From positions 564,734 through 628,733 of the forward strand of contig NZ_OMPU01000006.1 in NCBI RefSeq assembly GCF_900313065.1: DNA of 64,000 bases, read 5' to 3'. The stretch is from Kiloniella sp. EL199 (lineage in GTDB: Bacteria > Pseudomonadota > Alphaproteobacteria > Kiloniellales > Kiloniellaceae). Made by a program: the position numbers and the translations under genes. Positions 1 to 64,000 of this stretch are shown here, piece by piece. Positions within the stretch are counted from its first letter, which is position 1, and every line of letters starts with the position of its first letter. Under the pieces are notes generated by a model. The model worked only from the letters and a program-made list of their open reading frames with translations, ran no database searches and was not told the DNA's origin.

Positions 1-471
1 CAGTAAAATAACCTTTGGATCCCGGGCAAGTGCGCGCCCTATGGCAACACGTTGACGTTGCCCACCAGAAATTTGCCCGGGTTTCCTGTCGAGGAGCTGC
101 TCAAGGCGAAGGATAGAGGCAATATCCTGTACCTTTTTGTCTATTATTTCTTTTGGTTGTTTTCCCAAGCGAAGCGGAAAGCCAATGTTTTCAGCAAGCG
201 TCATGTGGGGATAAAGTGCATATGATTGAAAAACCATTGCGATGTCCCGTTCAGAAGCGGGCAGTTGATCTGCACGCCGATCACCGATCCAGAATTCTCC
301 TGAACTGATTTCTTCCAGACCTGCAACCATGCGTAGCAGAGTGGATTTCCCACAGCCCGAAGGGCCGACAAAAACAACAAACTCGCCGGGCTGGATATCA
401 AGATTTATATTGCGGATTACCTGGATGTCGTCGAAATTTTTATCAATGTTTTTAAGTGAAAGAGCGGTCAT
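1..471 (-). CDS. Carbohydrate ABC transporter ATP-binding protein (MalK/UgpC type), partial
   Basis: This is the cytoplasmic ATPase that powers the sugar importer encoded just upstream. Only the first 157 residues are in the window; the gene runs off the left edge before Walker B. Visible are Walker A GPSGCGKST (residues 36-44), the Q-loop glutamine at about 82 in VFQSYALYPHMT, and the ABC signature SGGQRQR (about 135-141). The sequence is close to MalK/UgpC ATPases, which normally run to about 350-370 residues with a C-terminal OB-like domain not seen here. Its ATG overlaps the stop of the PfkB kinase gene as ATGA, so the two are probably translationally coupled. The transported sugar cannot be told from the ATPase. 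Confidence 0.93.
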   Translation of the reverse strand, partial: MTALSLKNIDKNFDDIQVIRNINLDIQPGEFVVFVGPSGCGKSTLLRMVAGLEEISSGEFWIGDRRADQLPASERDIAMVFQSYALYPHMTLAENIGFPLRLGKQPKEIIDKKVQDIASILRLEQLLDRKPGQISGGQRQRVAIGRALARDPKVILL

Positions 472-1502
472 ATTGCCTGCTTCCTTTTCTTGAAGATCTT
501 TTGTGCTGATCGTTGATCGGGGCATTCTTTTAAACCGACATCTTGATTGTTTGGGTAAGACCTTGGATGTGAAGAAATAGCGTGCCTTGCCGTATCAATA
601 GCGATTTTGAGGCATGTTTCTATGGATTGAGATCTTGCGTAAGCTGCAAGAAACCCTGCATTAAAGGAATCGCCAGCCCCGATTGTATCTTTGACGATGG
701 TTTCTGTTGATCTTTTTACCAAAGCAGGAGAACCAAACCTGTCCACTCTTGCGCCTTGCTTTCCAAGCTTGGTAACAAACAAGGAATTTTGGGGCATTTG
801 CTTTAAGATAGATTGATAATCAAGCTCGGTTTTTTCTGACTGTTGTGATCTTTCAGTAGCTAAAAGACCCCGAGCTTCTGCTTCATTGAGTAAAACAATA
901 TCTGTATAGAGGAGCCAGCTTAGGACTTCAGCACGTATACTGTTCGTCCATCCATTTGTTGGCCACGCTGTATCTAATGCAATTAAGCCACCTTTGGATT
1001 TAACAAATTTAAATATTTTTGTCAGAGCGGGGCGAATTGTTGGCATCAGAGATGTGCCGACGAATAGAACAACAACATTATTGAGATCCATCCCGGCAAG
1101 TCTGTTTTGTAGTTCGAGCGGCTGAAACTGGGCGACGTGGCCCGGTGTACTGAAAAAAGTTCGCTCTCCATCAGGGTGGGTAATGCCTACGGTCAAGGCT
1201 GTATCCACACTGTCTATAATCCAGTCATCGACGAGATCTGGATACTGCTTCATAAGCCAATCACCAAAGAGATCGTTGCCAATATTGACGACCATGCGGT
1301 GGCGAATACCCAATGCAGTGAGTGCTTTGGCTGTTATACCTGCCCCACCACCTTCGCGTAGATTTGCATCAGGCAAGATAACTTCGGTCCCAGGTGTTGG
1401 CCAGGGAGCTTGTGGTCCCATGATCAAATCAACATTCACTGTTCCGACTGTAATAATCTCTGGGTTCTTTAGTTTATCTTTTGGATTAGGAGCTTCTATC
1501 AT
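468..1502 (-). CDS. PfkB-family carbohydrate kinase
   Basis: A 344-residue ribokinase/PfkB-fold kinase, expected to phosphorylate a sugar or sugar derivative in the cytoplasm with ATP. The N-terminal substrate region contains NVDLIMGP (about 23-30) and the glycine-rich REGGGAGITAKAL (about 49-61). The C-terminal PfkB signature DTIGAGDSFNAGF (about 272-284) holds the GAGD anion hole and the presumed catalytic Asp278. The gene sits inside the ABC operon, joined on both sides by ATGA overlaps, so the kinase very likely acts on the imported sugar or on a product of it. Family membership does not reveal the substrate; ribose, fructose, deoxy sugars, inositol derivatives and nucleosides are all known PfkB substrates. 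Confidence 0.9.
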   Translation of the reverse strand: MIEAPNPKDKLKNPEIITVGTVNVDLIMGPQAPWPTPGTEVILPDANLREGGGAGITAKALTALGIRHRMVVNIGNDLFGDWLMKQYPDLVDDWIIDSVDTALTVGITHPDGERTFFSTPGHVAQFQPLELQNRLAGMDLNNVVVLFVGTSLMPTIRPALTKIFKFVKSKGGLIALDTAWPTNGWTNSIRAEVLSWLLYTDIVLLNEAEARGLLATERSQQSEKTELDYQSILKQMPQNSLFVTKLGKQGARVDRFGSPALVKRSTETIVKDTIGAGDSFNAGFLAAYARSQSIETCLKIAIDTARHAISSHPRSYPNNQDVGLKECPDQRSAQKIFKKRKQAI

Positions 1503-2350
1503 CCTTTAACACTCCCGCTCATTAACCCGGATACGAGCGATTTTTGTAGAAAATAAGCCATTGATACTGGTGGAATAGTGGCCAAGATTCCTGCGGCAGA
1601 GATAAGGCCATAGTCTGCAACACGCCCGGCGGCAAAGTCTGCGATGGTAACTGGAAGGGTTTTGGCCCGGACATCGTTTGTGAACAAAAGGGCATAGAAG
1701 AATTCATCCCACGCCATTAATACAGCCATTAACGCAGCTGCACCTAGTGCCGGTTTGGCGACGGGAAGGGTGATGTGCCAAATAATCTGAAGACGATTAG
1801 CGCCATCTATGAGAGGGGCCTCGTCCAGATCTATCGGGATTGCATCAAAGTTACTTTTCAGTAGCCATGTGGTGAAGGGAACAAGAATGCCGCAATATAT
1901 AGCAATCAGGGCAACATGGGTGTTGAGAAGCCCGAAAGATGCCATGGCAGAATAGAGAGGCAAGACAAGAGCGACAGGCGGCATCATAAAGGTTGCAATG
2001 GCTATAAATAACAGACTCTTCCTGCGTTTACCTGGCAGTCTGGAAAGGCTGTATGCTGCTGGTATCGCAGCGCAAAGGGACAGGAAGGTTGCGGATAGAG
2101 CGACAATCAAACTATTACGGAGGGCATAGAGGAAGGATTCTGCGCTCGTACTGTCAACGTCACCAATCAGGTTGATATAGTTTTCAAAAGAAATGTCTTC
2201 GGGTGTCCATTGTAAAGGGAGTGTGGTCAGATCTTTGGTAGAGCTGACACTCATAATAAACAGCCATAATACAGGACAGAGAAGAATAAGGCCGAGTATA
2301 ATCGCTGAACTATAAACGATGACTGTCTGTGTTTTACTACGTTGAATCAT
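1499..2350 (-). CDS. Carbohydrate ABC transporter permease (MalG/UgpE type)
   Basis: The second inner-membrane permease of the sugar importer, 283 residues with about six hydrophobic segments. The cytoplasmic EAA loop that docks on the ATPase is seen as EAPLIDGANRLQIIWHITLP (about 177-196). I chose the ATG at 2350 (MIQRSK) over an in-frame upstream ATG at 2380 because at 2350 the start overlaps the stop of the preceding permease as ATGA, the arrangement used at the other tight junctions of this operon. It belongs to the binding-protein-dependent transport permease family of carbohydrate type 1 importers. Confidence 0.93.
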   Translation of the reverse strand: MIQRSKTQTVIVYSSAIILGLILLCPVLWLFIMSVSSTKDLTTLPLQWTPEDISFENYINLIGDVDSTSAESFLYALRNSLIVALSATFLSLCAAIPAAYSLSRLPGKRRKSLLFIAIATFMMPPVALVLPLYSAMASFGLLNTHVALIAIYCGILVPFTTWLLKSNFDAIPIDLDEAPLIDGANRLQIIWHITLPVAKPALGAAALMAVLMAWDEFFYALLFTNDVRAKTLPVTIADFAAGRVADYGLISAAGILATIPPVSMAYFLQKSLVSGLMSGSVKG

Positions 2351-3234
2351 GCTGTATTCCCCTGTTTTTTGATAAGCCATAGATAGGTGGCTATCAGAAG
2401 GGCGCTTATAAGAACGACGATGAGTGCATAAGAGGCACCAGAGCCTATGCGCATATAGGCGAAGGCTTCTTGATAGACATGAAAACTGACTGTTTTTGTA
2501 CTATCTGCCGGGCCGCCACGGGTCATGACATAAATAATGTCAAAGACTTTAAATGCTTCGATCGTACGCAGGACGAGGGCAACAGAAACGGGGGCGATAA
2601 TAGCGGGGAAAACAACTGCCCAAAAGCGTTGCCAAGCATTTGCCCCATCCAGGGTTGCTGCTTCGATCAAGTCTTTCGAAATTGTTTGTAAAGCCGCAAG
2701 GGTAATGAGAGCGACCAGAGGGAAGTTCTTCCAGATATCAGCTATTGCGACCATCCAAAGCGCAAGATCAGGGTCGCCTAACCAGCTTTGATATTCTGCC
2801 ATGAGACCAAGTTGACTGAGAAGAGCATTCAATGCACCAAAATCGGGGCCATAGATAAGTCGCCACATCATTGCGTTGACCACAGTCGGCAGGGCCAATG
2901 GCAGTATCAAAAGCGCTCTTAACAGAGTTCTTCCCTTGAAAGCCTGATTTAACAGCAAAGCGACAAGGACACCGATGACAATTTCAGCCGAGACGGAAAC
3001 AGACACAAAATATGCTGTGTTTTCTATTGAATCCAAAAACTTCGTATTACCGAGTGCTTTTAGGTAGTTTTTAAAACCAACCCATCTGTCTGTTGTGGCG
3101 GGGGATGCAAGATGGGCGGCGGTAAAGCTGTAATAAACCGTTTTTATCAGGGGGTATCCGACCACCCCGATGATGATTGTCATCATCGGGGTCAGCAGGA
3201 GCCACGCAGTTGTGGCTTTGGGAAAACGCACCAT
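2347..3234 (-). CDS. Carbohydrate ABC transporter permease (MalF/UgpA type)
   Basis: The first inner-membrane permease of the importer, 295 residues. It has an N-terminal hydrophobic segment followed by five more, and the EAA loop EAATLDGANAWQRFWAVVFP (about 191-210). It lies 14 bp downstream of the binding-protein gene and overlaps the second permease by 4 bp (ATGA). Together with the other permease it should form the membrane channel. No truncation is seen. Confidence 0.93.
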   Translation of the reverse strand: MVRFPKATTAWLLLTPMMTIIIGVVGYPLIKTVYYSFTAAHLASPATTDRWVGFKNYLKALGNTKFLDSIENTAYFVSVSVSAEIVIGVLVALLLNQAFKGRTLLRALLILPLALPTVVNAMMWRLIYGPDFGALNALLSQLGLMAEYQSWLGDPDLALWMVAIADIWKNFPLVALITLAALQTISKDLIEAATLDGANAWQRFWAVVFPAIIAPVSVALVLRTIEAFKVFDIIYVMTRGGPADSTKTVSFHVYQEAFAYMRIGSGASYALIVVLISALLIATYLWLIKKQGNTA

Positions 3235-3248
3235 TGAATTTTACTACT

Positions 3249-4493
3249 CTAGTCCAAACCAGCAGCAACATCAGCGGCTTCATTCAACGCCTCTGCCGGG
3301 GCCTTTGAGCCCAGAAGAGCTTCCTGAATTGCTACCTGCAGTGCAGAAGACATTTCCTGATAGGACGCTTTTGTCGGGCGTGGATACATTGCTGCCAAAC
3401 CGACTTTTGCGGCTTTCAATAGCTCTTCCTGACCTTTGGTTACCGCAGGATTATTATAGGAATCTTTCCAAACGGGCAGGCTGAGTTTTGCAAAGTCTTC
3501 TTGAACAGGCTTGGATGTCAGATGTTCAATATATTTCCACGCCAGTTCTTTGTTCTTGCTTTTGGATGTAATGCCAAGACCCATGGACCCATTAACAGCG
3601 GATGCAGTGCTGATTCCCTTTGCTCCGGGGGCTGGGGCAATGCCCACATGTCCGGCAACAGATGATTCTTTTGGATCATTGGCAAGGTTATACATGTAGG
3701 TCCAGTTCACTGCGAAGGCTGCTTGCCCGCTAGAGAAAGTACGGCGCACATCTTCTTCGGAATATTCACGTGAATTGGGGTTCGTCAGGCCAAGTTTAAT
3801 GGTATCAACCATGTACTCCAAAGCCTTGAGGCCACCTCCCTGTTGGAAGACGGGTTTGCCATCCGTGTCGAGGAACTCGCCGCCCATAGCTGACAAGAAA
3901 GTCGCGTAGTCACAAATTACAGCCTCCGATTGGGACCAACTCCAAACCAAGGGGTAATCTACGATACCCTTGTCTTTAATGAGTTGCGCCTGAGTGGTGA
4001 GCTCTGACCAGGTAACGGGCGGTTTTGATATGCCAGCTTCTTTTAGCATCTTCTCATTATAAAAAAGGTATTTGGTATCTACGATCCATGGCATACCGTA
4101 ATATTTCCCACCATACTCAACCGTGGTCCAGGCACCTTCCAGGATTTCTTCTTTTGTCGCAGAGTTGATTTTGTCACTGACGTCAGTCAACAGCCCATAC
4201 TGCGCAAATTCAGCAGGCCAGATAACATCGAAGAGAACAACGTCATAACCTTCGGAAGCATTATGAGAGAGTACGATTTTATCGTGAAGTGCCTCGTAGG
4301 GGACAAATTCCATCTTAACATCAACACCTGGATTTACCTTTTCAAAGGCTTCCGTCATGTTTTCAATGTCTTGTTCACTATACGCCGCTTGCGCCATGAA
4401 GAGGGCACTTAGCTGGGTTTTTTCCGCACTAGCCGGAGATGTAGCAACAAATGTACCAAGAGCTGCGGCCATAAGTAATTTAGTTTTCTTCAT
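3249..4493 (-). CDS. Sugar ABC transporter substrate-binding protein
   Basis: A 414-residue periplasmic solute-binding protein of the extracellular solute-binding family 1 (MalE/UgpB-like), first gene of the operon. A Sec signal peptide is clear: MKKTK, a hydrophobic core and a likely cleavage after ATSPASA at about residue 23. The ATG at 4493 is preceded by a strong ribosome site (AGGGAGG on the minus strand, about 5 nt away). The family binds mono- or oligosaccharides and delivers them to the permeases encoded next. The start faces the divergent ROK regulator across 141 bp. The ligand is not predictable by eye. Confidence 0.93.
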   Translation of the reverse strand: MKKTKLLMAAALGTFVATSPASAEKTQLSALFMAQAAYSEQDIENMTEAFEKVNPGVDVKMEFVPYEALHDKIVLSHNASEGYDVVLFDVIWPAEFAQYGLLTDVSDKINSATKEEILEGAWTTVEYGGKYYGMPWIVDTKYLFYNEKMLKEAGISKPPVTWSELTTQAQLIKDKGIVDYPLVWSWSQSEAVICDYATFLSAMGGEFLDTDGKPVFQQGGGLKALEYMVDTIKLGLTNPNSREYSEEDVRRTFSSGQAAFAVNWTYMYNLANDPKESSVAGHVGIAPAPGAKGISTASAVNGSMGLGITSKSKNKELAWKYIEHLTSKPVQEDFAKLSLPVWKDSYNNPAVTKGQEELLKAAKVGLAAMYPRPTKASYQEMSSALQVAIQEALLGSKAPAEALNEAADVAAGLD

Positions 4494-4591
4494 ATTAACC
4501 TCCCTGTTTCAAGGTTATTGCCACTAAGACGGGTACGCAAAAGTTTGTAGTTTTTATTTGTCTGTGGCAGTTTGAGTGGATAGTGTTATTT

Positions 4592-4612
4592 ATTAACTCA
4601 ATTTGATTTAAT
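4592..4612. promoter_or_regulatory. Candidate ROK-regulator operator (inverted repeat)
   Basis: Arms ATTAACTCAA and TTGATTTAAT flank a single central T and match at 9 of 10 positions. The dyad lies in the 141-bp gap between the divergent binding-protein gene and the ROK regulator, about 22 bp before the regulator's ATG. Position and symmetry fit an autoregulated operator; the assignment to the ROK protein is inference. Confidence 0.5.
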
Positions 4613-4634
4613 TAATCTAGCATGGAATTGTCAT

Positions 4635-5864
4635 ATGGCAACGGAAAAAAATAAAAGTGGTGAAAATCATGCTGTTAAGTCCGGCGTTTTGGGGACGAAT
4701 CTGGAGCACGCCAAAGAGCATAATCTCAGGGCGGTGATAGATGCAGTGCGCCGTCATGGTGAATTAACACGTGCAGAAATCACCCGGGTAACGGCCCTTT
4801 CCGTACAGACAATTTCAAATCTTGTTGCCGAATTGGAGCAACGTGGATTGCTGATTGCGGGTGAACCACAGAAAGCAAAAAGAGGGCAGCCTGCACGTCC
4901 CTATCGGTTGAATTCTCAGGGGGGATTTTCTGTTGGCATGCAGATGGATCATCAACTTGCCCTGGCCATTGTTGTTAATCTTGCCGGTGAAGAAATTGCC
5001 AGAATACAACAGGATGTATCTCGTCCATCACCTGAAGAAGGCGTAGAGATTCTGGCCAGACTTGTTGATCAGGTAATCGAAACCGCGGGGGTTGAAAAAG
5101 AACGGGTATTTGGTGTCGGGGTCGCTATTCCTGGGCCTTTTGATATCAGTGGCCCAACGGGTGTTGGCCCCGGGTGGGTGAATTTTCCACTGGAAGAAAA
5201 GTTATCTGCGCACTTGGGTTTGCCTGTTATTGTCGAGAATGACGCAAATGCTGCGGCAATTGCTGAACGCTTGCATGGTGCTGGCAAGCGATTTGATAAT
5301 TTTGTCTATGTTTTTATTGGTATGGGACTGGGCGCAGGCCTGTTTTTAAATGGTCAGGTCTATCATGGCGCAAGGGGCGCTGCAGGTGAAATAGGTCATA
5401 TTCTTGTTGAGACAGATGGGAAGCAATGCGAATGTGGGAACAGCGGTTGTTTCGAACGATATGTTTCTTTACGCGCTGCCTATCAAGCTTTGGGCGAAGG
5501 AGATACAGATCATAGTTCGCCGGATCATCTGATGGATTTGTATGAACAAAGGAACCCTGCTTTTATGAGTTGGCTCAAAGAAGCAGCGGAAAAATTGCGT
5601 GTAGGCATTTTGGCGCTAGAAAGCTCTTTTGATCCTGAAGTGATTTTTATCGGGGGGCTGTTACCGCCCAAAATTGCAGAAGCCTTACTTGAAGAGATGA
5701 TGCCTTTGTTGCCATCTGTTGTGACACAGTTGAAACCAATTGAACAACGTGTACTTTTGGGTGTTAGTGCTCCGTCCGCGCCAGCTCACGGTGCTGCAAG
5801 TGTGCCTATTTTCTACGAATTTAATGCCGAGCTTTACAGCCAGTCGAAAGCATCTGTGAAATAG
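4635..5864 (+). CDS. ROK-family transcriptional regulator (NagC/XylR-like)
   Basis: A 409-residue sugar-responsive repressor. An N-terminal winged helix-turn-helix covers about residues 30-75 (helix pair around TRAEITRVTALSVQTISNL). It is followed by the ROK sugar-kinase-like domain: VENDANAAAIAE (about 200-211, Asp203), GEIGH (251-255), and the zinc motif CECGNSGCFE (Cys265, Cys267, Cys272). It is encoded divergently from the sugar ABC/PfkB operon and most likely controls it, with the imported sugar or its phosphate as effector. Whether the domain keeps kinase activity is unknown; ROK repressors usually do not. Confidence 0.9.
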   Translation: MATEKNKSGENHAVKSGVLGTNLEHAKEHNLRAVIDAVRRHGELTRAEITRVTALSVQTISNLVAELEQRGLLIAGEPQKAKRGQPARPYRLNSQGGFSVGMQMDHQLALAIVVNLAGEEIARIQQDVSRPSPEEGVEILARLVDQVIETAGVEKERVFGVGVAIPGPFDISGPTGVGPGWVNFPLEEKLSAHLGLPVIVENDANAAAIAERLHGAGKRFDNFVYVFIGMGLGAGLFLNGQVYHGARGAAGEIGHILVETDGKQCECGNSGCFERYVSLRAAYQALGEGDTDHSSPDHLMDLYEQRNPAFMSWLKEAAEKLRVGILALESSFDPEVIFIGGLLPPKIAEALLEEMMPLLPSVVTQLKPIEQRVLLGVSAPSAPAHGAASVPIFYEFNAELYSQSKASVK

Positions 5865-5905
5865 ACGTATAAAATGCTCATACTCCTCTATTTTTCTTGT
5901 TGATT

Positions 5906-6814
5906 TTAGTCGACTTTTTGTTGTGGCGTTGTTTCATATTTTTTGAACTTGCGCCCTGCAATTTCCAAAAGCTCTCTGACAACCCAGCTTTGCTTTCTGT
6001 CTTTCTTGAAGTATGCGGAATATTTATAGGATATGACGGGTCTAAAGGGCCTGATGTTTACTCCCATTGTTGCCCAGATCGGGGCAGAGAAGGGTTCCAG
6101 CACGCCGCAGCACAGGCCTTTATTTACAAGTGAATAGGCATTTGCAGAATGTCGGGTACTGAACTGGGTGACAGGCTTTATCCGTTTGTAGAGGTCGGTA
6201 TGCTGATGAAAGGCGAGAACATCATCACTGTCCAGTGCAATGAGCCTTTCGCCGATTAAATCTTCTTCGTAAATAATCGTCTTCTCGCGCAAAGGATGTT
6301 GAGGGGTGAGTGCGCAGATATAATCAACTTTGGCCAGGGTGACTTGTTCGACACCTGGCTGTTGCCCCATCTGGTTGCCAAAGGCAATGTCGAGATCGTC
6401 GTCCATAAGCGTTTTGAAATAGCTTTCGACATCCATTGTGTTAAGGGTAATATTTATGTCGGGATGATTTGCTGTAAACTCTTCGATGATCTCGGGTACG
6501 ACACTGACAGAGATGGCACCAAGTGAAATAATCCGTATTTCCTGTTGTTTATCTCGTGAGATATCTTCGGCTACAGTTTTGAGTTTTGAGAAAGCATCAA
6601 AGACTTCATCAAGTTTACGGTAAAAAGCCATTCCTTCGGGCGTTGGAACAACACGTCCTTTGCGGCGGTGTAGCAAATTTAGCTGAAGAGAGTATTCCAG
6701 ATCTGCGAGGAGTCTGCTGATCGTAGGCTGCGTTGTTTTCAAGCTTTTGGCAGCAGAAGAAATAGTGCCATTCAGAATTGTGGCCCGGAAAGCCTCAAGT
6801 TGTCGCATTCGCAT
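5906..6814 (-). CDS. LysR-family transcriptional regulator
   Basis: A LysR-type regulator of 302 residues if it starts at 6814 (MRMRQLEAF). The N-terminal helix-turn-helix is clear (RQLEAFRATILNGTISSAAK, then TTQPTISRLLADLE), followed by a periplasmic-binding-like effector domain. The frame stays open to 6907, but that extension would overlap the promoter region and the family normally begins right at the MRQLEAF segment. A GGAT element lies 8 nt before 6814. The gene is divergent from the M20 hydrolase and peptide-transporter cluster and probably regulates it, sensing an amino-acid-like ligand. Confidence 0.88.
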   Translation of the reverse strand: MRMRQLEAFRATILNGTISSAAKSLKTTQPTISRLLADLEYSLQLNLLHRRKGRVVPTPEGMAFYRKLDEVFDAFSKLKTVAEDISRDKQQEIRIISLGAISVSVVPEIIEEFTANHPDINITLNTMDVESYFKTLMDDDLDIAFGNQMGQQPGVEQVTLAKVDYICALTPQHPLREKTIIYEEDLIGERLIALDSDDVLAFHQHTDLYKRIKPVTQFSTRHSANAYSLVNKGLCCGVLEPFSAPIWATMGVNIRPFRPVISYKYSAYFKKDRKQSWVVRELLEIAGRKFKKYETTPQQKVD

Positions 6815-6840
6815 GAGTAAATATCCATTATGCTTTTTTT

Positions 6841-6854
6841 GTATACCTATATAC
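6841..6854. promoter_or_regulatory. Candidate LysR operator dyad
   Basis: GTATA and TATAC arms are separated by CCTA, giving a T-N11-A-like dyad typical of LysR-binding sites; a further TATAC follows 9 bp later. It lies 27 bp from the LysR start, between the two divergent genes. Short AT-rich arms make chance occurrence possible. Confidence 0.35.
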
Positions 6855-6971
6855 ATCATTATACGTTGATTCAATTCCTGGATCGTGGCCTTCTTACCCA
6901 CCTGCACAGATACGTTTTGTTGGCTGCTTGCTTTTCAAATGATTCTCATAAGTGGCTTGAGGGAGTTGCCT

Positions 6972-8135
6972 GTGGCTGATTATTACTCGGCAAAAGAAAT
7001 GCTTACCAAGCTGGTTTCGTTTGATACTGTATCGCGAAACAGCAATATTCCTCTTATAGAGTTTGTTGAAGAGTATTTAAGCTCACACGGTATTGCCTCC
7101 AAACGCGTTCCAAATGCTGATGGCTCCAAGACCAATTTATGGGCAACCATTGGCCCTGATACAGATGGCGGCGTGGTTTTATCTGGGCATACAGATGTTG
7201 TGCCTGTCGAAGGACAACCTTGGGATACTGACCCCTTTGAGGTCGTTGAAAAAGATGGTCTTCTCTATGGTCGGGGAACTGCTGATATGAAAGCTTTTTC
7301 GGCCATAGCCTTATCGCTGGTACCTGATATGATCGAGGCTAAAATGAACCGTCCGATACACCTTGCACTTTCTTATGATGAGGAAGTCGGGTGTCTTGGG
7401 GCGCCGTTTATGATTGCTGATATGGCACCAAAGGTTAAAGCTGAAGCCGTCATTGTTGGTGAACCAACGATGATGAAGGTGGTATCCGGTCATAAAGGTG
7501 CTTTGGGACTGATAACACGAGTCCGAGGGTTTGAAGTCCATTCCAGCCTTGTTCACACTGGTGTATCCGCAGTGCTTGTTGCAGCTAAGCTTGTTGTCTG
7601 GCACGAGAAAAAAATGCTGGAAAATAAAGCACGAACAGAAAAGCTACCCGAGAATGCTTTGTTTGATCCGGCCTATACCACTTTGCACTGTGGTGTCATA
7701 GAAGGCGGGACCGCCAGTAATATAACTGCGAAAGATTGCTCTTTTACGACAGATATTCGTGCTTTGCCTCAAGAAGACCCGATGGCTTATCTGGATGCTT
7801 ATCGTGCCTATGCTGAAGAGTTGGAAGCAGAGATGAAGCGTGTTGCCCCATCTGCACGAATTGAGATCGAAATAACAGGGAATGTGCCGGGCTGCCGTCG
7901 GGAAAATGATGGCCAAGCTGAAAGACTGGTCCGCCAGATAACAGGTGATAATGCGGAACACGTTGTATCATATGGTACGGAAGCTGGACAATTTCAGGAT
8001 GGTGGTTATTCGACAATTGTTTGCGGTCCTGGTGATATTGCTCAGGCGCATGCTGCCAATGAATACCTGTCCGTTGAACAACTAAATGCCGGGGTTGATT
8101 TTCAGCGCCGTTTAATTGAGCGACTGGCCAGTTAG
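6972..8135 (+). CDS. M20-family deacylase, acetylornithine deacetylase (ArgE)-like
   Basis: A 387-residue zinc metallohydrolase starting at GTG 6972, where GAGGGAG (6959-6965) gives a well-spaced ribosome site. The open frame extends upstream to an ATG at 6885 but with no such site. Metal and catalytic residues are in place: SGHTDVVP (His73, Asp75), GRGTADMK (bridging Asp105), and YDEEVG (Glu137/Glu138, general base). The best match by eye is ArgE, which removes the acetyl group from N-acetylornithine. Its position in a peptide-uptake cluster, next to a second amidohydrolase and a LysR gene rather than arginine genes, suggests a catabolic role on imported N-acyl amino acids. Confidence 0.85.
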   Translation: MADYYSAKEMLTKLVSFDTVSRNSNIPLIEFVEEYLSSHGIASKRVPNADGSKTNLWATIGPDTDGGVVLSGHTDVVPVEGQPWDTDPFEVVEKDGLLYGRGTADMKAFSAIALSLVPDMIEAKMNRPIHLALSYDEEVGCLGAPFMIADMAPKVKAEAVIVGEPTMMKVVSGHKGALGLITRVRGFEVHSSLVHTGVSAVLVAAKLVVWHEKKMLENKARTEKLPENALFDPAYTTLHCGVIEGGTASNITAKDCSFTTDIRALPQEDPMAYLDAYRAYAEELEAEMKRVAPSARIEIEITGNVPGCRRENDGQAERLVRQITGDNAEHVVSYGTEAGQFQDGGYSTIVCGPGDIAQAHAANEYLSVEQLNAGVDFQRRLIERLAS

Positions 8136-8200
8136 CCTATTGAAGTAAATTAGAATAATTTAAGCACGTACAGTAGAGATACCAAATTAAGGAATAATAA

Positions 8201-9373
8201 ATGCCGATTATAAACAGGTTTGCTGAACTTCATGATGAAATTACGGGGTGGCGTCGTGAGATCCACTCGAACCCTGAACTTTTGTTTGATGTTGAAGAAA
8301 CTGCAAGCTTTGTAACTGAAAAGCTTAAAGAATTCGGGCTGGATGAAGTTGTTACCGGTATTGGTCGTACTGGTGTTGTCGGAATTATCAAAGGTAACCA
8401 GACTGCATCTGGTAAAGTTATTGGCTTGCGTGCCGATATGGATGCTTTGCCAATTCATGAAGAAACAGGTCTGGAGTATGCTTCCAAAGTAGATGGTAAA
8501 ATGCATGCTTGTGGTCATGATGGTCATACCGCAATGCTACTGGGGGCTGCCAAGTATCTAGCTGAGACAAGAAATTTTGACGGTTCTGTTGCTGTTATCT
8601 TTCAACCTGCTGAAGAAGGCGGCGGCGGCGGCCGTGAAATGGTTGATGATGGCATGATGGATCGTTTTGATATTCAGGAAGTTTACGGTTTGCACAACTG
8701 GCCGGGTGTTCCTGTGGGAAGTTTTGGAACACGCCCGGGCGCCCTGATGGCCGCAACTGATATCTTTACCATTGATATTCAGGCTTCTGGTGGTCATGCG
8801 GCAAAACCTCATGAAACCATTGATCCGATTGTTATTGCCAGCCATATCATTCTGGCTTTGCAGTCTATTGCTTCGCGCAATGTGGATCCGATAGAGTCTG
8901 TGGTTGTTTCCGTAACAACCTGTAATGCCGGAACGGCCTTCAACGTTATCCCGGACACGGCAAGTCTGAATGGTACTGTCCGTACTTTGAGTGAGTCTGT
9001 TCGTGATCAGACTGAAAAACGAATTCAGGAAATCGTTGAGCACACTGCAAAGGCACATGGTGCGACGGCTGTTCTTGATTACACACGTAACTATCCTGTG
9101 GTGATGAACCACGAGAAAGAAACAGCTTTTGCTGTGGATATTGCATCTGGCATTTCAGGCGAAGACAAAGTGGATACGGATGCAAATCCGACTATGGGGG
9201 GCGAGGACTTTGCCTTTATGCTCAATGCGCGTCCGGGATCCTTTATTTTCCTGGGCAACGGGGATACCGCCCCGGTTCATCACCCAAAATACAACTTTAA
9301 CGACGAAATAATTCCCATAGGATGTTCTTATTGGGCTAAACTTGTTGAAACAGCGATGCCGATAAATCGTTAA
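8201..9373 (+). CDS. M20D amidohydrolase (hippurate hydrolase/IAA-amino acid hydrolase-like)
   Basis: A 390-residue metallo-amidohydrolase of the M20D group, which cleaves N-acyl amino acids such as hippurate. Motifs in order are LRADMDALPI (about 77-86), HACGHDGHTAML (Cys104, His106, His109), QPAEEGGGGGREM (Glu138/Glu139), the His of GLHNWPG (about 165) and the C-terminal metal-ligand region APVHHPKYN. The start ATG has an AAGGA ribosome site. It follows the ArgE-like gene by 65 bp and precedes the binding-protein gene by the same distance, so the three are probably co-transcribed. Confidence 0.9.
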   Translation: MPIINRFAELHDEITGWRREIHSNPELLFDVEETASFVTEKLKEFGLDEVVTGIGRTGVVGIIKGNQTASGKVIGLRADMDALPIHEETGLEYASKVDGKMHACGHDGHTAMLLGAAKYLAETRNFDGSVAVIFQPAEEGGGGGREMVDDGMMDRFDIQEVYGLHNWPGVPVGSFGTRPGALMAATDIFTIDIQASGGHAAKPHETIDPIVIASHIILALQSIASRNVDPIESVVVSVTTCNAGTAFNVIPDTASLNGTVRTLSESVRDQTEKRIQEIVEHTAKAHGATAVLDYTRNYPVVMNHEKETAFAVDIASGISGEDKVDTDANPTMGGEDFAFMLNARPGSFIFLGNGDTAPVHHPKYNFNDEIIPIGCSYWAKLVETAMPINR

Positions 9374-9437
9374 AAATAAAAAAGATCAGCAGTAGAGTTA
9401 TAAAAACTAGTAGAGTAAAAATACAGGGAGTATCAAT

Positions 9438-11033
9438 ATGAAGATTAAAACTTTTCTCGCAGCAAGTGCATGTGTACTTGCTCTTGGTGCAGGGGTGGCG
9501 AATGCCGAAACTTTCAAGTGGTCATTCCAGGGGGATGTTCAGTCACTTGATCCGCACGGTTTGAATGAGACCTTTACATTAGGTTATCTTGGGAATGTCT
9601 ATGAAGGTCTGACCTATTACGATAATAACCTTGAGCTCAAGCCTGGTCTGGCTGTCAGTTGGGAAAATACAGGTCCAACAACCTGGATTTTCAAACTTCG
9701 TGAAGGTGTTAAGTTCCACAACGGCAACGACTTCAACGCAGATGATGTGATCTTCTCTTGGAAGCGTACACTTACTGATGGCTCTGACATGAAGGGTTAT
9801 GGTGGTCGTATGAAAGATATCAAGAAAATTGATGACTACACCATTGAAGTTGAAACACCAGCTCCAAACCCAATTCTGCCACGTGAACTCGTGTTCTATT
9901 ACATGATGGACAAAGAGTGGTCAGAAGCAAATGGTGCGACAGAAGCAACTAGCCCGAAAGCAGCTGATTCCACAGCTACTTTTGCTGCTCAGAATGCAAA
10001 CGGTACAGGCCCATTCATCCTTGCTGAGCGTCAACCTGACGTCCGTTCTACCTTCAAGCGTTTTGACGGCTACTGGAAAGATATTCCAACAAACGTCAAA
10101 GAAGTTCACTTCACACCAATCGCGCAGGGTGCAACCCGTGTTGCCGCTCTTATTTCTGGTGAGCTTGATCTGGTTTACCCGGTTCCTGTACAGGACTGGA
10201 ACCGTCTGGAAGATGCCGATGGTGTCCGTCCTTTGACTGGTCCTGAAGCACGTACCATCTTCTTGGGTATGGATCAGTGGCGTGACGAGTTGCTCTACTC
10301 CAACATCAAGGGCAAAAATCCACTTAAAGACAAACGCGTTCGTGCTGCTATGGCGCATGCGATTGACCTGAATGCAATTGACAAGAAAATCATGCGTGGC
10401 GCCGCTGTACCGTCAGGTCTTTTGATTGCACCGCAGATCAACGGTCACGATTCAGATCTGAACAACCCGTTCGAATATGATCCTGAAAAGTCCAAGGCAT
10501 TACTGACTGAAGCCGGGTATCCTGATGGTTTTGAACTCGGGATGGATTGCCCAAATAACCGTTATGTAAATGACGAAAAAATCTGTCAGGCTGTTGTTGG
10601 TCTGCTTGCTCGTGTTGGTATCAAGGTTGATTTGAATGCTCAGCCTAAATCCAAATACTTCGCGAAAGTAAGCCCTCAGAACGGCAATGACACTTCTTTC
10701 TATCTCTTGGGTTGGACACCAAGTTCTATGGACGTGCATAACGTTCTCTATAACTTGATGTCTTCTTTCGATACGGAAAAGAAAACGGGCCAATTTAACT
10801 ATGGTCGTTATTCCAACCCACGTATTGATGAGATCGCTGGTAACGTTGAAAAAGAAACAGATCAAGCTAAACGCCAGAAAATGGTAGCCGAAGCTTTCTC
10901 TATTCTTAAAGAAGACGTTGGTTATCTTCCTCTTCACCAACAGCCTCTATCTTGGGGGGTACGTGATGGTGTAGAACTGTCACAGCGTGCAGATAACGTT
11001 CTTGACCTGCGCTATGTTGTGGTAGGCAAGTAA
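9438..11033 (+). CDS. Peptide ABC transporter substrate-binding protein (DppA/OppA type)
   Basis: A 531-residue periplasmic binding protein of solute-binding family 5, the class that carries di- and oligopeptides, nickel or opine-like compounds. The signal peptide is MKIKTFLAASACVLALGAG with cleavage after VANA at about residue 23. The mature start is followed by the typical SLDPHGLNETFTLGYLGNVYEGL segment, quoted here only for its SLDPH and YEGL hallmarks. AGGGAG precedes the ATG. A perfect hairpin plus T-run follows the gene, so the binding protein is likely made in excess over the permeases. The neighbouring amidohydrolases point to N-acyl amino acids or short peptides as ligand. Confidence 0.93.
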   Translation: MKIKTFLAASACVLALGAGVANAETFKWSFQGDVQSLDPHGLNETFTLGYLGNVYEGLTYYDNNLELKPGLAVSWENTGPTTWIFKLREGVKFHNGNDFNADDVIFSWKRTLTDGSDMKGYGGRMKDIKKIDDYTIEVETPAPNPILPRELVFYYMMDKEWSEANGATEATSPKAADSTATFAAQNANGTGPFILAERQPDVRSTFKRFDGYWKDIPTNVKEVHFTPIAQGATRVAALISGELDLVYPVPVQDWNRLEDADGVRPLTGPEARTIFLGMDQWRDELLYSNIKGKNPLKDKRVRAAMAHAIDLNAIDKKIMRGAAVPSGLLIAPQINGHDSDLNNPFEYDPEKSKALLTEAGYPDGFELGMDCPNNRYVNDEKICQAVVGLLARVGIKVDLNAQPKSKYFAKVSPQNGNDTSFYLLGWTPSSMDVHNVLYNLMSSFDTEKKTGQFNYGRYSNPRIDEIAGNVEKETDQAKRQKMVAEAFSILKEDVGYLPLHQQPLSWGVRDGVELSQRADNVLDLRYVVVGK

Positions 11034-11055
11034 CTCTTGAACGAGTTGTGATACA

Positions 11056-11088
11056 GGGGGCCTCAGTGTGGTGGAGGCCCCCGTTTTT
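11056..11088 (+). terminator. Intra-operon terminator/attenuator after the binding-protein gene
   Basis: A perfect 9-bp stem, GGGGGCCTC (11056-11064) with GAGGCCCCC (11074-11082), is followed by GTTTTT. It stands between the binding protein and its permeases and probably lets only part of transcription continue. Confidence 0.85.
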
Positions 11089-11145
11089 ACTGGCTCAATT
11101 TATACCAGTTCAATTTATACTGGGGCCTAGTTAACAGGGGACGTT

Positions 11146-12114
11146 ATGTTCAAGTTTGTGTCGATGCGACTGTTACAGTCGATTGTCGTGATGCTGGTCG
11201 TTGGCTTGATTGCCTTTGCTCTTTTCCGGTTTGTCGGAGATCCCATTAACAATATGGTTGGTCAGGATACAACGCTCGAAGAGCGAGAGGCCTTGACTGA
11301 GACTCTGGGGTTAAATGACCCATTTATTGTTCAGTACGGGCGTTTTATTTCAAACGCAGTACAGGGCGATTTTGGTATGTCATATCGTCTGCGACAGCCT
11401 GTAAGTGGCCTGATTGCGGAACGTTTCCCTGCTACCTTGGAACTCTCTCTGGTTTCTGCCGTTCTGGCCTTGGTGTTGGGGGTTCCTATGGGGATCTACA
11501 CCGCGCTAAAACCGAAGTCATTTTTTAGTCGCAGTTTTATGACTGTATCACTGGTAGGCGTATCGTTGCCGACTTTTCTTATTGGTATTTTGTTAATTCT
11601 GTTCTTTGGTGTCACTTTGCGATGGCTACCAACCTTCGGACGCGGAGAGGTTGTTGAGCTAGGCTGGTGGAGCACTGGATTTCTGACAACCAGTGGCTTG
11701 AAGTCTATTATCCTGCCGGCGATTACACTGGCGGTATTCCAGATGACTTTGATTGTGCGTCTGGTCCGTGCTGAAATGCTTGAAGTTCTGCGTACGGATT
11801 ATATCAAGTTTGCTCACGCCCGTGGCCTAAGCCCGAGACTGATTAATTTTTCGATTGCCTTGCGTAATACTCTTGTTCCCGTGATTACAATTATCGGTTT
11901 GCAGGTGGGGTCGATTATAGCTTTCGCGATTATTACCGAAAGCGTATTCCAGTGGCCCGGTATGGGATTACTGTTCATTCAGGCTGTATCCGAAGTGGAT
12001 ATTCCGGTTATGGCGGCATACCTGCTATTGATTGCCTTTGTTTTTGTTGTGATCAACCTGATCGTCGATATCCTCTATTTTGTTGTTGATCCCCGTTTGC
12101 GAGTACAGAGCTAA
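11146..12114 (+). CDS. Peptide ABC transporter permease (DppB type)
   Basis: A 322-residue inner-membrane permease with an N-terminal helix (MRLLQSIVVMLVVGLIAFAL) and about five further helices. The EAA-type loop is seen around EVLRTDYIKFAHARGLSP. DppB-like permeases form one half of the channel for peptide uptake. Its stop codon shares one base with the start of the next permease (TAATG), indicating translational coupling. The gap before it holds the terminator hairpin and a direct repeat TCAATTTATAC (at about 11095 and 11110). Confidence 0.92.
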   Translation: MFKFVSMRLLQSIVVMLVVGLIAFALFRFVGDPINNMVGQDTTLEEREALTETLGLNDPFIVQYGRFISNAVQGDFGMSYRLRQPVSGLIAERFPATLELSLVSAVLALVLGVPMGIYTALKPKSFFSRSFMTVSLVGVSLPTFLIGILLILFFGVTLRWLPTFGRGEVVELGWWSTGFLTTSGLKSIILPAITLAVFQMTLIVRLVRAEMLEVLRTDYIKFAHARGLSPRLINFSIALRNTLVPVITIIGLQVGSIIAFAIITESVFQWPGMGLLFIQAVSEVDIPVMAAYLLLIAFVFVVINLIVDILYFVVDPRLRVQS

Positions 12115-13049
12115 TGAGTGATATTTCAAGCGAAGCACCATCATTTATCACGCGCTTCCGTGAAAGTGATCTCTGGTATAATTTCAAGCGATCACCGGGC
12201 GCAATAGTTGCTGCCATCCTGACTTTTGTAATTGTCTTTGGCGCGATCTTTGCCAACTTTGTGGCTCCGCATAATCCCTTTGATCTCGCAACTGTCGATC
12301 TTTTTGATGGCCTGTTGCCACCTGCATGGGAAGCTGATGGCAAAGCCACCTATCTTTTGGGGACGGATGATCAGGGCAGGGATGTTTTCTCCACGATCCT
12401 TTATGGTTCACGGATTTCCCTGATTGTGGGCTTTGCCTCTGTCGGCTTGGCCGCTGTTCTGGGAATTACTGTTGGATTAATTTCTGGTTATGCTGGTGGC
12501 ATGATTGATTCTTTCCTGATGCGTGTTGCAGATGTTCAGCTATCATTCCCTGCGATTTTGATTGCTCTTCTTATTGACGGTATTGCCCGTGGTGTTATGC
12601 CGCGTGAGGTGCATGATGAACTGGCGGTCTATGTACTTGTTGTTGCAATTGGCCTGAGCTTCTGGGTGCAGTATGCACGAACTGTTCGTAGCTCTGTCAT
12701 GGTTGAACGCAATAAGGAATACGTTCAGGCGGGGCAGGTGATTGGCTTGCCAGACTGGATTATTCTGATCCGTCACATTCTACCGAACGTTATGGGACCT
12801 GTTCTGGTTATCGCTACCATTCAGCTGGCGCTGGCAATTATTACCGAAGCAACGCTTTCCTTCCTGGGGGTCGGCGTACCGCCAACATCACCGTCTTTGG
12901 GTACGCTTATTCGTATAGGGAATGACTATCTTTTCTCTGGTGAGTGGTGGATAACCATCTTCCCGGGTGTAGCCTTGGTTGTTCTTGTTCTTTCCGTTAA
13001 CATTCTGGGTGACTGGCTTCGTGATGCCCTGAACCCGAAACTGCGCTGA
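12114..13049 (+). CDS. Peptide ABC transporter permease (DppC type)
   Basis: A 311-residue permease, partner of the preceding one. It has the DppC-type N-terminal cytoplasmic stretch, a first helix (PGAIVAAILTFVIVFGAIFA), a large periplasmic loop containing LLGTDDQGRDVFSTILYGSR, a hallmark of this subfamily, and the EAA loop around YVQAGQVIGLPDWIILIRHILPN. It overlaps the previous stop by one base and precedes the ATPase gene by 14 bp. Confidence 0.92.
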   Translation: MSDISSEAPSFITRFRESDLWYNFKRSPGAIVAAILTFVIVFGAIFANFVAPHNPFDLATVDLFDGLLPPAWEADGKATYLLGTDDQGRDVFSTILYGSRISLIVGFASVGLAAVLGITVGLISGYAGGMIDSFLMRVADVQLSFPAILIALLIDGIARGVMPREVHDELAVYVLVVAIGLSFWVQYARTVRSSVMVERNKEYVQAGQVIGLPDWIILIRHILPNVMGPVLVIATIQLALAIITEATLSFLGVGVPPTSPSLGTLIRIGNDYLFSGEWWITIFPGVALVVLVLSVNILGDWLRDALNPKLR

Positions 13050-13063
13050 TTGGGAGTGATGTC

Positions 13064-14794
13064 ATGAGTAAAGAATTACTGGATATCAAAGATCTCGTTG
13101 TTGAGTTCCCCTCTCGCCATGGTGATGTTGTTGCGGCGAAGGACGTGAACTTGAGCGTCGCGGCAGGGGAAATCCTGGGTGTTGTTGGCGAGTCCGGTGC
13201 AGGTAAGTCCACCATTGGGAATGCTGTGGTTGGCTTGCTGGAACGTCCCGGCCGCGTTGGCGGTGGGGAAGTCTTCCTCGAAGGTGAACAGATTATCGGC
13301 AAGTCGCAGACGGAACTGCGAAAGATAAGGGGTAAACGGGTTGGCATGATCTTTCAGGATCCGCTGACATCTCTCAACCCGCTTGAGACCATCGCATCCC
13401 AGTTGATGGGCACTATTCAAACCCATCTGGATTTGTCTGATGCCGAAGCACGTGAACGCGCGATTTCACTTCTTGATCAGGTTGGTATTCCGGACCCGTC
13501 TGTGCGGGTGGATCACTATCCGCACCAGTTCTCTGGTGGTATGCGCCAGCGTGTGGTTATTGCTTTGGCCCTGTGTGCCGAGCCTGATGTTATTCTGGCG
13601 GATGAGCCAACGACAGCACTCGATGTTTCTATTCAGGCCCAGATTCTCGACCTGCTGAAGAAACTGGTGCGCGAAAAAGGCGTTGGCATGATTATCATTA
13701 CCCACGATATGGGCGTGATTGCCGAAGTCGCGGACCGCGTTGCTGTGATGTACCGTGGTGTCGTGGTGGAAACCGGGCCGACAGCCAAAATCCTTGGCAA
13801 TCCGGATCATCCCTATTCCCGTAGCTTGATTTCTGCTGTGCCACGCCCGGATGTTCGGCTTCATCGCTTCCCTGTGGTGGAAAGCATTGAAGCGGTCGGT
13901 GAGTGTAAAGAACTTGACCTGAACACACACTGGCTGGGCAAGGCCCGTGACTTTGGCAAAAGTGATGGACCTTTGCTCAAGGTAGATAACCTTGAGATGA
14001 TTTTTAAATCCGGCGGTATGTTCGGTGGCGGGAAAAGCGAAGTTCGCGCCGTTGATAACGTCAGCTTTGATATCCGTGATGGTGAATGCTTTGGGATCGT
14101 CGGGGAGTCTGGATCAGGTAAATCCACGATCGCGCGCTTGGTGACATCTATTTACAAGGTTGCTGGCGGTTCTATTAATTTCGCGGGCACTGATCTGACC
14201 AAAATCAAAAAGCGTCGTGAACTTAATGTGCATCGTCGTCAGATGCAGATGATTTTTCAGGATCCCTTCTCATCTGTGAATTCGCGGATGAAGGTCCGGG
14301 ATATTATTGCAGAGCCTATTCGCTTTCATAAGCTGACAAGTTCCGAAGCAGAGACACGTCAGATTGTTGATGATCTTCTCGACCACGTTGGTCTGGGGGC
14401 AAAGGCAGCTGTTAAGTTTCCGCATGAATTTTCCGGCGGGCAGCGCCAGCGTATTTCTATCGCTCGTGCACTGGCAACGCGTCCGCGGTTTCTTATTTGT
14501 GACGAGCCGACATCCGCCTTGGATGTCTCTATTCAGGCCCAGATCCTCAATCTGTTGAAAGATCTGCAGGAAGAACTCGGTCTGACCATGATGTTCATCA
14601 GCCATGATCTACCGGTGATCCGCCAGATGTGTGATCGTGTTGGCGTCATGTCCAAAGGCAAGATGGTTGAAATAGCTGATACGGAAGAGCTATTCAAAGC
14701 GCCACAACATGACTACAGCAAACATCTGATTAGTCTGATGCCAAGCTATTCCGGCCTTATGGATCGTGATTCAGGACAAGCAGAGGCAAGTTAA
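13064..14794 (+). CDS. Peptide ABC transporter, fused double ATPase (DppD-DppF type)
   Basis: A 576-residue protein with two complete ABC ATPase domains that power peptide import. Domain 1 has Walker [10 protein letters not shown] (42-50), signature FSGGMRQR and Walker [13 protein letters not shown]. Domain 2 has Walker [10 protein letters not shown] (about 345-353), signature FSGGQRQR and Walker [12 protein letters not shown]. In many bacteria the two are separate genes (DppD and DppF); fused forms are common in Alphaproteobacteria. It is the last gene of the cluster and is followed by a strong terminator. Confidence 0.94.
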
Positions 14795-14816
14795 AGCTTA
14801 TCTAAACAAGATATAG

Positions 14817-14850
14817 AAAAGGGCTTTGGATTTTTTCAAAGCCCTTTTTT
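14817..14850. terminator. Rho-independent terminator of the peptide-transport operon
   Basis: The 12-bp perfect stem AAAAGGGCTTTG / CAAAGCCCTTTT has an 8-nt loop and ends in a T-run. Because its arms begin and end in A/T runs it could also act on the convergent DUF533 transcript coming from the right. Confidence 0.9.
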
Positions 14851-14978
14851 GTCTTTCTAGGCCAAGCAAAATCTTGGCTTTTTATAGTTATTTTAAGGGA
14901 CTATTGCTCAAGGCATGAAGAGAGAAGTTTAGGGCTTCTATACGAACGATGAGCAAGAGTTAAGTAAAGTGGCTAACT

Positions 14979-15812
14979 TTAAGCGTGGACAGCTTGGGCG
15001 ACAGACCCATGGATATGTGAAACAAGTTCCGGCTCCAGTTTCAGGCGCGCAGAAAACATGCTCAGATATCCCTGTTCAGCAGGATCATCTACTTCAATTG
15101 CCATCAGGGAAGCCTCGTAAAGCTCGACGGCCTGTTCCTTGTTTTGTGCCAAGGCAACCAGACTGTCGATATCCAGTGGTCTGCGCAGTTGATCCATCAG
15201 GAAGGCTTTTTCATCATTGGACAGACCAAGTTCGTCAATTTTGCCAAAGATCGCATCCTGTTCCGCGCTATCAATCTGACCATCTGCTTTTGCCGCTGCA
15301 ATCATAGCTGATACCAGTGCGGCGCCAAAGCTGTTTGCTGTTTCTGTTTCCGCTTCTACAGCAAAGGCTGAATCCTCGGGAACGGGCGGTACAATAGCCG
15401 CCTGTTGTGGTGTCTGATGTGCGGTATATTGTTGTGAGGGAGGCGGTGTTTGCGTATTGTGGGCATGTCCAGATACCTGCCCGTGCATTTGTCCTGCTCC
15501 AGTTCCGTGGTCCATCCCTTGTTGAGGGGCAGCATTTTTGTTGCCTTGCCAATCGCTATAAGCCTTGTACGCCAGCCCGGCAACAAGGGCGAGGCCGCCG
15601 TACTGAACGGTTTTCTTTGCCATCTTGCGACCCTTCTTGGATCCCATCATATACCCGGCGAGGCCACCCGCGACTGCGCCGCCAGCCAGACCACCAGCAT
15701 TATTAGAGAGGTACTCCTTACCCTTTTGCATGGCAGAGCTACTACCTGTTCCCCCAGTAGCACCACCAGCTGCGCCAAGTACTTCATTGATTAGTTTCGA
15801 TGCGTTAAACAT
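14979..15812 (-). CDS. DUF533 / TerB-like protein
   Basis: A 277-residue protein of the DUF533 family (YebE-like). The first 70 residues contain a glycine/alanine-rich, membrane-compatible stretch (NNAGGLAGGAVAGGLAGYMM, about 34-53) followed by a basic segment SKKGRKMAKK. A Gln/His/Pro-rich linker comes next. The C-terminal 120 residues form an all-helical TerB-like domain (ALVSAMIAAAKADGQIDSAE, then LGLSNDEKAFLMDQL). TerB-like domains bind metal in some cases, but the cellular role of DUF533 proteins is not established. The gene appears monocistronic and converges on the peptide-transport operon. Confidence 0.82.
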   Translation of the reverse strand: MFNASKLINEVLGAAGGATGGTGSSSAMQKGKEYLSNNAGGLAGGAVAGGLAGYMMGSKKGRKMAKKTVQYGGLALVAGLAYKAYSDWQGNKNAAPQQGMDHGTGAGQMHGQVSGHAHNTQTPPPSQQYTAHQTPQQAAIVPPVPEDSAFAVEAETETANSFGAALVSAMIAAAKADGQIDSAEQDAIFGKIDELGLSNDEKAFLMDQLRRPLDIDSLVALAQNKEQAVELYEASLMAIEVDDPAEQGYLSMFSARLKLEPELVSHIHGSVAQAVHA

Positions 15813-15961
15813 GCTGTCCCATCATAGAAATTAGAGTTTTCGCAAGATCACTTTGTTTGTTCCTATCTCATATGGGGGATCTTTTTCGGGTTTCAATTCC
15901 CCATAAGATACTGCATTTTGATAGATCATGAGGAGAGGCAGGGTTTTATCCCCTATTGGTA

Positions 15962-16537
15962 TTATCTCTTATTGCTATTGTCTTTGAGGCTTCTAGCCAT
16001 TTTGCTGGAATCACCCCATGTTGATAACCAGATAACAGCATTGGTTGCCAAAGTAATAGAGCGTGTAAGCAACCGAGCCCATGGCGAATTGACCGTGATA
16101 TGGTCTTCGGCGTGTTGCAGGTGAGAGAGTTCTTCTTGCTGTATATCCTGTATCAAAGAGTAGAGCGCGAGATCTTTATCCTTTAGAAAATACAACTGAT
16201 CTTTCAGATGGTGGTGGACTGCCTTTTCGACTGCGGCGGTACAGAGCCAAATCCCCTGACGCCCGAGCAGTGATGTCACAAAACCGAGAAGCAAACCACC
16301 ATTCCCCCAAAGCCCCATAATGCGACAGGGACGAGAATTGCGTTCAGGCATCGCGGATCTAAAGAGCGCACAGTGATTGATTTCGTGTTCAAGTGTTTCT
16401 TTTAGAAATGTCACGATTTCGGGATAAAGGAATTGGGCAACCCATACCTGGGCGCGATAGATCCTGATCGCCCCGTATTCCCCTGCGTGGTTGACCTTAA
16501 CAATGCGAGAGATTGTAATTTTATCAGCTTGATTCAT
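15962..16537 (-). CDS. coq7: COQ7-family demethoxyubiquinone hydroxylase
   Basis: A 191-residue di-iron hydroxylase of the COQ7 family, which hydroxylates the ring of demethoxyubiquinone late in ubiquinone synthesis. The ligand set is intact: Glu20 in NHAGEYGAIRIYRAQ, Glu52 and His55 in HEINH, Glu104 in AAVEKAVHHH, and Glu135/Glu136 with His139 in QEELSH. The length fits the bacterial short form (about 170-215 residues). It lies alone between the DUF533 gene and the divergent phospholipase D-like gene, with no other ubiquinone gene nearby. Confidence 0.87.
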   Translation of the reverse strand: MNQADKITISRIVKVNHAGEYGAIRIYRAQVWVAQFLYPEIVTFLKETLEHEINHCALFRSAMPERNSRPCRIMGLWGNGGLLLGFVTSLLGRQGIWLCTAAVEKAVHHHLKDQLYFLKDKDLALYSLIQDIQQEELSHLQHAEDHITVNSPWARLLTRSITLATNAVIWLSTWGDSSKMARSLKDNSNKR

Positions 16538-16774
16538 GTTTTCGAAAGGAATGATTGGGAAAGAAAATGTTATTCAAACACAGCTTTGGCGCGAAGAAAA
16601 CATAATATCATAGCCGCTGATATCCTTGGTCGATTTCACACCTTTTACTGAAAGAATGGACGGATGGTGGTTCGGAAGTTGCTTTCCAAATAACGCGCAA
16701 AGGTTGATTGGTCATGAACCTGTTGCACTGTTGTGGTATGTTAAGTGTGTCATGGGTGAACGGGGAGAAAAGCG

Positions 16775-17833
16775 ATGGGTGTTCGTGTTGGAAATGTAGA
16801 GTTTCATGCGGGGCCGGAAGGTCTGGGCGCGCCGGATGAACTGGAAGCGGTGATCGTCGGTTTTATCGACGGGGCACAAAAGCGTCTGGATATCGCGGTG
16901 CAGGAGCTGGAAAATGAAACCATTGCCAAGGCGATCATTCGTGCCCGGCAACGCAAAGTCCGGGTCAGGATAGTGATTGAGCAAAGCTATCTCAAGGCAG
17001 CGATGGCACGGACCGATCCCTGGGCTATGGGCGGCAAACATGAAGTAAACAGACAGGTGCACGATGCAATCCTGCGTGCCAAAATTGATGTGAAAGTTGA
17101 TTACAATTCGAAGATTTTTCATCAGAAATTCATTGTTCGGGATGGCGGTTCTGTTTTAACTGGCTCAACTAATTTCACGCCGACCGGTACGCACAATAAC
17201 CTGAACCATGTGATTATCATCCACGATAAGAAGGTGGCCAAGATCTACAGTCGGGAGTTTGCGGAAATCCAGCGCGGACATTTTGGCAAGCGGAATGAAG
17301 GTCATGATCAGGCACCGATGGACACTGTTGTTTCTGATGTGCCTATCCGCGTTCTTTTTGCACCGGACCACAGCCCGGAAATGGAAATTATGAAACAGAT
17401 GCTCAAGGCACGCGAGCGGATTGATTTTGCGATCTTTACCTTTTCAAAGTCATCGGGGATTGATGACACCATGTTGCGTCTGCTTGATCTTGATATGCCA
17501 ATACAGGGTGTTTTTGACGGTGGGCAGGGCAGTCAGGACTGGGCACCCGTCGATGATCTCAAGGCCAAGGGAGCTGATCTGTTCTTTGTGCATAAGCGCG
17601 GACAGCTTGGCAAGTTGCACCACAAGCTGATGGTGTTGGACAGACAGGTGGTGATTGGCGGGTCCTTTAACTATACGGGGCCAGCCAATAATCTGAATGA
17701 TGAAAACATTATGATCCTGGGGGATCTGGAAACAACGTCCGAGACACAAAGGCAGGCGCAAAAGAAGATTGCCAGATTTGCCCTTGCGGAAATTGAACGC
17801 ATTATCCGGGATCATGCCCGCCCTGTAAGCTAA
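16775..17833 (+). CDS. Phospholipase D-like protein with two HKD motifs
   Basis: A 352-residue protein of the phospholipase D superfamily. Both catalytic HxKxxxxD motifs are intact: FHQKFIVRD (His116, Lys118, Asp123) followed by GSTNFT, and LHHKLMVLD (His282, Lys284, Asp289) followed by GGSFNYT. Two motifs in one chain are typical of phosphodiesterases, cardiolipin-synthase-like enzymes and some nucleases. There is no transmembrane segment or signal peptide, so it is probably cytoplasmic and more likely a phosphodiesterase or nuclease than a lipid synthase. The substrate cannot be assigned. It stands alone, with convergent cytochrome b561 downstream. Confidence 0.8.
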   Translation: MGVRVGNVEFHAGPEGLGAPDELEAVIVGFIDGAQKRLDIAVQELENETIAKAIIRARQRKVRVRIVIEQSYLKAAMARTDPWAMGGKHEVNRQVHDAILRAKIDVKVDYNSKIFHQKFIVRDGGSVLTGSTNFTPTGTHNNLNHVIIIHDKKVAKIYSREFAEIQRGHFGKRNEGHDQAPMDTVVSDVPIRVLFAPDHSPEMEIMKQMLKARERIDFAIFTFSKSSGIDDTMLRLLDLDMPIQGVFDGGQGSQDWAPVDDLKAKGADLFFVHKRGQLGKLHHKLMVLDRQVVIGGSFNYTGPANNLNDENIMILGDLETTSETQRQAQKKIARFALAEIERIIRDHARPVS

Positions 17834-17900
17834 GTTCCTGTCATCTAAGCCCCGTTATTTAGCTCTGCAGTTTAAGACCAGTTCTCTGTTAGACAAAATC

Positions 17901-17926
17901 AAAAGAAAAAGGGAGCTTGCGCTCCC
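17901..17926 (-). terminator. Terminator of the cytochrome b561/YceI genes
   Basis: Read on the minus strand, stem GGGAGC / GCTCCC with a 4-nt loop is followed by TTTTTCTTTT. It lies 50 bp beyond the cytochrome b561 stop. Confidence 0.85.
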
Positions 17927-17976
17927 TCATGTATCTTGGCCTGTCTCGACTTGGTTAGAGCAACGTTACATACCTC

Positions 17977-18516
17977 TTAAAACATACGCTTGAGCGTACC
18001 TTTTTTGTCGATGAACTGATGCTTGAAGGCCGCCCCGGCGTGGAGCAGGATTACGGCGATCAAGCCGTAGGCAATGTAGTAATGCAGGCTGATGGCAAGA
18101 TCACGGGTTGCATCGGAAATTGCTGTGAGCGCGGGAATGTCGAAAAGCCCGAAAAAAGTAAAGTCGCTTCCCGATGACGTTGAAATGGCATAGCCAGTCA
18201 GGGGCACGACAAACATGGAAAGCAGCAAGATGATGTGCACCACTTTTGCGCCGACTTTCTCCATCGGCTTGAGCGATTTTTGAAGACCGGGCGAGGGGGA
18301 AATCACTTTCCAGATCACAAAGACAGAGGCCAGTAACAGCACACAGATGCCAATGGCACGGTGCAGTTCCAGACCCGTGTGATACCAGGCGTCATAATAG
18401 CTGAGTCCGACCATCCACCAACCAAGACTGATCAGGCCGATAATGGAAAAAGCTATGAGCGCGTGCAGCAACTTGCTGACCAGCCCATAGCTATCTGTTG
18501 AATTGCGTATCATCAC
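17977..18516 (-). CDS. Cytochrome b561 family protein
   Basis: A 179-residue membrane protein with four hydrophobic helices and the histidines expected to bind b-type haem (in SKLLHALIAF, LELHRAIG, VVHIILL and SLHYYIAYG). Bacterial cytochromes b561 pass electrons between quinol and partners; some act as superoxide:ubiquinone oxidoreductases. The gene follows the YceI gene by 15 bp on the same strand, a pairing that recurs in proteobacteria, and ends before a strong terminator. Confidence 0.9.
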   Translation of the reverse strand: MMIRNSTDSYGLVSKLLHALIAFSIIGLISLGWWMVGLSYYDAWYHTGLELHRAIGICVLLLASVFVIWKVISPSPGLQKSLKPMEKVGAKVVHIILLLSMFVVPLTGYAISTSSGSDFTFFGLFDIPALTAISDATRDLAISLHYYIAYGLIAVILLHAGAAFKHQFIDKKGTLKRMF

Positions 18517-18531
18517 TGATAAGCGCTTTGA

Positions 18532-19119
18532 TTATTTCTTTTTGATGGCTTCTATGAAGAGATCAACCTGAACGTCTTCTGCCGCAGGGCCAAGATTAAA
18601 GTCCATGCCAAAATCACTCCGTTTCAGGGTATAGCTGCCTTCGAAACCGGCGCGATAGCCACCCCATGGGTCATCACCTTCACCGATTTTGGTGACGTCA
18701 AAAGAAATGTTTTTGGTAACACCGTGCAGGGTAAGATCACCGGAAAGCGTCCCACCGTTGGCATCGCCACTGTATCCTGTGCTGACAAAGGTCGCCGTCG
18801 GGTACTTTTCCACATCAAAGAAATCCGGGCTGCGCAGATGCTTGTCGCGCTCGGCGTGGTTGGTGTCCAGACTTGTTGTATCAATCACCAGATTAACTTT
18901 CTGGTCTGCGCCACCCGCAGGGTCAAAGTCCATGGTGCCGGAAATCTTGTTGAAAGTACCGGATAGCCAGCTAAAGCCAAGGTGCTTGGTTTTGAAATTG
19001 ATAAAAGAGTGGGTCGGGTCAATATCGTATTCGGCGGCATTTGCCATTGATACAGTCAACGATAGCGCCAAAGCCGCAAGACCAGTTGGAAGAACTTTTA
19101 AAGACTGCTTGAAAGACAT
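18532..19119 (-). CDS. YceI-family periplasmic lipocalin-like protein
   Basis: A 195-residue protein with a signal peptide (MSFKQ, hydrophobic core, cleavage after MANA at about residue 28) and a YceI domain beginning AEYDIDPTHSFINFKTKHLG. The YceI fold is a beta-barrel known to hold polyisoprenoids such as ubiquinone-8 in at least one structure. It is paired with the cytochrome b561 gene, so the two may work together on a quinone or isoprenoid in or near the inner membrane; that link is inference from gene order. Confidence 0.92.
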   Translation of the reverse strand: MSFKQSLKVLPTGLAALALSLTVSMANAAEYDIDPTHSFINFKTKHLGFSWLSGTFNKISGTMDFDPAGGADQKVNLVIDTTSLDTNHAERDKHLRSPDFFDVEKYPTATFVSTGYSGDANGGTLSGDLTLHGVTKNISFDVTKIGEGDDPWGGYRAGFEGSYTLKRSDFGMDFNLGPAAEDVQVDLFIEAIKKK

Positions 19120-19436
19120 GTGACATTCCCTGTGAAAAGATTCTTTCTAAATTAAATGATGAATTGAACCATATCATCCAATTCGTAAGTCTGGATGTAA
19201 CTATTGTGTGAGCAGACTTCAAGACGTTCCTAAAAAGTTAACAATTCAGGCGTCGCAAGCCAGCTACCAAGCAACAGTAAGAACCACTCAACTAACAAGC
19301 TGGAAGAGTTATAGGGAATAATAGAAAACGGTCCGTCGTTCGCCGAGATTGATTACATAAATCCCTTACACTGGCGTGGTACCGCCGAGGGTATGAAGAC
19401 CTACTGGATGGATAGGAAGAGATGAATGTTATCAAT
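19120..19436. other. Non-coding gap between YceI and an unknown membrane protein
   Basis: This 317-bp stretch holds the upstream region of the YceI gene and the tail of the unknown gene at 19437. I see no convincing gene, RNA or terminator in it. Confidence 0.5.
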
Positions 19437-20117
19437 TTAATGCCCTGGGTAAAAAGCATTGCAATTAATACGGAGCTCATGAAGCAGAGGAGAAATTTCA
19501 TCCATAAATTTATTAATATCTCTCGCCTGATTATTTTTAATCGGGTTAGGTGTTTCGTTTTTGATAATACTCAAAACATCAAAAAATGTGGGAACTACAT
19601 TAATGTCAGCATTATCTTCTGCTGCTAGCACAGAAGCTTTAATTTTCATAACTTTCTTATGAATTTTTAGTATTGCTGTTCTCAGATTAACGTCTATCAC
19701 ATCAACGTTTATGCAAAAATCTTCGATGCCTGATATAAAGTCACCGACAGCAAGGTAAAGCTTATCATAATCTTCGCTAGTATATCGGTTCTCATTAAAG
19801 GCATCATCATCTTGGTTATGATATGCGACTATTTTTTTATAATATTGAATGAAATTAGTATCTCTTTGTATTTCTTCATAATGCTTTCCAATGTAATCAA
19901 TTGTGTTTTTTTCTATATTCTGAAGGTGTGGTAATCGAGCAGCATAATATGCGAGAGAACCACCAACCAACCCAAGAATACCTGCAACAAGTGTTTCCCA
20001 CTGTATTTCCTTAAGAGCATTTTCGCCTTCGACCATATGAATGACTGCAAAAATCCAGCAGATTACGAATGCAATAAATGTAAAAAGCAATACAGGTTGC
20101 AACCATCGATCAATCAT
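19437..20117 (-). CDS. Unknown protein with two N-terminal membrane helices
   Basis: A 226-residue protein I do not recognise. Two hydrophobic helices occupy about residues 8-28 (VLLFTFIAFVICWIFAVIHM) and 41-60 (TLVAGILGLVGGSLAYYAAR). They are followed by a helical, charged cytoplasmic part (HLQNIEKNTIDYIGKHYEEI onward) with no known catalytic motif. The DNA looks more AT-rich than the flanking genes, and the gene lies next to the 3' end of tRNA-Gln, a common insertion point for foreign DNA, so it may have been acquired. No integrase or repeat of the tRNA end was found. Confidence 0.65.
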   Translation of the reverse strand: MIDRWLQPVLLFTFIAFVICWIFAVIHMVEGENALKEIQWETLVAGILGLVGGSLAYYAARLPHLQNIEKNTIDYIGKHYEEIQRDTNFIQYYKKIVAYHNQDDDAFNENRYTSEDYDKLYLAVGDFISGIEDFCINVDVIDVNLRTAILKIHKKVMKIKASVLAAEDNADINVVPTFFDVLSIIKNETPNPIKNNQARDINKFMDEISPLLHELRINCNAFYPGH

Positions 20118-20363
20118 ATGAACCTCTTGAAGTCTAATTGTTGCAAAGTTCTCAAACTATTCCTTTGGTCGTCAAGGTTCTTTATAAATTCCCTTTTAAA
20201 AATGAAGAGTGTCGATGATGGGACAACATTTTGTTGATTGGATTGATGAGTGTAAATAAAAACATGTTACCCAATTTGTTACCCAAAAATACGCATAAAC
20301 TTAATGGGAAACATAATGTGTTATGTGATAAGTGCTTGATTCTATTTAATTATATGTGTGAAA

Positions 20364-20437
20364 TGGATCCGGGACCAGGATTCGAACCTGGACTGAAGGA
20401 GTCAGAGTCCTTAGTTCTACCGTTAAACTATCCCGGA
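20364..20437 (-). tRNA. tRNA-Gln (anticodon CUG)
   Basis: A full cloverleaf can be drawn on the minus strand. Acceptor stem TCCGGGA pairs with TCCCGGA, followed by T and an encoded CCA. The D arm lies around AGTTTAACGGTAGAACT. The anticodon stem AAGGA / TCCTT encloses the loop CTCTGAC with anticodon CTG. The T arm CCAGG TTCGAAT CCTGG is intact. It reads CAG codons. Confidence 0.95.
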
Positions 20438-20459
20438 TCAGGGTTCAGCGCTTAAAAAT

Positions 20460-20503
20460 TCTGGCAGATCACGATGATCATTGGATGATCACTCTAAGCC
20501 AGA
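20460..20503. repeat. Nested inverted repeat between tRNA-Gln and the Ppx/GppA gene
   Basis: An inner perfect dyad TGATCAT / ATGATCA (20475-20491, 3-nt centre) lies inside an outer pair TCTGGC (20460-20465) / GCCAGA (20498-20503). No T-run follows on either strand, so it does not look like a terminator. It may be an operator or an RNA hairpin in a leader. Confidence 0.45.
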
Positions 20504-20704
20504 CTTGCTGATAACGGTGACTTGCGGGGCTTCATATAGTCCCTTGGCTCAAATCTTACAACACATTTTTACGTCCTGTGATGTTTTTTTGCTTTTGGGG
20601 CATTTTTCAGGCTCTAATGGTGAATAGATGGTTGATCTTTGCCCCCTTGAATTCGTAAGAAGGGAGTGCCGGATGGTTGTCCGGTTGGATCAGGAGCAGA
20701 ATTT

Positions 20705-21781
20705 TTGACGGTTACTTCGCAGGCCCGTAAAAAAGCCTTGTACAAAAAGGCGGCTAAACGGGCGGACAACAATGTTTACGCCGCAATAGATTTGGGGACC
20801 AATAACTGTCGCCTGTTGGTTGCGCGTTCCAGCCGTAAAAACTTTCGTGTTCTTGATACCTTTTCCCGCATTGTCCGTTTGGGCGAGGGGCTGAGTCAGA
20901 CAGGAAACCTGTCGGAAGAGGCCATGCGCCGTACGCTTTCTGCGCTCAAGATCTGTACCAGCAAACTCAAACGCCGTGGTGTGACAAAACTGCGTTGTGT
21001 CGCGACCGAGGCTTGCCGCCGGGCGGCAAACGGGGATGATTTTATCAAACGCGTTAAGCAGGAAACCGGGCTGGATCTGGAAATTATCGATAACTCGGAA
21101 GAGGCAGCCTTGGCTATTATGGGCTGTGCGCCTTTGTTGAACCCGGACCTGCCCGAAGCCCTGATCTTTGATATTGGCGGGGGTAGTACCGAAGTAAGCT
21201 GGATTCGTCAGGGCGATAAAGAAACGACATCGGATACTGCTAAATCGCATACCCCTAAACCGATTCCCTCAAAGCCTGTGGTGCCCAATCCTGTTATGGA
21301 AGACTGGTATTCGGTTTCCAAAGGGGTTGTAACCCTTGCCGAGAAATACGGCGGACGGGATATCACGCCGGAAACCTATCAACAGATGGTTCAGGAAATC
21401 TATGATGACTTCTTGATCTTTGAACAAAAACACGGCTTTGCCCAACGAGTGCGCGACGGCAAGTTACAGCTGTTGGGCACATCCGGCACGGTAACGACAC
21501 TGGTCGGGGTGTATAAAAAGCTGCCGCGCTATGACCGCAACCGGGTTGATGGTACCCTGATCAATTGCGATACCGCCATTGGTCTCTGTCACAAGATTGC
21601 CAGCATGACCTATGCCCAACGGGTGGCAAATCCCTGTATCGGCAGTCAGCGTGCTGATCTTGTGGTGGCGGGCTGTGCCATCTTCGAAGCCTTGGCCAAG
21701 CTGTGGCCTGTTGCACAACTGCGCGTCGCCGACAGAGGCCTGCGCGAAGGTATTCTCTACAAGCTGATCAACGAGGGGTAA
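20705..21781 (+). CDS. Ppx/GppA-family phosphatase
   Basis: An exopolyphosphatase/guanosine pentaphosphatase family protein, about 358 residues. The ASKHA-type phosphate-1 motif AAIDLGTNNCRLLVA is near the N-terminus, and IFDIGGGSTEVSW forms the second phosphate loop. The family hydrolyses long-chain polyphosphate or converts pppGpp to ppGpp; which applies here is open. I prefer the TTG at 20705, 8 nt after AGGAG, over an in-frame GTG at 20666 that has no properly spaced ribosome site. It is followed after about 300 bp by rlmE; Ppx/GppA and RlmE genes are neighbours in many Alphaproteobacteria. Confidence 0.88.
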   Translation: MTVTSQARKKALYKKAAKRADNNVYAAIDLGTNNCRLLVARSSRKNFRVLDTFSRIVRLGEGLSQTGNLSEEAMRRTLSALKICTSKLKRRGVTKLRCVATEACRRAANGDDFIKRVKQETGLDLEIIDNSEEAALAIMGCAPLLNPDLPEALIFDIGGGSTEVSWIRQGDKETTSDTAKSHTPKPIPSKPVVPNPVMEDWYSVSKGVVTLAEKYGGRDITPETYQQMVQEIYDDFLIFEQKHGFAQRVRDGKLQLLGTSGTVTTLVGVYKKLPRYDRNRVDGTLINCDTAIGLCHKIASMTYAQRVANPCIGSQRADLVVAGCAIFEALAKLWPVAQLRVADRGLREGILYKLINEG

Positions 21782-22088
21782 GTTCCTTACTGGTTTTCAA
21801 GATTAATTCTTAGGGAGACGGTTTCTCTGGGGACGGTTCCTGAAGAGAATGTTTTAACTTCTACTCTCTATTTTAATACCCTGTATTTTAAGATCGACCT
21901 GATACTATATATCTTGTTTTGTATCAGGGAAGGCGATGCGGCATTTGAGGTTTTATCAATCCTGATGTATAGCCCTGCTATGAAACACTATGCCAATAAA
22001 GTTTGGTGTATATTATACTATGTCTTTTGACCCTATAATCATGTGTCAGAAAGCGGCAGTTAGAAAGTGCCAGTTAGAAAGAGAAAGA
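21782..22088. other. Spacer between Ppx/GppA and rlmE
   Basis: About 300 bp without a supported gene. An in-frame extension of rlmE reaches to 21990 but is of low quality. I see no clear terminator. Confidence 0.45.
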
Positions 22089-22799
22089 ATGAGCTCTTCA
22101 GGTAAATCCAAAAAAGGCGGCTCTCGTCCCAGCAGTAATCCTTCGGGGCGTGGACTGAAAGTCCGTGTGAAAACTGCGGCTCGGCGCTCGAACTCTTCTG
22201 CGCGCTGGTTGAACCGTCAACTCAACGATCCCTATGTCCAAGAGGCCAAAAAGCGCGGCTATCGGGGACGGGCAGCCTTTAAGATTGCTCAGATCGACGA
22301 CAAGTTTAAAATTTTCAAAAAGAATTCCCGCATTGTCGATTTGGGATGCGCCCCAGGGGGGTGGTGTCAGGTCGCTGTTGAACGCTGTGGACCCGGAGCG
22401 CATATCGTGGGCATGGATCTCCAAGAGGTCGAGCCGATTGCCGGGGTTGTTCTGCTGCAGGGTGACTTTATGGATGACGATGCGCCTGCGCGTCTTAAGA
22501 CTGAATTGAACGGGCCTGCCGATATTGTTCTGTCGGATATGGCGGCGGCGGCAACGGGCCATCCTCAGACGGATCACCTGCGGATTATGGGCCTGATGGA
22601 AACCGCCCTGATGTTTGCTGAGGAAGTTCTGGTTCCCGGCGGAAGTTTTATCGGTAAGGTCTTACAGGGTGGGGCGCAGGCCGAGTTGTTGAAGTTAGTG
22701 AAAACCAAATTTAAAAGCGTGCGCCATTTCAAACCAGATTCCAGTCGCAAGGATTCTTCTGAAATGTTCCTTGTCGCGACAGGTTTCAAGGAAAATTAA
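22089..22799 (+). CDS. rlmE: 23S rRNA (uridine-2'-O)-methyltransferase RlmE (FtsJ)
   Basis: A 236-residue SAM-dependent methyltransferase that methylates the 2'-O of U2552 in 23S rRNA. After a basic, serine-rich N-terminal tail come SARWLNRQLNDPYVQEAKK, the catalytic Lys of AAFKI, the SAM motif VDLGCAPGGWCQVA, the Asp of VLSDMAA, and the Lys in GKVLQGG, consistent with the K-D-K-E tetrad. I chose the ATG at 22089 (MSSSGK) because a purine-rich site precedes it; the longer frame from 21990 lacks family similarity. Confidence 0.93.
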   Translation: MSSSGKSKKGGSRPSSNPSGRGLKVRVKTAARRSNSSARWLNRQLNDPYVQEAKKRGYRGRAAFKIAQIDDKFKIFKKNSRIVDLGCAPGGWCQVAVERCGPGAHIVGMDLQEVEPIAGVVLLQGDFMDDDAPARLKTELNGPADIVLSDMAAAATGHPQTDHLRIMGLMETALMFAEEVLVPGGSFIGKVLQGGAQAELLKLVKTKFKSVRHFKPDSSRKDSSEMFLVATGFKEN

Positions 22800-22953
22800 G
22801 GTCGTTATAGCTGCTTGAGAAGAGTGCTGAAAAGCCCAGAAAAATCATAGTTAAATTTAATGTTATAATTGAAAATTCAGGGCTTTTTGACGTTCTGTTT
22901 TATGCGCAACCTGATCAGCATATAAAATAATTGAATCGTCATCTTTTAATCAC

Positions 22954-22981
22954 TTGGCTTTAGGTCGCTTCTGTGTAGAAT
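22954..22981 (+). promoter_or_regulatory. Candidate guaB promoter
   Basis: TTGGCT (22954-22959) and TAGAAT (22976-22981) are separated by 16 bp, 83 bp before the guaB ATG. The match to sigma-70 consensus is partial. Confidence 0.4.
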
Positions 22982-23000
22982 GCGGCGTCAATCGGATTTA

Positions 23001-23040
23001 GCCACTATGGTGTGGCACCCATACGGGAAACAAGGTTTCC
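23001..23040 (+). promoter_or_regulatory. Two tandem hairpins in the guaB leader
   Basis: GCCAC / GTGGC (23001-23005, 23012-23016) and GGAAAC / GTTTCC (23026-23031, 23035-23040) are perfect stems in the predicted 5' leader, ending 23 nt before the ATG. They do not match a riboswitch I know. Confidence 0.35.
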
Positions 23041-23057
23041 TCGCGTCTAAGGGATAG

Positions 23058-24527
<1,470 letters not shown>

Positions 24528-24606
24528 GGACCTAAGATATTAGAGCGTAGTAATCAGCGTTTGGTTTCTGCCTCCTAATCGACTATTTTTCCATAGTCAC
24601 CTTTTT

Positions 24607-24642
24607 AAAGGGCGGCCTCCTGTACCGGGTGTCGCCCTTTTT
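24607..24642 (+). terminator. guaB terminator
   Basis: AAAGGGCG (24607-24614) pairs with CGCCCTTT (24633-24640), followed by further T residues. A possible GTG start for the next gene at 24629 falls inside this stem, which argues against that start. Confidence 0.75.
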
Positions 24643-24670
24643 ATTCCCGATTATAAACGCGAGACCTGTT

Positions 24671-25984
24671 GTGAGACCTTCTGGACGTATTCAAACTTCA
24701 ATCGAACTTCTGACCGAAGTTATGGACTCATCCCTGCCTATGGATCGTGTGGTCAACAGCTACCTGCGGGCGCGGCGCTTTATTGGTTCCAAAGATCGCA
24801 AGGATATCTCTGCACGGGTCTATGGTGTGATCAGATCCAAGTGTCGACTGGATTGGTGGACAATAAAATCAGGTCTTGGGGACGGGTGTCGATCACTGGT
24901 TTTATCATACGCAACACTGGTTGAAGGTTTGAAAGCTTCTGAACTGGATGAAATTTGCGACGGTGGAGATTATAGCCCCCGTGCCCTCAGCGAGTTTGAA
25001 AACGAAGCTTTGGCAACGTTACAGGGGCAGGATCTAAACCATCCGGATATGCCCGCATCGGTTCAGGGGGAACTACCGGACTGGCTCTACGCTTTGTTTG
25101 AAAAACAGTTTGGTATCGAAGGTGCCAAGACAGAAGCTGCTGGTTTACAACATCAGGCCAGCCTTGATCTGCGCGCGAACCTGCTAAAGGGCGAACGGGA
25201 TCAGGCAATTGCGCTACTCGGCAAAGATAATGTCGAAGGGGCCGTGACAGAATTTTCACCTTGGGGCATTCGGGTTCAAGGGCGCACAGCCCTCGGAAAC
25301 TGCAAAGCCTTTCGCGATGGTCTGGTTGAAGTTCAGGACGAAGGGTCACAACTTATCGCTCTGTTATGTGATGTGACGCCGGGCCAGTCTGTGCTTGATC
25401 TCTGTGCGGGTGCCGGGGGGAAGTCTCTTGCCTTGGGCGCTTTACTGAAAAACGACGGGGAGTTGGTGGCCATGGATATTGATCCTCGTCGTCTTCAACG
25501 GGCGGAACCCCGTGTTGAAAAAGCAGGTATTGAAAACATCCGCTATGCGACCCTGAACAAAGATAATCTGAAGAAGATGTCAGCAAAAGACGCTGGCGAA
25601 GGTTTTGACCGTGTCTTGGTCGATGCGCCCTGTTCAGGAAGCGGCACATGGCGGCGACAGCCGGATGCACGTTTGCGCATTACGTCAGAAAAGTTCGCAA
25701 ACTACAGAGAAATGCAGGCGACCGTACTGGAACAAGGAGCGTCCTGCGTAAAGGTTGGCGGTCGCCTGATCTATGCGACCTGCTCGGCTCTTGATGAGGA
25801 AAATACGGATCAGATTGATAGCTTCCTTGCAAAACACCCGAACTATCAACGCGTACCTGTCAGCAAGGTTTGGAGCGAGCTGGGCATGGAACCTTGTGCC
25901 TTTATTGACGAAACAATGAAGGTATCCCCCGCACAACACGGCCTTGACGGTTTCTTTTGCGCGGTACTGGAAAGACAGACGTAA
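24671..25984 (+). CDS. RsmB/NOP-family rRNA cytosine-C5 methyltransferase
   Basis: A class I SAM-dependent RNA cytosine methyltransferase, about 437 residues from GTG 24671 (VRPSGRIQTSIELL, where related alphaproteobacterial proteins begin). The SAM site LDLCAGAGGKSLALGALL, the motif VLVDAPCSGSGTWRR (Pro-Cys of motif IV) and ATCSALDEEN (catalytic Cys region of motif VI) are all present. The family methylates m5C in rRNA, as RsmB does for C967 of 16S rRNA; the exact target here is not known. The gene sits between guaB and a TSUP permease, in the same direction. Confidence 0.88.
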   Translation: MRPSGRIQTSIELLTEVMDSSLPMDRVVNSYLRARRFIGSKDRKDISARVYGVIRSKCRLDWWTIKSGLGDGCRSLVLSYATLVEGLKASELDEICDGGDYSPRALSEFENEALATLQGQDLNHPDMPASVQGELPDWLYALFEKQFGIEGAKTEAAGLQHQASLDLRANLLKGERDQAIALLGKDNVEGAVTEFSPWGIRVQGRTALGNCKAFRDGLVEVQDEGSQLIALLCDVTPGQSVLDLCAGAGGKSLALGALLKNDGELVAMDIDPRRLQRAEPRVEKAGIENIRYATLNKDNLKKMSAKDAGEGFDRVLVDAPCSGSGTWRRQPDARLRITSEKFANYREMQATVLEQGASCVKVGGRLIYATCSALDEENTDQIDSFLAKHPNYQRVPVSKVWSELGMEPCAFIDETMKVSPAQHGLDGFFCAVLERQT

Positions 25985-26150
25985 TCGGTAATGCGTTGGA
26001 CTATTTCGGGATTGTACCCAAAACAATTTGTGCGCGGACAATCTTGATCGGATAATATCTTTTGGTGCAAAGCTAAGAAAAGCTTGTTAGGACTAGATCC
26101 TGTTTTTCCGATTTTATTTTTCGGCTCTTTTCTTCCGACAGGTCACCAGA

Positions 26151-26960
26151 ATGGATTTCTTTTCTCCCGAGCTTCTTGCTCTGATGTTTGCTGCGGGGCT
26201 TTTCGCAGGTTTTGTTGATGCGATTGCCGGGGGTGGGGGGCTGATTACACTACCGGTCCTGTTGACTGTCGGACTTTCGCCAGTTCAGGCCATTGCAACC
26301 AATAAGCTACAGGGATCTTTTGGCACCTTTTCCGCGACGCTTAATTTCATTCGCAAAGGTCATCTGGATATCAAGGCATGGATACTGCCGATTGTCCTGA
26401 CCTTTATCGGGGCGGCGTCCGGTGTGCTTGTCCTTCGATCGGTTGATAGCAGCTTTCTGGTCAATGCCATTCCCTTTTTGTTGATAGCCATTGCGATCTA
26501 TTTCCTCTTTCAACGTAAGCTGGGGGATGAAGATCGATATCAGAGGGTCAGTCGGAATGTCTTTGCTTTCTTCTTTGGCACGGGCATTGGCTTTTATGAC
26601 GGCTTCTTCGGCCCCGGAACGGGATCGTTCTTTACCTTGGCAATTGTGACCTTGCTTGGCTACAACATCCTGAAAGCCACGGCCCATGCAAAGCTGTTGA
26701 ACTTTACAAGCAACTTTGCCTCGCTGCTGTTCTTTATTGTGGGTGACAGTCTGGTGTGGTCTGTTGGCTTGATTATGGCCTGTGGGTCCATCGTCGGGGG
26801 CTATTTGGGGGCGCAGATGACCATGAAGCACGGCGCGCGGATTATTCGGCCGCTTTTGGTTGTGACGTCGATTCTCATGACCGTAAAGCTGATCTATTCT
26901 AACCCGGATCATATTCTTGGACGCTGGATAGTTTCGTTTTTGGATGTTTTTCTTTCGTAG
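26151..26960 (+). CDS. TSUP-family membrane permease (TauE/SafE, YfcA-like)
   Basis: A 269-residue polytopic membrane protein with about eight hydrophobic segments. The TSUP hallmarks FAGFVDAIAGGGGLITLPVL (about 18-37), the TNKLQGSFG segment after it, and the repeated counterpart GFYDGFFGPGTGSFFTLAI (about 147-165) show an internal duplication. Members export or import sulfur compounds such as sulfite or sulfonates, but substrates are rarely predictable. No sulfur gene is adjacent. Confidence 0.9.
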   Translation: MDFFSPELLALMFAAGLFAGFVDAIAGGGGLITLPVLLTVGLSPVQAIATNKLQGSFGTFSATLNFIRKGHLDIKAWILPIVLTFIGAASGVLVLRSVDSSFLVNAIPFLLIAIAIYFLFQRKLGDEDRYQRVSRNVFAFFFGTGIGFYDGFFGPGTGSFFTLAIVTLLGYNILKATAHAKLLNFTSNFASLLFFIVGDSLVWSVGLIMACGSIVGGYLGAQMTMKHGARIIRPLLVVTSILMTVKLIYSNPDHILGRWIVSFLDVFLS

Positions 26961-27166
26961 CCTAAAAAGTGACGGCGAAAAGAGAAACACGACCTTTATG
27001 GCTTGCTGTAAAAAGAGCCTAAAACAGGCAAAAGGGCTGTTTCTGTCTTTGACATTTGTCGCGCTTTACGGCAGGTAAGGGGCGTGAAACTGAACGCGCC
27101 CTGGATGCTAGTAGCTGGAAGTGCCACTACGGGTATCGGGCTTATAGCGGAGCATGAGTTCCATCC

Positions 27167-28720
27167 ATGACTGATCGTATTCTCATTATTGATTTCGGGT
27201 CACAGGTTACCCAGCTGATTGCACGTCGTGTGCGTGAAAGCGGTGTCTATTCCGAAATTCATCCCTTTAACGCCGTTGATGACGCGCTTTTGGAAAGCTA
27301 TGCCCCTAAGGGCATCATTCTCTCCGGCGGTCCGGCTTCTGTAACCTGGGACGATGCCCCGTCTGCACCAAAGAAGGTGTTTGAAATGGGTATTCCGGTT
27401 CTGGGGATCTGTTATGGACAGCAGACCATGATGGAACAGCTTGGAGGTAAGGTTGAAACATCAGACCATCAAGAATTTGGTCGCGCCATCGTTGATATCA
27501 AAGAAGACTGTGCCTTGTTCCACGGGGTTTGGAATGTCGGCACGCAAGAACAGGTCTGGATGAGTCACGGTGACCGCGTTGGCAAGCTGGCACCGGGCTT
27601 TCGCGTTGTAGCAACGTCCGAAGGCGCGCCCTATGCGGCTGTAGCAAATAACGAAAAGCGTTTTTATGCAGTTCAATTCCACCCGGAAGTGGTGCACACT
27701 CCCCACGGCGCCCAGCTGTTGAAGAACTTTACCCATGGCGTGGCCGGCTGTTCCGGTGACTGGACCATGGCTGCCTTCAAAGATCAGGAAATTGCCAAGA
27801 TCCGCGAGCAGGTTGGCGATGGCAAAGTAATCTGCGGCCTGTCCGGTGGTGTCGACAGCTCTGTTGTTGCTGTTCTGTTGCACGAAGCGATTGGTGAACA
27901 GCTTACCTGTGTGTTTGTTGATACTGGCTTTATGCGTATGGGTGAAGCTGAACAGGTCGTGACTTTGTTCCGTGATCACTACAACATTGAACTGATCCAT
28001 GTTGATGCTGCGGACAAGTTTTTTGACGCTCTCGGGGATGAGTTTGATCCAGAGAAAAAGCGCAAAACCATCGGTGGTCTCTTTATCGATATTTTCGAAG
28101 AGGAAGCAAACAAAGTTGGTGGCGCAGACTTCCTTGCACAGGGAACGCTGTATCCGGATGTCATTGAGTCCGTTTCTTTTACGGGGGGGCCGAGTGTAAC
28201 GATCAAATCGCACCATAATGTAGGTGGCTTGCCAGAGCGTATGAACATGAAGCTGGTTGAGCCATTACGAGAGCTGTTCAAAGATGAAGTTCGTGACCTT
28301 GGACGTGAACTGGGTCTACCTGATACTTTCGTTGATCGTCATCCCTTCCCGGGACCTGGCCTTGCGATCCGTATTCCGGGACAGCCTCTCACGCCAGAGA
28401 AATGCGATATCCTGCGCAAAGCAGATGCTATTTATCTTGATGAGATCCGCAAAGCTGGTTTGTATGATGAAATCTGGCAGGCCTTTGCCGTTTTGCTTCC
28501 CGTCAGAACCGTTGGCGTTATGGGCGATGCTAGAACCTATGATTTCGTTTGTGCTCTGCGAGCAGTTACTTCGACAGACGGGATGACCGCGGACTATTAC
28601 CACTTTGATCACAACTTCCTTGGACGTGTTTCCAACCGGATTATCAACGAAGTTCGTGGCATCAACCGGGTGGTCTATGACTGCACCTCAAAGCCACCAG
28701 GAACCATCGAGTGGGAATAA
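27167..28720 (+). CDS. guaA: GMP synthase (glutamine-hydrolysing)
   Basis: A 517-residue enzyme that aminates XMP to GMP with glutamine and ATP. The N-terminal class I amidotransferase has the nucleophile in GICYGQQ (Cys at about 86) and the His/Glu pair in FHPEV. The ATP pyrophosphatase domain has the P-loop SGGVDSS (about 227-233). The C-terminal dimerisation domain ends in KPPGTIEWE, the invariant GuaA terminus. A strong terminator follows. Confidence 0.97.
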
Positions 28721-28759
28721 TTCTGTAGGATTAATCCTGCGATAAAAGTTTATGTTAAG

Positions 28760-28785
28760 GGCGAAACCAGGTGTTTCGCCTTTTT
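28760..28785 (+). terminator. guaA terminator
   Basis: Perfect 8-bp stem GGCGAAAC (28760-28767) / GTTTCGCC (28773-28780) with a 5-nt loop and TTTTT. Confidence 0.9.
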
Positions 28786-28799
28786 CATTTATGTATGGA

Positions 28800-28967
28800 T
28801 CAGACATTTTCAGCGGAACTGCATGAACAGCCACAGCCTTTTTGTCCCTGTTCCTTGGCAACTTCATCCGCTTTGCAACAGGCCGCGGTATTGTGTTCTG
28901 GTGATCCGCCGCAACATTGTTGACTGTGGGATGATGCTTTTTTCGATTTTCCTTTGTCTCGCTCCAT
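28800..28967 (-). CDS. Small cysteine-rich protein, possibly metal-binding
   Basis: A 55-residue open frame with a good ribosome site (CAGGAGA, 5-6 nt before the ATG). It is hydrophilic and has eight cysteines in clusters: QQCCGGSP, AACCKADE and GCGCSCSS. Paired cysteines in so short a chain suggest metal binding, as in metallothionein-like peptides. The gene is downstream of an ArsR-type regulator on the same strand with a 48-bp gap, so the two are probably co-transcribed and metal- or thiol-responsive. I do not recognise a named family. The frame is supported by the ribosome site, the cysteine pattern and the tight position. Confidence 0.65.
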   Translation of the reverse strand: MERDKGKSKKASSHSQQCCGGSPEHNTAACCKADEVAKEQGQKGCGCSCSSAENV

Positions 28968-29015
28968 AGATTTCTCCTGTTGTTGAATTGAGCAGTTGCT
29001 ACGAATCAGGCGTGC

Positions 29016-29351
29016 TTAATTACACACAAACGAAGCATTGATTTCACAGCCATCACTATTTTGAGATGAGTCGACACAGCACTCGCAAACAAGATAATCG
29101 ACCAACTGCTGGACCGATGTGTAGTTGGCGCAACAAATCAGGGTCGTTGCCTGCCTTTCCTGAGTGATCAGGTCAGCGATCATGAGCGTTTTCAGATGGT
29201 GAGACAGGGTTGATCCCGGAATTCCCAATTTTTCCTGTAGTGCGCCTACGGACAGACCTTCTTTTCCGGCACGAATAAGGGCCCGATAAATATCCAGTCT
29301 TTTCGGTTTCCCCAAAGCTTCCATTTGTGACGCGGCAATTTCTACATTCAT
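29016..29351 (-). CDS. ArsR-family transcriptional regulator
   Basis: A 111-residue winged helix-turn-helix repressor. The DNA-binding part is clear: EALGKPKRLDIYRALIRAG, then the recognition segment LGIPGSTLSHHLKTL. The C-terminal third is rich in cysteine: Cys73-Cys74 after TTLI, Cys89, Cys91, Cys92 in LVCECC, Cys102 and Cys110, placing possible metal or metalloid ligands next to the dimer helix. There is no canonical ELCVCDL metal box in the recognition helix. It probably controls itself and the cysteine-rich peptide gene downstream; inducers may be arsenite, a thiophilic metal or oxidants. Confidence 0.88.
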   Translation of the reverse strand: MNVEIAASQMEALGKPKRLDIYRALIRAGKEGLSVGALQEKLGIPGSTLSHHLKTLMIADLITQERQATTLICCANYTSVQQLVDYLVCECCVDSSQNSDGCEINASFVCN

Positions 29352-29409
29352 CGTGTGACTCTTTTATAGTTGTTTAGCTTAATTCTTGCCTGTCGTTGTT
29401 TCATCGTTC

Positions 29410-29427
29410 GTGTAGGTCTATCTACAC
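29410..29427. promoter_or_regulatory. Candidate ArsR operator dyad
   Basis: GTGTAG (29410-29415) and CTACAC (29422-29427) form a perfect inverted repeat with a 6-bp centre, 59 bp upstream of the arsR-type start. Size and placement fit an ArsR-family operator; the pairing with this regulator is inference. Confidence 0.5.
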
Positions 29428-29612
29428 TTCTCTCTTCACGCCTAATGCAAAAATTAGCTAAATCACTGTAGATTAGGTTCTCAGTACATTAATCCATATT
29501 TCTGGAATTATAAAAATAAATATTTATATTCTATTTGTATGTCGGTGTTTAAAATCGATACAAAGGCGAGGCATTAAGGTGATCCAGAGATTTAAAATTG
29601 AAAGAGAATAGG

Positions 29613-29819
29613 ATGGAAGAGTTAGGTGAACGTATCAATGTTCTCGAAGGCTATATTGCAGAGCAGGATAAGACTATTCAGGACCTCAGCGATGTTTTGG
29701 CTGAGCAGTGGCAGGTCATCGAAAAACTTACCAAACGTCTCGAACGTTCAGAACGGATGGTTGAAGAAATTGTAAGTGGTCAGGATGACAGCGCGGGAAT
29801 AACTGTCTTCATGCCCTGA
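29613..29819 (+). CDS. slyX: SlyX-family protein
   Basis: A 68-residue coiled-coil protein: EELGERINVLEGYIAEQDKT, then IQDLSDVLAEQWQVIEKLTK, with heptad spacing of hydrophobic residues throughout. This matches the SlyX family in length, start (a coiled coil led by E-I-LE) and proline-ending tail. The function of SlyX is not established. The ATG at 29613 follows a purine-rich site; an in-frame TTG at 29598 is a less likely alternative. Confidence 0.78.
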   Translation: MEELGERINVLEGYIAEQDKTIQDLSDVLAEQWQVIEKLTKRLERSERMVEEIVSGQDDSAGITVFMP

Positions 29820-29855
29820 GGTTGATTATTTTCTGCGAAAAGACTTGGGTCTAAT

Positions 29856-30310
29856 CTACCTGGAAATGCTTTCGTCAAAATATGGACGTGTATAATAGTT
29901 ATCCCATTCTTCTGAATGAATATGTTGAAATCCGTGCTTTTTGTAAAAATTATTAGCTCTACTTTCTTTCAGGGCGCAAAGTTTTACAGGCAGTTTTTTT
30001 CGCAGGACATATCAATTATCTGTGTCATAACCGCAGAACCCACACCGTTGTTTTGTATGTCAGGATCTATATAGAGGTGATCAAGCCACAGATGATTATC
30101 TATGGCAAAAAGAACGTAAAAACCGATAACCTCATCATCTCTTAAAATAAGCGTTGTTTTTTCCGGTTTGAATCTACTGGTAAAGCGTTTTCGCGCGCGT
30201 TCGGAATCAAAGCGCCCAATATTTTCCAAGCTCTCCTTCATCGCAGCAATGCGAATTGAGATAAGTTTTTCCAAGTCTGATGCGACAGCTGTTCTGAAAG
30301 AGAGCGGCAT
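29856..30310 (-). pseudogene. GNAT acetyltransferase with a frameshift at an A7 tract
   Basis: The frame from ATG 30310 gives an N-terminal GNAT domain (FRTAVASDLEKLISIRIAAM, then DHLYIDPDIQNNGVGSAVM with the acetyl-CoA loop region) but stops at 29984 after 108 residues. The missing C-terminal part is present in the neighbouring frame down to a stop at 29856: KLPVKLCALKESRANNFYKK, then HGFQHIHSEEWDN, the usual end of a GNAT of about 150 residues. The two halves meet at a run of seven A (minus strand; 29994-30000). One extra A, or a -1 slip, restores a normal protein. It may be a sequencing error, a true mutation or recoding: the site reads A AAA AAC in the starting frame, a classic slippery heptamer. 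Confidence 0.8.
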
Positions 30311-30363
30311 AATGAGCTATATTTTTCATATAGTCTTTACGGAGAGAAAAGAAGGGATGAATT

Positions 30364-31395
30364 TTAAGATGTTTCCTGTATCACTCTATTACGGCCCTGG
30401 TCTTTTGCTCGATAGAGCGCTTCATCCGCACGCTGGATAAAACCTTCCAGCGCCTCGCCTTTAACATATTTTGAAACACCGATAGAGAGGGTGATCCGAC
30501 CAAACTCTTGTCCGGTCTTTTTATTACGAAGAACCTGTTTGGCGATTTTTTCTCTGATCTGATTGGCCAGGCTGGTTGCATCATGAAGGCTGGTGTTCGG
30601 CAGTATACAGGTGAATTCTTCACCGCCATAGCGTGCAGGCGTATCCTGTCCTTTGACGGCTCGTTTTAATTGCCCGGCAACAACCCTCAAAACTTCATCG
30701 CCAACCCTGTGGCCATAGGTGTCATTAAACTTTTTGAAATGATCAATATCCATAAGAAGAAGACAAAGTTCAGTTTTTTCTTCCTCGGATTTCCCTGCTT
30801 CTGCAATCAGGGTTGTATCAAATAATTTCCTGTTGCCGATTTGAGTAAGGGCATCGGTCAAAGATTCGGTTTTTACCTTCTCTAGGTTTGCCTGAAGGTT
30901 ATCAATCTCGCTGGATGATTTTTGGAGTTGGCTTTGTAAGGCTTTGTTTTTTTCCGTGATAGCAGCTGTTTCTCGGACAATTTCTTTTACAAAATGTTGA
31001 AGGGACGAAGAATTGTCTTCACTTGCCATATCGTCAGCAATACTTGTGATTTTTTCGCCATAATTCGCGTTATCGCTACCGGCCTCACTTATCTGTTGAA
31101 TGACTTGTTCCAAAGTTTTCTGAATCTTTGCACCAGCTTCTTGCAGATGATCGCCATGTGCCATGTCAGCTAAGTAAAATTTTTGATACAGCTCGTTACA
31201 GGTTTCTGTTGTGAAGGGCTTGTCGTCCTGAATAATTTTGTCAATGGCAATTTTAAGATCAGTATTTTTCCCACTAACATAGTCATACCAGATCGTGTAG
31301 TTAGGTGGTGTAGAAGGAATCCCTCTTTGATCCATGATAGTAATAGCTTGCTCTGCGTAGGTTTGAGCATGTGTGAAACTATCGGCAACCAACAT
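30364..31395 (-). CDS. Diguanylate cyclase (GGDEF domain)
   Basis: A 343-residue soluble protein. The N-terminal 175 residues are helical with a coiled coil (about residues 140-175, KNKALQSQLQKSSSEIDNLQ) and probably sense an unknown signal. The C-terminal GGDEF domain begins at about TDALTQIGNRKLFD and has the active-site loop ARYGGEEFTCIL, so c-di-GMP synthesis from GTP is expected. The usual inhibitory RxxD site before the loop reads KGQD, so product inhibition may be weak. No EAL domain or membrane segment is seen. Confidence 0.93.
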   Translation of the reverse strand: MLVADSFTHAQTYAEQAITIMDQRGIPSTPPNYTIWYDYVSGKNTDLKIAIDKIIQDDKPFTTETCNELYQKFYLADMAHGDHLQEAGAKIQKTLEQVIQQISEAGSDNANYGEKITSIADDMASEDNSSSLQHFVKEIVRETAAITEKNKALQSQLQKSSSEIDNLQANLEKVKTESLTDALTQIGNRKLFDTTLIAEAGKSEEEKTELCLLLMDIDHFKKFNDTYGHRVGDEVLRVVAGQLKRAVKGQDTPARYGGEEFTCILPNTSLHDATSLANQIREKIAKQVLRNKKTGQEFGRITLSIGVSKYVKGEALEGFIQRADEALYRAKDQGRNRVIQETS

Positions 31396-31545
31396 TTATA
31401 TGCTTCCTTAAGTCTTAACAGGTTGATTAAATGTAATTTACAGACCTGACATATAGCTGATCCAGTTTATTTGTATTTATCTGGCACCGTCCTGGTTACA
31501 GAATCATTTTTTGTCTTGTAGTATTTATAGAATCTCAAGCGTTAA

Positions 31546-31884
31546 TCAGTGGCTAACAGGATGAAGAATATTATTTAAAACTTTGAGTGCTTCAGATAAA
31601 TTACGGGTTCGTTTAAGTTTTTTATGTCCATTGAAGACAGTGTACTCTTCATAGCGATTTTTGTGGCCCATTGACTTTACGACAGCAAATAATGGGGTTT
31701 CGTGGGCATGCCGGAAAATAGAAAAGATTGCACAGTCTCCCAACATATCTATTGCATAATCCCGCCACTCTCCTTTGGCGACGCGTTGACTGTAAACGGA
31801 TAGTAGTTGCCCGAGTTCATGTTTATTGAATGTTATTTGTTGAGAGGTTTTCTTCCCCTTATTGAGGTAATAAACAGTGGTCAT
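31546..31884 (-). CDS. DUF2794-family protein
   Basis: A 112-residue protein with the pattern of the alphaproteobacterial DUF2794 family: FNKHELGQLLSVYSQRVAKG, then GEWRDYAIDMLGDCAIFSIF and the closing LKRTRNLSEALKVLNNIL. The function is unknown. It is small, soluble and without known catalytic residues. It ends a minus-strand run of short genes downstream of a small lipoprotein. Confidence 0.8.
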   Translation of the reverse strand: MTTVYYLNKGKKTSQQITFNKHELGQLLSVYSQRVAKGEWRDYAIDMLGDCAIFSIFRHAHETPLFAVVKSMGHKNRYEEYTVFNGHKKLKRTRNLSEALKVLNNILHPVSH

Positions 31885-32089
31885 TCAGTACCCTCACGTA
31901 GCGAATATCCATCTCTACAGATTGGCTGATTTTTAAACAAAGGTCCACTTGTTCTTGAACTTTTAAGGTTGTAACTGGTGGCAGCCAGTGTTCCGGGTGA
32001 TTAATTTCCTGACGCAACGTTTGATGGCGGGAACTGGGTGCTGTGGTAAATAGTGGTCTGCGAACTGGCTTCGTCGTAGGGGCTTTCAT
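31859..32089 (-). CDS. Doubtful small open frame between DUF2794 and the lipoprotein
   Basis: A 76-codon frame that overlaps the end of the lipoprotein gene by 89 bp in a different frame and the start of the DUF2794 gene by 26 bp. The middle (PEHWLPPVTTLKVQEQVDLC) looks protein-like, but no homologous family comes to mind and the overlaps are unusual. The 116 bp between the two firm genes would otherwise be empty. A shorter version from an internal start is possible. Confidence 0.25.
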   Translation of the reverse strand: MKAPTTKPVRRPLFTTAPSSRHQTLRQEINHPEHWLPPVTTLKVQEQVDLCLKISQSVEMDIRYVRVLNDHCLLPQ

Positions 32090-32378
32090 AGCAGGTCACA
32101 CCACCTATGTTACGATAGCAATAGAGGTTCTCATAACCAGAATTGGCAAGCCCATTTTCCAGCTGTTCATCTCGGCAATAGGGTTCACCTTTTGACGTAT
32201 AGACAATGGAACAATCTTTTGCCATCGCCCAGCTAAAGAAATGATCTGTAATTGTTTTATCTGTATGAACAAGCGTTCCCACACTGGCTGCTGCTGTTAC
32301 AGGGTCTGTTAAGCTGCATCCACCTAAAGATATCATGGCGGTAAAACTTATCAGTAATGCACTCAAAAAACGCTTCAT
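32001..32378 (-). CDS. Small lipoprotein of unknown function
   Basis: A 125-residue protein starting MKRFLSALLISFTAMIS with lipobox SLGGC (Cys at about 20), so probably a lipid-anchored envelope protein. The mature part has conserved-looking cysteines (KDCSIVY, YCRDEQ, LYCYRNIGGVTCYE), which may form disulfides. I chose the ATG at 32378 because it starts a normal signal sequence; the frame is open for nine more codons. I do not recognise the family. Confidence 0.75.
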   Translation of the reverse strand: MKRFLSALLISFTAMISLGGCSLTDPVTAAASVGTLVHTDKTITDHFFSWAMAKDCSIVYTSKGEPYCRDEQLENGLANSGYENLYCYRNIGGVTCYESPYDEASSQTTIYHSTQFPPSNVASGN

Positions 32379-32639
32379 AATTCTGCCTAGATTAAAACTG
32401 ATCATCGTATCAGTGAAATGTCCTGAACAGAGCTTAAGGTATTTTAGTAAATAAATTATTAGTAAATTTTACGCTGATCTTATGATGAGGAGGCCTTATT
32501 TGCGGATTGTCGATTGTTGTCGGGGTAAAGTTTCTATATAAAGTTCAACGAATTTCGAGTGATGGCTGTTTGATCGCAAGCTTTATATGCTTGGCGCATG
32601 TTCAAATAGTGGTTCACCAAAACGAGGGATGATTAATTC

Positions 32640-33281
32640 GTGGCTGATATTTTTCAGGAAGTTGAAGAAGATCTTAAACGTGAACGCGTTGAGGTTCTTT
32701 GGAAAAAGTATGGTAAGTGGGCAATTGGTGTTGCTGTTCTTGTTGTTGCGGCTGCAGCTGGTTTTCAAGGGTGGGAAAGTTACAAAAGCACTGTCCAGAC
32801 CGAAAAGTCAGCAACTTTTGCATCAGCTTTGGAGTTAATCCAGGGGGGTAAAGCAGGCGAGGGAACTGCAAAGCTAACTTCATTGGCACAAGACGACGAT
32901 GGGTACGGAACACTTGCTCGCTTTGAACAGGCACGTCTGCTTGTTGAAGCTAATGACACAGTTGCTGCAGTTAAAATTTGGGATGAAGTTGCCGCAAGCA
33001 ACCCTCCGTTGAGTGTTCTGAAAGATGTTGCTGCTTTGTTGGCTGCGATGCACCTCGTCGAGAGTGGTGATATTGCTGATGTAAAGCAACGCCTGGCAAG
33101 TTTGGCCGTTGCAAATGGAGCATTCCGCTATAGTGCAATTGAGTTGCAGGCAATGGTAGCTTTGCGCGAAGGTGATCTTGCGGCGGCTAAAGCACTTTTT
33201 CAGCAACTCGTAGATGCGACTGACACACCGAATGGTATTAAAAGCCGGTCTGGTCAAATACTAGAAAGCCTGGCGGAGTAA
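32640..33281 (+). CDS. YfgM-like tetratricopeptide membrane protein
   Basis: A 213-residue protein anchored by one N-terminal helix (WAIGVAVLVVAAAAGFQGWE, about residues 23-42) after a charged cytoplasmic segment (ADIFQEVEEDLKRERVEVLW). Alanine-rich TPR-like helices follow in the periplasm. It resembles the YfgM/DUF2659 family, which in Escherichia coli is linked to the SecYEG translocon and periplasmic chaperones. It directly precedes bamB and der, the usual order. It starts at GTG 32640 with an AGGG element about 12 nt upstream. Confidence 0.85.
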   Translation: MADIFQEVEEDLKRERVEVLWKKYGKWAIGVAVLVVAAAAGFQGWESYKSTVQTEKSATFASALELIQGGKAGEGTAKLTSLAQDDDGYGTLARFEQARLLVEANDTVAAVKIWDEVAASNPPLSVLKDVAALLAAMHLVESGDIADVKQRLASLAVANGAFRYSAIELQAMVALREGDLAAAKALFQQLVDATDTPNGIKSRSGQILESLAE

Positions 33282-33285
33282 GATT

Positions 33286-34620
33286 ATGGGGATGGGGATG
33301 CGTAAAGGCCTTTTGATACTAGGACTTGGATTTGTTCTGGGTGGCTGTAGTCTTGCTGATAAGTGGTTTGGAGAAGATGAAGCTCCACCGTTACCAGGCG
33401 CGCGTATTTCCATTCAATCCGTAGATAAAGGTTTACAGGCTGATCCATCAATAAGTGATCAGCGCATTGTTCTGCCTCAGCCTTTTAAAAATACCTATTG
33501 GACACATAATGGGGGAAATCCAGCCCATGCCATGTTCCATCTTTCTTTAGGTGATGTCCCAAGAAAAAGCTGGAGTGATGATATTGGTGAGGAGAGTGAT
33601 GGAGATGAACTCATTCTTGCTCAACCGATTGTCGTCGAATCAGTTCTCTTTACAATGGATTCTCGCTCTACCGTTAAAGCCTATGATCGTTTGAGCGGCC
33701 GCGTATATTGGGAAAAAGATCTTGATCCCAACGATGAAGATGATGGCTTCTTCGGAGGTGGAATTGCCTATGCGGATGGACGAATTTTTGTTTCGACCGG
33801 GTTTGCAAGAGTTTTCGCGCTGGATGTACGTTCCGGTGATGTGATTTGGTCTCAGGATGCTCCGGCTCCAATAAGGGCAGCACCGACAGTCAATGGTGGG
33901 CGTGTCTTTATTGTAACACTTGATAACCAAACTCTTGCTCTTGCTGCTGATGACGGACGCCGTTTATGGAGTCATATAGGTCTGCAATCAGAAACCAGCC
34001 TTCTTGGTGGTGCCAGCCCTGCAATTGCGGGACGTAAGCTGGTCGTACCTTATTCTTCTGGCGAAATTGTTGCCATTGATGTCATGGAAGGCGAAGAAGA
34101 TTGGAACCTGAACCTTTCCTCTGTGAAAAAGACTGATCCCCTTACCGACCTCGCTCATATCAAAGCCATGCCGGTTATTGACAGAGACCGTGTCATTGCC
34201 ATAAGTCACTCCGGTCGTATGGTTGCGATTGACCTCAAGGAAGGTGTGCGTCTTTGGGATACGGATATTGGCGGTGTTCAAATGCCTTGGGTTGCTGGTG
34301 AATTTATATATGTGTTGACCAATGATTCACAGATTGCGGCTGTTAGAAGGCAGGATGGTCGAATTCGCTGGATACAATCTTTACCGCGTTTTACAGATCA
34401 GGAAGATCGTAAAGGGTTGATTGCGTGGCAAGGCCCGGTGCTAGCGAGTGACCGCCTGATTGTTGCCGGTTCTCATGGCGAAGCAATTTCATTATCGCCC
34501 TATACAGGAGATGTTTTAGGATATCTTGAACTTCCAGATGGGGCGGCAATGCCACCGGTTGTTGTGGGGAACAATTTATATTTCCTGACGGCCGAAGCGG
34601 AAATTATCGCGATGCAATAA
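33286..34620 (+). CDS. bamB: Outer-membrane assembly lipoprotein BamB (PQQ-like beta-propeller)
   Basis: A 444-residue lipoprotein. The signal sequence ends in the lipobox VLGGCS (Cys at about 21). The rest is a series of beta-propeller blades with recurring A-x-D-x-x-x-G-x-x-x-W units, for example VKAYDRLSGRVYWEKDLD, VFALDVRSGDVIWSQDAP and IAAVRRQDGRIRWIQSLP. BamB binds BamA in the outer-membrane beta-barrel assembly machine. It lies 4 bp after the YfgM-like gene and 40 bp before der. Confidence 0.93.
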   Translation: MGMGMRKGLLILGLGFVLGGCSLADKWFGEDEAPPLPGARISIQSVDKGLQADPSISDQRIVLPQPFKNTYWTHNGGNPAHAMFHLSLGDVPRKSWSDDIGEESDGDELILAQPIVVESVLFTMDSRSTVKAYDRLSGRVYWEKDLDPNDEDDGFFGGGIAYADGRIFVSTGFARVFALDVRSGDVIWSQDAPAPIRAAPTVNGGRVFIVTLDNQTLALAADDGRRLWSHIGLQSETSLLGGASPAIAGRKLVVPYSSGEIVAIDVMEGEEDWNLNLSSVKKTDPLTDLAHIKAMPVIDRDRVIAISHSGRMVAIDLKEGVRLWDTDIGGVQMPWVAGEFIYVLTNDSQIAAVRRQDGRIRWIQSLPRFTDQEDRKGLIAWQGPVLASDRLIVAGSHGEAISLSPYTGDVLGYLELPDGAAMPPVVVGNNLYFLTAEAEIIAMQ

Positions 34621-34660
34621 GCCCTTGATGAGGCTATTCCGCGAGTAGAAAGACAAAAAA

Positions 34661-36121
34661 ATGACTTTTACAGTCGCTATAGTAGGGCGCCCAAATGTTG
34701 GCAAGTCGACGCTTTTTAACCGACTTGTTGGAAAGCGGCTTGCGCTTGTTGATGACCAACCTGGCGTAACACGTGATAGAAGAGAAGGGGATGCCTACCT
34801 CTTTGATTGCAGGTTTCGGATCATTGATACGGCAGGCTTGGAAGAAGCCTTTGATGGTAGTCTGGAAGCACGCATGCGCAGACAAACTGAACGTGCTGTC
34901 GAAGAGGCTGACCTCGTTATCATGGTTATTGATGCTCGTGTAGGCGTTATGCCAATTGATGAGCACTTTGCAAAGTACCTTCGCCGCGGGAAAACACCTA
35001 TCGCACTTATGGCAAACAAGTGCGAAGGAAAAGTTGGCGAAGAAGGTCTTATGGAAGCTTATTCTTTGGGGTTAGGTGAGCCTATCCCGTTTTCAGCTGA
35101 ACATGGTTTGGGGAGTAGTGATCTCTACGATGTTATCAAAGAGCATATGACACGTGCTGTTGAAGCAAAGGCCTCATCAGAAGTATATGAAGCACCTAAG
35201 CCTGATTTGGAGAATAAAACAGCTGCCGAAGATCATGATGATTTCGATGAAGAGGAATATTCGGAAGAGGAGTTCGAGGGTTTTGAAGATGACGGGGAAG
35301 GTCGTGGGCCTCTACAGTTGGCTATCGTTGGTCGACCGAATGTTGGTAAATCGACACTGATCAATAGGTTGATTGATGAAGATCGATTGCTGACAGGCCC
35401 CGAAGCGGGGATTACGCGGGATGCTATTGCCATTGAATGGGAATACCGTGGAAAGCCCCTCAAGCTTGTGGATACGGCAGGACTGCGTCGACGTTCCAAA
35501 ATAGAAGACAAGGTAGAGAAACTTTCGGCTTCTGATACCATTCGTGCACTAAAGTATGCGCAGGTTGTTGCTTTGGTCCTAGATGCTGATGGCGTCCTGG
35601 AAAAACAAGACCTGACGATTGCACGAACTGTGATTGATGAGGGGAGAGCTCTCGTTATCGTTGTGAATAAATGGGACACCTGTAAGGACAAAGATGCGGT
35701 TATGCAGCGAGTGAAAGATCGCTTGCAAACATCTTTGCCTCAGGTCAAAGGTATTCCTGTCGTGACAATATCCGCACTTAAAGGGCATAAGCTGAACAAG
35801 ATGCTAGATACTGTCTTTGATATTTACGATGTATGGAACATCCGTTTACCAACTGCGGGATTAAACAGATGGCTTGCCGAGCTGATCGAGCGTCATCCAC
35901 CACCTGCTCCGGGGGGGCGGCGGATTAGGCTCAAATACATCACGCAAGCGAGAACGAGACCACCAACCTTTGCGATCTCTTGCTCCTTACCGGAAGATCT
36001 GCCTGCATCATACACAAGGTTTCTCGAGAACAATCTCCGCGAAATTTTTGATATGCCTGGGGTCCCCCTTCGTATGCACATGAAAAAGGGTGATAATCCT
36101 TACGCAGGTAAGAAGAGTTAA
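34661..36121 (+). CDS. der: Ribosome-assembly GTPase Der (EngA)
   Basis: A 486-residue protein with two tandem GTPase domains and a C-terminal KH-like domain, acting in 50S subunit maturation. G1 motifs GRPNVGKSTLFN (about 8-19) and GRPNVGKSTLIN (about 225-236) and G3 motifs DTAGLEE and DTAGLRR are intact. The linker between the domains is strongly acidic (residues about 189-215, rich in Asp/Glu). The C-terminus ends in the usual GDNPYAGKK segment. The length fits alphaproteobacterial Der. Confidence 0.97.
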   Translation: MTFTVAIVGRPNVGKSTLFNRLVGKRLALVDDQPGVTRDRREGDAYLFDCRFRIIDTAGLEEAFDGSLEARMRRQTERAVEEADLVIMVIDARVGVMPIDEHFAKYLRRGKTPIALMANKCEGKVGEEGLMEAYSLGLGEPIPFSAEHGLGSSDLYDVIKEHMTRAVEAKASSEVYEAPKPDLENKTAAEDHDDFDEEEYSEEEFEGFEDDGEGRGPLQLAIVGRPNVGKSTLINRLIDEDRLLTGPEAGITRDAIAIEWEYRGKPLKLVDTAGLRRRSKIEDKVEKLSASDTIRALKYAQVVALVLDADGVLEKQDLTIARTVIDEGRALVIVVNKWDTCKDKDAVMQRVKDRLQTSLPQVKGIPVVTISALKGHKLNKMLDTVFDIYDVWNIRLPTAGLNRWLAELIERHPPPAPGGRRIRLKYITQARTRPPTFAISCSLPEDLPASYTRFLENNLREIFDMPGVPLRMHMKKGDNPYAGKKS

Positions 36122-36129
36122 CGAACGTA

Positions 36130-36166
36130 AATGAACAAAGATTCCATACAGGAACCTTTGTTCATT
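36130..36166 (+). terminator. Hairpin after der, possible terminator
   Basis: AATGAACAAAG (36130-36140) pairs perfectly with CTTTGTTCATT (36156-36166), and an inner TTCC / GGAA extends the stem. No T-run follows, so it may be a weak or Rho-assisted terminator. Confidence 0.5.
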
Positions 36167-37202
36167 AGATCATATCCGACTTGATTTGAATCGTTAGGGC
36201 TTCCTTTTTATTTAATTTTGAGATTCATTATCGGCTTGGTTTCAGGAGGTCATAATGTATCGTAGAGGCAAAGCCTATCCGCGGGAGCTACGCGAACGTG
36301 TTATTGCAGCCGTCCGGTCAGGATCAAGCCGTAGGGCAGCGGCTCGCCGTTTTGATATTGGCATCTCGACGGCTATCAACTGGTGTGCACTTGAGCGCGA
36401 AACAGGGGATATTGAACCAAAACAACGTAGCGGTAATCGTAAACGAGTTCTTGAACCCTATGGCGGCTGGATAAAGGCACAACTTGAAGCCACGCCCCAT
36501 ATGACGGTCCTCAAACTACAGCAGGCTCTTGCAAGTCAGGGAGTTTCTGTGAGCCACGATACGGTTTGGCGTACAATGCGTGGTCTGGGTCTTAGCTTCA
36601 AAAAAAAGCCTGTTTGCGGCTGAGCAAGAGCGACCTGATATTACTGCAAGGCGTTATTGGTGGAAAGCCTATCAAAACAAGCTTGATCCCACGCGCCTTG
36701 TTTTCTGGATGAGACCTGGGTGAAGACCAATATGGCCCCCATAAGAGGATGGTGTGCGAAAGGAGAACGCCTGAAAGCTTATGCACCCCATGGGCACTGG
36801 AATACAATGACTTTCCTTGCCGCTCTCAGATGAAGTGGTATAGAAACCCCTTGTGTATTTGATGGCCCGATTAACGCCGAGCGCTTTACTGCACGGGCAA
36901 AAGAGATGTTATGTCCTAGCCTCAAACAATGGGATATTGTGATCATAGATAATCTCAGTTCCCACAAAAACGCCGCCGTACGTGAAGCCATTAGAGATAA
37001 AGGAGCCAAGCTTCTGTTCTTGCCTCCATACTCCCCTGATTTCAACCCGATAGAACAAACTTTTTCCAAAATAAAACACTGGATGCGCATCGCTCAGGCA
37101 AGGTCAGCTCATCCCGTCCACAATACCCTCGCAGAAATCATCAGCTCAATTCCGCCAAACGAATGTAGAAATTACTTTAGAAACGCAGGATATGACCATT
37201 AT
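36161..37202. mobile_element. IS630-family insertion sequence remnant (approximate ends)
   Basis: The transposase remnant lies between der and the histidine kinase gene. The segments near 36161-36178 and, reversed, 37185-37202 share TCATATCC and a loosely similar flank, so they may be terminal inverted repeats. No TA target duplication could be fixed, and the ends are uncertain by tens of bases. Confidence 0.4.
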
Positions 37203-37205
37203 TAA
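36255..37205 (+). pseudogene. Degraded IS630-family transposase
   Basis: Read across three breaks, this encodes an IS630/Tc1-mariner-type DDE transposase. The N-terminal helix-turn-helix part (YRRGKAYPRELRERVIAAVR, 122 codons) runs to a frame change at an A8 tract (about 36600-36607). The middle continues in the +1 frame (FAAEQERPDITARRYWWKAY, then LDPTRLVF). A missing base after GTTTTC at about 36709 returns the frame to DETWVKTNMAP, the first catalytic Asp. A TGA at 36831-36833 then interrupts it. The C-terminal part carries IIDNLSSHKN and the terminal PPYSPDFNPIEQ with the last catalytic Glu. The copy is therefore inactive. Terminal repeats are not certain; an imperfect match lies near 36161-36178 and 37185-37202. 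Confidence 0.88.
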
Positions 37206-37240
37206 CACTGATACAATCTAAAGAGCTTTTAATATAGTAC

Positions 37241-39118
37241 TCAAGCATTACCAATGGATTGGCTTAATAGACTGTCACCTTCTGCTCGGGGTATTACTCT
37301 GGAGGCTGGGAAGGTGATCGTTGCAATGGTACCTTTGTTGATTTCACTACCCAATCCAAGTTGGCCATCGTGTTGTTCCATAAGCGACTTTACAAGCGGT
37401 AATCCTAGACCGGTTCCTTCAAAAGCGCGTGTCATGGGGGTATCTGCTCGAATAAAGGGTTCCAGAATTCTTTCCAGTTCATGTTTCGGAATACCGATCC
37501 CGGTATCTTTAATTTCGATACTCAAACTGCTATCAGCATTTTCCTGAGCCTTGAGAATAACTTCTCCACCCGGTGGTGTGAATTTTACTGCGTTTGACAG
37601 CAAGTTAAGAAGGATTTGCTTAATTGCTCTTAAATCGGCACGTACAAATGGCAAGTCATCCGGAATGTCCAGCGTGACAGGGACGAACTCAGAAGAGCTT
37701 TGCCCTACGACCAACTTGTGCGCAGCGCGGGCTGTTTGAATGATATCAACTGTTTCATCCTGTAGCTCAAAGGCACCGGCCTCAATTTTGGAAAGGTCGA
37801 GGATGTCGTTGATTAAATCAAGTAGATGGGTTCCAGATGAATGGATATCCTGACAATAGGATTTGTAGTGTGTCGAACCCAAGGGGCCCATCAATTCGCC
37901 CTTCATAATTTCTGAAAAGCCTAGGATAGCATTTAGCGGTGTTCTGAGTTCGTGGCTCATATTTGCAAGAAATTGAGATTTTGCGGTATTTGCCTGATCT
38001 GCAATTTCTTTGGCGCGGCGGATCTCTCGCTCCTGGTTTTTCAGAGGTGTAATATCTGTGGCAAGAACAACAATTTCCTTTGCGGGTGTCCGGCGATGAT
38101 TAAACTGTAACCATGTGCCATTGCTCAGGTGTAAAATCATTCGCTCTTGAAGGGATTCGTGGCTTGCGCAGGTCTCTTTGATAAACTCTTCTTCTCGACC
38201 TTCTGTGCCAACAAAATCGCCGGCATAGACAAGTTCACGTACCTGATCTTCAAAACGGGATCCAAGTGTTATAATGCGGGCACGTTTGGCTGAAATATTT
38301 CGATAGTTACTATTACAGAGAACCAATTTGTCTTCTTGATCATAAAGGGCAAAGCCTTCTGACATGGTCTCGATTGCCTGCGTCAGTTGGGCTTCAGAAC
38401 GTTTGGCCCTAAGTTCTGATGCCTTGACGGCGGCTTCATAAGCTGACTGTTTTTGTAATAAATCATTGTAGGCGGTAACAACAGCACCAAGCTCGTCATT
38501 AGAGGTCCAATTCACAGCAACCCGGTTTTTGTGTTGTTTTTCGGTTTGAATTGATTCCAGCAGAAGTTTCAGTGGGACACCGATGTACGAATTTGCCCCC
38601 AAAAATGTAAGAGCAGATAAGACGAGAATGGTAACAACCATAACCAATCCATCAAAGATCAATCTTTCTTTGATTTCTGCCGAGATCAATGCGTCGTGGA
38701 ACAAGACCCTAACCGTTCCAATTGTTTCTAGACGATCAAAAGAGTTATGCTTTATTTCGGTTTCTCTTGAAAGTGCAGCATCGACTGTTTTGGCATTCTC
38801 ACTTGTCAATTCGGCAAGGATGAGGCCGTCGGTATCATAAACCTGGGCAGAATGGAATTCTGGGTTTCTTGACAGAGCCAGTAAAATAGCCTGAATAGAG
38901 TCCAGATCATAGTTCCAGACCGGGGTTGATAAAGCTGTTCCCTGTATATCGACCATTTTGTCCAGACGCGTTCCCAGTTCGGAATTCAGTTTGTGAATAT
39001 TCCGGCTTTCAAGGACCGTGAAAAGAAGCAGCAAGCTGATGCTGATCAGTGGTATATAGATTGACAGCAGCTTCCCGCAAATGGAGTTGCGTATATTTAA
39101 ATTCAAACGGTGCTCCAC
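37241..39118 (-). CDS. Membrane sensor histidine kinase with PAS domain
   Basis: A 625-residue sensor kinase. An N-terminal helix (about residues 15-35) and a second helix at about 155-175 (LVMVVTILVLSALTFLGANS) bracket a periplasmic sensor of about 120 residues. A HAMP-like linker, a PAS domain (LTQAIETMSEGFALYDQEDK), a HisKA domain with phospho-acceptor His in FLANMSHELRTPLNAILGF, and an HATPase domain (N box LLNLLSNAVKFT, G1 KDTGIGIP, G2 GTGLGLPLVK) follow. No receiver domain is fused and no response regulator gene is adjacent, so it is an orphan kinase. The gene converges on the IS630 remnant. Confidence 0.93.
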   Translation of the reverse strand: MEHRLNLNIRNSICGKLLSIYIPLISISLLLLFTVLESRNIHKLNSELGTRLDKMVDIQGTALSTPVWNYDLDSIQAILLALSRNPEFHSAQVYDTDGLILAELTSENAKTVDAALSRETEIKHNSFDRLETIGTVRVLFHDALISAEIKERLIFDGLVMVVTILVLSALTFLGANSYIGVPLKLLLESIQTEKQHKNRVAVNWTSNDELGAVVTAYNDLLQKQSAYEAAVKASELRAKRSEAQLTQAIETMSEGFALYDQEDKLVLCNSNYRNISAKRARIITLGSRFEDQVRELVYAGDFVGTEGREEEFIKETCASHESLQERMILHLSNGTWLQFNHRRTPAKEIVVLATDITPLKNQEREIRRAKEIADQANTAKSQFLANMSHELRTPLNAILGFSEIMKGELMGPLGSTHYKSYCQDIHSSGTHLLDLINDILDLSKIEAGAFELQDETVDIIQTARAAHKLVVGQSSSEFVPVTLDIPDDLPFVRADLRAIKQILLNLLSNAVKFTPPGGEVILKAQENADSSLSIEIKDTGIGIPKHELERILEPFIRADTPMTRAFEGTGLGLPLVKSLMEQHDGQLGLGSEINKGTIATITFPASRVIPRAEGDSLLSQSIGNA

Positions 39119-39553
39119 ACCCTAATGTATCAATGCTCTAATAAAACAGTTTTCGCTTGCCAGTTTTCTTTAAATCTAACCGACTTTTACATAGCAAAGA
39201 ACTTCTCGTAACCTAACATTATCCTCTTAAGCAAAAATGAACGGATAATGTCTCATGGAAGTCACTTACTACATAACAAAAGATTGCTGTGAGAGTTTTT
39301 TTTCAACTAATAGAGAAAACTTGCCATTAATTATCCCGTATTCCAAGCTTATCATCCTGTTTTTCTGTTCTGGTTTCCAACTTTATTCTGAAAGAAATGA
39401 TGTAAAAGCAATGTTGTTATTATAGCATCTTAACGAATATCGTTGGTTTGAATGTTACACCGTGAAAAACTTATATTCTAGGGGCTGAATTAATCTCACG
39501 TTAATGGCAACTTGTTATTAATATGGCTTAGGTCTAACGGGAGCACGAATTAA
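39119..39553. other. AT-rich gap upstream of the histidine kinase and mini-chemoreceptor
   Basis: A 435-bp stretch between divergent genes with no open frame that I can support. It should hold the promoters of both; one candidate is listed at 39448. Confidence 0.5.
39448..39477 (+). promoter_or_regulatory. Candidate promoter of the mini-chemoreceptor gene
   Basis: TTGAAT (39448-39453) and TATATT (39472-39477) with an 18-bp spacer, 77 bp before the ATG. In AT-rich DNA such matches occur by chance. Confidence 0.35.
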
Positions 39554-39931
39554 ATGAATCCAAACCAGGATGTAATTGAGCAAAGCATAGATAAAATTTT
39601 TGATGAAATCGCTCAACTTAGTATTGAAATCGAGAATGTAGGGCAGGTTGCCCAACAAATTGACGCTATTGCCCGTCAGACAAATCTTTTGGCTTTGAAT
39701 GCAACAATTGAGGCCGCTCGCGCTGGTGATGCGGGGAAAGGCTTTGCTGTTGTTGCTGGTGAAGTGAAACAGTTGGCTGGACAAACCAGTCAGGCGACAA
39801 CAGAAATCGGCGGAATTGTTCAATCTCTCTCCTCACACGTGGAACAACTGAAAACAATAAGTACAAAAGCTCGGAATGGATTACCATCCAATGATACTTC
39901 GTTCGATGCGGAGCTGGAGGTCGAGAGCTAA
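39554..39931 (+). CDS. Stand-alone chemoreceptor signalling tip (MCP hairpin only)
   Basis: A 125-residue protein that consists almost entirely of the methyl-accepting chemotaxis protein signalling hairpin: [20 protein letters not shown] (36-55), then [20 protein letters not shown] with the hairpin turn at EAARAG and the downstream coiled coil. It has no transmembrane helix, sensor, HAMP or full methylation helices; normal receptors exceed 400 residues. The ATG has an upstream GGAGCACG, and the C-terminal 20 residues are acidic. The tip keeps the residues that contact CheA and CheW, so it may join or disturb receptor arrays, or be the remains of a larger receptor. No chemotaxis gene is adjacent. 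Confidence 0.8.
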
Positions 39932-39959
39932 AAAGGTTTTATCTTTCGATTGCGATAAT

Positions 39960-39988
39960 AGGCAAGCATAGTTAGTGATTGCCTTTAT
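39960..39988 (+). terminator. Possible terminator of the mini-chemoreceptor gene
   Basis: AGGCAA (39960-39965) / TTGCCT (39979-39984) with a 13-nt loop, followed by TTATT. The stem is short. Confidence 0.5.
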
Positions 39989-40042
39989 TCTGATTTCTTG
40001 AAACATTGGGGAGTAAGGTAAAACTCCCAATGGAACTTTTTT

Positions 40043-40990
40043 ATGCTTTCAGACAAGCCTCGGCTCCACCAATACATACTTCTTGTCATGCTTGGGGCAA
40101 TATGGGGAAGTTCTTTTTTCCTTATTAAAATTACTCTGGAAAGTATTCCTCCGGTTACACTCACAGCCTTTCGTCTTTTTTTTGCTTTCCTTGTTTTGGT
40201 GAGTCTGATGTTTATTTTGGGGAAGCGTTTTCCCAGAAACTTTCAGACTTGGCGATACTATGTGTTGATTGGCATTACAGGGAATTTGTTGCCATTTGTT
40301 CTCATTTCTTGGGGTGAACTGCATATCGATTCCGGTCTTGCTGCCATATTAATGTCTGTGATCCCTTTGACGGCTCTGCTGATTGCTCATCTTTGGACCG
40401 AAGATGAAAAGATGTCATTGCCAAAACTTATGGGAGCGGTTATTGGATTTGCTGGTGTTGTACTCCTAGTAGGACCAGAAGCTTTAAATGGTTTGGGAGA
40501 TTCTGTTTTGGGACAACTTGCTGTTGCCTTTGCCAGTTTTTGTTATGGTGCAAGCTCTGTTTTTGCACGAAGAGTCGGACTTGTTAAACTGGATCCAGTT
40601 GTGAATGGATCCGCAATCTTGCTTTGTGCATCTATGATGGCCTTGCCTGTGGCTTTTATCGTTGAAGATCCAATATCTTTTGAACCAACTCTTTTAAGTG
40701 TTGGTGCATTGTTAATGCTTTCAGTTGTATCAACTGCAATTGCTTATATTATCCTGTATTATCTTTTGGGTACTGTCGGGGCGACCTTTACTGCTTTGAA
40801 TAATTATCTGGTACCTGTTTTTGGTATGGTTTGGGGTTTCTTGTTTTTATCCGAGAGTTATGAACTGGAAGCATTTATTGCTTTGGCAGTGATACTTCTG
40901 GGGATTATTGTTACACAGATGCAAGCTAAACCGGTCAAGAGAGTCGCGGCTGAATTTGTCGTAAGTGAAAAAACTGGAGAAGAGATTTGA
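40043..40990 (+). CDS. EamA/DMT-superfamily transporter
   Basis: A 315-residue inner-membrane protein with about ten helices arranged as two EamA repeats. Hallmarks are MLGAIWGSSFFLIKITLESI with PPVTLTAFR in repeat 1, and YGASSVFARR plus ALNNYLVPVFGMVWGFLFLS in repeat 2. Members export amino acids, nucleobases or other small metabolites; the substrate is unknown. Its stop is 5 bp before the ATG of a small lipoprotein gene. Confidence 0.92.
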   Translation: MLSDKPRLHQYILLVMLGAIWGSSFFLIKITLESIPPVTLTAFRLFFAFLVLVSLMFILGKRFPRNFQTWRYYVLIGITGNLLPFVLISWGELHIDSGLAAILMSVIPLTALLIAHLWTEDEKMSLPKLMGAVIGFAGVVLLVGPEALNGLGDSVLGQLAVAFASFCYGASSVFARRVGLVKLDPVVNGSAILLCASMMALPVAFIVEDPISFEPTLLSVGALLMLSVVSTAIAYIILYYLLGTVGATFTALNNYLVPVFGMVWGFLFLSESYELEAFIALAVILLGIIVTQMQAKPVKRVAAEFVVSEKTGEEI

Positions 40991-40995
40991 AAAGT

Positions 40996-41349
40996 ATGAA
41001 ACACAATTGGCGTTGGGTCTTGATATTATCTGCCATTGGTTTACTTGCTGGATGTGCAAATGAGCCTGTCAAAGTTGAGGCTTCCAGGACTGTAGCTGAT
41101 GCGGTGGCCAGAGGTGCGCAAATATATGGGCAGAACAAATATACCCCTTGGGGATTTGGGGTCTGTTACGGCAGAAATTTCAACAATCCGTCACAGGTTC
41201 TCGCCTTTGCCAAAGAAACATGTGGTGATGGGCGTATAGAACTTAGAGGGGAAGATCTACTTTGGAATAATTGTCCAATGTTCCAAGGTGCACGAGCTTC
41301 ATTTGTTTGCTATCCCCGTGGCCCAAAGTTCAGTCCTGTAGGCGGGTAG
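40996..41349 (+). CDS. Small lipoprotein of unknown function
   Basis: A 117-residue protein with a signal sequence and lipobox LLAGC (Cys at about 19). The mature part ends with four cysteines in CYGRNFNN, ETCGDGRIEL, NNCPMFQG and FVCYPRGP, which suggests a disulfide-bonded periplasmic domain. I do not recognise the family. The ATG at 40996 has an AGAAGAG site; a TTG at 40987 overlapping the transporter stop is possible but less likely. The gene is probably co-transcribed with the transporter. Confidence 0.75.
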   Translation: MKHNWRWVLILSAIGLLAGCANEPVKVEASRTVADAVARGAQIYGQNKYTPWGFGVCYGRNFNNPSQVLAFAKETCGDGRIELRGEDLLWNNCPMFQGARASFVCYPRGPKFSPVGG

Positions 41350-41379
41350 TATTTCATTACAGAATATAGAATCATCAAT

Positions 41380-42519
41380 TTATTGCCACTCGTCCAAGAC
41401 ATTGGCGTCAGGTTCGCTGTCTTTATATGCGAGTTGTAAATCTTCGAACTCTTGTCTGTTTAGCAAACGTTTCATCGCCCAAACCGCCATTGCCCGTACA
41501 TAGGGGGATGCGTCTTTTAAAAGGGGGGTGATGCGTCTGGCGACAGATTTGTCACCGCAATTGCCTATTCCGATAAGAACATTTCTTATAAATCGGTCCC
41601 GCCCGATACGTTTTATCGGGGAGCCAGAGAAAACCTGCCGGAATGTTGCATCGTCGAGTTCAGCAAGATCTGCAAGTCGTGGCGCGGTTAATTCTATTCT
41701 TGGGAAAAGGTGCTCTTCGCTAGTTACCTCTGCAAACTTATTCCAGGGGCAAATCGCTATACAGTCATCGCAACCATAAATCCGGTTGCCCATTGGGGCG
41801 CGGAACTCTTCCGCAATATGACCATGATATTCAATTGTTAAATAGGAAATGCAGCGCTTTGCGTCTAGGATGTAAGGGGACGGGAAGGCATCTGTTGGGC
41901 AGATGGACAAGCATTTGTTACAGCTACCACAGTGATCTTCCTCGTGGCGGTCCGTTTTTATCTCTAGATCTGTATAGATCTCCCCAAGGAAGAGCCAGGA
42001 CCCGTACTCTCTGGAAACCAGATGTGTATTCTTACCTTGCCAGCCTATGCCGGATTGTGCTGCAGCAACTTTCTCAAGCACAGGAGCAGTATCGACAAAA
42101 ACTTTGACCTGACATCCAAGATTTTCAACCATCCATCGGGCGAGTGCTTTCAGACGTTTTTTAATGAAGTCATGATAGTCTTTGTTTCTGGCATAAACCG
42201 AAATATTACCACGATCATCAAAATCCAGATTAGCCAAAGCAGGTTCTGCTGGACCATAGTTGACGCCTAGAACAATAATGCTTTTCGCATCTTCCCACAT
42301 CGCGGTCGGGTCTTCGCGCCACTCTAATCGGTTTTCCATCCACGCCATGTCGCCATGGTACCCCTGATCAAGAAAAGTACGGAGGTTCTGTTGGCTTTTC
42401 TCGTTAATTTTAGCAGGAGAAAATCCAACAGTGTCAAATTTTAACTCCAGGGCTTTTTGACGAATAGCTGCCGCAGGGTTGAGCAGGGAAGTTGAGCTTT
42501 GTTTCGATTCTTTGCTCAT
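41380..42519 (-). CDS. queG: Epoxyqueuosine reductase
   Basis: A 379-residue cobalamin- and iron-sulfur-dependent enzyme for the last step of queuosine synthesis in tRNA. The N-terminal cobalamin domain contains DTAPVLEKVAAAQSGIGWQG. The two 4Fe-4S clusters are held by CGSCNKCLSICPTDAF and by YGCDDCIAICPWN. A C-terminal HEAT-like part follows (KDASPYVRAMAVWAMKRL). It is the third gene of a queA-tgt-queG set on the minus strand, after a 69-bp gap. A purine-rich site precedes the ATG. Confidence 0.95.
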   Translation of the reverse strand: MSKESKQSSTSLLNPAAAIRQKALELKFDTVGFSPAKINEKSQQNLRTFLDQGYHGDMAWMENRLEWREDPTAMWEDAKSIIVLGVNYGPAEPALANLDFDDRGNISVYARNKDYHDFIKKRLKALARWMVENLGCQVKVFVDTAPVLEKVAAAQSGIGWQGKNTHLVSREYGSWLFLGEIYTDLEIKTDRHEEDHCGSCNKCLSICPTDAFPSPYILDAKRCISYLTIEYHGHIAEEFRAPMGNRIYGCDDCIAICPWNKFAEVTSEEHLFPRIELTAPRLADLAELDDATFRQVFSGSPIKRIGRDRFIRNVLIGIGNCGDKSVARRITPLLKDASPYVRAMAVWAMKRLLNRQEFEDLQLAYKDSEPDANVLDEWQ

Positions 42520-42588
42520 CTTCTTCTTTCTCTTCCCTTACATTTCTCGCAGTGACCTAATTATTTATAGCACATTGCTGTTGCCATT

Positions 42589-44777
<2,189 letters not shown>

Positions 44778-44935
44778 TCATCTATTCCTGGGGCTCTTTG
44801 AGTATTTTTGATAATACCAGAGCAAATCGAGCCGATAGGTAGCAGAAGAAAGCCAAAGACGCAAAGGGATGAGGAAGGATAACTGCCATGATTTAGAGGT
44901 ATAGTACTCTAGGAGAAAAGAGAGGTGCTCTATTT

Positions 44936-45574
44936 CTATCTGGCTTTTTCAGTTGGTTCTTTGACGTTGTATCTGAGACCATATCCAACACGTTCTTTGG
45001 AAATACCTTCAACATAATGGTAAGGGCGTTCTTCGATACCGGAAAAATTTCGTCCACGCATCAGGATCATAACACCGGGTTCAGCAGCATAGTGGCGTGC
45101 ATTATTTTTCTCTCGGTCATCACAAACATAAAATCCGGCTTCTCCTGATAATGTCAAAATGGCAATGACTGCTTCAAAACACAGGAGATCGCGGTGTGGT
45201 GTAATGCCCTTTGATCCTTCTTTGTAGATAAGGGCAGCTTTATCGTTAAAAGAGAAAGGAAGAGGATAAGGCGATGGCTGCATCAGGGCAAAGGCCTGAT
45301 TTATTTGTTTTTCCAAAGCTGTTTGATAATCATCCAAGATACTTGGCTGATCAAAATTCATTGCAATTTCAAAATCCTGCTCAACCTCTTTCCCTTTCGG
45401 TCCAACGATGGGTGTACAGGCCCTAAAGGGTAGGTGATTCACCGCAGCCAACATCTTTTGACAACCTGTCTGATCAACCAAAGGAAAGGCTGCAACACCT
45501 TCTTTGGGGAGAAGTTTCATTGCCTGAGCAAGCGAATGGGGGGAGGTTAAAAGATGCTGTGTAAAGTCAGACAT
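44936..45574 (-). CDS. 2-oxoglutarate/Fe(II)-dependent oxygenase-like protein
   Basis: A 212-residue protein with a double-stranded beta-helix oxygenase pattern: iron ligands in ITPHRDLLCFE (His-x-Asp) and a distal His in RPYHYVEGISKERVGYGLR, whose Arg would bind 2-oxoglutarate. The N-terminal 70 residues are of unknown fold (GVAAFPLVDQTGCQKMLAAV). The family hydroxylates small molecules, proteins or nucleic acids; the substrate is unknown. It is monocistronic and near the queuosine genes, with no evidence of a shared function. Confidence 0.7.
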   Translation of the reverse strand: MSDFTQHLLTSPHSLAQAMKLLPKEGVAAFPLVDQTGCQKMLAAVNHLPFRACTPIVGPKGKEVEQDFEIAMNFDQPSILDDYQTALEKQINQAFALMQPSPYPLPFSFNDKAALIYKEGSKGITPHRDLLCFEAVIAILTLSGEAGFYVCDDREKNNARHYAAEPGVMILMRGRNFSGIEERPYHYVEGISKERVGYGLRYNVKEPTEKAR

Positions 45575-45764
45575 GGAAAACTCTAAAAATCGGAAACGAA
45601 TGTGAATAGATTATAATACGATTTTGTTTTCGTGGATGCGACAGATTGCGCCACCTTTGTTGTATATCTTGGAGATTACAGAACCTTGATGACTGTACAG
45701 CCAAGGAAAAGCTGTCTATAGATAACGCTCGTTTTTCCAGCCTGTTAATAGAAATGTTGAATGC

Positions 45765-46997
45765 ATGAATAGTCACCTGTTGAGACTGTTTTTTTTCTCT
45801 GTCCCAATTGTTAGCGTGTTTAGCTCTAATGCCCTGGTGCCGTTGGTTATCATTGTTGCTGTCATTATTTCAGTCCTACATGGTATTGAAACAAAATCGA
45901 TACCAAGTTTTACTCGGACTCAAATTATTATATTTTTACTATTCTTTGGTTGGGTGACGATTTCAACTCTTTGGACAATTAATCCTTTGACGGCTTTTAA
46001 ATTAGACTTAAGGCTGATTGGATTGACGATTGCTGGTTTGGTGCTGGTAAATGCAGTTACTTATTTGGATAAAGAAAATAAGCGACAGATGACCAACGCG
46101 GTTTTGTTGGGGCTGGTATTGGCTTCAATTTTCCTGTCTATTGAAGTTTTTTACCAGGCACCCATTACAAAAGTTTTTAAAGGCAAATCTTTGGATGCGT
46201 GGGTCGACCCGTCTCGGTTTAATCGTGGTGTAACCTTCATTGGCATTAGCTTATGGATTTTATGTGCTATTTTCAGCAAAAAGCTGTCTCTTTTCTTCAA
46301 GCTTCTTTTCCCGATTATTCCTATTGCTTTATTATATTTTGCGCCGAGTGAAAGTTCTCTTGTTGCGGTTATCTTAGGTACAGTTTGGTATTTCCTCTTT
46401 TTTAAACTTCCAAAGCTTGGATTTCGCATCCTTCCCATCATTATGATTATCTCAGTGCTTGCGATGCCTTTAGCCACGAGATATGTGGAACCTCTATATG
46501 ACGCTGAATCTTCTCACTCCATTCCGTTTTCTGCTAAACATAGATTTTTCATATGGGATTTTGTCAGCAGTCAAATTCTTGAGAATCCTGTAATTGGATG
46601 GGGATTTGATTCTGCCAGGGATTATCCAAATCGTGGAGTTGAAAATTATGTGCACACTGAACCAAATGGCAATATTCGGGCCTTAGAAGGTAGAATTATT
46701 TCACTCCATCCTCATAACTTTGCTTTGCAGGTATGGCTGGAACTTGGGTTTATTGGGGCAATTCTGGTTTCTGTGATCATCTGGATTGTGTTTGGATATC
46801 TGAAGTCTCGGCAATTGTCTGAGAGAATAGAAATTCAGGCTATGCTTGTTTCCACCTTTATCATTGCCTTGCTGGGTTATGGTATCTGGCAGAATCGCTG
46901 GTTTGTTATGTTCTTTATCTTTGCTGCAATGATTCCGTTAATTCAGCCAAGACAAGATCAGGAAAGAATAGACGAGGCAGATGAATATGGGGCATAA
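45765..46997 (+). CDS. O-antigen ligase/Wzy-like membrane protein
   Basis: A 410-residue polytopic membrane protein with about eleven hydrophobic segments. A large periplasmic loop before the C-terminal helices contains GWGFDSARDYPNRG, and HPHNFALQVWLELGFIGAIL follows; this H-x-x-N region is typical of the O-antigen ligase (WaaL) and Wzy superfamily, which transfers or polymerises glycans on lipid carriers. No other glycan genes are next to it, so its acceptor is unclear. It overlaps the DUF423 gene by about 10-17 bp. Confidence 0.85.
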   Translation: MNSHLLRLFFFSVPIVSVFSSNALVPLVIIVAVIISVLHGIETKSIPSFTRTQIIIFLLFFGWVTISTLWTINPLTAFKLDLRLIGLTIAGLVLVNAVTYLDKENKRQMTNAVLLGLVLASIFLSIEVFYQAPITKVFKGKSLDAWVDPSRFNRGVTFIGISLWILCAIFSKKLSLFFKLLFPIIPIALLYFAPSESSLVAVILGTVWYFLFFKLPKLGFRILPIIMIISVLAMPLATRYVEPLYDAESSHSIPFSAKHRFFIWDFVSSQILENPVIGWGFDSARDYPNRGVENYVHTEPNGNIRALEGRIISLHPHNFALQVWLELGFIGAILVSVIIWIVFGYLKSRQLSERIEIQAMLVSTFIIALLGYGIWQNRWFVMFFIFAAMIPLIQPRQDQERIDEADEYGA

Positions 46998-47385
46998 CTT
47001 ATTAAGATTCTTTATCACTTATGCTTCTCTTTGGGGCGCAATTTGTGTGGCAGTCAGTGCATATAGTGCTCATGGTTTGGAGAGCGATGAAACGCGTATG
47101 CTGTGGGCCGAAACAGGTAGTTTTTATGGCTTGGTTCACGCCATTGGCCTCTTATTACTTGTCGGATTTAATTTTTTACAGCGAAGTCCTTCAAAGCTTC
47201 TGGTGATTGCCTGTTGTTGTTTTGCTTTTGGGCTTTTGCTTTTTACAGGCGGCCTTTATGTCAAAGCACTGGCGGAAATTTCGCTTGGTGGTCCCTTTAT
47301 TCCTGTGGGCGGAAGTTTATATATTTTAGGGTGGCTTATGACTGCGCTCTATGGTGCAAAATTTGTGGGCAGAGAAAATGTCTGA
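46981..47385 (+). CDS. DUF423-family membrane protein
   Basis: A 134-residue protein with four membrane helices (ITYASLWGAICVAVSAYSAH, HAIGLLLLVGFNFL, CCCFAFGLLLFTGGLYVKAL and SLYILGWLMTALYGA). It matches the YgdD/DUF423 family by GAFGAH-like (here AYSAH) and TGGLY-x-K motifs. Function unknown. It overlaps both neighbours: the ligase-like gene upstream and the TusA-like gene downstream, so the three are probably translated in series. Confidence 0.88.
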   Translation: MNMGHNLLRFFITYASLWGAICVAVSAYSAHGLESDETRMLWAETGSFYGLVHAIGLLLLVGFNFLQRSPSKLLVIACCCFAFGLLLFTGGLYVKALAEISLGGPFIPVGGSLYILGWLMTALYGAKFVGRENV

Positions 47386-47602
47386 GCACTTTCTTGATGC
47401 AACAGGGCTGAAATGTCCTATCCCTGTGTTGCGTGCACGCAAGGCAATGAAGCCATTGGCGATGGGGGATATCCTGGAAATTCACGCAACGGACCCCAGT
47501 GCTGAACTTGATTTTAAGAATTTTTGCGAAACAACAGGGCACGAGTTAATTTCGTTTCAAGAACAAGATGATGTTTTGATTATGAAAATCAGAAAAAAAT
47601 AA
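47378..47602 (+). CDS. TusA/SirA-family sulfur carrier
   Basis: A 74-residue protein of the TusA family, which passes persulfide sulfur in pathways such as tRNA thiolation and molybdenum-cofactor synthesis. The active-site motif CPIPVLRARKAM (Cys at about 13) follows the usual start DATGLK. I chose the ATG at 47378 (MSEHFLDATG), which overlaps the DUF423 stop by 8 bp; the longer frame from 47351 adds only unrelated residues. Which sulfur pathway it serves is unknown. Confidence 0.9.
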   Translation: MSEHFLDATGLKCPIPVLRARKAMKPLAMGDILEIHATDPSAELDFKNFCETTGHELISFQEQDDVLIMKIRKK

Positions 47603-47605
47603 TAT

Positions 47606-47645
47606 CCTCTACCCCAAAAATAGTTTTAGAGAAAAACTCTAGAGG
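47606..47645. terminator. Possible bidirectional terminator
   Basis: CCTCTA (47606-47611) / TAGAGG (47640-47645) encloses an inner AGTTTT / AAAAACT hairpin, between the convergent TusA-like and SDR genes. The structure is irregular. Confidence 0.4.
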
Positions 47646-47659
47646 CAGAGGTTAAATCA

Positions 47660-48382
47660 TCATTCTTCTCTAAGATCTATATATTGCCCGTTTAAGACAC
47701 AATCGACAGAGGCTAAATCAACAAAAGTATCCGTAATTTCTTCTGGTGATCTGAGCGTCATTGGATCTTCGCCCGGGAAAGCTTTTTCCCGCATTGTCGT
47801 TCTGACGGGACCAGGTGAAATCAGATTGGCCTTGACGTTGGTTTTTTCATTTTCACAGGCATAAGACTGAACCAATGTGTTCAGTGCTGCTTTAGAGGCT
47901 TTATAAAGGCTCCAATAGGCTTTTGCCGATGATCCCGTTGTGACAAAAATTGCACGCCCTGCCTCAGATTTTTTCAACAGAGGGTCAAGACTTCTGATCA
48001 GGCGATAATTCGCGGTGACATTGATATCGAAAGTTTCTTGCCAGATCTTTGGTTTAATATGCCCAATGGGGGACAGAGGGCCAAGCGATCCTGCATTTCC
48101 AACAAGAATATCCAGCTTGCCATAGCGATCATAGAGAGACGCCCCAAGTTGATCCAGGCCATCCATGTTCTTTAAGTCATGGGGGATCAGGATTGGTTTT
48201 TTGCCACCTTCTGAGCGAATTTCATCATCAACTTCTTCAAGGGCACCAACTGTTCTCGCCATTAACAAAAGCTGAGCGCCTTCTTGCGCATAGCGTTTTG
48301 CTACTGCACGTCCAATACCACGAGAGGCTCCTGTAATAAGCGCGATACGCCCTTCGAGACGCCCGTTAACTACTTCACTCAT
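47660..48382 (-). CDS. Short-chain dehydrogenase/reductase
   Basis: A 240-residue classical SDR. It has the NAD(P) loop LITGASRGIGRAVAKR (about 16-31), NNAG equivalent VGNAGSLGP, the active-site Tyr and Lys in LYKASKAALNTLV, and a PGPVRT segment after it. The preference for basic residues after the loop (KRYAQEG, MART) suggests NADP. The substrate is unknown. It lies 10 bp after purF on the same strand and may be co-transcribed with cvpA-purF, an order found in many Alphaproteobacteria. Confidence 0.92.
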   Translation of the reverse strand: MSEVVNGRLEGRIALITGASRGIGRAVAKRYAQEGAQLLLMARTVGALEEVDDEIRSEGGKKPILIPHDLKNMDGLDQLGASLYDRYGKLDILVGNAGSLGPLSPIGHIKPKIWQETFDINVTANYRLIRSLDPLLKKSEAGRAIFVTTGSSAKAYWSLYKASKAALNTLVQSYACENEKTNVKANLISPGPVRTTMREKAFPGEDPMTLRSPEEITDTFVDLASVDCVLNGQYIDLREE

Positions 48383-48391
48383 GTTGTTACC

Positions 48392-49846
48392 TTAACCGGC
48401 TTTGGATTTCATAAAACGGGGAACGTCAACTACGTGATCTTCATAATCATCGATCTGTGTTGGATAGTGCCCGGTAAAAGGTGCGTCACAGTATTGAGGC
48501 GCTTCTGCATTGCGCCCTTCTTGACCCATTGCTCTGTACATGCCGTCAATTGATAAGAACGCAAGGCTATCAACACCAATGTGTTTCGCCATTTCATCCA
48601 GATCCATTTGAGCCGCTAGAAGCTCTTTGGATTGAGAGATATCGATGCCGTAGAAGTAAGGATAGCCAATTGGCGGGGAAGCAATACGCATATGAACCTC
48701 TTTGGCACCAGCGGCTTTTACCATCTCTACAATTTTGACAGAGGTTGTTCCGCGCACCAGTGAATCGTCAACGAGGATAACGCGCTTACCTTCGAGAACG
48801 GCTTTGTTGGCATTGTGTTTTAACTTTACGCCAAGGTTTCTGATCTGCTGCCCAGGTTCAATAAAGGTACGACCAACGTAGTGATTACGTATGATACCCA
48901 ATTCAAAAGGCACACCAGATTCTTGAGAGTATCCAATTGCAGCTGGAACACCTGAATCTGGTACCGGGACAACAACATCTGATTCAACATGACTTTCTTG
49001 TGCCAACTCTTTACCGATGTTTTTACGGGCTTCGTAAACGCTGACACCGTCAATGAATGAATCCGGGCGGGCAAAATAGATGTATTCAAAAATACAGGTC
49101 TGTTGACGCGTTGGCGGGAAGGGGCGCATGGATTGAACACCGTCATCATTAATGACGATCATTTCGCCGGGGTCAACGTCCCGTATGAAATTGGCACCTA
49201 TAATATCCAAAGCACAGGTTTCGGAAGCGACGACATAACCGCCATCCAGCTCACCAAGGACCAATGGTCTGATGCCGTGGGGGTCGCGGACAGCAATAAC
49301 GCCTTCTTTTGTCATGCAAAGAAGCGCGTAAGCTCCTTCAATACGTTGAATGGCATCTGTAACCTTGCCAACAATGGTGTCCTGAATAGAGGTTGCGACG
49401 AGGTGCAAAATAACCTCGGTATCCATTGTTGACTGGAAGATTGACCCACGCATGACCAGTTGATCACGTATTTTTTGCGAGTTGGTCAGATTTCCATTAT
49501 GACAAAGCGCAAATCCACCATCGTGAAGCTCAGCAAAAAGAGGCTGCACATTCCTCAAGGCTGTTTCGCCTGTGGTCGAATAACGCGTGTGTCCGATGGA
49601 CATGTGACCTTTCAGACGCTCAATCACCTCTTGGGAAGAAAAATTATCCCCAACGAGACCCAAGGCACGGTGGTTATAAAACTCATTACCATCATAACTG
49701 ATGATACCGGCGGCTTCCTGTCCGCGGTGTTGCAGGGCATGGAGGCCAAGGGTAACGAGAGCCGCAGCTCCTTCGTGCCCATGAACAGCATAGACGCCGC
49801 ATTCTTCGTGGAGTTTATCATCGTCATGAAAATCTTCGAGTGTCAT
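48392..49846 (-). CDS. purF: Amidophosphoribosyltransferase
   Basis: A 484-residue enzyme that makes phosphoribosylamine from PRPP and glutamine, first step of purine synthesis. After an 15-residue propeptide comes the N-terminal nucleophile in EECGVYAVHG (Cys16). The glutaminase domain is followed by the PRPP-binding motif VILVDDSLVRGTTS. I chose the ATG at 49846 because CAGGAAAG lies upstream and the propeptide length is normal; an in-frame GTG at 49894 lies inside the end of cvpA. Confidence 0.96.
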   Translation of the reverse strand: MTLEDFHDDDKLHEECGVYAVHGHEGAAALVTLGLHALQHRGQEAAGIISYDGNEFYNHRALGLVGDNFSSQEVIERLKGHMSIGHTRYSTTGETALRNVQPLFAELHDGGFALCHNGNLTNSQKIRDQLVMRGSIFQSTMDTEVILHLVATSIQDTIVGKVTDAIQRIEGAYALLCMTKEGVIAVRDPHGIRPLVLGELDGGYVVASETCALDIIGANFIRDVDPGEMIVINDDGVQSMRPFPPTRQQTCIFEYIYFARPDSFIDGVSVYEARKNIGKELAQESHVESDVVVPVPDSGVPAAIGYSQESGVPFELGIIRNHYVGRTFIEPGQQIRNLGVKLKHNANKAVLEGKRVILVDDSLVRGTTSVKIVEMVKAAGAKEVHMRIASPPIGYPYFYGIDISQSKELLAAQMDLDEMAKHIGVDSLAFLSIDGMYRAMGQEGRNAEAPQYCDAPFTGHYPTQIDDYEDHVVDVPRFMKSKAG

Positions 49847-49880
49847 GGCTTTCGCTTTCCTGAACTCAGTAATAAATCCG

Positions 49881-50573
49881 TTATTCGCTGCCACTCACGG
49901 CATCAATGGTTTTTTGCATTTGTGAGCGCATTTCATCATTATAGCCTGTAGAATCTTCACCTTCGGTTGATGATTTTGATTCCGGGCTAATTAAACGCTG
50001 ATAAGTCTGTGTTGCGTTATAGGCTTGTCGTGCTGATTCAGCTTGTTTTAGGACCTGTTTGATTGTCTCGTTATGGAACTTTTCAGGTAAAGCTTTTACT
50101 AATATGGCTGAGGCCTGTTGAATTGTCGGGCGTGTTTTGGCGCGTTCAACATCCTCTGGCCATCCTTCTTTTTCAGGCATCAGGAATACAAAAAGCGCGA
50201 TCCACATGATGCTGACAATAATACCACCGCGTAACAGGCCGAATAAAAAGCCAAGAGATCTGTCCAGGGGGCCAAAGGTACTTTCTCTTACATGGCGGCA
50301 AATCGCCCTGATCATCACCATGAAAAGCCCAAGAGTAATCACAAAAAGGGCAAAGCCTGTAACGATTTCGGCTACAAAAGGAATATTGATAAATTGTTGC
50401 ACATAAGGAAGCAGTGGGTGGAAGGTCCACAGTGTAACAAAGCCTGCCCCAATCCATGATGCGACAGATAGAACTTCGTGCACGAATCCCCGAAACAGAG
50501 CAAAGAGACCTGAGACGACAATGATGCCAATTACAGCGACATCGAAGAGTGAGATGGGTAAGTTTTCCATCAA
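49881..50573 (-). CDS. cvpA: CvpA-family membrane protein
   Basis: A 230-residue protein with four membrane helices in the first 130 residues (DVAVIGIIVVSGLFALFRGF, ASWIGAGFVTLWTF, IVTGFALFVITLGLFMVMI and GLLRGGIIVSIMWIALFVF) and a polar C-terminal tail. CvpA was first linked to colicin V production and is often next to purF, as here; its molecular role remains unclear. Confidence 0.9.
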   Translation of the reverse strand: MMENLPISLFDVAVIGIIVVSGLFALFRGFVHEVLSVASWIGAGFVTLWTFHPLLPYVQQFINIPFVAEIVTGFALFVITLGLFMVMIRAICRHVRESTFGPLDRSLGFLFGLLRGGIIVSIMWIALFVFLMPEKEGWPEDVERAKTRPTIQQASAILVKALPEKFHNETIKQVLKQAESARQAYNATQTYQRLISPESKSSTEGEDSTGYNDEMRSQMQKTIDAVSGSE

Positions 50574-50592
50574 TACCTAACAATTTTGCCGG

Positions 50593-52005
50593 TTAGCCAC
50601 CTGCAGCATTCTTAACTGATTTCGCTGCAAACAGCGCAACCAGATCTTGCAGATGTTCAATCTGCCTTGTATCTAACCCTGAAGCGACCTTATTACAATT
50701 CTTCTTTGCACGGATCGGCGGAATTATTGCATTTTTAAAACCAAGTTTTGTGGCTTCTTTCAGTCTGCCTTCTGATTGATTGACTGCTCTGATCTCTCCT
50801 GAAAGACCAATTTCTCCAAATACAACAGTATCTTCTGGTACCGGAATGTCCATGGCGGCTGATATTAATGCGGCTGCAACAGCCATATCTGCGGCGGGTT
50901 CTCCAATGCGTAATCCACCTGCGACATTAAGATAAACTTCGTTTCCAGCCAGAACGAGACCACATCTTGCTTCAAGGACGGCAAGAATCATCGCCAGACG
51001 GCCAGAGTCCCATCCTACAACCGCACGTCTCGGGTTTGCCTGTTGCGAAGGAGAGACAAGGGCCTGTATTTCCACAAGAACAGGACGTGTTCCTTCCAAA
51101 CCAGCAAAAACGGCTGCACCCGTAACATTCCCACGTCGTTCAGCGAGAAAGAGTGCGGAAGGGTTCGATACTTGCTCGAGTCCCTGTTCTGACATCTCAA
51201 AGACGCCAATTTCGTCTGTGGGACCAAAACGGTTTTTTACGGCCCGCAAGATTCTGAAGTGATGCCCGCGCTCCCCTTCGAAGGTAAGGACAGTATCAAC
51301 CATGTGTTCCAGAACTTTTGGTCCGGCAATGACGCCTTCTTTTGTCACGTGCCCCACAAGTAAAACACTGAAGCCTCTGGTTTTGGCAAGCTGGATTAGC
51401 TCCTGAGCTGAAGCACGAACCTGTGATACTGTACCGGGGGCAGAATCCAGACTGTCGACAAACATTGTCTGTATGGAATCAATAACAACAACCTGTGGAG
51501 CGTCATGTTCATCAAGCGTGGTGGCAATATCACGTACAGAAGTTGCCGAGGCGAGTAAAAAATCATCGCCTTTCAATCCAAGACGCCGGGCACGCAGTCG
51601 AACCTGATCAATAGCTTCTTCACCTGAAACATAAACACATTTGACACCGGCATTGATTGTCAATGCCGCCAATATCTGTGTTAGAAGCGTAGATTTTCCG
51701 ATTCCTGGATCTCCGCCGATCAGAACAGCTGAGCCGGGAACTAATCCTCCGCCACAAACTCGATCAAATTCCAGATTTTTGCTGATCATTCTTGGAACGG
51801 GCTTACTCGTTCCTTCTAGGCTTACAAATTCAATTTTTTTGCCCTTACGAACGTTTTTCTTGCCAAGCCCACCGGGGATGGGAGAGGAGGATCCAGCTTC
51901 TTCTGTAATGGAGTTCCACTCTCCACAGGAATCGCATTTCCCTGACCATTTGGCATAGTCAGCACCGCAGGATTGACAGACATAACGAATTACGGGGCGA
52001 GCCAA
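50593..52005 (-). CDS. radA: DNA repair protein RadA
   Basis: A 470-residue RecA-like branch-migration ATPase. The N-terminal zinc finger is CQSCGADYAKW followed by GKCDSCGEW. Walker A is GGDPGIGKSTL (about 98-108), the RadA motif KNRFG is present, and a Lon-like C-terminal domain (VYLNVAGGLRIGEPAADMAV) follows. It lies 20 bp before cvpA on the same strand. Confidence 0.96.
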   Translation of the reverse strand: MARPVIRYVCQSCGADYAKWSGKCDSCGEWNSITEEAGSSSPIPGGLGKKNVRKGKKIEFVSLEGTSKPVPRMISKNLEFDRVCGGGLVPGSAVLIGGDPGIGKSTLLTQILAALTINAGVKCVYVSGEEAIDQVRLRARRLGLKGDDFLLASATSVRDIATTLDEHDAPQVVVIDSIQTMFVDSLDSAPGTVSQVRASAQELIQLAKTRGFSVLLVGHVTKEGVIAGPKVLEHMVDTVLTFEGERGHHFRILRAVKNRFGPTDEIGVFEMSEQGLEQVSNPSALFLAERRGNVTGAAVFAGLEGTRPVLVEIQALVSPSQQANPRRAVVGWDSGRLAMILAVLEARCGLVLAGNEVYLNVAGGLRIGEPAADMAVAAALISAAMDIPVPEDTVVFGEIGLSGEIRAVNQSEGRLKEATKLGFKNAIIPPIRAKKNCNKVASGLDTRQIEHLQDLVALFAAKSVKNAAGG

Positions 52006-52075
52006 AAGAAATCTCCTGAATTATGTATGTAGTGCTAAGATAATTTAACTCAGCCCTGTCAGATTTTAAACAATA

Positions 52076-52903
52076 TCAGCCTGCAGCACGGTCACTATTT
52101 GCAAAGCTGATTTTTATCGGACCATCGAGAAGACCATTGATAAATTGATGAACGTAAGGATTATCTGTTTTTTCCAATTCGTTTGTGGGGCCTACCCAGG
52201 TAATTTTACCGTCATAAAGCATAGCTATTCGGTCGGAAATCCGCTTGGCAGAGTCCATGTCATGCGTAATTGTCAAACCTGTGGCGCCGAGCTCTTTTAC
52301 TGATTCAACAATTAACTGGTCAATTACATCACCCATAACGGGATCAAGACCCGTGGTTGGTTCGTCAAAAAACAGCGTTTCCGGTGTTGTGGCAATTGCA
52401 CGAGCAAGGCCTACTCGCTTTTTCATGCCGCCTGATAATTCAGCCGGGAATTTAGTCGCAAAACGTTCGCCCAAACCAACGGCAGACAGCTTTTCAAGCG
52501 CGATACGGTGCGCTGCTTTTTTAGGAACACCATGAGCCTGTGTTAAGCCGAAAGCAACATTGTCGAGAATTGAAAGGGAATCAAACAAGGCAGCGTATTG
52601 GAAAAGCATACCAAATTTGCGGCGTACCTGTTCCATATCATCATTGCCAAGGCCGATAATTTCTTGTCCGTCTATTTCTATACTGCCTGCATCAGGCCTT
52701 AAAAGGCCAATCATGCATTTTAGCAAAACAGATTTTCCTGTTCCTGAGCCACCAATAACAACCAGAGATTCGCCAGCATAAACATCCAAGTCCAAATCAT
52801 TCAAAATAACTTTTGGGCCAAAGGCTTTGGTAAGACCTCTGATCTTGATTCTTATGTCTTTGTTGGCTGTATCTGGGGTGGTCGTATCTGTTTTGTTGCT
52901 CAT
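52076..52903 (-). CDS. mlaF: Mla-type ABC transporter ATP-binding protein
   Basis: A 275-residue ATPase of the phospholipid/Mce-type transport class (MlaF). It has Walker A GGSGTGKSV (about 53-61), signature ELSGGMKKRVGLARAI, and Walker B LFFDEPTTGLD. The variant signature SGGMKKR is typical of this class. It overlaps the permease gene by 4 bp (ATGA). No MlaD/Mce protein gene is adjacent in the window, so the rest of the system must be elsewhere. Confidence 0.9.
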   Translation of the reverse strand: MSNKTDTTTPDTANKDIRIKIRGLTKAFGPKVILNDLDLDVYAGESLVVIGGSGTGKSVLLKCMIGLLRPDAGSIEIDGQEIIGLGNDDMEQVRRKFGMLFQYAALFDSLSILDNVAFGLTQAHGVPKKAAHRIALEKLSAVGLGERFATKFPAELSGGMKKRVGLARAIATTPETLFFDEPTTGLDPVMGDVIDQLIVESVKELGATGLTITHDMDSAKRISDRIAMLYDGKITWVGPTNELEKTDNPYVHQFINGLLDGPIKISFANSDRAAG

Positions 52904-53673
52904 ATTGAGAAAAACAACTCAGTGATGATGTAATTGAAAACGAGAATAAGAATCGAAGCTGATACAACTGCATTTGTTGTTGCTGCTCCAACACCTTGCG
53001 CGCCACCTTTTGAATGAAAACCGTGATAACACCCCATCAAAGTTATCAAGAAACCAAAAACGGCAGCTTTGACCAGACCAGAAATCACATCAAGGTTTTC
53101 CATGAAATCAAGGGTATTCTTGATATAGGTTGCAGGATTAAATCCAAGTTTGTGTACGGAAACAAGATACCCGCCAAAAACCCCAATTGTATCTGCCACA
53201 AGAACAAGGAGGGGGAGTGTTAAAACGCCAGCAATCACACGAGGGGCTATAAGGTATTTAAAAGGGTTTGTTGCCAGGGTGTAGAGGGCATCAATTTGTT
53301 CTGTGACCCGCATGGTACCAATTTCGGCGGCCATGGCGGCGCCAACACGACCAGCAACCATCAATCCAGCCAATACAGGGCCAAGTTCACGGGTGATTGA
53401 AACAATGACAACATTGGGAATGGCACTTTCTGCCGAGAAACGCGCAAAGCCCGTATAACTCTGTAACGCGAGCACCATGCCGGTAAAAATTGCAGTCAGA
53501 CCAACAACTGGTAATGAATAATACCCCACCTCAATCATTTGCTTCAAAATGAGCTTTGGGTAGAAGGGAGAGCGAAAGCAATGTGATATTGCTGTGCTTG
53601 CAAAAACGGAAAGGCGCCCAATAATCTCTAAAAAACGTAGAGTAAGATTACCAAGAGGTTGTAAAATAGGCAT
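52900..53673 (-). CDS. mlaE: Mla-type ABC transporter permease (MlaE)
   Basis: A 257-residue inner-membrane permease with the MlaE/Mce pattern: IEVGYYSLPVVGLTAIFTGM, then RELGPVLAGLMVAGRVGAAM with the conserved ELGPVL-AG-RVGA motif, and GTMRVTEQIDAL. It moves phospholipids between membranes together with MlaF. It is first in the pair. Confidence 0.92.
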   Translation of the reverse strand: MPILQPLGNLTLRFLEIIGRLSVFASTAISHCFRSPFYPKLILKQMIEVGYYSLPVVGLTAIFTGMVLALQSYTGFARFSAESAIPNVVIVSITRELGPVLAGLMVAGRVGAAMAAEIGTMRVTEQIDALYTLATNPFKYLIAPRVIAGVLTLPLLVLVADTIGVFGGYLVSVHKLGFNPATYIKNTLDFMENLDVISGLVKAAVFGFLITLMGCYHGFHSKGGAQGVGAATTNAVVSASILILVFNYIITELFFSI

Positions 53674-53944
53674 GCAGTTTACCGTTTATGCGCGTTGCTT
53701 TGGGGAATGATCGATTGAGATATAGTGAAATTAATACACACGAGCATTGATTGCTCGAGCAGAATTTTCCTTCCCCCTAAGGATCTGTCCACTTTATTCC
53801 AATGAGATAACGTTAATTCCATACTTTGGTATTCAAAGTTGGAGACACCCGTCATCTTGCGAGTTAGGTACAATACCCAAGGTGATCTTTTGCGTCAATT
53901 GAGGTTGGCGCAAAGCCTTGGCCTCTTTGCCTTAATTTTGTTGA

Positions 53945-55471
53945 TTAATAGTTTTCCGGCAAGTGATCTTCCTCGACCAAATCAGAGAACTTTGTAAATT
54001 CGCCGTTAAAGTGGAGTTCAACAGAACCGATTGGGCCGTGACGCTGTTTACCTACAATCATCTCGGCTTTGTTGCGGGCTGCATCTAGGCGTGCTTCGTG
54101 ATTGGCAAGTTTTTCATGGAACTTGTCAGTCGAATCATCCACACCTTGCCCCGGCTTTTCGCGGGCGATGTAATACTCATCGCGATACAGGAAAATGACA
54201 ACGTCGGCATCTTGCTCAATCGAGCCGGATTCGCGTAGGTCCGAAAGTTGCGGGCGTTTGTCTTCACGTTGTTCTGTTTGACGGGAAAGCTGGGATAGCG
54301 CGATAACAGGTACGTTCATCTCTTTTGCAATCCCTTTCAGACCACGAGAGATTTCAGAAACTTCCTGAACACGGCTGTCGCTCCTTCCGCCGGGAGCTCC
54401 AGACATCAGCTGTAGGTAATCGACGATAATAATATCCAGTCCATGCTGCCTTTTAAGGCGCCTGACCCTGTTGCGAAGGCCTGGGATTGTCAGGTTCGGT
54501 GTATCGTCAATAAAAAGTTTGTAGTTCGAAAGAGCGCGACTGACCTGGAACACATGTTCGAACTGATCTTCACTCAACTCCCCTTTACGCATGAGATGCG
54601 ATGGCGTTTCTGCTGCTGAAGACAAAATCCTGCTTGCAAGCTGATCTGCTGACATCTCCAAAGAAAAGAAAGCAACAGACATCGGGATATCAACTTCGTT
54701 ACCTTCAGCATTATGTCCGGGCTTTGTTGATTGTGCGATGTTAAAGGCAATGTTTGTTACAAAGGCTGTTTTACCCATAGAGGGTCGTGCAGCAAGAATA
54801 ATCAAGTCAGAATGATGGAAACCGCCTAGAAGTTTGTCCACATCGCGCAGGCCACTTGAAACACCGGAAATACCGTCGCCCTGTTTCATGGCGACATCAA
54901 TGTAATTCATTGAAACAGCAAGAGCATCGGCGAAAGATGTAAAGCCGCCTTCGGTCTGGCCCTCTTCTGCCAAACGGTACAGCTTTTGTTCTGCACCCTC
55001 GATTTGTTGAGTTGCAGAAAGTTCCAGTTCGTGCGTATGGGCATGATTCACAACTTCTTCACCGAGATCAATCAGTTCTCTGCGGATATAGAGGTCGTGA
55101 ATAATTTTACCGTATTCAGACGCATTGATGATTGTAACAACATTACTCTGAAGCTCAGCCAGATAGCTGGTACCACCAAGTTCTTCCAGATTGCCGTTAC
55201 TGGCAAAAAAGTTCTTTAGGGTTGTTGCATTTGCCAGTTGTCCACGCTCGATAAGTGTTTTGCAAGCGTGATAAATCTCGGCATGGGCCGGGTCTGCAAA
55301 ATGGACGGGAAGAAGAAAATCCGAGATCCTTTCAAAGGCCTTGTTGTTTGACAGAACAGCTCCTAACAGAGCTTGCTCTACCTCGTAGTTATGAGGAGGA
55401 GAGCGAAGTTCTTGTCCATCATCAAAGGGGATGTCTGAAACATCAAAGGGAGGAATCGCGTGATCTTCCAT
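53945..55471 (-). CDS. dnaB: Replicative DNA helicase
   Basis: A 508-residue DnaB. The N-terminal primase-interaction domain begins with SPPHNYEVEQALLGAVL. The RecA-like domain has Walker A ARPSMGKTAF, Walker B IIIVDYLQLM, and the arginine-finger region KHRHGPIGS-like GKQRHGPIGSVEL. The length is standard for a helicase without an intein. It follows the rplI operon after a terminator and 184 bp. Confidence 0.97.
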   Translation of the reverse strand: MEDHAIPPFDVSDIPFDDGQELRSPPHNYEVEQALLGAVLSNNKAFERISDFLLPVHFADPAHAEIYHACKTLIERGQLANATTLKNFFASNGNLEELGGTSYLAELQSNVVTIINASEYGKIIHDLYIRRELIDLGEEVVNHAHTHELELSATQQIEGAEQKLYRLAEEGQTEGGFTSFADALAVSMNYIDVAMKQGDGISGVSSGLRDVDKLLGGFHHSDLIILAARPSMGKTAFVTNIAFNIAQSTKPGHNAEGNEVDIPMSVAFFSLEMSADQLASRILSSAAETPSHLMRKGELSEDQFEHVFQVSRALSNYKLFIDDTPNLTIPGLRNRVRRLKRQHGLDIIIVDYLQLMSGAPGGRSDSRVQEVSEISRGLKGIAKEMNVPVIALSQLSRQTEQREDKRPQLSDLRESGSIEQDADVVIFLYRDEYYIAREKPGQGVDDSTDKFHEKLANHEARLDAARNKAEMIVGKQRHGPIGSVELHFNGEFTKFSDLVEEDHLPENY

Positions 55472-55593
55472 GGCCTCGAATCTAGAAAATTAGTACCAAC
55501 AAACGCCTGATTATATCTGTTTCTTTTCCCCGTTTTAGGGCAAAAAAAGAGCGCAGAGGAATGTAGCCCTTTAGGGACGAGAAGTACAGGTTG

Positions 55594-55626
55594 GAAATGA
55601 AAACGGCACCTCGAAAGGTGCCGTTT
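55594..55626 (-). terminator. rplI operon terminator
   Basis: The 11-bp perfect stem AAACGGCACCT / AGGTGCCGTTT with a CGAA loop, read on the minus strand, is followed by TTTTCATTT. It separates rplI from dnaB. Confidence 0.85.
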
Positions 55627-55655
55627 CATGATGCTCAGAAGTATAAAAAGAAGAC

Positions 55656-56222
55656 TTATGCTTCTGTTTCTTCTTCTGTGATTTCTTCTTCAACTGCTTC
55701 TGCAACAGCTTCACGCTCTTCAGCAGCTTCCTCATTGGAAACAGCACCGCCAGAGCTAAGCTGTAGTTCAGCTTCTTCAGCAGAACGTGCAGTGTTAACA
55801 ACAATGTTAACGGAAACTTCTGGGTGCAGAACAACTTTAACGTCGTGCAGGCCAAGAGTTTTGATAACTTTGTCGAGAACAACCTGAGAGCGGGCAATAG
55901 TAACGCCAGCTTCAGTAACTGCTTCAGCAATATCACGGGTGTTTACAGAACCGTAAAGTTGCCCGGAATCACCAGCCTGACGAATCAGAGAAACAGTCAG
56001 ACCTTCAAGTTTGCCAGAAACCTGTTCGGCTTCTTCGCGACGCTTGAGATTGTCTGCTTCCAGCTGAGCACGCTGGTTTTCGAAGTGTTGAAGATTTGCT
56101 TTTGTTGCGCGCATAGCTTTCTGCTTTGGAAGCAGGAAGTTACGAGCATAACCAGGTTTCACGGTGACGACATCACCCATCTGACCAAGTTTTTCGATGC
56201 GTTCTAGAAGGACGACTTGCAT
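55656..56222 (-). CDS. rplI: 50S ribosomal protein L9
   Basis: A 188-residue L9. The N-terminal rRNA-binding domain [21 protein letters not shown] and [10 protein letters not shown], the connecting helix, and the C-terminal domain are clear. The last 35 residues are a long Glu/Ala-rich acidic tail (rich in EEA repeats), longer than the 150-residue Escherichia coli form. Such tails occur in Alphaproteobacteria. Third gene of the rpsF-rpsR-rplI operon. Confidence 0.97.
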
Positions 56223-56237
56223 GATAAAATCTCCTTC

Positions 56238-56495
56238 TTACCCGATCAAGTATGGCAATAGAGCAAGGAAGCGAGCGCGTTTGATAGCTTTTGCAAGCTC
56301 ACGCTGTTTCTTTGCAGATACTGCAGTTATACGACTTGGTACAATTTTACCGCGCTCAGAGATAAAACGCTGCAGAAGACGTGTGTCTTTGTAGTCGATC
56401 TTTGGTGCGTTTGCACCAGCGAACGGGCAGCTTTTACGGCGACGGTTGAATGGGCGACGTGAACCAACGCCCTGGCTAACGATTTGAACGGCCAT
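56238..56495 (-). CDS. rpsR: 30S ribosomal protein S18
   Basis: An 85-residue S18 with [19 protein letters not shown] and the [20 protein letters not shown] core, ending in LPYLIG. It binds S6 on the 30S platform and lies between rpsF and rplI. Confidence 0.97.
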
Positions 56496-56506
56496 GTTTC
56501 TCTTCC

Positions 56507-56962
56507 TTAGCTAGCTGTTGCTTCACGAGGAGCGCGATCACCACCCTCACGAGGAGGACGACCACCACGATCACCACCACGACCGCCGCGATCATCACGA
56601 CCGCCACGACCACCACGGCCACCGCGCTCATCACGGTTGCCACGGTTTTGCATGATTACTGATGGCTCTTCTTCAAGCTCATCAACACGCAAAGTCAGGG
56701 TACGAAGAACATCATCATTGATGCGCATTACACGTTCCATTTCCTGGACCGCTGCAGCTGGAGCATCGATGTTAAGAAGAACATAGTGGCCTTTGCGGTT
56801 TTTCTTCACGCGATAAGCCATGTTACGTAGACCCCAATATTCGGTTTTGCCTACGGAACCACCGTTCTCGGTAATGATACCAGTGAACTGTTCAGTGAGT
56901 GCATCGACCTGTGAGGACGAGATGTCCTGACGTGCGATATATACACATTCATAAAAAGCCAT
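56507..56962 (-). CDS. rpsF: 30S ribosomal protein S6 with an Arg-Gly-rich tail
   Basis: A 151-residue S6. Residues 1-105 are the normal fold ([39 protein letters not shown], then [18 protein letters not shown]). Residues 107-151 form a low-complexity tail with repeated RGG, DRGG and GRGG units, not present in Escherichia coli S6, which ends differently in a poly-Glu tail. The tail is basic and may contact rRNA or messenger RNA. First gene of the operon, with a 60-nt leader hairpin upstream. Confidence 0.95.
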
Positions 56963-57010
56963 AGTTACTCCTCACGGCTTTGTGGGTAGAGGAAAAAACC
57001 TTTACCCGGA

Positions 57011-57044
57011 GCTGGTGTCCTTGTTTCCGCTAGAGGTCACCAGC
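57011..57044 (-). promoter_or_regulatory. rpsF leader hairpin, possible S6:S18 autoregulatory site
   Basis: On the minus strand GCTGGTG (57044-57038) pairs perfectly with CACCAGC (57017-57011) around a 20-nt internal segment that contains GCGGAAAC. It starts 49 nt upstream of the rpsF start. S6:S18 leaders regulate rpsF in many bacteria; a match to that consensus was not verified here. Confidence 0.45.
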
Positions 57045-57076
57045 AAGGAGTTGATTTAGTGCGGATTAACGTGCGG

Positions 57077-57104
57077 AATATAGCGATCTTGGTACAGGGG
57101 TCAA
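57077..57104 (-). promoter_or_regulatory. Candidate rpsF promoter
   Basis: On the minus strand TTGACC (57104-57099) and TATATT (57082-57077) are separated by 16 bp, placing transcription start just ahead of the leader hairpin. Confidence 0.55.
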
Positions 57105-57366
57105 GCTCTATAGTATTTGTCAAGGTTAAGTTGTTGAAAATTAATGATTATGCGTATGTCTTTCCGATGTGTTTTTGCCCTTGGGGAGAATTAAGTGTAC
57201 ACGCCGTTGCATAATGATCCCTAGAAGGCTATTTCTGGGGCAATACAAATACTCTGAATGTTGTTTGTTCATTAACGGATCGAACCGTGACCGTATTGTT
57301 AGAGCAAAAGTGTGCGATTAAGAGGCATTACACCACAACATCAGCGCGTTTAATAAGGAGTTTATA

Positions 57367-58308
57367 ATGAAGCGTGCATTTGTTTTTCCCGGACAGGGAT
57401 CACAGGCCGTTGGCATGGGAAAAGAATTGTCGGAAGCTTTTCCGGTGGCCCGCGAAGTTTTTGAAGAAGTTGATGAAGCTCTTGGGCAAAAGTTATCGAC
57501 GCTGATGTTTGAGGGGCCTATCGACGAACTTACTCTTACAGAAAATGCTCAGCCTGCGTTGATGGCTGTGAGTACAGCTGTTTCCCGTGTGTTGCAGAGC
57601 GAAGGTAATCAGTCTTTGAGCGATCACGCTTCTTTTGTTGCGGGGCATTCTCTTGGTGAATATTCAGCCCTGACAGCTGTGGGAACTGTTGAGTTGGCTG
57701 ATGCTGCGCGCCTCTTGAAGCTACGCGGCCTGTCTATGCAGCAAGCTGTGCCTGTTGGTGAAGGTGCGATGGCAGCTCTTCTCGGCCTCGATTTCGAAGA
57801 TGCTCAAGCTGTTGCCGAAGAAGCTGCGCAGGGTGAGATTTGCTCTGCTGCAAATGATAATGCGCCGGGACAGGTTGTTGTCAGTGGCCATAAAGCTGCT
57901 GTTGAGCGGTCTTTGGAAATTGCAAAGGCAAAAGGTGCAAAGCGTGCCGTATTATTGCCTGTATCTGCGCCTTTTCACTGTTCTTTAATGGCACCAGCTG
58001 CTGATGCGATGGCAGAAGCTTTGGCGTCTGTCACTCTACGGGTGCCATCTGTGCCTGTTGTTTGCAATGTTTCCGCTGATATGGTCACTGACCCTGAAAC
58101 GATTCGTGAATATCTGGTTCAGCAAGTAACAGGCGTTGTTCGCTGGCGCGAGTCCGTGCTTTATATGCGTGCAAATGAGGTTGAGCAGTTAGTTGAGCTT
58201 GGCGCAGGGAAGGTGTTGAGTGGTCTTAATCGCCGTATTGACCGCGATCTGACTTCTGCGAACGCAGGGACACCTGAAGAAATAGAGAACCTGTTGAAGA
58301 GTCTTTAA
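57367..58308 (+). CDS. fabD: Malonyl-CoA:ACP transacylase
   Basis: A 313-residue enzyme that loads malonyl groups onto acyl carrier protein. Motifs are FPGQGSQAVGMG (about 7-18), the active-site serine in GHSLGEYSAL (about 98-107) and the catalytic His in APFHCSLM. The ribosome site AAGGAG precedes the ATG. First gene of fabD-fabG-acpP-fabF. Confidence 0.97.
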   Translation: MKRAFVFPGQGSQAVGMGKELSEAFPVAREVFEEVDEALGQKLSTLMFEGPIDELTLTENAQPALMAVSTAVSRVLQSEGNQSLSDHASFVAGHSLGEYSALTAVGTVELADAARLLKLRGLSMQQAVPVGEGAMAALLGLDFEDAQAVAEEAAQGEICSAANDNAPGQVVVSGHKAAVERSLEIAKAKGAKRAVLLPVSAPFHCSLMAPAADAMAEALASVTLRVPSVPVVCNVSADMVTDPETIREYLVQQVTGVVRWRESVLYMRANEVEQLVELGAGKVLSGLNRRIDRDLTSANAGTPEEIENLLKSL

Positions 58309-58397
58309 AAATTATAAAAGCTGAAGGTCAGGTACTTGGTCTTGTGTTTGAAATTGAGTACTCTTCTGCGCATAAAAATTGAATTTAGGAGTATAGG

Positions 58398-59138
58398 ATG
58401 TTTGATCTTTCCGGTAAGACAGCACTTGTTACAGGTGCTTCTGGCGGTATTGGGAGTGCAATTGCCAAGGCATTGCATGATCAGGGGGCTGTTGTTGGTC
58501 TTTCTGGTACCAGAGTAGAAGCACTTGAAAAGGTAGCTGCTGAACTTGGCGGTGATCGTGTCCACGTTTTACCCGCGAATCTGTCTGATGCAGATGCGCC
58601 AGCGGATCTGGTGAAACGCGCTGATGAAGCAATGGGACAGCTGGATATCTTGGTGAATAATGCTGGTTTGACCCGCGATAATCTTGCAATGCGATTGAAA
58701 GATGAAGACTGGGATACTGTTCTTGCGGTTAATCTAACAGCCAGCTTCCGTCTTTCCAAAGCATGTCTTCGCGGCATGATGAAGCGCCGTTGGGGGCGTA
58801 TTATCGGGATTACTTCTGTTGTTGGTACAACGGGCAATGCTGGTCAGACAAACTATGCGGCTTCAAAAGCCGGTTTGATTGGGATGAGTAAATCTCTCGC
58901 ACAGGAAGTTGCGTCGCGCGGAATCACAGTCAATTGTGTTGCTCCTGGTTTTATTGCTACGGCAATGACAGACGTGCTTGGTGATGACATCAAAGAAAAT
59001 CTTTTGAGTGGTATTCCTTGCGCAAAGCTTGGCTCTCCCGAAGACATTGCGGCTTCGGTTGCATATCTGTCAAGCAACGAAGCTGCCTATGTGACAGGCC
59101 AGACCTTGCATGTTAACGGCGGAATGGCCATGATATAA
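58398..59138 (+). CDS. fabG: 3-oxoacyl-ACP reductase
   Basis: A 246-residue SDR enzyme that reduces 3-oxoacyl-ACP with NADPH. It shows TGASGGIGSAIAKAL, NNAGLTRDN, the active-site Ser at ITSVVG, Tyr-Lys in NYAASKAGLIGMSK, and VAPGFIATAMTD. It belongs to the fatty-acid synthesis cluster, 90 bp after fabD. Confidence 0.97.
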   Translation: MFDLSGKTALVTGASGGIGSAIAKALHDQGAVVGLSGTRVEALEKVAAELGGDRVHVLPANLSDADAPADLVKRADEAMGQLDILVNNAGLTRDNLAMRLKDEDWDTVLAVNLTASFRLSKACLRGMMKRRWGRIIGITSVVGTTGNAGQTNYAASKAGLIGMSKSLAQEVASRGITVNCVAPGFIATAMTDVLGDDIKENLLSGIPCAKLGSPEDIAASVAYLSSNEAAYVTGQTLHVNGGMAMI

Positions 59139-59200
59139 TCAGCATTTGACCCTCTGGCGTTGAATCTTTATGAAAGATAAACGATTAAGAGCGTTGGCAA

Positions 59201-59236
59201 GCCGCCTTAAAGTGTGTTAAGAGGCGGCGCTTCTCT
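59201..59236 (+). terminator. Hairpin between fabG and acpP
   Basis: GCCGCC (59201-59206) / GGCGGC (59223-59228) with inner TTAA / TTAA pairs is followed by a loose T-rich stretch. It may be a terminator or attenuator that allows separate, higher expression of acpP. Confidence 0.5.
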
Positions 59237-59324
59237 GTATTTAGCAGGGTAATAATAGAAATTCAGGCCTTAGGGTCGTTAGTAAAACCGCCGAAAGGCG
59301 ATAAATAGTTAAGGGCTAAAGTTT

Positions 59325-59561
59325 ATGAGCAACGATGTCGCTGATCGCGTAAAGAAAATTGTAGTTGAACACCTCGGTGTTGAAGAAGCCAAAGTTGTGG
59401 AAAGTGCAAGCTTCATTGACGATCTTGGTGCTGACAGCCTGGATACTGTCGAACTTGTTATGGCATTCGAAGAAGAGTTCGGTTGTGAAATTCCAGACGA
59501 TGCTGCTGAGAAAATCGTAACGGTCCAGAACGCTGTCGATTTCATTTCAGAAAACGTTTAA
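59325..59561 (+). CDS. acpP: Acyl carrier protein
   Basis: A 78-residue ACP. The phosphopantetheine site is Ser38 in [18 protein letters not shown]. The protein is strongly acidic, as usual. It lies between fabG and fabF and is followed by a strong terminator. A small CGCC-GAAA-GGCG hairpin (59289-59300) lies 25 nt before its start. Confidence 0.98.
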
Positions 59562-59580
59562 TCGTTTTTTCGAAGTATAT

Positions 59581-59607
59581 AACGCCGGGGAACTCCCCGG
59601 CGTTTTC
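59581..59607 (+). terminator. acpP terminator
   Basis: Perfect 10-bp stem AACGCCGGGG (59581-59590) / CCCCGGCGTT (59595-59604) with loop AACT and a short T-run. fabF begins 32 bp later, so read-through or a separate promoter must serve it. Confidence 0.9.
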
Positions 59608-59638
59608 GTCTTTAATAGCGTAGAGACTTTTTAGAATC

Positions 59639-60901
59639 ATGCGTCGTGTCGTTATAACCGGTCTCGGTATGGTATCTCCGCTTGGATGTGGTGTTGATCA
59701 TATATGGTCACGCATTACCAACGGTGAATCAGGTATTGGCAAAATTACTCAATTTGATTCGTCGGATTTGCCGTCTCAAATTGCAGGTGAAATTCCTGTT
59801 GGTGAAACTGCTGATGGTTACTTTAATGCGGATGATCATGTCGCAGCAAAGGATCGCCGCAAACTTGATCCTTTTATTGTGTATGGTATCACCGCTGCTC
59901 AGCAAGCTATTGAAGACGCGGGCTGGAAGCCTGAAGGTGAAGAGAGTTTGTTCCGCACAGGTGTGATGATTGGCTCTGGTATCGGTGGCCTGCAAACCAT
60001 TGCAAATGGTGCCGTAATGATTAAGGAAAAGGGACCGCGCAAGCTTTCACCTTTCTTTATTCCTTCATCGCTGATCAATTTGATTTCCGGTCATGTTTCT
60101 ATCCGTTATGGATACAAAGGGCCAAATCACTCAGTTGTAACAGCCTGTTCAACAGGTGCTCATGCTATTGGTGATGCTGCGCGTTTGATTCAGATGGACG
60201 ATGCGGATGTGATGATTGCTGGTGGTGCAGAAGCTGCAGTTTGCAGACTTGGTATCGCAGGTTTCTGTGCGTCGCGTGCGCTGTCTACTGGCTTTAACGA
60301 TGCCCCTGAAAAAGGATCTCGCCCTTGGGATAAAGGGCGTGACGGCTTTGTTATGGGCGAAGGTGCTGGTGTAGTTGTGCTCGAAGAATTGGAGCATGCA
60401 AAGGCGCGTGGCGCGACAATCTACGGTGAAGTCGTTGGTTATGGCCTGTCCGGAGATGCCCATCATATCACGGCTCCGCCACCCGATGGAAATGGTGGTT
60501 TCCGTGCAATGTCTGCTGCGCTAAAACGTGCAGGCATAAATGCAGATGATGTGAATTATATCAATGCTCACGGAACCTCTACTCCTTTGGGCGATGAGAT
60601 CGAGTTTGGTGCTGTTAAACGTCTGTTTGGCAACAATGAAAATGTTTGTATGTCATCAACAAAATCAGCGATTGGTCATCTGCTGGGTGCTGCTGGTGCT
60701 GTTGAGGCAATCTTCTCTGTAAAGGCAATCAAAGAAGGTGTGATCCCTCCAACACTTAATTTGGAAGATCCGTCTGACGAATGTCAGGGCATTGACCTGG
60801 TCCCTCTTGAAGCGCAAGAGCGAAAAGTTGATGTTGCGTTATCCAATTCCTTTGGATTTGGGGGAACCAATGCAAGCTTAGTGCTTAAAGCATTTAGATA
60901 A
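59639..60901 (+). CDS. fabF: 3-oxoacyl-ACP synthase II
   Basis: A 420-residue condensing enzyme that elongates acyl-ACP with malonyl-ACP. The Cys-His-His triad is in VTACSTGAHAI, NAHGTSTPLGD and SAIGHLLGAAG. The N-terminus RRVVITGLGMVSPLG and C-terminus SNSFGFGGTNASLVLK are standard. mltG follows by 13 bp. Confidence 0.97.
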   Translation: MRRVVITGLGMVSPLGCGVDHIWSRITNGESGIGKITQFDSSDLPSQIAGEIPVGETADGYFNADDHVAAKDRRKLDPFIVYGITAAQQAIEDAGWKPEGEESLFRTGVMIGSGIGGLQTIANGAVMIKEKGPRKLSPFFIPSSLINLISGHVSIRYGYKGPNHSVVTACSTGAHAIGDAARLIQMDDADVMIAGGAEAAVCRLGIAGFCASRALSTGFNDAPEKGSRPWDKGRDGFVMGEGAGVVVLEELEHAKARGATIYGEVVGYGLSGDAHHITAPPPDGNGGFRAMSAALKRAGINADDVNYINAHGTSTPLGDEIEFGAVKRLFGNNENVCMSSTKSAIGHLLGAAGAVEAIFSVKAIKEGVIPPTLNLEDPSDECQGIDLVPLEAQERKVDVALSNSFGFGGTNASLVLKAFR

Positions 60902-60914
60902 ATTTACTTAAGCC

Positions 60915-61916
60915 GTGAGTGAAGAGCAAAAAGTATCTAAGAGGCCCTCTTTTTTGAAGTGGGCCTCGCTTGTTTTCGCCTTGGGGATTTTGTGCTTTTC
61001 CATTGTATTATATGTGGGGCAACAGGAATTTTTGGCACCGGGACCTCTCAAAAGAGATCTCACCATTGTAATCCCCAAAGGATCAGGGTTAGAGAAGATA
61101 TCCAATATTCTGAAAGATGAAGGTGTTATTCGTGAACCACTTATTTTTCAACTAGGCGCGCGCTATACAAAGAAAGCAAGAAACTTAAAAGCAGGTGAAT
61201 TTTTGATGCCTGCAGCGGTTTCAATGAAAGGCGTGATTGAGATACTGGAAAACGGAAAAACGGTTAGCTACTCAATTACGATCCCTGAAGGGAAGACATC
61301 ATTTGAAATAGTCGAGATACTGCGAAGTAACCCTGATTTAGCCGGTGATATTACGGATGTTCCTGATGAAGGTAGCCTTTTACCTGAAACCTACCTGTTT
61401 GTACGAGGAGATAGCCGTCAATCTATTCTGGACCGAATGAAACAGGCATTAGGTCGCAACCTTGATAAGTTATGGAATAGCAGACAGGAAGGCTTACCGA
61501 TCAAGACTAAGGAAGAGGCTTTGGTCTTAGCGTCTATTGTCGAAAAGGAAACAGGGATCGCATCGGAAAGACCGCTTGTTGCCGGGGTCTTTATCAATCG
61601 CTTGAATCTAAAAATGCGCTTGCAGTCGGATCCAACGGTAACATACGGGATTACGCTTGGAGCCAAGCCCTTGGGCCGCAATTTGACCCGTAAAGACCTG
61701 AAAACGCCGTCTCCATACAACACCTATACAATTGATCGGCTTCCTCCTGGGCCGATCGCTAATGTCGGCTTGTCTGCGCTGGAGGCAGTTACGCAGCCGG
61801 CAAAAACAAAATATTTATACTTTGTCGCAGATGGTACAGGCGGGCATGCTTTTGCCCGTAGCCTTAAAGAACATAATAAAAATGTTCGTCATTGGCGTTC
61901 TGTAAACAAGAATTAG
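60915..61916 (+). CDS. mltG: Endolytic murein transglycosylase MltG
   Basis: A 333-residue membrane-anchored lytic transglycosylase that cuts nascent glycan strands. An N-terminal helix (FLKWASLVFALGILCFSIVL, about 14-33) is followed by a LysM-like region and the catalytic domain with LASIVEKETG (catalytic Glu), QSDPTVTYGI and TPSPYNTYTIDRLPPGPIAN-like residues (key SPYNTY and LPPGPI). It starts at GTG 60915 with a weak ribosome site, perhaps relying on coupling to fabF. yicC usually follows; here infA and an SDR intervene. Confidence 0.95.
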   Translation: MSEEQKVSKRPSFLKWASLVFALGILCFSIVLYVGQQEFLAPGPLKRDLTIVIPKGSGLEKISNILKDEGVIREPLIFQLGARYTKKARNLKAGEFLMPAAVSMKGVIEILENGKTVSYSITIPEGKTSFEIVEILRSNPDLAGDITDVPDEGSLLPETYLFVRGDSRQSILDRMKQALGRNLDKLWNSRQEGLPIKTKEEALVLASIVEKETGIASERPLVAGVFINRLNLKMRLQSDPTVTYGITLGAKPLGRNLTRKDLKTPSPYNTYTIDRLPPGPIANVGLSALEAVTQPAKTKYLYFVADGTGGHAFARSLKEHNKNVRHWRSVNKN

Positions 61917-62137
61917 TCGTGAACTGTCTCTTTGAATACGGAGTGTTGTAGAACATTGTTCTGAGTAACGACATATGATTTTGAGTGAATTAGGTAGAGT
62001 ATCTGAATTATTTCAGAATGTGGTATCATCAATTTTTAACTATATGTATGCAAAAATACGATGATTACTTGACCTTTTGCAAATGTTGAGTAGTTTTGCG
62101 GCACGCACAAAAGCGGTATAAAAAAGGCAAAGGTTGA

Positions 62138-62356
62138 ATGGCTAAAGAAGAACTCCTTGAGTTTAGTGGTACTGTTATTGAAAAGCTCCCGAATGCAATG
62201 TTCCGGGTTGAGCTTGAAAATGGACACGAAATTATTGCCCACACTGGTGGTAAGATGCGTAAATTCCGCATTCGTACCATGGTTGGCGATAAAGTTGACG
62301 TTGAAATGACCCCTTATGATTTGACTAAGGGCCGGATCACTTTCCGTCACAAATAA
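62138..62356 (+). CDS. infA: Translation initiation factor IF-1
   Basis: A 72-residue S1/OB-fold protein: [20 protein letters not shown], then [20 protein letters not shown] and the C-terminal RITFRHK. It is complete and standard. It lies alone between mltG and a convergent SDR gene, with its own terminator. Confidence 0.98.
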
Positions 62357-62389
62357 GAACTCTCTACTTTGTAGCTGATAGGTTCAGTT

Positions 62390-62422
62390 GCGCGTTTGGC
62401 CGAAGGGCTTAACGCGCTTTTT
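62390..62422 (+). terminator. infA terminator
   Basis: GCGCGTT (62390-62396) / AACGCGC (62411-62417), with an inner GCC / GGC pair, followed by TTTTT. It lies between convergent infA and the SDR gene. Confidence 0.9.
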
Positions 62423-62433
62423 GTGCTGGCTTT

Positions 62434-63198
62434 TCATGTTTCTTTAGTGGGTAGTCTGTCAGATATAAATTCGGACAGATACAATGGAAGCGCAGCAAAG
62501 AACAAAACCGTTAAGTACATAGGTTTTGGAAATGAGATCCTTGCCTTGTTCCGTTCCAGTCCTTTGGCGATAATAGCTGCTGCCTTTGCGCTTTCCATTA
62601 AAAATGGCATTGGAAATTTGTTAACAGCTGTAATGCCGCTTTTAACAAAGCCTGGTGTAATTACTGAAACCTTGATGTTACTCTTTTTTAACGTCCCCCG
62701 CAGGCTTTCACCCCAGGTGCGGACAGCTGCTTTACTGGCACAGTAAGCCGGAGCACTAGGCAGACCTTTAAATGAAGCCAGAGAGGACATAATTGCTATT
62801 TGCCCCTGTTCATTTGATTTCATTATATCAATCGCCGGAAGAACAGTGTTGAGTACACCGTTCAGGTTTATATCGATTATTTCTCGTGTTTGATAGTTCG
62901 ATTCATCTTGTTGACCTGTGCCCCCGGATATTCCGGCATTGGCAATCACGAGATCCAGTTTGGACAGTTGGTTGGCTTTAACCATTTCTTTGTTACAAGC
63001 TGTTTGATCTGTGACATCCAATTGCAATGGATGTACTTTTGCGCCACGTTTTGCACATTGATTCGATATGGTTTGTAATCGGTCACGATTTCTGCCAGCA
63101 AGGAATAAAACATTTCCTGGATTGGCATAATATTCTGCAAGGGCGGCACCAATACCGCTGGAAGCACCGGTAATAAATATTGTCTTTGGAATTGTCAT
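62434..63198 (-). CDS. Short-chain dehydrogenase with C-terminal hydrophobic segment
   Basis: A 254-residue SDR. It has FITGASSGIGAALAEYY (about 8-24), the NAG motif in VIANAGISGG, Ser-Tyr-Lys in MSSLASFKG and PAYCASKAAVRTWG, and TPGFVKSG. The C-terminal 30 residues include a hydrophobic stretch (YLTVLFFAALPLYL) that may attach it to the membrane. The substrate is unknown. It interrupts the common mltG-yicC order and is on the opposite strand. Confidence 0.9.
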   Translation of the reverse strand: MTIPKTIFITGASSGIGAALAEYYANPGNVLFLAGRNRDRLQTISNQCAKRGAKVHPLQLDVTDQTACNKEMVKANQLSKLDLVIANAGISGGTGQQDESNYQTREIIDINLNGVLNTVLPAIDIMKSNEQGQIAIMSSLASFKGLPSAPAYCASKAAVRTWGESLRGTLKKSNIKVSVITPGFVKSGITAVNKFPMPFLMESAKAAAIIAKGLERNKARISFPKPMYLTVLFFAALPLYLSEFISDRLPTKET

Positions 63199-63318
63199 TC
63201 TTGCAGTAACTCATATGCTTTGGGTATAAGGCCTATGAAAATAAAGCTGCTTGTGATGAATGTAAAACAATCGATCATGTAGTTGAGTATGATGCTTCAA
63301 TAACCCCGAGGAACCATT

Positions 63319-64000
63319 ATGGGAAAAGCAATTGCCAGCATGACAGGATTTGCCCGTGCTGAAGGTGAGTACGCAGGGACAACCTGGTCTTGGGAGCTGA
63401 AAAGCGTCAATGGTAAGAATCTGGATGCCAGATGTCGAGTTCCAAATGGATTCGAAGTTTTGGATGCAAAAGTAAGGTCAGCTTTGGCCAAAAGCTTCAA
63501 GCGTGGCAACTTTCATGTAAACCTTGTGATTGATAACAAGCACAAACCAGTGCAGTTGCAAGTCAACGAAGATATCCTGCAGCAAGTTATTCCGCTGGCG
63601 ACAAGAATTGGTAATGATCTGGATGCCGTTGCCCCTTCTATTGATGGTATTTTGAATTTACGTGGTGTTCTAGAGCTTGTCGAAGAAGAGGAATCTCAAG
63701 ACGAGGCTGATGCGCGTTTGAGGAAGATTGAGACGAGTTTAAGTGTGGCGATTGAAGCCATGCAAAGCACGCGCCGTGAAGAGGGGGCGAGGCTTGCAGA
63801 AATTGCTTGTGGCCAGCTGGATGATATTGAGAACTTACAAAAAGAAGCTACAAAACTGGCTGCAACACAGCCGGCAGCAATACAGGATCGGTTTAATAAA
63901 CAGCTGTCAGAGTTATTATCTGATGCTAGCCTTGTTTCTGAAGAGCGTCTGGCACAGGAAATTGCTATTCTGGTGACCAAAGCTGATATCCGTGAAGAGC
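63319..64000 (+). CDS. YicC-family protein, partial
   Basis: The first 227 residues of a YicC-family protein; the gene runs off the right edge. It starts with the family signature SMTGFARAEGEYAG and ELKSVNGKNLDARCRVPNGF, and the visible end (EERLAQEIAILVTKADIREE) is the beginning of the conserved C-terminal block. YicC proteins are endoribonucleases linked to RNA turnover in stationary phase. A GAGGAA site precedes the ATG. Confidence 0.95.
   Translation, partial: MGKAIASMTGFARAEGEYAGTTWSWELKSVNGKNLDARCRVPNGFEVLDAKVRSALAKSFKRGNFHVNLVIDNKHKPVQLQVNEDILQQVIPLATRIGNDLDAVAPSIDGILNLRGVLELVEEEESQDEADARLRKIETSLSVAIEAMQSTRREEGARLAEIACGQLDDIENLQKEATKLAATQPAAIQDRFNKQLSELLSDASLVSEERLAQEIAILVTKADIREE

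What the first reader, a model, noticed from the sequence alone, without database searches (positions are those of the whole stretch)
29856..30310. GNAT gene broken exactly at an A_AAA_AAC slippery heptamer
Seen in the sequence: a GNAT acetyltransferase frame ends at 108 residues, and the rest of a normal GNAT lies in the -1 frame directly after seven A residues (29994-30000, minus strand). Read in the starting frame the site is A AAA AAC, a known -1 frameshifting heptamer, and a -1 slip there gives precisely the frame needed. A run of A can also cause polymerase slippage, phase variation or a sequencing error. The downstream frame has kept an unbroken coding pattern to a stop at the expected length, which suggests recent damage or continued use.
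Basis: partly seen in the sequence, partly recalled or inferred. Interest (0 to 1): 0.55.

Follow-up and report, generated by a model that had tools for sequence, protein, structure and literature searches.

The report
Acetyltransferase gene broken by recent indel
A small acetyltransferase gene in a marine bacterium is one base short in a run of A's, most likely a recent chance mutation (or a lone sequencing error) rather than a built-in frameshifting switch, so it is ordinary.

Summary
On the minus strand a GNAT frame opens at 30310 and stops at 29984 (108 aa). Seven A's lie at 30000-29994, read GAA AAA AAC in the starting frame, and the rest of the GNAT follows in the -1 frame to a stop at 29858-29856. 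The recoding interpretation is not supported. Five of the eight other genus genomes searched hold the gene, all in one open frame. None of 12 homologues examined has A_AAA_AAC in slip phase; two have the same letters as AAA AAA C, undisturbed. No downstream structure beyond chance, no Shine-Dalgarno-like stimulator. The heptamer sits in frame in 9 of 189 ORFs of 200 kb, this one included, and about half of long A-runs would give such a heptamer after losing one base. It is the only internal frame break among 175 orthologue pairs, so the assembly is not generally indel-ridden. Neither part shows decay, so the break is very recent. Verdict: fresh inactivation of a dispensable GNAT (two complete genus genomes lack it), or an isolated sequencing error; not programmed frameshifting.

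The parts
29984..30310 (-). GNAT acetyltransferase (E. coli YjaB-like), starting frame; residues 1-105 align with relatives, then N-C-L and TAA
   Evidence: ORF; Pfam PF00583, 38.9 bits, profile positions 24-92 of 116 only
29994..30000 (-). A7 tract; with 29993 it reads GA A_AAA_AAC in the starting frame; site of the frame change
29856..29993 (-). C-terminal 45 residues of the GNAT in the -1 frame, open to TAG; no ATG, GTG or TTG codon for independent initiation
30364..31395 (-). upstream neighbour: diguanylate cyclase-like (GGEEF motif seen; name recalled), intact; fixes synteny
29598..29819 (+). downstream neighbour: SlyX family, convergent

Best explanation
A single-base loss in an A-run coding for consecutive lysines broke this GNAT gene recently in this strain's lineage. 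The product is a 108-residue protein lacking the C-terminal third of the fold, most likely inactive. The slippery heptamer is a by-product: shortening a run of the type AAA AAA C by one base moves the C to codon position 3 and so writes A_AAA_AAC. Shown: the break, the intact single-frame orthologues, the lack of conservation and of stimulators. Inferred: that the loss is in the organism rather than in the reads, and that the truncated protein is inactive (the lost part holds the N-x-F-Y...G-F motif of GNATs, recalled as needed for acetyl-CoA binding and catalysis).
For: Five of five other genus genomes that hold the gene have it in one frame at the same place between the GGDEF gene and slyX; all 12 homologues read across the junction are uninterrupted. 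L013 and L015 carry AAAAAAC there in the phase AAA AAA C, which fits a run shortened by one in the window. 18 of 38 coding A-runs of 7 or more in 200 kb would yield an in-phase A_AAA_AAN heptamer if one base shorter, so the coincidence is weak. Downstream RNA folds no better than shuffles (z 0.55, -0.29, 1.06). The gene is dispensable: no match in two genomes rated complete, G001 and G002, whose syntenic region goes straight from the GGDEF gene to slyX. The assembly shows only this internal break among 175 orthologue pairs, which argues for a real mutation over a generally error-prone assembly.
Against: There is no sign of decay: window-unique changes are 3 synonymous and 5 nonsynonymous upstream, 0 and 1 downstream, no more nonsynonymous ones than in intact relatives, and dN/dS against G004 and G003 is low on both sides of the break. 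That fits a very recent event, but equally a sequencing error or rescue. No reads, second strain or proteome were available. PMC3711429 (passages) expects isolated frame breaks confirmed by BLASTp to be sequencing errors rather than genuine indels.
Confidence: 0.57

Rival explanations
1. Isolated sequencing or assembly error in the homopolymer; the gene is intact in the organism.
For: The -1 frame is undamaged to the expected stop and shows no relaxed selection; the site is a homopolymer; singletons of this kind are expected to be errors by PMC3711429 (passages).
Against: Only 1 of 175 orthologue pairs in 200 kb has an internal break, although the 189 ORFs hold 49 A or T runs of 7 or more; homopolymers seem otherwise read correctly.
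Confidence: 0.31
2. The break is rescued: ribosomes slip -1 at A_AAA_AAC, or RNA polymerase slips on the A-run, so that some full-length GNAT is made ('corrective' recoding in one strain).
For: The heptamer is in the right phase and a -1 shift gives exactly the frame needed; the downstream frame is preserved. A_AAA_AAC is very likely used by some bacterial IS elements (PMC4066793, passages).
Against: Not conserved in any of 12 homologues; no structure, no SD-like sequence in the 25 bases upstream; A_AAA_AAC is of low efficiency in E. coli (PMC4066793, passages); transcriptional realignment is described for A-runs longer than 7 (PMC3711429, passages).
Confidence: 0.1
3. Phase variation: the tract length switches the gene on and off.
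For: A homopolymer at the frame break.
Against: The tract is short; the five genus orthologues have A-runs of at most 6 at this place, and L014 none of 4 or more, so there is no conserved switch.
Confidence: 0.02

Closest known systems
Recent frameshift pseudogene / singleton fs-gene (GeneTack classification, PMC3711429, passages read)
   Same: One genome only, homologues intact, break at an A-run, no conserved frameshift site.
   Different: No further decay visible, so it cannot be told from a sequencing error without reads.
Programmed -1 ribosomal frameshifting of IS elements and dnaX (PMC4066793, passages read; dnaX recalled)
   Same: Carries an X_XXZ_ZZN heptamer in the correct phase.
   Different: No conservation, no stimulator, no mobile element seen at the site, heptamer of low efficiency in E. 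coli.
Corrective transcriptional slippage at poly(A) in insect endosymbionts (PMC5009743, passages read)
   Same: Frameshifted gene with a poly(A) run at the break.
   Different: Those have long poly(A) runs in reduced, AT-rich genomes; here A7 in a 4.18 Mb genome.
E. coli YjaB, GNAT (PDB 2kcw)
   Same: Closest solved sequence to the intact G004 orthologue, E 2.6e-06.
   Different: The window copy lacks the C-terminal third in frame.

Membership tests
programmed -1 ribosomal frameshifting | slippery heptamer in slip phase just before the zero-frame stop | tested here: met
   A_AAA_AAC, then two codons and the stop
programmed -1 ribosomal frameshifting | frameshift site conserved in orthologues | tested here: not met
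   0 of 12 homologues have it in slip phase; all are single-frame
programmed -1 ribosomal frameshifting | downstream structure or upstream SD stimulator | tested here: not met
   folds at shuffle level; no AGGAG-like stretch in CACAGATAATTGATATGTCCTGCGA
programmed -1 ribosomal frameshifting | frameshift product made in cells | not testable with these tools
   needs proteomics or a reporter
recent pseudogene by indel | intact orthologues in close relatives at the same place | tested here: met
   5 of 5 other genus genomes that hold the gene
recent pseudogene by indel | gene dispensable | tested here: met
   absent from G001 and G002 (rated 100% complete) at E <= 0.001, including the syntenic stretch
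recent pseudogene by indel | relaxed selection after the break | tested here: inconclusive
   few changes either way
recent pseudogene by indel | base loss confirmed in the organism's DNA | not testable with these tools
   no reads, no second strain
GNAT family (Pfam PF00583) | profile match above the curated cut-off | tested here: met
   38.9 bits against 20.7, but only positions 24-92 of 116 in the starting frame

The most novel reading that the evidence does not exclude
In this strain the broken GNAT is still expressed at a low level through -1 slippage at A_AAA_AAC or polymerase slippage on the A-run, so that a fresh indel has been turned into a weak expression control ('savior' indel) in a marine alphaproteobacterium.
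Probability: 0.08. Interest if true: 0.4.

Novelty: already known. Interest (0 to 1): 0.1.

Why it matters
It is a clean example of how a one-base loss in a lysine-coding A-run automatically writes a 'slippery heptamer' at the break, so such heptamers at single-genome frame breaks are weak evidence for recoding. About half of the long coding A-runs sampled would do the same (18 of 38).

Tried and rejected
Programmed frameshifting: rejected for lack of conservation and stimulators. Independent initiation of the downstream piece: rejected, its 45 codons hold no ATG, GTG or TTG (read). A structured RNA at the site: no Rfam family in 29400-30500 at the gathering score. A generally error-prone assembly: one internal break in 175 pairs. 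A second copy of the gene elsewhere in the genome: none. Kiloniella genome papers that might give the sequencing method: one search listed none that I opened; the window's species was not identified.

Weak points of my own tests. The first frame-break screen listed 8 candidates each way and missed the GNAT itself because BLAST segments overlapped; I replaced it by the screen. There, 12 of 187 G004 ORFs had no orthologue at 55% in the stretch and were not tested; breaks within about 20 residues of an end could be missed. Of the flagged pairs other than the GNAT (4 of 5 one way, 7 of 7 the other), all have their in-frame stops within the first 45 residues, which I take for over-long start choices, not individually proven. 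Codon counts for G006 and several downstream pairs are saturated. The first alignment had five loci in the wrong orientation and was replaced.

Full report
OBSERVATION. On the minus strand an ATG at 30310 opens a frame of 108 codons that ends at TAA 29986-29984. At 30000-29994 lie seven A's between G and C, read GAA AAA AAC, so the slip-phase heptamer A_AAA_AAC is there as stated. From 29993 the -1 frame reads LPVKLCALKESRANNFYKKHGF... for 45 codons to TAG 29858-29856. This piece is the C-terminal part of the same GNAT. The starting frame matches Pfam PF00583 only over positions 24-92 of 116, while the intact G004 orthologue reaches 116. The closest solved sequence to that orthologue is E. coli YjaB.

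RELATIVES. The window's genome G000 (4,177,471 bases, 19 contigs) belongs to the genus of Kiloniella majae: G004 contig C11 and NZ_MTSZ01000002.1 have the same length, and both gave a 72% match. Of 9 genomes of the genus searched, own included, 6 hold the gene. The five other copies are single open frames of 143-151 residues, in the same place between the GGDEF gene and slyX (G004 by coordinates). Three genomes have no match: G005 is 77% complete; G001 and G002 are rated 100% complete, and in both the GGDEF gene is followed directly by slyX. Twelve homologues from this genus, the family and other bacteria (L010-L018, L029-L031) all read through the junction without a break. None has the heptamer in slip phase; L013 and L015 have the letters AAAAAAC as AAA AAA C. 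Weaker matches of the family search (L019-L027, 25-32% identity) were not examined at the junction.

IS IT A SIGNAL? RNA folded from 60-87 bases at and after the site is no more stable than shuffles (z 0.55, -0.29, 1.06). The 25 bases upstream hold no Shine-Dalgarno-like stretch. In 200 kb of this genome 9 of 189 ORFs hold A_AAA_AAC in slip phase, this one included. Of 38 coding A-runs of 7 or more, 18 would give an in-phase A_AAA_AAN if one base shorter, so finding such a heptamer at a break in an A-run is close to an even chance. In E. coli A_AAA_AAC is of low efficiency, though some IS elements very likely use it (PMC4066793, passages read). Poly(A) transcriptional realignment is described for runs longer than 7 (PMC3711429, passages).

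REAL BREAK OR ERROR? I compared 200 kb of G000 with 200 kb of G004. Of 187 G004 ORFs, 175 had an orthologue at 55% or more, and only the GNAT had an internal frame change. The 189 G000 ORFs hold 49 runs of 7 or more A or T, so the assembly seems to cope with homopolymers in general. A single error cannot be excluded.

AGE. Downstream of the break the window differs from G004 by 12 synonymous and 4 nonsynonymous changes over 36 codons; upstream dN/dS against G004 is 0.25. Changes unique to the window are 3 synonymous and 5 nonsynonymous upstream, 0 and 1 downstream; the four intact relatives compared have as many or more nonsynonymous ones. The gene was thus under purifying selection until very recently, or still is.

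MECHANISM AND VERDICT. The economical account is a one-base loss in an A-run of a dispensable GNAT, giving a truncated, probably inactive protein; the heptamer follows from the loss. A lone sequencing error is the main rival; rescue by slippage is possible but has no positive evidence beyond the heptamer, its phase and the preserved downstream frame.

Noticed in passing
window 28800-28967 (-), next to the ArsR-type regulator 29016-29351 (-): A 55-residue stand-alone ORF with seven cysteines (CCGG, ACC, GCGC.C) and a good ribosome-binding site, conserved beside the regulator in six genus genomes (G000, G003, G004, G006, G007, G008). In G001 and G002 the same segment is the C-terminal tail of a roughly 480-residue flavin monooxygenase (weak ArsO match) followed by an ArsK-like transporter below that family's cut-off, and in six other alphaproteobacteria among 289 genomes searched it lies in open frames of 464-604 residues, one of these with a stop inside. 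The tail seems to have outlived its enzyme as a free, possibly arsenic- or metal-binding peptide; no Pfam or NCBIfam match.
   Followed up: partly
L064 5963-7668 and L065 5925-7632 (between the arsenic-type genes and guaA): G001 and G002 carry a short-chain dehydrogenase and a LysR-type regulator (names recalled from sequence) in a stretch that is much shorter in the window: a variable spot between arsR and guaA.
   Followed up: no
L010 (G003), GNAT residue 127: The otherwise conserved glycine of the KHGF motif is arginine in G003 (KHRF), perhaps a sign that this GNAT is loosely constrained there too.
   Followed up: no
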